From positions 34,266,265-34,330,264 of the forward strand of contig NC_133232.1 in assembly GCF_040436345.1 (NCBI RefSeq): DNA of 64,000 bases. Direction: 5' to 3'. The position numbers and the translations under genes are program-made. Under the pieces are notes generated by a model that was not told the origin of the DNA, ran no database searches, and saw only the letters and a program-made list of their open reading frames with translations. Source of the stretch: Pagrus major (Eukaryota; Chordata; Actinopteri; Spariformes; Sparidae). This document shows positions 1-64,000 of this stretch, piece by piece (positions within the stretch are counted from its first letter, which is position 1; the number at the start of each line of letters is the position of its first letter).

Positions 1-479
1 ATTTGCTGCCATTCAAAAAAATTAAGTGGTTTCAAAAAAATATCCTGAATAAACTTTGACATGTACCAGTCTGTGATATTCCATCTACTTGTGTGCCTGT
101 GATCATAACCATAGTGAAAATAATTGAGAATTTCTGCTTTTTTTTACTCAAAAATGAGGTATAATTTTATGTAAATGAGGTCTATCATACCATAAATTAC
201 AAAAATGAGTGTAAAATATATGTTAGATATGTAAGATATATGTTCACTAAAAAGTTGAAACAAAAAAATTTGGTGACCATTTCATACCTCATGCTTTATA
301 AGCAGTCAAAACAGACCGGGTCAATTTGACCCGGGAGGACAAAAGGTGCATAGTAAATGGGAAGACAATACGAGGGTTAACATAATTTGGTGTGTAAGTG
401 ACTAATATGTATAAAAAGTTTCGGGATCGGCCCAATAGACGGTTTCAGGCAACAGCAGTGAGACTGTAATGATATCCTT
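1..479. other. AT-rich sequence without recognisable gene
   Basis: I see no coding region, splice-bounded exon or clear repeat here. The stretch is AT-rich. It lies upstream of the inverted repeat and is presumably intron or intergenic DNA of the gene ending at 1489. Confidence 0.4.
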
Positions 480-1140
480 GGTGGAAACTTTGAAGTGCTG
501 GTTTTGACCGCTGACAGGCTGAGGTTGTTATTTAAAGGTCTGACAACATTAAGGAAAGGTCTCCTGCAGAGATGGACCTTTTTGTTAAAGAGTGAAATCC
601 TTTTTGTTTAACCAGAGACAGCTGCAGTGTTGCTCGCGCCAAATCCACCAGACATCATTTATAGAAACTGTAATTTTATCATCATAAAATGAACTTCTTT
701 CAAAATAAACAGAAACTAAATAAGACTCACCAAAACCATCTTGGTTCATCTTTCCACTGATCCAACAATCATCAAAAATATGTGAAAACATTCTGGCTGG
801 ATGTGCTGCTTTCCCTCTCCTCTCCTCTCCCTCTCACTTCTCTCCTAATATTTCAACCAAAGCGGAGTTGGTGCTTGTTGTAACAGTGGAAAGATGAACC
901 AAGATGTTTTTAGTGAATTTTACTTTGTCGCACTCAAAGGTGTTTTGTGATGATAAAACGACTTTCTGTAAATGAAGTCCAGTAGATGTGGTGAGGGCGA
1001 CATAGCGGCTGTTTCTGGTTAAAGACGAAGGGTTTAACTCTTTCAGAAAAAGGTCTGTCCCTGTAGGAAACCTTTCCTTAACGTCGTAAAACACTCAGAA
1101 TTACAATCTCAGCCTGTCCGAGGCAAAAACAAGAACTTCT
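480..1140. repeat. Large imperfect inverted repeat (fold-back element)
   Basis: The segment at about 480-790 reappears reverse-complemented at about 834-1140. Shared blocks include 'gtggaaagatgaacc' (inner end of each arm), 'ctctggttaaa'/'tttctggttaaa' (middle) and 'ctcagcctgtc' (outer end). The arms are roughly 300 bp, visibly diverged (I judge about three quarters identical), around a spacer of roughly 45-80 bp. No transposase or obvious target-site duplication is visible. It could be a fold-back or MITE-type element, or an old inverted duplication of a unique sequence. Short open frames in the arms look incidental. Confidence 0.7.
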
Positions 1141-1393
1141 AATGGACATTCATAAACAGTCAAAGTTGCCCTACCTTGCAGCACATGTTGCAGCTGCTGG
1201 CTGAGGCGATCTACTCGACCGATACCCAAACTTGTTATACCTGCTCGTAAACTTACGAGCCAGGTTTAAAAATACTGGAATTGCTCTCTAAAGCACTTTT
1301 AAGTTACAGTGTCGATGCAAGAAAAAGTCACACAAAACTGTAATGTTTGTTTTTCCTCATAATTTATTATCCTCTGCTTATTATTTCTTCCAG

Positions 1394-1489
1394 TCTCTTC
1401 TGTCCATCCGCCAAGATGACAAAGTGGTGTGTCCCAGAACCAAAGAAGTCTTCAACTTCTCTCAGGCTGAGAAGGTCTACATCATGTGA
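1394..1489 (+). CDS. Terminal coding exon of an unidentified gene (partial)
   Basis: A pyrimidine tract ending 'ttcttccag' at 1384-1393 precedes a 96-nt open segment with vertebrate-like codon use and a TGA stop at 1487-1489. It encodes a 31-residue C-terminus that begins [20 protein letters not shown] and ends AEKVYIM. A 3' UTR with a consensus poly(A) signal at 1910-1915 follows, which supports a real last exon. Upstream exons are not visible; they lie left of the window or are hidden by the inverted repeat. I do not recognise the protein. The CPRTKEVF stretch could be the end of a small zinc-binding or U-box-like fold, but that is a guess. Confidence 0.45.
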
Positions 1490-1935
1490 TCACTCAGATG
1501 AACCCGTCTGAGTCATTTACATGACCGATAACGCCCCGTCGTTCATCACCTGTGACCTGGCCTACTCAGAGAGCCACCTGTGGAGCTGTGATCCAGTGCC
1601 CTTCTTCCTCCCCCACAGACACACCCGACATTTCCTCAAACCCACCCTCCCCTCCCAGTACATGATCAGCTCAAGTTTGCCAGTTCCCTCTCCCCTCCCG
1701 TTTTATCACACAGAAACTGGACTCCTCTCCTTTCAGACTGTTTTAGATGTGGCTAGATAACGAGAAGTTGTTTGATCTGATCCATTCAAGCACATGGACT
1801 ATCAGCATTGTCATTATTTTACAGGCCCTCACTCTGAAGATTAGAGACTACAGAAAAAAGACTGAGGGGGTGAAAAACTGCTAGGTAGATATTTGATTTT
1901 ACTACAACAAATAAAAACTTGTTGAGGTTACTTTG
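1490..1935 (+). other. Putative 3' UTR and poly(A) signal of the unidentified gene
   Basis: Sequence after the stop at 1489 contains AATAAA at 1910-1915, followed by a GT-rich downstream stretch ('cttgttgaggttactttg') typical of a cleavage site. No other feature is seen in it. Confidence 0.4.
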
Positions 1936-2880
1936 ACTTTTTCCTGTGTTACTTAAACACCATAAAGCAGGACTCTGAACTCGCTCCATAAACTAGAGAT
2001 TTGGGCTTTTTTCGAAAACGAACATGGCTGACTTCCTGGTCACGTGGTAGCATCTCATTCTGTGATGCATGCTGTTGACGCCCTTTTGTCTTCTAGCCAT
2101 GTTTTCTGGTGGGTTGTTGGGGGGATATATATGTTAAATGCCTCCTTTAAACTGCCTACCTCTTTGCATTTCATCCCCCCTTGGCTGTGAAAACGGAGCC
2201 TGATTTGGGCCTCAGTAGGCTCCTTTTCAAATGTAAATATTAGATAGGAATTGACCATCCTCATGTATGACTTCAGGCGTTTCGGGGACAAGTAACGACA
2301 AGGAAGATAAACCTTCTACGAAGATTGCTGTGTGAACTGAACAAGTCTTTTCTTGGGTGTTTTAAACCTGATGTAGCCCACAGTATCCTCAAGATGACTG
2401 GTTGTTCAGTACAACTTCTCATTTCTGAGAAAGAAGTTAGTTTCACAAACTTGGTAATATGAATTATGGTGTATATAATACCATAATGAAAATTACGCAA
2501 TATACAAACAAGACAGCCATTGCTGATGTGTTTTTTTTTTATTATTATTATTATTATTAAAGAAATTGTCTTCCTTTTTTGCGTGTGAGGTTTGCAGTTT
2601 TAGTTTTTCTTCCACCAGTTTCGCTTTAGATAAAAAAGTACATTTCAGTGGACTGATATTTATTGTGAAAGAAGAAATGTGGGGTGATTTTAGTTGATTT
2701 AGCATTGCCTAAATAGTTTTAATTTCTTAACTATTTTTCCAATGAAGTAAAGGTAACGATATTTTTCTCACTCTTGTACTCTGCGTGTGTTGAGCTGCTC
2801 GTGGCACCAACCCTGCGAAGTTTGCATAGCATAAAAGTACACGTGCTTCAACATTACACGTAGGCCTGTTTTCATTTAAA
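1936..2880. other. Intergenic, nothing recognised
   Basis: AT-rich intergenic DNA with a short (TTA)n tract near 2540-2560. I see no exon-like segment or RNA gene. Confidence 0.4.
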
Positions 2881-3385
2881 GGAAATGTCCTAAAGGATAA
2901 ATTCACCCAAAAGTGAAAATGTAATCATTGTTACTCGCCCCCATGCAGATGGAAAGTTCCATAGTCCACAAACATTTCTGGAGCTTCACAGCAAAACAAC
3001 GTTGCTGCGTTCTCCTAAATAACTGAAGTAGATGGGGACTTGATTTAAAACGTAAAAAAACAAATGGATTTGAAAAGACGTTACTTACACCCTCAATGCA
3101 CGTTTTGAGGGCGTGACCTCAAGCACTTCAGATGGGGTGTGCACTAACGCTTTAACCTTAGCAGCTAAGTGTGTAAATAACTTCTTTTCAAATCAACTTT
3201 CAAAGCTATTTTATTTTTTTGTTTTTTGTATCTGTTGTTTTTTCTCGTTTTTAAAACAAGTCTCAAATCTACTTCAGCTGTTAAGGAGAATGCTGGGACG
3301 CTGTTTTGCTGTGAAGCTCCAGAAATGTTTCGTTGACTATGAAACTTCACTCGACTTTCCATCTGCAAGAGGGTGAAGATAAAGA
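2881..3385. repeat. Palindromic MITE-like element, copy A
   Basis: The left end reads 'taaaggataaattcaccc' near 2893 and the right end ends in the reverse complement '...gggtgaagataaag' near 3371-3385. Internal blocks are also inverted: 'ttctggagcttcacagcaaaac' at about 2977-2999 against 'gttttgctgtgaagctccagaa' at about 3302-3324, and 'cattctcc' type motifs. A second, shorter member lies at 8344-8695. The structure (long inverted terminal regions, no coding capacity) is that of a non-autonomous DNA transposon. Element boundaries are approximate. Confidence 0.65.
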
Positions 3386-5016
3386 CCGACCTTGTGTTTT
3401 TTGGGGGAACTTAAACTTTAGGAGCCAGGATCAAAACCTCGCCCAGGCTGCTGGTTTTAACCACCCTGCCTTTTCTTGAAAACTCTCAAGGAAAATCGTC
3501 TCCACACGACTCATGCTCATCCTTAGAAAACTTGCTGTAGATGATGGACTGGGAATGTAATCAGAACTAGATCAGCAAGGTCAATGTCAACTAACGCACA
3601 AATAACCCTTAAATTGTGACATTTTAACTGTTAACACCCATACTAAGCAATCCAAAAATGCCGTTTTATGTTGACCATGAACAGTCAAACATTTCTTCCA
3701 TTTGTTGTTTATTGACAAACCAAAAGTTGCCTCATTTGTGTCCATAAAAGATTTGGAAGTGTATCTGTAAAGACACAGACTGTCCTGTGTGTTTGTGTTG
3801 GTAGAATAGATGAAAGGATTGTTTCATGAGCAATATGCCTCATAAAGATTTCAGTGAACTTTGATTTCAGTGTTTCTTTCTTTGCAAATGTCTCTTCTGC
3901 TCTGCGGGCTCTCTCTAAAATCAGCATTACCATAAGCACCATGGGAGTGACGAGGTCAACGATTCATCGCAATTCTGTTGACATGGAAATTAAACCCCCA
4001 GTGTTGCGTCTTTCACCTGAAACTACACCTCCAGGTGTGAGGAGGTCAGCATTTGGTGGGGGTGTTTTTTAAGTCTAGCAGTGAAAAAGCATGCTTGCAG
4101 ATGGTAATGCACTGTAGAGTTTGATTACGTAACGTGGATCTCAAGATAAAAACTGGGCGAATTTGATTTGATTAGATTTGGCAGTACAATTTGCTGTACG
4201 ATCTTTCATTGCTCTTTCCAAAAACTAAAATCTCTTTTAACTAAACTAAGCCGTCACTTTGTGATTTCACCAAGATACAAATTTAGTTTTGCTCCCCCGA
4301 GGAGACTGAATGGGCCATCTGTTAGGCTTTTGTGTGTGCTCCTGCATGGAAATTGGGTTTTCTTGGGGGGGGTTGCAGCAACTGGCATTCATTTTCATTC
4401 TTAAAATGGTGAAAAATACCTATTCACAGTTTTTCAGAGCCCAATTTCACATTTTGAAATTGTTTTGTTTGCCCCAACAGTATAAAACCTAAAAGTACAT
4501 TATTTACAGGAGAGAGAAAAGCAGCAAATCTGACAAATTTGAGAAGATGGACTCATTGATTGAATGAACCAACCAACTCAACCATCTGCTATTTTTTAAC
4601 AATCAGCTGACGTTTCTTTTTTTGTCACTTGTACTGATATCAGCACACATTTCTCACCGGCTCACTAACCTTCATTAGACCCAGCTTTCAAACCTATTTC
4701 ATCATTTATACCACGTCATATGTTCTGGGTTGAAGCCCATGTGGCCATTATGACCCCATTAATGTACTAACTCGACTTTATGAGTTCAGTATGAAGACAA
4801 ACGTTGTGTATGTGCATGTACTCCCACATTAAGCTTGTTGCCTCATGTGTGTATAAAACATCAGCTCGGCGCTCTTTGGTTCCATGTGACACACCAACAT
4901 GGTCCTGCGACACAGTCCGCATCGTAACATAAACATGTGCTGATTAATTTATTTTATTCAGTGTCTTATAATTATCGTCGTGTTTGAAATAGGTTATACA
5001 CGTGTTAAGACGAATA
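3386..5016. other. Intergenic region upstream of the first hnRNP A0 gene
   Basis: I see no exon-like open frame with supporting splice sites and no repeat with clear ends. The last few hundred bases probably hold distal promoter elements of the gene starting at 5196. Confidence 0.35.
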
Positions 5017-5045
5017 TCGCCTCTTTTGTAACACAAAAGAGGCGA
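5017..5045. promoter_or_regulatory. Perfect 13-bp dyad (3-nt spacer) in hnrnpa0 promoter
   Basis: 'tcgcctcttttgt' at 5017-5029 and its exact reverse complement 'acaaaagaggcga' at 5033-5045 are separated by 'aac'. The dyad sits about 60 bp upstream of the TATA box at 5107. An ETS-type 'ccggaa' follows at 5053-5058. The position suggests a binding site for a dimeric factor, or a cruciform. No known factor is assigned. Confidence 0.45.
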
Positions 5046-5106
5046 CAGCGGACCGGAAGAGGTGTCACCGATTTTCAAGCCCCCTCTGTCGTCACAGCGC
5101 GTCCGC

Positions 5107-5114
5107 TATAAATA
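5107..5114 (+). promoter_or_regulatory. TATA box of first hnRNP A0 gene
   Basis: TATAAATA in a GC-rich context, 82 nt upstream of the ATG at 5196. Transcription would start near 5140, giving a 5' UTR of about 55 nt. Confidence 0.6.
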
Positions 5115-5195
5115 CCGCTGCGCTCATCCCCCACCACCATCTTGAGATTAGCGCGTAGTTGAAGCCGTCAAGTATCAGCTCGCCGTTATCCCAAA

Positions 5196-6107
5196 ATGAG
5201 TGACCAGCTCTGTAAACTCTTCGTCGGTGGCCTCAACGTGGACACTGACGACGATGGCCTGCGCAAGCACTTCGAGCAGTACGGGACGCTCACCGACTGC
5301 GTCGTCGTCGTGAACAAGCAGCTGCAGCGGTCCCGCTGCTTCGGCTTTGTGACCTACTCGTCGCCAGAGGAGGCCGACGCAGCAATGGCGGCCAGGCCCC
5401 ACACCGTCGACGGCAACGCGGTCGAGGTGAAACGCGCCGTGGCGAGAGAAGACGCCAACAAGCCAGAGGCGCTCGCTAAGGTGAAGAAGATCTTCGTCGG
5501 AGGCCTGAAAGACGACATCGAGGAGGACCATCTGAGCGAGTACTTCTCCCAGTACGGCGAGATCGAGAAGGCCGAAGTCATCTCGGAGAAGGAGACCGGA
5601 AAGAAAAGAGGCTTCGGCTTTGTTTACTTCACCGATCACGATGCGGCCGACAAGGCGGTGGTGGTCAAATTCCACACCGTCAATGGACACAAAGTTGAGG
5701 TGAAGAAAGCCCTGACGAAGCAGGAGATGCAGGCAGCCAACAGAACCGGTATGGCGCCGAGAGGTAGGCCGGGAAGAGGCATGAGGGGGAATCAAAATGG
5801 CTACGGCAGCAGGGACTACGGCGGAAACTACAACTACGGAAATGGCGGAGGAGGCTACAACTGTGGCGGCTACGGAGGGTACGGCGGACCATATGGGGGT
5901 GGCTACGGAGACCAGGGAAGTGGCTATGGAGGTGGAAACGGCTACAATGAGTTCGGTAGCGGCTACGGCCAGCATTCTTCTGGCTACGGCCCCATGAAAG
6001 GGCCACCCTTCGGCGGTCAGAGGAGCGCAGCACCCTACACCAGAGGCGGCGGCGGCGGTGGCGGCGGCGGCTACCCCAGGGGGGGCTATGGCGGCGGCGG
6101 CTACTAA
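5196..6107 (+). CDS. hnrnpa0: hnRNP A0-like RNA-binding protein, tandem paralogue 1 (intronless)
   Basis: A 303-residue single-exon protein, as in vertebrate HNRNPA0, a nuclear/cytoplasmic protein that binds AU-rich mRNA elements. RRM1 spans about residues 7-82 (RNP2 LFVGGL, RNP1 RCFGFVTY). RRM2 spans about 98-175 (RNP2 KIFVGGL, RNP1 KRGFGFVYF). A Gly/Tyr-rich tail follows from about 195 and contains the family motif GYGPMK, which lies in the transport/M9-like region, and ends in poly-Gly. The start is fixed by homology ([12 protein letters not shown] against MENSQLCKLFIGG in human, from memory). At the position of human Ser84, the reported MAPKAPK-2 target, this protein has Ala83 (RAVARED). 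A TATA box lies 82 nt upstream. The GC-rich CDS stands out from its AT-rich surroundings and throws long antisense shadow frames. The a/b paralogue suffix cannot be decided from this window. Confidence 0.93.
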
Positions 6108-6900
6108 ATGAGACTGCACAATGGGAAATCAAACCACCCCTCCCCCTGCCATAGATTACCTCCAGCCGGGATTCGGACGCTCAACTCAAATTCAGTAACG
6201 GGGCGTCTGCCGTGAAATCCAACAACGGCAGAGACTCGGACACAGAGATCCCCCTAATCATAATGAAGACCTCAAAAACCCAAACAGGTAGGAAGGTCAC
6301 TTCCCAGAAAACCTGATTATAACGAGCAGCCGTCGTTGCCGTTCAACTAGGACACGTAAAAAAAAAAAAAATGAAGAATCAAATATACAGTGATCCCTTT
6401 TTATTATGTACCCACGCCATCGGCGTGTAGTTGTCGTTTAGAGTTATTTTTTTTATTTGCGTTCACTCGGTTCAATTTCGATGTAGGATTGTTTTGCTGA
6501 CAAGTTCTGATTATCCCAATATTTTTGCATTTTTAAGCAATTAAATTTTGTTTTCTGGAGTAAATTTAGTGTGATTTCAATGTATGAGGATGAGAAAGCA
6601 TGTTTTTGTGGTTTTGGATTTCATAGCTGTCTAACATCCATTTGTATAATTATTTTACTTTGGTCATTCAGCAAAGTCGGAACGTGATACTGCAGGATCC
6701 AGTTTCCTTGTTTCCTTCCCAACATTGTACTCAAACTCTCCTCACGCATAGTAATAGTTATTGTTCATTTTTCATTACCTGTAGCAATATCTAATGTATA
6801 TTGTATACTTTCATGTCTGGAGAACAAAACCTACTGTTAAACCACCTTGGTATGCTTATGTATGTTCATTTTAAATAAAACGTTATACCACTTAGCTTAG
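6108..6900 (+). other. hnrnpa0: 3' UTR of hnRNP A0 paralogue 1
   Basis: AT-rich sequence after the stop, with a consensus poly(A) signal AATAAA at 6874-6879. A possible splice donor (AAACAG|GTAGGA) lies at 6287/6288, 180 nt after the stop codon. If used with the exon-like segments at 7701 and 7971, it would give a spliced 3' UTR. Confidence 0.55.
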
Positions 6901-7700
6901 TTATTTTACTTATTTAACCAGGCTTCCTCAAGTTCATCCACAGGTTTTATAAGTGACATCATCTTGTCGATGTTTAGTTACATGGCATCTTTCCCAGTTT
7001 ATTCCCTTACATTCAGGTGGGTGAAATGGTTACAGAATGGTTGTAGTCTACCCACAGCCAATGCATGTAGGCTTTGTAGGGTTTGACCTTGTTTTTAAAT
7101 TTATGTGGTTTTTAGACACTGCTAATATGACTTCATATATTTTTCTTTTTTACGCATTTGAATACATATCAGTATGTGGACATGAGGGCTCTGATATTTA
7201 TCTTTGATTATTCCTACATTTAGGTGTTCTTACTCGTATTCCTGTAGGCTATCCCAGCCAAAATAGCCGTAGCAGTTTGTTTTAGGCTACATCAGGACCC
7301 TGTTGATTACCTGGGGTCGATTGTGATAGGAGTCTGAAATATCTCTTTAGGATATCCACATCCAGCAAACTAGGTATGTAAATCAACCTGTCTTCACTCT
7401 GTGTTGGTCAACCATGTATGGATTATCTTCTGAGATGGTGCACAAATGTGCCATTATTAAATATTAAACAACTTAACTTACACTTACAGCGCAATGCGTC
7501 TTATATAGCTAATCTTAAAATAAAACAAAAAAGGGGGGGTTACTTAATTTGGTCTTTAATGAACTTTAAGTGGGTGGAAGGGGGCGCAAATTTTGTTCCA
7601 CCATTTAAAATAAAAATATTGGAACGAGTAAATTTGTGTCTCGTCCAGAAAACTTTACTCTGCCCAGTTTCTCACTCTTTTTTTCTCCCATCTCCTCCAG
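6901..7700. other. AT-rich spacer downstream of hnRNP A0 paralogue 1
   Basis: No gene or bounded repeat is seen. This would be an intron if the putative 3' UTR exons at 7701 and 7971 are real. Confidence 0.35.
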
Positions 7701-7714
7701 GTTGCTACGGTAAC
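7701..7714 (+). promoter_or_regulatory. RFX X-box-like motif
   Basis: GTTGCTACGGTAAC matches the imperfect palindrome bound by RFX factors (half-sites GTNRCC and RGYAAC with 2-nt spacing, one mismatch). It lies between the two hnRNP A0 genes and could be part of an enhancer. The match alone is weak evidence. Confidence 0.3.
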
Positions 7715-7801
7715 CTGGAAAACATCACCCCGAACACGATGGGGTGTTGGTCTCCGTGCCATCGGGGGGACCGGAGAGTGGTTGTGCCTTCTCCCCCTCA
7801 G
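7701..7801 (+). other. Putative non-coding (3' UTR) exon
   Basis: A GC-rich 101-nt island in AT-rich DNA. It is preceded by a strong acceptor (pyrimidine tract ending 'tctcctccag') and ends in a good donor (CCCTCAG|gtgaag). It is not obviously coding. It may be an alternative 3' UTR exon of the hnRNP A0 gene upstream, by analogy with the spliced 3' UTRs of other hnRNP genes; this is inference. Confidence 0.3.
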
Positions 7802-7970
7802 GTGAAGTCAGTTTTCACAAAGGATTCCCCAGTGTGGTGTTGATGCTTTTTGAAGAGTCTGACATGGTTTCAATCAGGTTTTATTTATTGAAGATTTGGT
7901 GGGTTTTAAGCTTTTAAGAGAGTTTTGATAACACCGTGTCACAGTGCAATCATAAGTGCTCTTTCCCCAG

Positions 7971-8190
7971 TGACCAGTACTGACTGTTGTTGCTGATGGA
8001 CCTGTGGTTCCGGATGAAAACACTAAACGATGCTAGTGGCCTGACCATTTTGGCCTGCGACAGTGATATTATATTCCCCTATATAATCTCCAACACCATT
8101 GACTCAAGTGCTGATGATCCTGGGAGAAAGAGATTGCACTTGGGCACTGTGGTTTTCAAAATACAATAAATATTTGATTATTATATCTGT
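7971..8190 (+). other. Putative terminal non-coding exon with poly(A) signal
   Basis: A strong acceptor ('ctctttccccag' ending at 7970) is followed by about 195 nt and AATAAA at 8165-8170, with T/GT-rich sequence downstream. It would form the last exon of a transcript containing the segment at 7701-7801. No convincing coding frame is present. Confidence 0.3.
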
Positions 8191-8343
8191 CTTGTGTTTT
8201 TAATGGTCTCCAGGTATATTTATTTTTTTATAAAGGGTACCATAACAGGTTGTGTGTGAGCTTAGCCACAACATAGTTTGTTTTCAAACTGGCAACACCT
8301 GCAATGAAATGGGTGAAGGTAAATGAATACATAAAGGTTTACT

Positions 8344-8695
8344 TAAAGGAAAAGTTCACCAAAAAAATAAAATGCTTTACTTCTTTACTCAACCACATGC
8401 AGAGGTAAAGTTAGGTGAGGTTTCATTGTCCATGAAACATTTGTGGTGCTGCACAGCAAGCATTGCAGCATTCTCCTAAACAACTGATGGGGACTTCAAA
8501 TCAATTTGATCTATGAGCTATATGGAGCCATTTTGTTTTTAAACATGTCAACAGCTACATCTGTAGTATTTAGGAGAATGCTGCAACACTGTTTTGTGAC
8601 GCTCCAGACATGTTTTGTGGACTATGAAACTTCACCAGGTTTTCCATCATCGTGAGGCTGAGTAGAATAATTTTTTTAGGTGATCTTATCCTTTA
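8344..8695. repeat. Palindromic MITE-like element, copy B
   Basis: The ends are 'taaaggaaaagttcacc' at 8344-8360 and 'ggtgatcttatccttta' at 8679-8695 (inverted). Internal inverted blocks match copy A at 2881-3385 ('gcattctcctaaa' against 'tttaggagaatgc'). It is a non-autonomous DNA transposon, shorter than copy A. Confidence 0.7.
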
Positions 8696-11500
8696 TCGTA
8701 CACTTGTTGTGTGGATGAGCATTTGTCTGCAGACTTTGAAGACCAGGGACAGAGATGGAAAGTCACATGCTCACACACTACAAATGTCAATTACACCTAC
8801 TTAAGCAGCAGGTATAAGCAAGTCCAAGTCACTCACTAGATGCCTACTCTAAATGGCTTTAAACATAACAAGACCTCTTCAGGAGCCTGATTAGTGTCTG
8901 TAAATTAATGGTACAGGGTAAAAGCTGCAGAATTAACCATGACTGATCCATTACATTACTGCACTGTTGTGTGGACCAGTTTTCAAGGGTGATGCATTTC
9001 CCTTTAAGCATTTGAAGAAAACAGGAGGCGTATATTTTAGATAAAGAAAAGATACGTCCCATGGGTTGAATTGATTACTAATAATGGGAAATTTGCATTG
9101 AAAGGCCTCTTCGGGTGTAAATAAGCAGCTTGGTCTCAGAACTAAATTATGGCTTGACAGTTAAATATTAGAAGCTAATGACAGCCCAGTAAACACAGGC
9201 TTAAGGGAAATATTCAGTCTGCAGTGAGTTTTTATAGTTTGTCTCCAAGTCTGCAGACCAAAATGCTAATCGATACCTAAAAGAAAATGCATCATTGTTG
9301 CTGAGGTCTGTATTATAACTCAGTGTGAGTGTTTATTTGATTGGTACATTTAAAGGATGCAGTAAATTAACTAGTAAGGAGCAGTGCTGGAAGTGCTTTT
9401 AATTGAGCGTGCACATCAGTAAATAAAAAAAATACGAGATTAAACTTGAGCAAACAATACATTTGACAGTATAAACTTGGAATGCCTCCTATATTTCGCA
9501 GTGGTGCCTGTAAACTGTAAATACAACAGGTATTGTAATGTATACCTGATGTCTTGGCTGGAATTGTAAGTCGAAGATTAAAACAAAGGGATATTACACA
9601 AGTAATCCCTCCCTTTCATAAATTGGAGGAGAGTGTATCCCTATATCTAAATTCTGTATGATGTACTGTGGTGATTCAGGAGGCCCAGTGTGACACGAGT
9701 ACTGTGTGTTTACGTGATGCTCGACAGGATGGAGGGAGTATAAACTTTACTTTTGTTCTCTTACCCCCATAGGATAACGGTGCTTGATGATTTGTGACCA
9801 TCCCATAGGAAATGGAAACATCTGTTATCATGCTTTTTATGAATCTACAATAAATTTATATATTTTTATAAAACCGAGACTTATGTTACTTATTTATGTC
9901 TGTCCTGGTTATACCTGTCATGAAGGGGTTGAAATAAGGTTGTGAACTGATGGCCGCACTGATAATTTCCATTCTGTTGGAAATAAGGTTTGCAGAGGTG
10001 GAGAAGCCAAAGAAAGATTGAAGAATACGTGTTTCATTCAACCGGGCTGCAGCTGTACGAAGTCTTCTGATCAGTGTACATTTTCAGGTCTTTACATTTT
10101 TGTTGGTGGTATGTGCAGCAGGCTCGGCTGGGCTGTTGTAATGTCAGTTTTCCTCTTGACTAAAACCAAGGGATTTATGAAGATACTTCTGTGACGGGTG
10201 TCACCTCCATGTGTGTCTCACATTTACAACCAATAATGCATCATTTTCAAAAGTTGATGCGTACGGCACAAGTACTGTGGCATTTAAAGTTTTGCTGTCG
10301 AGTTTTCACTTGTATAAATTCTGTGTGACTAAACCAATTATTTTGGTTTTTTACATCATGCATCGTCCTCAATTTAATACAGATGACAAAAAAACAACCT
10401 GGTTTAATAATTGCATAACTGACCAGGGACAAGTCTGTTACAGAGCTGCAAAAAAATGGCCAACAGAAGCCGGTACAGTCAGTACTGGCACAAAACATCG
10501 GCATGTTGCAACATGTATTAATGACCTGTGGATTCTTTAGTACAAGGGTGGAGGAGCACCTTGAATATTTGAATATCCCAGCAGCCTGCGGGAAGGTGGC
10601 TGAGACGAGTTTCAGACAAGACTGCCTTCAGCTTACCTAAACTACTGAGAAACATGCTATTATTTTACAGAGAGGCAAACGATTATTTAGGTCGGTCAGC
10701 ACCATTCACCAGAGAAAACAATACAAAACTGTGGTGGTCCTTCTTAACCAGTGTGACCAGTTCTCTAAGGTAATTAAGAAATGGCTATAGAGGGAATTAT
10801 GTTAACATTGTGGCGTTGCTCTAAGGTTTCTGCCATGTTTTTCCCTGTGAAAGAGGTTTTGGGGGAGTTCCTCCTCATCTGTAAAGCTTCTTGGGGCTAA
10901 TTTGTGATTTCAGATCTTGGGGTAAATAAGTTAACTTGAATGTAGAAGCACAGATTTGAGATATCAAGCAGTAATCAACTTACAATGAGTACAAGGTCTG
11001 AAGGGATAGTCATGGTCAGCCACATGGTAGCACATATTAAACACCTACAGGAGTATGGAGAATTTACTGGCACCACTACCACTGGTTGTTTGTACTCCTT
11101 TTTATACTGTTGCAATGTGTTATAGACCATTGTTTGGATACTCTCAGATAAGTCTACACTTTCAAAATGTGGCTGTCTGTAGTCACCTGTTACTATATTC
11201 AAAATGGCAATCTAATAAAATGCCGATTTCTGGTGTATTCAAAGAACACACGCGCTTTACACAGTTAAAAGCCGCGTGGTTGTTATATTTAAAAAAAAAA
11301 CATTACCTATGCTTTGAAGCTATATGTGGTGGTTGCATCGAAGTGGCGATGATAAAAGTTAAGGGAATTAATCGGGATTTTGCTTTTTAAATGTGCTTTT
11401 TTTTGTACTGTACCAAAACAAAACGAAGGACCATAAAGGTTGAAATCCACGTTTCCCCTTTCTTCTTCAGCAATTGAACCTAGGATTTCCGATACCACCT
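8696..11500. other. Intergenic DNA between the two hnRNP A0 genes
   Basis: AT-rich. An isolated AATAAA occurs near 9849 and several short open frames have no splice or codon support. I recognise no gene or RNA in this stretch. Confidence 0.4.
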
Positions 11501-11531
11501 GAAGGCAACAACAACGTGATTCGCTCGCCAG

Positions 11532-11566
11532 CCAATGGGGTTGACGGATTTTTCAAGATGACCAAT
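11532..11566 (+). promoter_or_regulatory. Paired CCAAT boxes of second hnRNP A0 gene
   Basis: CCAAT at 11532-11536 and 11562-11566, 30 bp apart (about three helical turns), 114-148 nt upstream of the ATG. No TATA box is evident, so this promoter differs from the TATA-type promoter of the first paralogue. Paired CCAAT boxes in this position are typical NF-Y sites. Confidence 0.5.
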
Positions 11567-11679
11567 CAGCGACTAATACGTCTTACGAAAGCAAGTAAGT
11601 CAAACGGCCCGCCCTGACGTAGTCCATTGAAGAAGAAGGACGGTCTCGCAGCGAAACCATCCTCAGAAGAAATACGGTC

Positions 11680-12618
11680 ATGTCGACTACACTGACCAAG
11701 CTTTTTGTCGGGGGGCTCAACGTGTTGACCACGGAAGATGGGGTCCGCAAGCACTTCGAGCAGTTCGGCACGCTCAGCGACTGCGTCGTGGTCATGAACC
11801 AGCAACTCGGACGTTCCCGCTGTTTCGGCTTCATCACTTACTCAACGCCGGAGGAGGCCGACGCAGCAATGGCGGCTAACCCACATGTCGTCGAAGGCCA
11901 CGACGTGGAGCTGAAGAGGGCCATATCGCGGGAGGACGCCAACAACCCGGACATCCTCGCCAACGTCAAGAAGATTTTCGTCGGCGGTGTGAAAGACCAC
12001 GTCGAGGCGGAGAACCTGACCGAGTACTTCTCGCAGTTCGGCGTGGTGGAGAAGGCCGAGATCATCTCTGACAAGCAGACGGGCAGGAAGAGAGGCTTCG
12101 GCTTTGTCTTCTTCGAGGACAACGACTCCGCCACCAAAGCGGCGCTCACCCGGTTTCACACCATCAACGGCAACAAGGTGGAGGTGAAGAAGGCTCTGAC
12201 CAAGCAGGAGATGTCCACCGGCGGCCGGGGAGGACGAGGTCGCGGCAGAGGGATGAACAACTATGGCGGCGGAAGAGGAGGCGGCGGTGGCTACGGAGGC
12301 GGCTACGGCGGCGGTTACGGAGGAGGCGGCGGCTACGGAGGAGGCGGCTACAGCGGCGGCTACAACAACGGCGGCGGCGGCGGCGGAGGATACGGCGGCG
12401 GATACGGGGGATACGAAGAGTACGACAACCAGATGGGGGGTGGGTACAGCAATGGTGACTTTGGGGACGGGTACGGACAGCAGCACTCTAGTTATGGTGC
12501 AATGAAGGGGGGCAACTATTCCTACAGGAGCGGGGCTCCCTATAACAGAGGCGGCGGCGGAGGAGGCGGCGGCGGCGGCGGCTACGGCAGAGGCGGCGGA
12601 TACAGCGGCGGCTATTAA
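11680..12618 (+). CDS. hnrnpa0: hnRNP A0-like RNA-binding protein, tandem paralogue 2 (intronless)
   Basis: A 312-residue single-exon protein. RRM1 spans about residues 7-82 (LFVGGL / RCFGFITY) and RRM2 about 98-175 (KIFVGGV / KRGFGFVFF). An RG-rich linker (GRGGRGRGRG, near 190) leads to a Gly/Tyr-rich tail with SSYGAMK and a poly-Gly end. It is clearly related to the gene at 5196 over its whole length, with the same orientation and gene structure, so the two form a tandem pair about 5.6 kb apart. It keeps Ser83 in RAISRED, the equivalent of the MK2-phosphorylated Ser84 of human HNRNPA0, where paralogue 1 has Ala. The start is the first ATG, supported by alignment with paralogue 1. Expected role: nuclear and cytoplasmic binding of AU-rich mRNA and splicing control. 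Confidence 0.93.
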   Translation: MSTTLTKLFVGGLNVLTTEDGVRKHFEQFGTLSDCVVVMNQQLGRSRCFGFITYSTPEEADAAMAANPHVVEGHDVELKRAISREDANNPDILANVKKIFVGGVKDHVEAENLTEYFSQFGVVEKAEIISDKQTGRKRGFGFVFFEDNDSATKAALTRFHTINGNKVEVKKALTKQEMSTGGRGGRGRGRGMNNYGGGRGGGGGYGGGYGGGYGGGGGYGGGGYSGGYNNGGGGGGGYGGGYGGYEEYDNQMGGGYSNGDFGDGYGQQHSSYGAMKGGNYSYRSGAPYNRGGGGGGGGGGGYGRGGGYSGGY

Positions 12619-13300
12619 TGGCTCCTTTAGTTTTGAGATGTTCATGGGGACAATTCTGATTTACAACGAACTTGAATTTACACACACACACACACACATA
12701 ACACACGCATAACACAAGCCCAGTTGGGGTGAGGGGTCAGTTAAAGGGAGCAGTGCCCATCACCCACAATGAATGAATGAGACTGTCCTCCGGATCCTGG
12801 CTCCCACCTCCACCCGGACACCCCATCTGTCCTCCTATTCCACACATTATGTACTTTACTACTACGAATGGTGAATTATTGACTTGTACTTTTTGTTATG
12901 TTTTGGAAAGACTTGCTTTGAACCATTTATAAAAGGTGTAATCTTCTGTCAGTCACTGCTTCTCGGCTCAGAAATGAGTTTGTTTGTCTTGCAAACCAGC
13001 CAGATGTGTCTGTTATTTTTGCATCATGAACTCAGGGTTTTAAGTAAAGTTGGTGGCAGTGTCGGGCAGCATGGGACTCGATTGCTTGAGTTTCTTGATC
13101 TTAAACACACGTGACAAAGTATTTTTTAATTGAGAAATGTCACGGACTTTTTTTTGTGTTTTTTTTGTCAGTTGTAAGTTACCTTTTCCACTCTTCCCGT
13201 CCCATTACAGGCTTTTGTTTGGATTAAAAGTGTTTGAAATCCGTGTGTTCAGTTCACCCCCTATGTTTATTCTGCTTTTATTAAAGTTTTTAATGTTTTG
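12619..13300 (+). other. hnrnpa0: 3' UTR of hnRNP A0 paralogue 2
   Basis: A short CA tract lies at about 12680-12700. Candidate poly(A) signals of the ATTAAA type lie at 13223-13228 and 13280-13285. Confidence 0.5.
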
Positions 13301-14689
13301 AAAATCTATCTAATCTCGCAGTCTTAATTCAGATCGTGTGATTTTTATGTTTCATCAGCCTTTAAACGCATTTTGTGAACCTGAAAATCAAGTTCATGGA
13401 GCTACCAGCAGGAGGGAGTATGGCATAAAAAGTCCTGTATTTCCAGTTCATCGGCCATTTTATACCGGGAAATATTTACTTGGTGGAAACACCTGATGTT
13501 GTGCATCTCTGGCTTGGTCCTCTGAAGTTTGCACTACTCAGAATCAGTCTGTGATTTGTCTGCATGGATGTGCAATTAAGGTCAAATTAAATGTGTAATT
13601 ATTTTTGGGAACCAAAAATATCCACAAAGTGAAAATTCAGATGTGTCAGAATAAACAAGTGAAACACTGAAATACTGCTGACTGATTTTGAGTAGTGTGT
13701 GAAAACCATTAACTCAGCAAATAATTAAAAAAAACACCTTCCTTTAAATTCATTATTGGCCGAACTGAGGCAGAGTGAACTGTTCTGATTTTGATGGTTA
13801 TTATAAATCCAAGTTTACAGCCGATGCTTTGACGCCTCATCACTGACTGTGTTCATCCTGTGAACTGGGTTCGGGTCAGAGCGGTGCTGGGTTGTTTCCT
13901 CACTCATTCAGACTGATTTAACATCTTCATCACATTTATCTCCATCTCTGTTGCACTTTTCATCGAGTCAACGTTGTTGTGTTTGTTGGGATGTTCACCG
14001 ACAGGTCAGAACCCAGAAGTGCAGTGCATGCAGAGTGTTTTGGGGATGTTGGTTCTGGATCGCCTCAGGTGCTGATGGTGTTTGTGGACTCAAAGAAAGC
14101 GTGAGCTCTCACTCTGACCCTGTTTCCAAGTATGAAAACAGCCAGAGCTAAGACTCTGGAACAAGTCTTCACTATCAAATGGAAACTTCTGTGCATTTAT
14201 TACATATTTGATCATTTAAAACAACATGTCATCAGACAGCTCCAGACTGCTGTCAGACGTACACTTATCTAACCCAGCAACAAGACACAGTGCTGTACAC
14301 AAGACATAAAAAGCATTAAAACAGCGTCCTCTGAAGAGTCAGACGTCAGTTGTCTCCAGATGTTTGAATGGTTGTTCTCTGATCTGTGCAACTTGTGTGA
14401 CTGAGTCTTTAAATCTTAGAAAAATGCTTAGACAACATACAAACTGAACCAAATCTGTTAACAGGCATTTTTCATATAAAACCCGATCATGTGCCGACAA
14501 ATATTCAAAGAGCTTCTGGACCTTCATCTGGTTTTAGTTCAGCGGTAAATCTCCACCCCCACTTCTCTTTCCTAGTGGTTGAAAGTCATGATATAATTGT
14601 AGAGTGAAAATAATTAACCAGTTTGACAATTAATCTGCAACTATTCTGTTTGAATTTGAATTCAGGACACTTCGTTTTCACACACTACT
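13301..14689. other. Intergenic between hnRNP A0 paralogue 2 and klhl3
   Basis: No exon-like segment or bounded repeat is recognised. Confidence 0.35.
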
Positions 14690-15310
14690 TTAAATGTTTT
14701 ATAGACCAAGTGAGTCATCAGGAGAATAATCAGCCAGCTGATTGATAACTGTGGATGCAGACATGACAGGGCTGTCGCACATTTACCAGTAAAAATTATT
14801 AGCAACATGCAGGAGATTCTCTGATGTTCTGCATGAAAGCCGGTGAGATCTGTTTTACACATTACGGTGGAGCAGGCGAGACGAATCACCATAATACAGG
14901 CTGTGGCATCCAGATCTGTTTGTTTGGAGTGACCTTCAAGTTCTGGCCATATTTCATATTTTAATTATGGTATATCTGTAAAAAAATACTTTTTAAAAAA
15001 CTCATTTGCTTTTGAAATTAATTCATCATGAATGGCTGGAAGGATGTGTGTCATGTCATTTACCTTACGACCATTCATTGGAAAATCAGATCATTTAAGA
15101 ACTGATTAGTATCGGTATCGATAAAATAGCAACAAAAAGCATCTGTATGGTGTCATTAAAAAAGTTTGACGTCGCCCTAACCCAAACTGGGGGTGTGTGA
15201 AAAAGGAAATAGTGAAGGAATAAATTTATTTTCACACCCTGTTGTCAGATATTCTATAGACCAAGAGATTGATCTGGAAAATAATCAGCCAATTAACTAT
15301 CAGCACTATG
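14690..15310. repeat. Degenerate interspersed repeat cluster
   Basis: Two related blocks, 'atagaccaagtgagtcatc...ataatcagccagctgat' near 14702 and 'atagaccaagagattgatc...ataatcagccaattaac' near 15257, share order and spacing. The segment at about 15110-15235 resembles 20095-20190 in klhl3 intron 4 ('gggtgtgtgaaaa...aggaataaa'). These look like fragments of one dispersed DNA-transposon-like family. Boundaries are uncertain. Confidence 0.4.
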
Positions 15311-15761
15311 TGGTCTGGGAAAATAAATTAAAACTCAGAATTTTTATATTTACAATATTAATCAGGTAATAATATAAACTTCATATATAAATAATATGTT
15401 CTCAGAGGAAAATGAGGTCCCAGAAGACAGTTTGAAGGCAGAAAGGTGGCAGGGTCCGCCACATAAAATACTGTAAAACAGTATAAATTGTGTTGTCCTT
15501 CAAGGTCAGTTTGTTTATTCAGTCATGAAAACAAAGAGAGTTTATTTATTTAGTTTGTTTCATTAAAGAAAAGAAAAATCCTCTTCTGATTAAAATGTAT
15601 TCCCCAAAACTATATAGTGCACTTTTAATTTAAAACAAGAAAAAATAAAGTTCATAACAAACTGTGGAGCCCTTATACAGCATGTCATATTTTATATGTT
15701 CCTGCTGAATAAGAAGTTACTCATATTTTCTTTGTTTTGTTGAACAAATAGAAAAATGACC

Positions 15762-15769
15762 TATAAATA
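15762..15769 (+). promoter_or_regulatory. klhl3: Possible TATA box of klhl3
   Basis: TATAAATA 95 nt upstream of the proposed klhl3 start codon at 15864. It agrees with the position of the first exon but has no independent support. Confidence 0.35.
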
Positions 15770-15863
15770 CATCCCATGAAATAGACGAGTCTTCCCCTTT
15801 TCTTTTTTACACTACGGAGTGATTCCTCCTGTTCACACAGCATCTGCGCGCTGCTCGGCGCTC

Positions 15864-34118
<18,255 letters not shown>

Positions 34119-35400
34119 CCGTTGGCTTCCCACAGCATCAGCTCGGCAGCACATCTCACAGAGACTCACGCTGACGTCTGAAGCTCAACAGGCAAACTGA
34201 GCGACGCCAACTGGACGGGACGCCCTCAGTCCTCAGCTGTCTTAATAATCAAGGAGGCAGCTTGAGGAGGTTTTTTGGCGCTGATTTCGTTGCTCTGTCC
34301 AAGTCATTTCCATTAGTGAGACCCTGACTTTTAGGGACGCTGTTGCACTGGAAAAGAGACAATATCCACACGATGGTGGGCTTATAAGAACTTTGTCTTG
34401 GTGAGATGTTTTTTTCAAATGCCAAGCAGATAACCTGTGGCTGTATCAGCTCACATAAGACTCACTGAGATGCTGATGTTGGAAAGACTTTGGAAAGAAC
34501 CCGACACAGACTGACTGAATGAAGCGGAGTGTGTTTGGCGTTCGGGTGATGGACTGTGTCAAACCTGGGCACGCCATGGGAGCCTTTTTTTTTTTTTTTT
34601 TAACTCTGAGACTTGCCACAATTCCCTAGACTATAAATTGGCTTATTTGCTCAGCTTGTTTTTAAGAAATGAGGCAGGTAAGCTGGTCCAGAGAGCTGAG
34701 GCGTAACAGTGGTTGCAGAGTGTATCTGTTCTCCACCTGGAGACCTGGACCGAGAGAGCTGCGAGATAATTTAAAGAATGTACAAAACATCTTATATGCA
34801 ATCAGCTATTTAATATTTTTGAGATTGTTTTTAAAGAGGTTAAAAAAACCACTGCTGTGACTTTATACCCCGGCTGGTCGATCCGTGTCGACGCAGCAGA
34901 ACTCGATTCTGTCGTTGACACACTACTGATGCACTGATCACTTGCACTGACTGACACAGGCCAGCAGGCTCGCTGTTTGACTCACCGATCGGCCGGCCCG
35001 GACGTCTGCCCGTCTCTCTGACTGATCAACTGTATCGCTGACCTGCTGTCAGACAGACAGACGGCCGCTCAGCTCTCCGTCTCCGTTTCTGATCGTACTC
35101 GTTGGAGCATTTAAACGCGCCACTTGAAGGCCAATAAGTTCATCCGAAATTGTAAGGATAAAAAAAAGTGCCAGTTAGGATGATCAGAATAATGCTGGAG
35201 TCACGTGGTGTTTTTATCTCTTAGTGACAAACTGAAATGAGGAAATGTTTGTTTGTGTCAAAATGCACTGTAGAAATTCAACTGTAAACTTATAATGTAA
35301 AAGATGCAGTTTTAAGATTTTCTATTTATTGTTTTGGGACAATAATGATCACATAGCATTTATTCATATCAAAGTGAAGTTCTCATTTCATTTTGTCAGC
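34119..35400 (+). other. klhl3: klhl3 3' UTR (minimum extent)
   Basis: Follows the TGA at 34116-34118 and includes an 18-nt T-run near 34588. No strong AATAAA occurs soon after the stop. Candidate poly(A) signals further on (near 37190, 37398 and 38412) would give a 3' UTR of 3-4 kb, comparable with mammalian KLHL3. The end is therefore uncertain. Confidence 0.4.
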
Positions 35401-36127
35401 CTAGTGTTCCTCTTGTGCTCCACTCACATGATTCAGATGATGGTGGGTGTATTTTAGGTGTAGTTATTTTGTTGACTGACTGGTGCCATAGCTTTGAAGA
35501 AAAGAGATTAACAGAAGCTGTTTTAACGAAAGGTGTCCTCAGCCAACCTTTCACTTCTGCCTGCAATCTTCCAGAAATCACGGAGTTAACGATTGGCTGT
35601 CATGATAAGATGGTATATAAAACACTTCAAAGACCATACTGCTGTTTCTGTATGTTTAGTCGATTTGTAAGTCATCTTTTCTACACGAGTCCCATCCACG
35701 TTACAAATCCTACACTGAGCTTGATTGATGCATTTTTTCGTGTCTTCCAGGAAGTTGGTTTCAGTTCTTATGACCACAGTATAAAATCTCAAGATACAGT
35801 AAGTGATCACTGTGAATACTCCAGTTTTTTTGAAGGAACCTCGGCGCTCATGTTGCTGCTTTAACAGACGGGACAATCGAGACGGGATCTGTCGTTAAAG
35901 TTAGGTCAACAACATCAGGGTGAGCTCCAGATTCCCAGAGCAAAAACTCCAGATGCCACTTTAAATTGTACGTCATCAAACTTAACTTTTTCATCCGCTG
36001 GTCAAATAGCTAGTGACTGCTCAAATGTTCCCAGCCACTGAATAGATTTCTATAGTTTTTCTGGTTGGTGAGTGAAGGAAAAAATCTAGAAAACCAAGAT
36101 CCAAACGGCAAGTAAGCAGCTTCTTGT
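35401..36127. other. Unassigned sequence downstream of klhl3
   Basis: Either distal klhl3 3' UTR or intergenic. A 149-codon open frame at 35415-35864 has no homology I recognise and no coding character. Confidence 0.3.
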
Positions 36128-36535
36128 CCTCCACCAAGGAGGTTACGTTGTTTGGTTGGTTTGTCAGCAGGATTACTCAAAAACTACTAAACGGATTTCC
36201 ACAAAACTTGGATGGTGGATTAGTCTTGGCCCAGAATAGACCCTATTAAATATTTGTGTGGATCGGGATTAAGTGACTGATTCTCTTTCTTGTTAGCATT
36301 GCAAGAGAGAGGGTGTTTTTTTGGCACTTCCATTAATTTCTCAGGGAGTAATCTCGGGAAAGAAATCAGGCTTATTGAGGTGGCAGGTATCTACTGTGAG
36401 TGAGTACAATTCAATGCGGATCCAAATAAAAATCTGGATCTTGGGGATTTAAACTTGTTTTATTTGATATTGGATTAGGCTTGATTGAATTAGAGGGGAC
36501 TGTCGGGCCTTGGCGGAGGTATGCGCTCTAGTGTG
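36128..36535. repeat. DNA-transposon-like dispersed repeat, full copy
   Basis: Inverted ends 'tcctccaccaaggagg' at 36128 and 'ccttggcggagg' near 36511. The interior contains 'ttgtcagcaggatta', 'ttccacaaaacttggatgg' and 'gcggatccaaataaaaat', a sequence seen all over teleost genomes. A truncated second copy lies in fam13b at 57009-57290. Confidence 0.65.
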
Positions 36536-38499
36536 TCATTCTGGTATTACAAATTTGGCAGCCACATTTCAAGTCTCTGTTATTTGAAACCACTCCTGCA
36601 TTAATTCATTCACCTTTTCTTACGTAACACACTCGGTAGTTACTGTAGTAACTAATAATACGTTGAGGTCGATGACGCTAAAGAATCAGCGTCATTTTGT
36701 GTCATCGCTGAAAATCATGCGGCGTGTTGGGAGTTGAAATGTGGAACCATGGACGCTACTTTTTTCCATGTGGCAAATGTTTTTTTAAGGGCGCTACGTT
36801 GCATAAATTGCACACTGACAGTTTAACACTATAACAAAATGAGGGGACATAAATAAATACACTTGGCAGTAAATAAAGGGGGAATTCAAGCAGAACTTTA
36901 TTAACATCTGAACCTACCAGAGATGGGTTCCCGACTGCGACCGTTTTTGGAGACGGTGCGACTAAATTCTGTATTCAGGAGCACCTGTGCGACTTCAGAA
37001 TACAGCCCAGGTGACTTAATTTCTCGAAGTCATCGTTTATCATGTGAAACACCAGGTAACGTGGCCGCCAAGCAAACATAACAAAATTCTGCGATCAATC
37101 ATCAGATCCACTTCCTCCTCATGTACGTGGTTTGTGACTCTTAAAACACTACTTTCCTTTGTAACCTTTTCTTTTAAAATAAAACGGATGTCCTTTCTGT
37201 GAATTGTATATTTATGAGCAAAGGAGTTTCCTGTCAGTACTACGGCTAAGATGGAAAAATATGAATGTGTTTCTTAAGCGGTGCTCCTAAAATCTTCAGC
37301 AGAGCACCAGTGTTAAAAGTTTAAAAAGTTAGTCCCTGTATCGGAGGGAAACCTCTTTCTGAACACTCTGTACTTACTTCACTGCAGTGCTGCTTTAAAT
37401 AAAACCTACTCATCATGAAGTTGGAATCCAAGTCCAGTCAAATGAAGCAGTGGCTGCCTGGATCATAGAAAAATGCATTTTTCAGTCTAAAAACACTTTT
37501 TGTTCAGTGTTAATCATCAGTTTGTTATAACTATATGCAATTTGGTCTTTATGGGCTAAAACATCCAAAAAAAAAAAACACCAGTGTGGTTGAGGTTCAA
37601 AGTTCAATCTTGGCCTTGGAAGCAGAACTTTTACCTCAAGGTCCCTTTAGTAGCTGTTCTGGAGCTGGTCAAGACTTTTCCTTCATGGTGACTTAAGAGT
37701 TGAACTCTAAACCTCAGCCGGTGAAGACCTCAGGTCAAAAGCTCCAGAAGATCTGCTTAACGGACCTTGAACTCGGAGATGTGTTTTTGTCACGAGGTAT
37801 GGTCCTTGAAGTTTTTCAGATGACTAATGTTCTTACTTCGCTGATGTTCTATTTTTAATATCATGAACTGTGGATGTTGTAAACTAAACAGTTGATGTTG
37901 TGAGTTTAATAGTTGACGTGTGTTCGGGAGGTCATGTGGTTGTCGAAGGTGGAAGTTGAATCTTGTGCACTGTACTTACAGGTGATTTGTAAACCTTCAA
38001 ACTTGAAATAATTACACATACTAAGCAGGCTTACTTTGCAAAAAAATAATCTCTAACCTGACTTGTGCTGCTTTGTCTGAAATTGTACAAATATGCATTT
38101 ATGATGTTTTATATGAAATGAACTTCCGTTGTCTGTCACGCAGAAGTTGACTTTGTGTTCACAGGACAGAATAACATGAACACGGGGATTTTCCTTTCAG
38201 AGCACAGTGGAGTTGGATTTGAGTGATTTTGTGTCTCAGCTGAACTTCTTGTGTCGCCTTTAGGAAACTGATACACTTTGATGGGACGCTGTTAAGAAGT
38301 TAAGATGTTTGGAAAACATCAGTGAACAATAGAGGAGTTTGATTAGACAAGAATAATATCCACCATTAAGTAAGGAACACCTGATTTGTCAAGTTAATGA
38401 AAAGCACAAAATACAATAAAAAATCATGGTGATGTATGTTGAGGACATTGGGAAACTTTATTTGAATCATCCTCTACACATCCTGTAATATTAGAAGTT
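36536..38499. other. Intergenic or distal klhl3 3' UTR
   Basis: No coding sequence is recognised. Poly(A)-signal-like AATAAA motifs occur near 37190, 37398 and 38412; the last could end klhl3. Confidence 0.35.
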
Positions 38500-38620
38500 A
38501 GAAGTGTTGGAAAGTAACTAAGTACATTTATTCACACACTTTCCTTTTTGAGGGACTCAAGTATTTACATTTTTTTAATTTACTTAATTTTTGACTCGGA
38601 TTAATAACACAAAATATAAC
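38500..38620. repeat. Fragment of teleost dispersed repeat
   Basis: 'gttggaaagtaactaagtacattta' type start and 'actcaagtatttac' type interior are characteristic of a frequent teleost repeat; related to 17146-17240 and 28510-28600. Confidence 0.5.
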
Positions 38621-39089
38621 CAACTAACAAATTATGATTATAGGTTGAGATCAGAGTCAGATCTGTGGAAGCGCTTTTCCTACTGTACTCAGCCCAGGGT
38701 GACAGAATTGTTTGCCTCTGCAATTTTGCCCCGCAGGCTAAGATAACTGTCACACTGATATATATTTAAACCTAGAGCGTGCTGGTACATGATACACCCC
38801 CGACAACAGTTTGATTAAGCTACTTAAACTTCTTTGCTTGTGAAGCCCATGGCACACTGATCAAACAAAACAGCTGACCAAGCTTCAACATGACCTCAGA
38901 GTGAGAGTGAAGAGGATATGTACGTTAATTTACAGACACTGTGTACTGTTGTGTTTAAAAGTGGCAAGACATCTTCAAATACACAAGAAATATTTTTTTT
39001 TAAATCTGGGGCAAGGAGTGGTTATTAACCCTTCCAGTGACTGATGGTCACCAAAAACCAAATTCTTATGACGGTTTTTTTTTTGTTCA

Positions 39090-39710
39090 GTTTTACACCT
39101 GATAAAATATGAGGGAAAAGTCAAAAAAGACATTTCACGCCATTTTTTCCCCTCAAATTTTCTCTTAGAAATGTGACTTTTTTCGCCATTTTTTCTCAAA
39201 ATTCTGACTTTCCCCAAAAAAGTTTCTCCTCAAAGTTCTGACTTTTTTTCCTCAAATTTTCTCTCAAAATTTTGACTTTCCCCCCCAAAAGTTACTCCTC
39301 AAAATTTTGACTTTATTCCCAAAATTCTGACTTTTTTTTGCCTAAACTTTTTCTGAAAATTTTAACTTCTCCCTCAAATTTTCTCTTAAAATTGTGACTG
39401 TTTTCATATTTTTTTCTCAAAATTCTGACTTTTGTTTAAAAACAATTCTCAAATTTCTGACTTTTTTTTGCCAATTTTTTTCCTCAAAATTCTAACTTCC
39501 CCCCAAAAAGATTCTCCTCAAAATCCAGACTTTTTCTGCCTAAACTTTTTCTGAAAATTTAAACTTCTCCCTCAAATTTTCTCTTAAACTTTTGACTGAC
39601 TTTTTTCCCTCAGCTTTTTCTCAAAAGTTTGAAACAAAACTCAAAATTTTCAGAAAAAGTTGAGGGGAAAAAAGTCAGAATTGTGAGGAAAAACTTTTGG
39701 GGGTGTTATG
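39090..39710. repeat. Degenerate tandem repeat related to the satellite, mainly inverted
   Basis: About a dozen irregular copies of a 30-60 bp motif of the form 'ttctgactttttt.cc.caaa.ttt.ctc' run from 39110 to about 39640. From about 39640 to 39705 the reverse-complement form ('ttttcagaaaaagttgagg', 'aaaagtcagaattgtgagg') appears, so the end is a fold-back. The direct form is the same sequence that occurs in every satellite unit after 42040 ('gtcaggattttcagaaaaag'). Confidence 0.7.
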
Positions 39711-39774
39711 ACGCTGAGTCATTATTGTGTTTGTATTTGCTGCTGATTTTGTCTCTCCTCCTAAGTGTGTGTGT

Positions 39775-39777
39775 AAC

Positions 39778-39826
<49 letters not shown>
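39775..39826. repeat. (TG)n microsatellite
   Basis: About 24 TG units immediately left of the solitary satellite core. Confidence 0.95.
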
Positions 39827-39827
<1 letters not shown>

Positions 39828-39837
39828 CTGATTGTGA

Positions 39838-40075
39838 GCAGGCTGGACCTGCTGATTGGCTTGCTCAGCTTGATTGCTGACACAGGATTGGTCAGAGGAA
39901 GGAGAGGAGCCCTTTTTGAAGCGCCAGCTGACTGCAATCTCCATCTCCACCAACCTTCCACTTCCAACATGGACCAGTGTCTAGTCTGACTCCTGTTTTG
40001 TTTGTGATGTACACCAGTTGTGAGTAACTCAGCTGCAGTACAATCTGGTACTTTGTAAATAGACAACCAGTGTGT
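39838..40075. repeat. Solitary satellite core copy, left of cfap20-like gene
   Basis: From 'caggctggacctgctgattgg' (39839) to 'tctagtctgactcctgttttg' it matches the core of the array units. It then continues into 'acaccagttgtgagtaactc...ggtactttgtaaat', a tail otherwise present only at the right end of the array (49876-49926). It is therefore the left member of a direct repeat flanking the cfap20-like gene and the whole array. Confidence 0.85.
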
Positions 40076-40214
40076 TAGCATAGTAGGAGGGAGAAGCCGG
40101 GCCTTCATTCTAGTAGTAGGTATCTGGATTATTGTGAATATCCCGGTTATTTGGCTCGTATTGATACTGTCGTCTTTAAAATACAGCACGCATTGAAATT
40201 AAGGACAAAAAAAC

Positions 40215-40220
40215 TTTATT
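40215..40220 (-). terminator. cfap20: Poly(A) signal of cfap20-like gene
   Basis: AATAAA on the - strand, 77 nt after the stop codon at 40297-40299. Confidence 0.65.
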
Positions 40221-40296
40221 TTGCAGAAAACCTTACACACTAACAACACACAAAACTCCACATCAGGTCCGGGGGAAGAGAGCAGGTTGAGAATGT

Positions 40297-41378
40297 CTAC
40301 TGCTGCAAGAGACAAACACAAAAACAGACAGGGGGGTAAGACAAGGTAATGTGGTGTTATAAGTAAATGCAGTGATGTGTGTGTGTGGATGTGTGTGTTT
40401 CACCTTGGCTTTCTGGCTCTGGACAGGCAGGCGGAGTTTAAACTCTGCTGGGAGCTCGTCCTCAGAGTACAGTCTGTCTGAGAAATACACTCTCCTTATC
40501 CGACAGTTAGCGTGGATCTGAGAGGAAAACAGCAGGTCAGACATCAGCAGCTGAAAGAGAGTACAGTCAGGGTTGTAGCTGGTTTCTAATCCGTCTCTGT
40601 GCACTGACCTGGACACGCAGCGTCTCAACGTAATTGGTCCCATAGGCCCTCCTGGTGAAGTCCGACAGGTCGAACTGAATCTGGTTCCAGCCGTCGTCCA
40701 GCTTCATTGGCAAGGTGCAGAGCAACGGGTCCACTCGCGTCGTGCTTCGGTAGGTACTCAACCGAAACCGTCTGCAAATGTTTTTATCATCTAGCACCTG
40801 AAAGTTTAAAGATGGGAGAATATGTCCACTTTACTTGTTTATACCACCAAAACACGGAACAGGTCGGCATCTGTGAGAGTGAATATACCCTACCTCGACT
40901 TCAAAGGTGAAATACTTCTTCACATTCTTGACGATCATCACAAGAATGGGAAGCTTGATGCCCAGTGTCTTCTTGGGGTCTGCAGGACATGTTATGTAGG
41001 TGGTACTACAGAGACGAGAAGAGATGAGGGTGCTTTAATGAGTTGCCCTGAGCTGAAGAATCAGTTCAACAGACAACAAACTCACCAGACGTTTGCCCCC
41101 TCGACCTCCAACACCTGGGAGCGGATGTCATTGTCTGTGACTCTCTGGATGTGACCATTTCTCACCTGTGTACACACAGAAAATTATGTATATAAAGGCT
41201 GCGCAGTCAATCGAAATATAGTTAGTTAGCTTTAGCACGACCAGCTAAGGAAGCTTGATAAGCTTCATAGCATCCACTCTGAATCGCTGCTTACCTTTTC
41301 ATCCCATATCTGAAGCGGTTTGCTGCCGATGCTGTAGAAAATAGACAAGAATCTGCCTTGAAATGTGTTTTTAAACAT
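40297..41378 (-). CDS. cfap20: CFAP20-like cilia and flagella associated protein, complete, six exons
   Basis: Exons on the - strand: 41378-41295, 41165-41086, 41005-40894, 40797-40609, 40517-40404, 40302-40297. All introns are GT/AG and in phase. The product has 194 residues (human 193). It starts [13 protein letters not shown], contains the DUF667 family body ([40 protein letters not shown]) and ends KAKQ like human CFAP20. The family forms inner-junction and centriole/axoneme structures that control tubulin modification and ciliary beat. Against the human sequence as I remember it, about 30 residues differ (roughly 84% identity), many in one central stretch ([21 protein letters not shown]). 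That is low for an almost invariant protein. Human CFAP20 is not near KLHL3. I infer a diverged duplicate in a new location; retained introns exclude a retrocopy. Confidence 0.9.
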
Positions 41379-41438
41379 CTTCTCTCAGTTATGTTCGTCC
41401 ACGATCGCTTTACACGTGTTTAGCACAATGTTAGGTAC

Positions 41439-41497
41439 AGGTTAGCAACAGATTTAGTTCGTAAACACCGTTTACGAACTAAATCTGTTGCTAACCT
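41439..41497. repeat. Perfect 28-bp inverted repeat upstream of cfap20-like start
   Basis: 41439-41466 and 41470-41497 are exact reverse complements around the 3-nt spacer 'acc'. The dyad lies 61 nt upstream of the cfap20-like ATG, so it is in the 5' UTR or core promoter. Each arm contains the RFX half-site GTTGC. A further 'gttgctaaggaac' X-box-like motif follows at 41511-41523. Confidence 0.9.
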
Positions 41498-41583
41498 CTT
41501 TATTATTTCTGTTGCTAAGGAACGGAATATTTAAGCGGTTCCATGCTGGTTGTTAAGCGGTGATGCAGCTCTATTTCACGAAG

Positions 41584-41643
41584 ACCCGCCCCCTACTAAG
41601 CTTCTGATTGGCTGCTCTTCTAACCCCAACAAGAGCAACCAAT
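41584..41643 (-). promoter_or_regulatory. cfap20: Likely promoter elements of cfap20-like gene
   Basis: On the - strand there is a GC box (GGGGGCGGGT, about 41584-41593) and a CCAAT box (41607-41611). CCAAT on the + strand at 41639-41643 completes the cluster. It is about 200-260 nt upstream of the start codon; there is no TATA box. Confidence 0.4.
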
Positions 41644-41669
41644 CAAGCCAATTAGAGGCAGATAATATT

Positions 41670-42039
41670 TAATTTAATAATAAAACCCAAATCTTCAATA
41701 TGAGGGCTCATTTAGTGGTTTGGACACTAATGAATGTGTCACATTGTCACATTCGTCAAATTTAAGTGACTTGCTCAAGACGAACGTATATCAGGGGTGT
41801 GTTAAATAGCAGCTAAATAGCTTAAGATTTTTTAACAATAAACTTTATTTACAAAAGCCATAATGTTACAGTTACAGTTTTTCGGGCAAATAAAAATTGG
41901 ATTTGTATTTATTTTGTATCTGCATGTAGGCAGAGATGACCATTGCATTCATCTTGGTTAAATAATTGTGACTGCAAATTTCCACAAAAGTTGGCCAAAA
42001 TACGTTGAAACATATTATTTACTGTAATTTTACATTTGT
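41670..42039. other. Unique AT-rich DNA between cfap20-like gene and array
   Basis: No gene or repeat is recognised. Confidence 0.35.
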
Positions 42040-45000
42040 CTTGGGTTCCCCTAGACCAGTGGTGTGACGGGGGGGGGGGAGTCAGGATTTTCAGAAAAAG
42101 TTGAAAAAAGTCAGAATTTTGAGGAGAAACTTTTTGGGGGTAATAAAAGTTGGAAATTTAAGAGAGTTTGAAACCAAAGATGGAGTTTTGTTTTTTCTGA
42201 AAAGTAACTTTTTCTGAAAAGTAACTTTTTCTGAAGAGTAACTTTTTCTGAAAAGGTAACTTTTTCTGAAAAGGTAACTTTTTTGAAAAGTAACTTTTTG
42301 AAAGGTAACTTTTTCTAAAAAGTAACTTTTTCTGAAGAGTAACTTTTTATGAAAAGTAACTTTTTCTGAAAAGTAACGTTATCTGAAAAGTAACTTTTTC
42401 TGAAAAAAGTTACTTTAGTAAAAAGAAATTCAGGGAAGTGCATCAGGCTGGACCTGCTGATTGGCTTGCTCAAGCTTGATTGCTGACACAGGATTGGTCA
42501 GAGGAAGGAGAGGAGCCCTTTTTGAAGCGCCAGCTGACTGCAATCTCCATCTCCACCAACCTTCCACTTCCAACATGGACCAGTGTCTAGTCTGACTCGT
42601 GTTTTGTTTGTGATGTATACTGAATAAACTGATTAAACCGATGTAGGAGTAAGATTTTGTCTTTTGTTTATATTTCTGATTTGTGGCAGGAAGTTAGGGG
42701 TAAACAGATTATGTTGTTTGTTGTGTTGGCCTTGTTCTCCCTCTGAAGCAAAATAAATGCTACTTTGAACGTGGCTCCTCTGTGACACTGGCTTTCTTTT
42801 GGGGGTGGAAAGAATGGGGAGACACACATCATGGTATGTCTTGGGTTCCCCTAGACCAGTGGTGTGACGGGGGAAAGTCAGGATTTTCAGAAAAAGTTGA
42901 AAAAAGTCGGGATTTTGAGGATAAACTTTTTGGGGGTAATAAAAGTTGGACATTTAAGAGAGTTTGAAAACAAAGTTGGAATTTTGTTTTTCTGAAAAGT
43001 AACTTTTTCTGGAAAGGTAACTTTTTCTGAAAAGTAACTTTTTCTGAAAAGTAACTTTTTCTAAAAAGTAATTTTATCTGAAAAGTAACTTTTTCTGAAG
43101 AGTAACTTTTTCTGAAAAGTAACTTTTTCTGAAACTGAAGAGTAACTTTTTCTGAAAAGTAACTTTTTCTGAAAAGTAACTTTTTCTGAAAAAAGTTACT
43201 TTAGTAAAAAGAAATTCAGGGAAGTGCATCAGGCTGGACCTGCTGATTGGCTTGCTCAGCTTGATTGCTGACACAGGATTGGTCAGAGGAAGGAGAGGAG
43301 CCCTTTTTGAAGCGCCAGCTGACTGCAATCTCCATCTCCACCAACCTTCCACTTCCAACATGGACCAGTGTCTAGTCTGACTCGTGTTTTGTTTGTGATG
43401 TATACTGAATAAACTGATTAAACCGATGTAGGAGTAAGATTTTGTCTTTTGTTTATATTTCTGATTTGTGGCAGGAAGTTAGGGGTAAACAGATTATGTT
43501 GTTTGTTGTGTTGGCCTTGTTCTCCCTCTGAAGCAAAATAAATGCTACTTTGAACGTGGCTCCTCTGAGACACTGGCTTTCTTTTGGGGGTGGAAAGAAT
43601 GGGGAGACACACATCATGGTATGTCTTGGGTTCCCCTAGACCAGTGGTGTGACGGGGGAAAGTCAGGATTTTCAGAAAAAGTTGAAAAAAGTCGGGATTT
43701 TGGGGGAAAGTCAGAATTTTGAGGAGAAACTTTTTTGGGGGAATAAAAGTTGGAAATTTAAGAGAGTTTGAAACCAAAGTTGGATTTGTTTTCCCTGAAA
43801 AGTAACTTTTTCTAAAAAGTAACTTTTTCTGGAAAGTAACTTTTTCTGGAAAGTAACTTTTTCTGAAAAGTAACTTTTATTGAAAAGTAACTTTTTCTAA
43901 AAAGTAACTTTTTCTGAAGAGTAACTTTTTATGAAAAGTAACTTTTTCTGAAGAGTAACTTTCTGAAAAAAGTTACTTTAGTAAAAAGAAATTCAGGGAA
44001 GTGCATCAGGCTGGACCTGCTGATTGGCTTGCTCAGCTTGATTGCTGACACAGGATTGGTCAGAGGAAGGAGAGGAGCCCTTTTTGAAGCGCCAGCTGAC
44101 TGCAATCTCCATCTCCACCGACCTTCCACTTCCAACATGGACCAGTGTCTAGTCTGACTCCTGTTTTGTTTGTGATGTGTACTGAATAAACTGATTAAAC
44201 CGATGTAGGAGTTGGGTAAGATTTTGTCATTTGTTTATATTTCTGATTTGTGGCAGGAAGTTAGGGGTAAACAGATTATGTTGTTTGTTGTGTTGGCCTT
44301 GTTCTCCCTCTGAAGCAAAATAAATGCTACTTTGAACGTGGCTCCTCTGTGACACTGGCTTTCTTTTGGGGGTGGAAAGAATGGGGAGACACACATCATG
44401 GTATGTCTTGGGTTCCCCTAGACCAGTGGTGTGACGGGGGGGGGAGTCAGGATTTTCAGAAAAAGTTGAAAAAAGTCGGGATTTTGAGGAGAAACTTTTT
44501 GGGGGTAATAAAAGTTGGACATTTAAGAGAGTTTGAAACCAAAGTTGGAATTTTGTTATTTCTGAAAGGTAACTTTTTCTGGAAAGTAACTTTTTCTGGA
44601 AAGTAACTTTTACTGAAAAGTAACTTTTTCTAAAAAGTAACTTTTTCTGGAAAGTAACTTTTTCTGAAAATTAACTTTTTCTGAAGAGTAACTTTTTCTG
44701 AAAAGTAACTTTTTCTGAAGAGTAACTTTTTCTGAAAAGTAACTTTTTCTGAAAAGTAACTTTTTCTGAAGAGTAACTTTTTCTGAAAAGTAACTTTTTC
44801 TGAAGAGTAACTTTTTCTGAAAAAAGTTATTTTAGTAAAAAGAGATTCAGGGAAGTGCATCAGGCTGGACCTGCTGATTGGCTTGCTCAGCTTGATTGCT
44901 GACACAGGATTGGTCAGAGGAAGGAGAGGAACCCTTTTTGAAGCGCCAGCTGACTGCAATCTCCATCTCCACCAACCTTCCACTTCCAACATGGACCAGT

Positions 45001-48000
45001 GTCTAGTCTGACTCATGTTTTGTTTGTGATGTATACTGAATAAATTGATTAAACCGATGTAGGAGTTGGGTAAGATTTTGTCTTTTGTTTATATTTCTGA
45101 TTTGTGGCAGGAAGTTAGGGGTAAACAGATTATGTTGTTTGTTGTGTTGGCCTTGTTCTCCCTCTGAAGCAAAATAAAAGCTACTTTGAACGTGGCTCCT
45201 CTGTGACACTGGCTTTCTTTTGGGGGTGGAAAGAATGGGGAGACACACATCATGGTATGTCTTGGGTTCCCCTAGACCAGTGGTGTGACGGGGGAAAGTC
45301 AGGATTTTCAGAAAAAGTTGAAAAAAGTCAGAATTTTGGGGGAAAGTCAGAATTTTGAGGAGAAACTTTTTTGGGGGAATAAAAGTTGGAAATTTAAGAG
45401 AGTTTGAAACCAAAGTTGGATTTGTTTTCCCTGAAAAGTAACTTTTTCTAAAAAGTAACTTTTTCTGGAAAGTAACTTTTTCTGGAAAGTAACTTTTTCT
45501 GAAAAGTAACTTTTATTGAAAAGTAACTTTTTCTAAAAAGTAACTTTTTCTGAAGAGTAACTTTTTATGAAAAGTAACTTTTTCTGAAGAGTAACTTTCT
45601 GAAAAAAGTTACTTTAGTAAAAAGAAATTCAGGGAAGTGCATCAGGCTGGACCTGCTGATTGGCTTGCTCAGCTTGATTGCTGACACAGGATTGGTCAGA
45701 GGAAGGAGAGGAGCCCTTTTTGAAGCGCCAGCTGACTGCAATCTCCATCTCCACCAACCTTCCACTTCCAACATGGACCAGTGTCTAGTCTGACTCATGT
45801 TTTGTTTGTGATGTATACTGAATAAACTGATTAAACCGATGTAGGAGTTGGGTAAGATTTTGTCATTTGTTTATATTTCTGATTTGTGGCAGGAAGTTAG
45901 GGGTAAACAGATTATGTTGTTTGTTGTGTTGGCCTTGTTCTCCCTCTGAAGCAAAATAAAAGCTACTTTGAACGTGGCTCCTCTGTGACACTGGCTTTCT
46001 TTTGGGGGTGGAAAGAATGGGGAGACACACATCATGGTATGTCTTGGGTTCCCCTAGACCAGTGGTGTGACGGGGGGGGAAAGTCAGGATTTTCAGAAAA
46101 AGTTGAAAAAAGTCAGAATTTTGGGGGAAAGTCAGAATTTTGAGGAGAAACTTTTTTGGGGGAATAAAAGTTGGAAATTTAAGAGAGTTTGAAACCAAAG
46201 TTGGATTTGTTTTCCCTGAAAAGTAACTTTTTCTAAAAAGTAACTTTTTCTGGAAAGTAACTTTTTCTGGAAAGTAACTTTTTCTGAAAAGTAACTTTTA
46301 TTGAAAAGTAACTTTTTCTAAAAAGTAACTTTTTCTGAAGAGTAACTTTTTATGAAAAGTAACTTTTTCTGAAGAGTAACTTTCTGAAAAAAGTTACTTT
46401 AGTAAAAAGAAATTCAGGGAAGTGCATCAGGCTGGACCTGCTGATTGGCTTGCTCAGCTTGATTGCTGACACAGGATTGGTCAGAGGAAGGAGAGGAGCC
46501 CTTTTTGAAGCGCCAGCTGACTGCAATCTCCATCTCCACCGACCTTCCACTTCCAACATGGACCAGTGTCTAGTCTGACTCCTGTTTTGTTTGTGATGTG
46601 TACTGAATAAACTGATTAAACCGATGTAGGAGTTGGGTAAGATTTTGTTTTTTGTTTATATTTCTGATTTGTGGCAGGAAGTTAGGGGTAAACAGATTAT
46701 GTTGTTTGTTGTGTTGGCCTTGTTCTCCCTCTGAAGCAAAATAAATGCTACTTTGAACATGGCTCCTCTGTGACACTGGCTCTCTTTTGGGGGTGGAAAG
46801 AATGGGGAGACACACATCATGGTATGTCTTGGGTTCCCCTAGACCAGTGGTGTGACGGGGGGGGAAAAGTCAGGATTTTCAGAAAAAGTTGAAAAAAGTC
46901 GGGATTTTGAGGAGAAACTTTTTGGGGGTAATAAAAGTTGGACATTTAAGAGAGTTTGAAACCAAAGTTGGAATTTTGTTATTTCTGAAAGGTAACTTTT
47001 TCTGGAAAGTAACTTTTTCTGGAAAGTAACTTTTACTGAAAAGTAACTTTTTCTAAAAAGTAACTTTTTCTGGAAAGTAACTTTTTCTGAAAATTAACTT
47101 TTTCTGAAGAGTAACTTTTTCTGAAAAGTAACTTTTTCTGAAGAGTAACTTTTTCTGAAAAGTAACTTTTTCTGAAAAGTAACTTTTTCTGAAGAGTAAC
47201 TTTTTCTGAAAAGTAACTTTTTCTGAAAAGTAACTTTTTCTGAAAAAAGTTACTTTAGTAAAAAGAAATTCAGGGAAGTGCATCAGGCTGGACCTGCTGA
47301 TTGGCTTGCTCAGCTTGATTGCTGACACAGGATTGGTCAGAGGAAGGAGAGGAACCCTTTTTGAAGCGCCAGCTGACTGCAATCTCCATCTCCACCAACC
47401 TTCCACTTCCAACATGGACCAGTGTCTAGTCTGACTCATGTTTTGTTTGTGATGTATACTGAATAAATTGATTAAACCGATGTAGGAGTTGGGTAAGATT
47501 TTGTCTTTTGTTTATATTTCTGATTTGTGGCAGGAAGTTAGGGGTAAACAGATTATGTTGTTTGTTGTGTTGGCCTTGTTCTCCCTCTGAAGCAAAATAA
47601 AAGCTACTTTGAACGTGGCTCCTCTGTGACACTGGCTTTCTTTTGGGGGTGGAAAGAATGGGGAGACACACATCATGGTATGTCTTGGGTTCCCCTAGAC
47701 CAGTGGTGTGACGGGGGAAAGTCAGGATTTTCAGAAAAAGTTGAAAAAAGTCAGAATTTTGGGGGAAAGTCAGAATTTTGAGGAGAAACTTTTTTGGGGG
47801 AATAAAAGTTGGAAATTTAAGAGAGTTTGAAACCAAAGTTGGATTTGTTTTCCCTGAAAAGTAACTTTTTCTAAAAAGTAACTTTTTCTGGAAAGTAACT
47901 TTTTCTGGAAAGTAACTTTTTCTGAAAAGTAACTTTTATTGAAAAGTAACTTTTTCTAAAAAGTAACTTTTTCTGAAGAGTAACTTTTTATGAAAAGTAA

Positions 48001-49940
48001 CTTTTTCTGAAGAGTAACTTTCTGAAAAAAGTTACTTTAGTAAAAAGAAATTCAGGGAAGTGCATCAGGCTGGACCTGCTGATTGGCTTGCTCAGCTTGA
48101 TTGCTGACACAGGATTGGTCAGAGGAAGGAGAGGAGCCCTTTTTGAAGCGCCAGCTGACTGCAATCTCCATCTCCACCAACCTTCCACTTCCAACATGGA
48201 CCAGTGTCTAGTCTGACTCATGTTTTGTTTGTGATGTATACTGAATAAACTGATTAAACCGATGTAGGAGTTGGGTAAGATTTTGTCATTTGTTTATATT
48301 TCTGTTTTGTGGCAGGAAGTTAGGGGTAAACAGATTATGTTGTTTGTTGTGTTGGCCTTGTTCTCCCTCTGAAGCAAAATAAAAGCTACTTTGAACGTGG
48401 CTCCTCTGTGACACTGGCTTTCTTTTGGGGGTGGAAAGAATGGGGAGACACACATCATGGTATGTCTTGGGTTCCCCTAGACCAGTGGTGTGACGGGGGG
48501 GGAGTCAGGATTTTCAGAAAAAGTTGAAAAAAGTCAGAATTTTGGGGGAAAGTCAGAATTTTGAGGAGAAACTTTTTTGGGGGAATAAAAGTTGGAAATT
48601 TAAGAGAGTTTGAAACCAAAGTTGGATTTGTTTTCCCTGAAAAGTAACTTTTTCTAAAAAGTAACTTTTTCTGGAAAGTAACTTTTTCTGGAAAGTAACT
48701 TTTTCTGAAAAGTAACTTTTATTGAAAAGTAACTTTTTCTAAAAAGTAACTTTTTCTGAAGAGTAACTTTTTATGAAAAGTAACTTTTTCTGAAGAGTAA
48801 CTTTCTGAAAAAAGTTACTTTAGTAAAAAGAAATTCAGGGAAGTGCATCAGGCTGGACCTGCTGATTGGCTTGCTCAGCTTGATTGCTGACACAGGATTG
48901 GTCAGAGGAAGGAGAGGAGCCCTTTTTGAAGCGCCAGCTGACTGCAATCTCCATCTCCACCGACCTTCCACTTCCAACATGGACCAGTGTCTAGTCTGAC
49001 TCCTGTTTTGTTTGTGATGTGTACTGAATAAACTGATTAAACCGATGTAGGAGTCGGGTAAGATTTTGTTTTTTGTTTATATTTCTGATTTGTGGCAGGA
49101 AGTTAGGGGTAAACAGATTATGTTGTTTGTTGTGTTGGCCTTGTTCTCCCTCTGAAGCAAAATAAATGCTACTTTGAACGTGGCTCCTCTGTGACACTGG
49201 CTCTCTTTTGGGGGTGGAAAGAATGGGGAGACACACATCATGGTATGTCTTGGGTTCCCCTAGACCAGTGGTGTGACGGGGGGGGAAAAGTCAGGATTTT
49301 CAGAAAAAGTTTTAAAAAGTCGGGATTTTGAGGAGAAACTTTTTGGGGGTAATAAAAGTTGGACATTTAAGAGAGTTTGAAACCAAAGTTGGAATTTTGT
49401 TATTTCTGAAAGGTAACTTTTTCTGGAAAGTAACTTTTTCTGGAAAGTAACTTTTACTGAAAAGTAACTTTTTCTAAAAAGTAACTTTTTCTGGAAAGTA
49501 ACTTTTTCTGAAAATTAACTTTTTCTGAAGAGTAACTTTTTCTGAAAAGTAACTTTTTCTGAAGAGTAACTTTTTCTGAAAAGTAACTTTTTCTGAAAAG
49601 TAACTTTTTCTGAAGAGTAACTTTTTCTGAAAAGTAACTTTTTCTGAAAAGTAACTTTTTCTGAAAAAAGTTACTTTAGTAAAAAGAAATTCAGGGAAGT
49701 GCATCAGGCTGGACCTGCTGATTGGCTTGCTCAGCTTGATTGCTGACACAGGATTGGTCAGAGGAAGGAGAGGAGCCCTTTTTGAAGCGCCAGCTGACTG
49801 CAATCTCCATCTCCACCAACCTTCCACTTCCAACATGGACCAGTGTCTAGTCTGACTCCTGTTTTGTTTGTGATACACACCAGTTGTGAGTAACTCAGCT
49901 GCAGTACAATCTGGTACTTTGTAAATGAGACAGTGTGTTG
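42040..49940. repeat. Satellite array with trimeric higher-order repeat
   Basis: Ten copies of a core beginning 'caggctggacctgctgattgg' start at 42444, 43230, 44007, 44861, 45643, 46428, 47284, 48066, 48849 and 49705. Spacings are 786, 777, 854, 782, 785, 856, 782, 783 and 856, so every third unit is about 70 bp longer. The period of the trimer is 2421-2423 bp. Diagnostic variants repeat with it, for example 'ccaccgacc' and 'gtgtactg' only in the 44007, 46428 and 48849 copies. Each unit comprises a ~330-bp core with two ATTGG boxes and two AATAAA motifs, a 'gtgtgacggggg'/'gtcaggattttcag' segment, a block of 17-bp subrepeats (consensus 'tctgaaaagtaactttt') and a closing hairpin. Open frames on the - strand are by-products. 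Confidence 0.93.
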
Positions 49941-50426
49941 AAACATTCTGAACAATGTTTTTTTTTCACTCTTTTTCAAATGATAAAGGAAAAAAAAATC
50001 TCCTGAAAAAAGTTTTTCCTGAAAATTTTTTTCTTTCACTCGGCTTCAAACCTGAATTATTTTTTTTTTGTTGAGTTTGACACCTGGAAAAAAGTTTCTT
50101 CACTGGGCTTCACACATGGAAAAAGTTTTTCTTCTCACATATTTTCACAGGTGGAAAAAGAATTAAGGAAGTTAATTTAGAAAGATTATCCTAAAAAACT
50201 AACATGAACAGGAGAAAAACTATGTGGATCAGACTTAGAAAATGGATTGAACTGAATATTGAATATTGTAGTAAAAGATGTAACTCAGTAAGTGTAAATA
50301 TGCAGTAATTACTTCAAAATATTCATTTATTTTTAACATTTAGTAACATCGTCACACCACGCGCTGTGAACAGTTTAGTTCATTTGACTCAAGAAGCAGG
50401 AGAACTGATATGGCAAGCTTGTAAAG
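49941..50426. other. Spacer between array and fam13b 3' end
   Basis: A- and T-rich sequence with satellite-like fragments ('cctgaaaaaagtttttcctgaaaa', about 50001-50030), then unique DNA. No gene is recognised. Confidence 0.4.
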
Positions 50427-50432
50427 TTTATT
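50427..50432 (-). terminator. fam13b: Candidate poly(A) signal of fam13b
   Basis: AATAAA on the - strand in an AT-rich context, 3.8 kb after the stop codon at 54206. Internal earlier signals may also be used. Confidence 0.35.
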
Positions 50433-53400
50433 TTCATGTGTAAATGTTTGTTACTGATTGTTTTTTCTCATCCGTTTTGTTAATGAAGAAGAACAGACAG
50501 AAAGCATTCACAAAGTAAGAAAACATTTATAGATAACATACGTACATACAATATATCGATGTGATAAAACACAGTATCACATGTCCTGGAGGAAGCAAGA
50601 AACATCTCTGGTCAGAGGAATTCACAGCAAACGTCATCGTCAGAGACGTCAGTAAGCGTCTGATTTCTCACTTTCATGTCCTTTAAACTTTAAAGATTCA
50701 AAGACTCCTTACAGACTCATCGTTTCTGTAACACTTCCAGCAGGAGTGAGACATCTTCGACAGCGACGTCTGCTGTGATTTCCAGTTGTGTGAAACGACC
50801 ATGCACGTCGTTTGGGTGAGTGTGAGATGAAACAAACTGTACACCGACAGAGACACATTTACAGTTTACAACGTATGAACCACATGTGAGTTTTACCACT
50901 CTGTTGCAGGCACAATGAAAAACAAAGTTCAAGAAAACTGAGGCGCCACACAAATCAACTGCTCACTGTTGTTAAAAAAACAAAAAGTAAAGTCAAAGAA
51001 AAGCCCTTCAGAGATCGAAGATGGATTGTTTCCACTTTTTGAATGATGATAAAAACTGGAATGTTTGCAGATTTCACACATCTGTCATTGGCTTTTCAAT
51101 CCCTGTTCAACTTCCTGTTTCATTTAAATTCTTATTTTGGTTTTTCAGCAGCGCCAACATGAACATTATGCTGACAACAGTGGTAAAAACACACCGTCTA
51201 AGCAGAGTGTGTGTACGTGAGGCTGAAAACACTTCCGACTAAAAGAAATCATAATGTACCTCGAATATTCGCACACAGTCGATCCCACCCATCGTTACCC
51301 GGTACTGTAAAACCTCCACGCCAACTTTTATTATTGCTGCTTCTTCATGGCACAAATAATAGAAACAATACATTGTGTTATTCATACTATTATGTTCTCA
51401 TTTGCCATGCAAGCTCACTACAGTACTGCTTCTATATTAGCTTATATTACACAGAGCGACGAAAGAAATCAGAGAACGGAGCAGGTTCATGTTCGATTAG
51501 CCACACACAGTGCCAGACTAACTTCTACAGCTGGTTTTACAGTTTGTGAGTAGATACAAAAGGATTATTATTATTGTCAATATCACACAAAATAATGGTT
51601 ATGATAGTAATAGCAATATTTATAATAATAAAAAAAACACATTCTCAGGGCATCACAAATATAATGAACCAAAGGGGGCCAAACGTAATGTTTGAAATAA
51701 TTTAAACATTTCTGACATTCATTCCTTCGGGTGTTTTTTTATGTACAGTATATATTTATATTTGTATAGAAGTAGTGCTTCATTTTTAGAAATACAAATG
51801 AAAAAAAAAGAACACAAAAGGGCTGCATTCTGTGAATGCTGTGCAAATAACATCTTTTTACATCAAATCTCCGGACCTTACCGTCATGACAGACACACCG
51901 CACCCTCCCTCGTATTCTTCACAAGCACTCTCAGAAAGTTCAACTCGTGACTCATTCAAAACTTTGATTTTTAAACCAACACGTCTGCAACAGACTGCAG
52001 TCGACTTTGATTCTGGCAATTCAGCAAAGAAAAGAACTCATCCGTCCCGTCGAGCCGCTTTACGAGCCAAAGAGGTTCTGATAATAGAACCTCCCCCGCC
52101 GACAACGCCGGTTTACAAACACACCGGCTGAAGTCGGACAACTTCTTCGTCCCACGTTTCAAATCACACTGTGACATCTTAACTCTCATCTGATACAAGA
52201 CAACACGGCCTCTACGAAGAAGAAGAAGAAGAAGAAGAAGAAGAAAAATGAAGAGCACAAGCATGTCGGCATGCATCACACCTCAAACCTTCTCCTCTTC
52301 CTCACCTGCCCTCATTTTACCTGCCAGCAGGAAATGAAACTTCACTGGGACTGCAGAGAAACACAGCGGAGGATTGTTTCTGTGATCGCTCTCATGCTAC
52401 ATACTGATCAGACCCTCAGCACTGACTCACCGGACAAGAGTTGCTTCTGCAGTGTTGGCACCTCATCTATTCAACAGCCTTTGAAGCTACAATCAAACGT
52501 TAACTGAGGAAGACCACCAGTCGTTCTGTAACAGTCGCATCAGCTGCACGGCAACCGCTGACTGTGTCGTCACTGGTGTTTAAGAAACTCTGTCTAACTG
52601 CGCTGATACCAGTAGCGGTCTTCGCAGCCAACATGCTTTTGGTTTCAGAGAAGAAGCAGCAACAGATACTGGCTCCTCTTCTCCGCATTTATCACCCACA
52701 ATCCCTCAGAAACTGCCACGAGTAGTGAAACACAAAGAAAAAAGTCAACAGACGACCACCTACATCTTAAAATCTCTTGATCGAAGGACTGTTTTCTATG
52801 AGCGCCATCAGTCGAATGCTGCCTTTAAAATCACGAACATGACTTCAGAGCAGTGTTTTCTTGCAAGAGGCTCATGGGAAACACAGTTAAGAGTTATTTA
52901 ACACCGCCGTATGCCAATCTAGTGTACATCGTACTGACAAATGTTGCCAAAATAGGGAGAAAAAACTGAAAAAAGATGCTGAAGAATAGAAATAAATGAA
53001 AAGGAAAATCAAAAAGTCTTTCACAACAGCTCCAAGGTCACACTGGGAGTTAATACAATTATTTTTTCATATTCTTTTTCAGTCAAGAAAAACGTGACAG
53101 CAGTGTCTCACAAACATGTATGTACACACTACACAAACTTGCTTTTAAACTCGTGACGTGAAGCGTAAAATCACTCAGAAGGTGAAGCATCCGGGATGTT
53201 AAATTAAGTTTTACAGACAGAATAGAATAATAACCGAAACAGTGCGACGTCCCAAAGAAAGAGTGTCTAAAATGCCAGTCCTCGAGCTGTCCGCTAAGAT
53301 TCGACAACGATCGACCAAAGAAAAGAAAGTAAAAAGTCAGAAAGTGTTTTTTGTTTTCTTTCTCAGAAGTCGAGGAAATAAGAAGACGAGTGCAAAGTCT

Positions 53401-54205
53401 TGAGTCACGTTGTTGGGATGATGATGATGATGAAGACAAACAGTGATGATGATTCCTTTTTCTCCATGTTTTTATATGATATGCAGTCGGACGAGGCAGC
53501 AGAGATCAGTTGTGGCTGACAGGAGTGATTTTAAGTTTAACTGGTGTTGGTGATGCGTTCATGTCACGGGAAAACATCTGTAAAAATGCATTTCTAACGT
53601 CACCCTTTAAAATATCTCCACATTACTGACTTCTGAGATCACCAACAAATAAATATCTGTAGTCACACGTAGATTATCAGGTATGTATTGAACAAATGTG
53701 ATGATTTAAGTGATTCTGTGATCAAAATGCTTAAAATTTGCATATTTTTCTTCACTTTTTTGGCCAAAGTCTTGCAAAGAATTTGCAAATTAGAACGATT
53801 AAAACTCATTCGAGGTGTTGTATGCCAGAGACAACACAGTCATCGTGTTCCTCCATGTCACTCCCATCCCTAATCTGATTACTGACACTTGTAAGTCTAG
53901 AAATCCACCTAAACGTTACTGAAAGTTAAAGAAAAGTTAAATCATGACATTAAAGTTAAATTTTCCGAAGCGTACTGTAACTCTGAACCAGCAAGTCACT
54001 CTAATTTAGTTTTTTCCGTGACATGAATGCAGCAAAACAACTGGTGTTCGTCAAGCGTGACGGAGCGCCTTGACGTGATGCGGTGACTGTTCATGTCTGG
54101 AGGAGCGTTTGTTAAACCCTCCCAGGTGTGATGGCGTCCCCCGGCGGGTCCTCGCAGCAGTGATGAGAGCTGATGTGCGCGGTGATAGGTGGCATCTGAG
54201 GAGGT
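50433..54205 (-). other. fam13b: fam13b 3' UTR (inferred)
   Basis: About 3.8 kb with no exons. It holds a (GAA)n tract at 52216-52245 and a (GAT)n tract near 53417-53434. The extent is inferred from the poly(A) signal at 50427 and the long 3' UTRs usual in this family. Confidence 0.45.
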
Positions 54206-62970
<8,765 letters not shown>

Positions 62971-64000
62971 CTGAAAACAAAGAGAAGAAGCATGAAATTG
63001 CACTTCAAGTAAAACAAAGAAAATACTCGACCAGTATTACACCCATAAAAGGTAACACACACATTCAACTTGAACATTTTCCCAAACTGTAAATTTTAAA
63101 GAGCATACTTTCACGTGTTCGTTGCTCAAATATCTAGAGTTGATTTCTTTTTCTTCTTTTATTTATTTCTATGTAAATAAATCTAGAAAATGTCCTTTTT
63201 TCATGTGCTGAGTCTAACAGACCTGAGAGATCTTTGAGCAAAATCAAAACCCTTCTAATGTATTTTAATTTTAATTCCTGTGGGTAATTCTTCCACCTCA
63301 TTAGCAGTCTTGATGAGGCATTGTTGGAGTCGGTTGTAGATCAGGACAACAACTGAGAGTCACACAACTAAAAGCCTTTTCACATCATCAAGGATTTCTT
63401 GTGGGGAAAACGCACAAAGCTGTCAGGAAATCTCACATTTGTTACACCTCAGTGCCGCGTCTGTGACGTTTTTTCCATTTCTCCTTAAAAGGTGTGAAAC
63501 AGAATTTAAGCATTAGCTGCCTGTTTTACACTTAAACACTGCATTACACATCAACCACAGTGCATTAGCACAACCCAGAGGCGTGACACGGGATGATGTA
63601 TGAGGTGTAAATCTACACGAGGAAGCGGTGTAATTTAATATGTGTTGTGTGTGTGAGAGAGAGACAGAGATAATAATGGTCTGTTTCAGATGCAGCGTAA
63701 AAATGAGCTCCGGCTGAGGCAGCATGTCGAAGTGATTTGTAAACGTGAGGTGTCAAGTGATCTGTTCAGGACAACATCCCTGCACGAGGTAAAGAAAAGA
63801 CACTTCACTGTCTGTGGGAAAGAAGGAAGTCCTCTCTCCACATCAGTGAGATTCACTGGGCCACAAATAACATAACATCTATCTACCTGGTCCAAATGTT
63901 AACTATGTTGTGATTTTTGCTTATTTTGATGTAATTTCTTGGGAGTAAAAACATATTGAACTAAAACAATTCTGAATGTAGAAACATGAACAAAGTATTT
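62971..64000 (-). other. fam13b: fam13b intron running off the right edge
   Basis: No further exon with a FAM13-like product was found up to the window end, so the next upstream exon lies outside. Confidence 0.4.

Follow-up and report, generated by a model that had tools for sequence, protein, structure and literature searches.

In the higher-order repeats (HORs) of alpha satellite, monomers fall into position-specific types that are thought to be homogenized by exchange or conversion (PMC9549924). Outside centromeres, NBPF trimeric HORs (Olduvai triplets) are described on human chromosome 1, with a monomer of ~1.6 kb and a trimer of ~4.77 kb; NBPF20 trimer copies differ by ~1%, and NBPF monomers diverge by 17–19% (PMC9584774). 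Plant Cassandra elements are described as forming tandem LTR arrays of at least 12 copies (PMC7215508), and a review connects short euchromatic satellite arrays with transposable elements (PMC10048060). Because non-centromeric HORs, hybrid monomers and satellites derived from transposable elements are already known, the array described here is a further example of known phenomena; what is unusual is its clear record of the birth of an HOR. The transition from array to HOR is usually inferred from huge, homogenized centromeres. At this locus, ten units can be compared with a sister array that has no trimer and with a single-copy relative at a distance of 2 kb, so that the steps can be ordered. 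In a limited literature search, we found no LTR-derived HOR named in a teleost.

The window that we analyzed is a 64,000-nucleotide stretch of Pagrus major contig NC_133232.1 (features are given in window coordinates, on the plus strand unless stated). Between positions 42039 and 49876, unit alignment delimits ten head-to-tail units, nine of 782–856 bp and a last one that stops at 629 bp, in the order U1, U2, C, A, B, C, A, B, C, A′. The ten ~0.8-kb units of the original prediction are borne out, with core-anchor spacings (786/777/855/781/785/856/782/783/856) at most 1 bp from those listed earlier. Its array end at 49940 is not, as the array proper stops at 49876 and 49877–49939 is leftover LTR sequence, in common with 40011–40076. 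Two divergent edge units, U1 (42039–42838, 800 bp) and the A-like U2 (42839–43623, 785 bp), lie outside the 2.42-kb trimer, which spans units 3–10 (C-A-B-C-A-B-C-A′). U3 (43624–44405, 782 bp) is type C and has the B/C state at 14 of 14 derived left-part events. The first trimer consists of U4 (type A, 44406–45259, 854 bp), U5 (type B, 45260–46041) and U6 (type C, 46042–46826) and the second of U7 (type A, 46827–47682, 856 bp), U8 (type B, 47683–48464) and U9 (type C, 48465–49247). The truncated U10 (49248–49876) is type A in its left part at 30/30 diagnostic events.

Monomer types recur in a fixed order across units 3–10, and units at the same position are more alike than neighbors. Same-position pairs differ by 4 (U4/U7), 1 (U5/U8), 4 (U6/U9) and 6 (U7/U10) substitutions, compared with 27–35 between A (U4, U7) and B or C (U5, U6, U8, U9) and 8–11 between B and C; other pairs reach 35 substitutions plus large indels. 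The trimeric organization that had been proposed is supported. The three-unit period holds in units 3–10 (start-to-start distances of 2418 bp for U3–U6, 2421 for U4–U7, 2423 for U5–U8 and U6–U9, and 2421 for U7–U10), but not for U1 or U2, which differ from every other unit by at least 22 and at least 15 substitutions, respectively. Similarly, whole units cluster by trimer position as anticipated, but B and C are not separated in the left part and B joins A in the right part with modest support. The two trimers differ by 9 substitutions and 2 indels in 2419 bp. Chance is excluded because the period-17 arrays within units have TRF scores of 273–460 and whole units are 94–99.9% identical. Like NBPF, this is a non-centromeric trimeric HOR whose trimer copies differ much less from each other than do the monomers of a single trimer; however, NBPF monomers carry gene exons (PMC9584774), whereas these 94–99.9% identical monomers are LTR-derived, with no coding function found.

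The earlier reading missed the nature of the unit, which is an LTR-derived composite. Judged from the sequence, each 0.8-kb unit is shown to comprise an LTR piece, an AG-rich repeat block and a 17-bp minisatellite, the last with 15.6 copies in U7 (46982–47246, TRF) and 9.9 copies in the B and C units U3, U5, U6, U8 and U9. The LTR piece is without its 5′ part and ~100 internal bases, and the resulting junction is identical in both arrays. One example of the LTR-derived stretch, at 47284–47712, includes core, tail and LTR 3′ end, with the LTR 3′ end forming the first 30 bp of the following unit. A solo, non-arrayed LTR-like copy at 39704–40098, which retains the 5′ part (388 of 650 positions), lies 2 kb from the array, beyond cfap20. 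Among 40 scored matches, no other single-copy sequence is as closely related to the units. Its 172-bp core recurs without change in V2, V4, V5, V7, V8 and V10 of the sister array and, except at the last two bases, in U10. Adjoining this copy is a TC/AG-rich repeat with approximate limits of 39085–39703 (no strand assigned). This repeat and the AG-rich unit heads are related, and it contains single 17-mer-like motifs at 39348 and 39546.

Elsewhere in the genome, the LTR family is represented by 19 dispersed copies of 84–91% identity among 40 scored of 109 candidates, and the tail is likewise dispersed (22 of 40 scored of 85 candidates). In a tree with 16 dispersed copies, the 20 array cores group with the window LTR copy in a single clade (100% support), and four states common to that clade are absent from those 16. 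Identification of the element as an LTR rests on its ends and on short flanking repeats. Copies start with TGTTATGAC and end with CGTAACA, or variants of these (at most 4 mismatches over 19 bases), although the last bases vary by copy, and TG...CA ends are common to copies with different flanks. Of 16 dispersed copies fetched, 13 have an identifiable start and 13 an identifiable end; in the 10 with both, these lie 613–685 bp apart. Exact 4-bp flanking repeats occur at two of five independent sites, CTAC at the related copies L015–L020 and TGTG at L021; the other three (L012, L025 and L026) have no clear flanking repeat, and some dispersed copies are embedded in larger repeats. No gag-pol region was found at the same-strand LTR pairs L035 and L036 or in four protein stretches near L027, of which Pfam matched one to reverse transcriptase, below the cut-off, and one to a DDE endonuclease. 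The L035 and L036 pairs are duplicated repeat-rich blocks and were rejected as proviruses. We also rejected a hAT element, since the CAGTGGTGTGACG motif corresponds to the LTR end; a near match to it at 50350 is within chance (1.17 expected per window at ≤2 mismatches). Exact-pattern scans of viral contigs gave 0 matches.

Cassandra arrays resemble this one in being tandem arrays from an LTR-bearing element, but their LTRs alternate with an internal domain (PMC7215508), whereas here a deleted LTR piece alternates with the AG-rich block and 17-bp minisatellite. No internal domain was recognized between the LTR pieces, and an LTR-internal-LTR array was rejected because the tail of dispersed copies sits within the element, before its 3′ end. 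Short satellite arrays of euchromatin, as reviewed in PMC10048060, share shortness, location and a link to transposable elements, to which the present array adds a higher-order level with a traceable origin.

The repeat is not locus-specific, a matter that the original prediction had proposed to settle by genome search: the same contig carries, 0.9 Mb away, a sister array of ten units (V1–V10) that lacks the trimer. A 34-bp pattern of 17-mer dimers has 21 exact matches in the 785.9-Mb assembly, every one of them in the two arrays, and, among the matches listed, full-length unit heads (83–100% identity) are likewise found only there. A larger segmental duplication joining both sites was rejected, as only LTR and AG/TC-rich sequence matched outside the arrays (E 1e-8). 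Variants at core columns 87, 171 and 189 are common to both arrays.

How did three unit types arise? On sequence evidence, shared variants show type B to be C-like on the left and A-like on the right. B agrees with C at 30/30 A/C-diagnostic events in the left part and with A at 6/8 in the right part (Fisher p=1e-5), and a breakpoint permutation over all sites gave 0/20000. With derived states alone, defined as those not seen in V1–V10, U1 or U2, with U3 and U10 set aside, the permutation is weaker (357/20000, p about 0.018): B and C share 14 derived states, all in the left part, A and B share 2, both in the right part, and A and C share 0. Across the left part (alignment columns 35–440), U5, U6 and U8 show 0 differences and U9 shows 2. 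In the right part, A and B group with 60% and 70% tree support in two analyses, but B is no nearer to A (3–6 substitutions) than to U3, also typed C (4–5), and B follows A at 4/6 events if the C state is required in U3 as well. Two right-part sites, 549 and 663, agree with C instead; the first may be situated to the left of the switch, and the second seems to be a variant confined to A. In 2 more events, B differs from a state common to A and C. The switch from C-like to A-like falls within 45713–45797 in U5 and 48136–48220 in U8, intervals that presuppose that the A-type variant at core column 87 was already present; its presence in V9 suggests that it predated the switch.

Our preferred reading, to which we assign a probability of roughly 0.73, is that this is a small LTR-derived satellite in which one exchange between A and C units made the trimer, which was later duplicated, and that the array itself is functionless. 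An LTR piece would have become part of a composite unit, of which A and C variants then arose. An A-C pair mispaired by one unit could have undergone exchange inside the LTR core, yielding A-(C/A)-C, that is A-B-C, in one step. A further out-of-register exchange would have duplicated the 2.42-kb trimer, with U1 and U2 remaining as older edge units. Since the three-copy pattern made by exchange was then copied, the birth of the HOR would be readable in ten units. Unequal exchange, invoked earlier for the amplification, finds support, and the trimer-making exchange can now be localized. The array would also be a vertebrate case in which a fragment of an LTR gave rise to a satellite near genes.

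It is also possible, if rather unlikely, that B and C are simple tandem duplicates and that gene conversion by A later overwrote the right part of B, so that the trimer has two causes. The left 0.4 kb does not separate B from C, the right part of B is also close to that of U3, tracts of a few hundred bases would yield the same mosaic, and the variants common to both arrays could themselves reflect conversion. However, this account needs two events where one suffices, and the A-like sites of B begin at core column 130 and continue, interrupted only at column 201, as far as 371, close to where the unit ends. Error in the assembly, such that the number or order of trimers is wrong, is less probable still. 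Near-identical 2.4-kb copies tend to collapse or expand, but long reads can cover an array of 7.8 kb, and the units are marked by differences specific to a type or private to one unit, even if a single base separates the two B copies. A second, differently arranged array was also assembled.

Could the units act on their neighbors? Two ATTGG boxes 32 bp apart are present in 17/17 non-array copies and TTTGAA in 9/17, and AATAAA can be read in the tail of aligned copies. Two CCAAT-type boxes with a CHR-like TTTGAA form an arrangement known from G2/M cell-cycle promoters. If each unit still carried an LTR promoter core with these boxes and TTTGAA, and AATAAA signals downstream, one could picture the units as a ten-fold cluster of cell-cycle-phased LTR promoters whose copy number sets local transcription, a proposal to which we give little credence. 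If true, it would place putative LTR promoters 0.66 kb upstream of cfap20 and aimed at the 3′ end of the FAM13 gene.

The idea that a centromere-type satellite spread along the chromosome left this array as a relic, or grew from it as a seed, is very improbable. The predicted likeness to alpha satellite holds for organization only. Hybrid monomers, part of one fused to part of another, occur in alpha satellite too, but there the monomers are ~171 bp and form large centromeric arrays (PMC9549924). Here, 0.8-kb units form ~8-kb arrays, and the two ten-unit arrays among the matches listed, to which the 17-mer dimers and full-length unit heads are confined, are both near ordinary genes. A minus-strand coding or protein-repeat gene is barely credible, for although long stop-free frames recur (45003–45512 and 47426–47935 are identical over 169 amino acids), the one frame scanned with Pfam (45003–45512) gave no match, 17 bp, the length of the inner repeat, is not divisible by three, and indels of 2 bp and 5 bp distinguish units. 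A structured RNA was rejected as well, since the window contains no Rfam family at gathering score and no tRNA gene by ARAGORN.

The array had been placed between klhl3 and fam13b. A FAM13 gene is indeed one of its two nearest genes, but the immediate left neighbor is cfap20 (minus strand, start codon at 41376–41378, 0.66 kb from the array), with klhl3 farther left. We infer that the array, lying between cfap20 and the FAM13 gene, consists of tandem DNA of a selfish or neutral kind. A 10-bp GTTGAAACAT to the left of the array (42004–42013) is repeated to its right (49937–49946); a 10-mer in common was obtained in 184/200000 random draws, or 648 with wider stretches.

Ten units (U1–U10) make up the array, their starts anchored by an anchor search at 42039, 42839, 43624, 44406, 45260, 46042, 46827, 47683, 48465 and 49248; we set its end at 49876, where the match of U10 to the other units stops. 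Pairwise comparison assigns U4, U7 and U10 to type A, U5 and U8 to type B, and U3, U6 and U9 to type C, with edge units U1 and U2 divergent. Spacings of the conserved core are within 1 bp of those in the original prediction, and the trimer period it claimed, 2421–2423 bp, holds from U4 on, although U3 to U6 measures 2418 bp. The two complete trimers differ by 9 substitutions and 2 indels over 2419 aligned bases.

How did the trimer arise? In the left part of the unit, U5, U6 and U8 show no differences and U9 shows two, and all four are far from type A (23–26 substitutions and 5–6 indels versus U4 and U7). Over the right part, B differs from A by 3–6 substitutions and from U6 and U9 by 8–9, but from U3 by only 4–5. 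Types A (U4, U7) and C (U6, U9) are distinguished by 38 events, at which B agrees with C in 30/30 on the left and with A in 6/8 on the right (p = 1e-5), the latter becoming 4/6 if U3 is required to share the C state. When events were polarized against a pool of U1, U2 and the ten units of a sister array, the 14 derived events common to B and C all lay on the left, the two common to A and B both lay on the right (core columns 171 and 335), and none was common to A and C; without polarity, there are two events at which A and C agree and B differs. The observed breakpoint was reached in 0/20000 permutations using all events in order and in 357/20000 using derived events alone, and two right-part trees join A and B at 60% and 70% support.

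In the simplest history, an A-C pair would have mispaired by one unit, one exchange within the LTR-like core would have yielded A-(C/A)-C, and the trimer would have been duplicated afterward. We put the probability of this history at roughly three in four, a value lowered slightly after the right part was rechecked with U3. The closeness of B to U3 in that part also speaks for a rival, gene conversion as the source of the B mosaic. Under the exchange history, the switch in U5 would fall between 45713 and 45797 if the A-type variant of core column 87, also present in sister-array unit V9, is old. U10 is type A on the left at 30/30 events; because its core equals that of a solitary LTR-like copy save for the last two bases, U10 may also change type, upstream of column 87.

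The sister array (C18:35222585-35230152) has ten units, spaced 790, 763, 754, 729, 761, 816, 746, 746 and 855 bp; two adjacent units are identical, and no three-unit pattern was seen among the ten. A-type units differ from sister units V3 and V5 by 16–19 substitutions versus 29–37 from their own B and C neighbors, and some variants are common to both arrays, which argues that the unit types predate separation of the arrays or that sequence passed between them. The assembly contains 21 occurrences of a 34-bp pattern representing a dimer of the 17-bp minisatellite repeat, 17 in the window array and 4 in its sister (reversed control, 0 in the assembly). Outside the arrays, the window and 41 kb around the sister array have only LTR and AG/TC-rich sequence in common (E 1e-8). 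The sister array has an ORF of the alcohol-dehydrogenase type nearby.

Core and tail are dispersed through the genome; the original prediction had proposed to check whether the core is locus-specific, and it is not. The 40 core matches scored among 109 candidates comprised ten in each array, one at 39.8 kb and 19 elsewhere (84–91% identity); 40 tail matches scored among 85 comprised 18 array copies and 22 others. Of the 19 dispersed copies of the core, we retrieved 16 and aligned 12 of these with the window copies. In the aligned copies, the element starts with TGTTATGAC or a variant, followed by a GT run, the core, ~100 bp and a tail containing AATAAA; its end is near CCCCTAGACCAGGGGCGTAACA. 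A start could be placed in 13/16 copies, an end in 13/16 and both in 10/16, in which they lie 613–685 bp apart. Because of the shared ends, this span and exact 4-bp flanking repeats at 2/5 independent sites, we call the element LTR-like. Array units are missing its 5′ part and the ~100 bp between core and tail, a deletion that leaves core-tail spacing equal across both arrays, and their LTR end continues into an AG-rich block and then the 17-mer array. Over parts of its length, the AG-rich block is similar (72–91%) to AG/TC repeats on several other contigs. A repeat of this type, with single 17-mer-like motifs, also adjoins the solitary window copy (39704-40098). Among the scored matches, this copy is the closest non-array relative (97% over 238 bp versus the array end); it and all 20 array cores form a single clade at 100% support and have four states in common that none of the 16 dispersed copies carries.

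Tandem repeats repeatedly accompany LTR-like copies in this genome. Five copies on five contigs (L016–L020; C19, C14, C6, C3 and C24) lie within a larger repeat, 97.5–99% identical to the L016 copy over ~2 kb, that seems to have spread recently; minisatellites follow near the C19 copy. L035 (C21) and L036 (C1) each contain two copies inside duplicated repeat-rich blocks, 86–87% identical. On C23 (about 24528000-24538700), many AG-rich repeats related to the unit head occur on both strands.

On either side of the array, at 42004 and 49937, stands a copy of the 10-bp direct repeat GTTGAAACAT. A common 10-mer arose in 184/200000 random draws of same-size stretches and 648/200000 of wider ones, but as the flanking stretches were picked after the match was seen, the repeat is only a hint that a founding segment was inserted.

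The kinds of feature combined here are already described: published accounts report non-centromeric trimeric higher-order repeats in NBPF (PMC9584774), hybrid monomers in alpha satellite (PMC9549924), tandem LTR-element arrays in Cassandra (PMC7215508) and short TE-linked arrays in euchromatin (PMC10048060). The value of the window array is that the order of events can be read.

Could the core have a function? Two ATTGG boxes lie exactly 32 bp apart in 17/17 non-array copies (16 dispersed plus the window's), and TTTGAA is present in 9/17. The full pattern, picked after the core was seen, occurs 11 times in the window (ten units and the solitary copy) versus 0.01 expected. In G2/M promoters, CCAAT-type boxes typically stand some 32 bp apart. 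One account describes cooperation of CCAAT and CDE-CHR elements in such promoters (PMC7793273). We take the array to be neutral.

The original prediction placed the array between klhl3 and fam13b. A kelch ORF matching KLHL3 among other kelch proteins does lie to the left, but further away than cfap20, whose start codon, read off the sequence at 41376-41378, is 0.66 kb from the array. The minus-strand ORF at 40567-40830 matches the CFA20 domain (E 5e-29) and CFAP20 chains in solved axonemes. On the right, we take the protein encoded near 54.1–54.4 kb (minus strand) to be a FAM13 C terminus; three other ORFs around it had no Pfam match. Gene content and size suggest a teleost genome. Upstream of cfap20, about 60 bp from its start codon, is a perfect inverted repeat (41439-41497; 28-bp arms, 3-bp spacer). 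A 546-codon plus-strand open frame (29074-30711), presumably piggyBac-type, matches DDE_Tnp_1_7 over the full profile (E 9e-75) and sits between the klhl3 BTB and kelch ORFs, probably in an intron. Finally, plus-strand ORFs at 5163-6107 and 11623-12618, which we assume to be hnrnpa0, each encode two RRM stretches and a glycine-rich tail and, at 76% DNA identity over 516 bp, look like neighboring paralogues.
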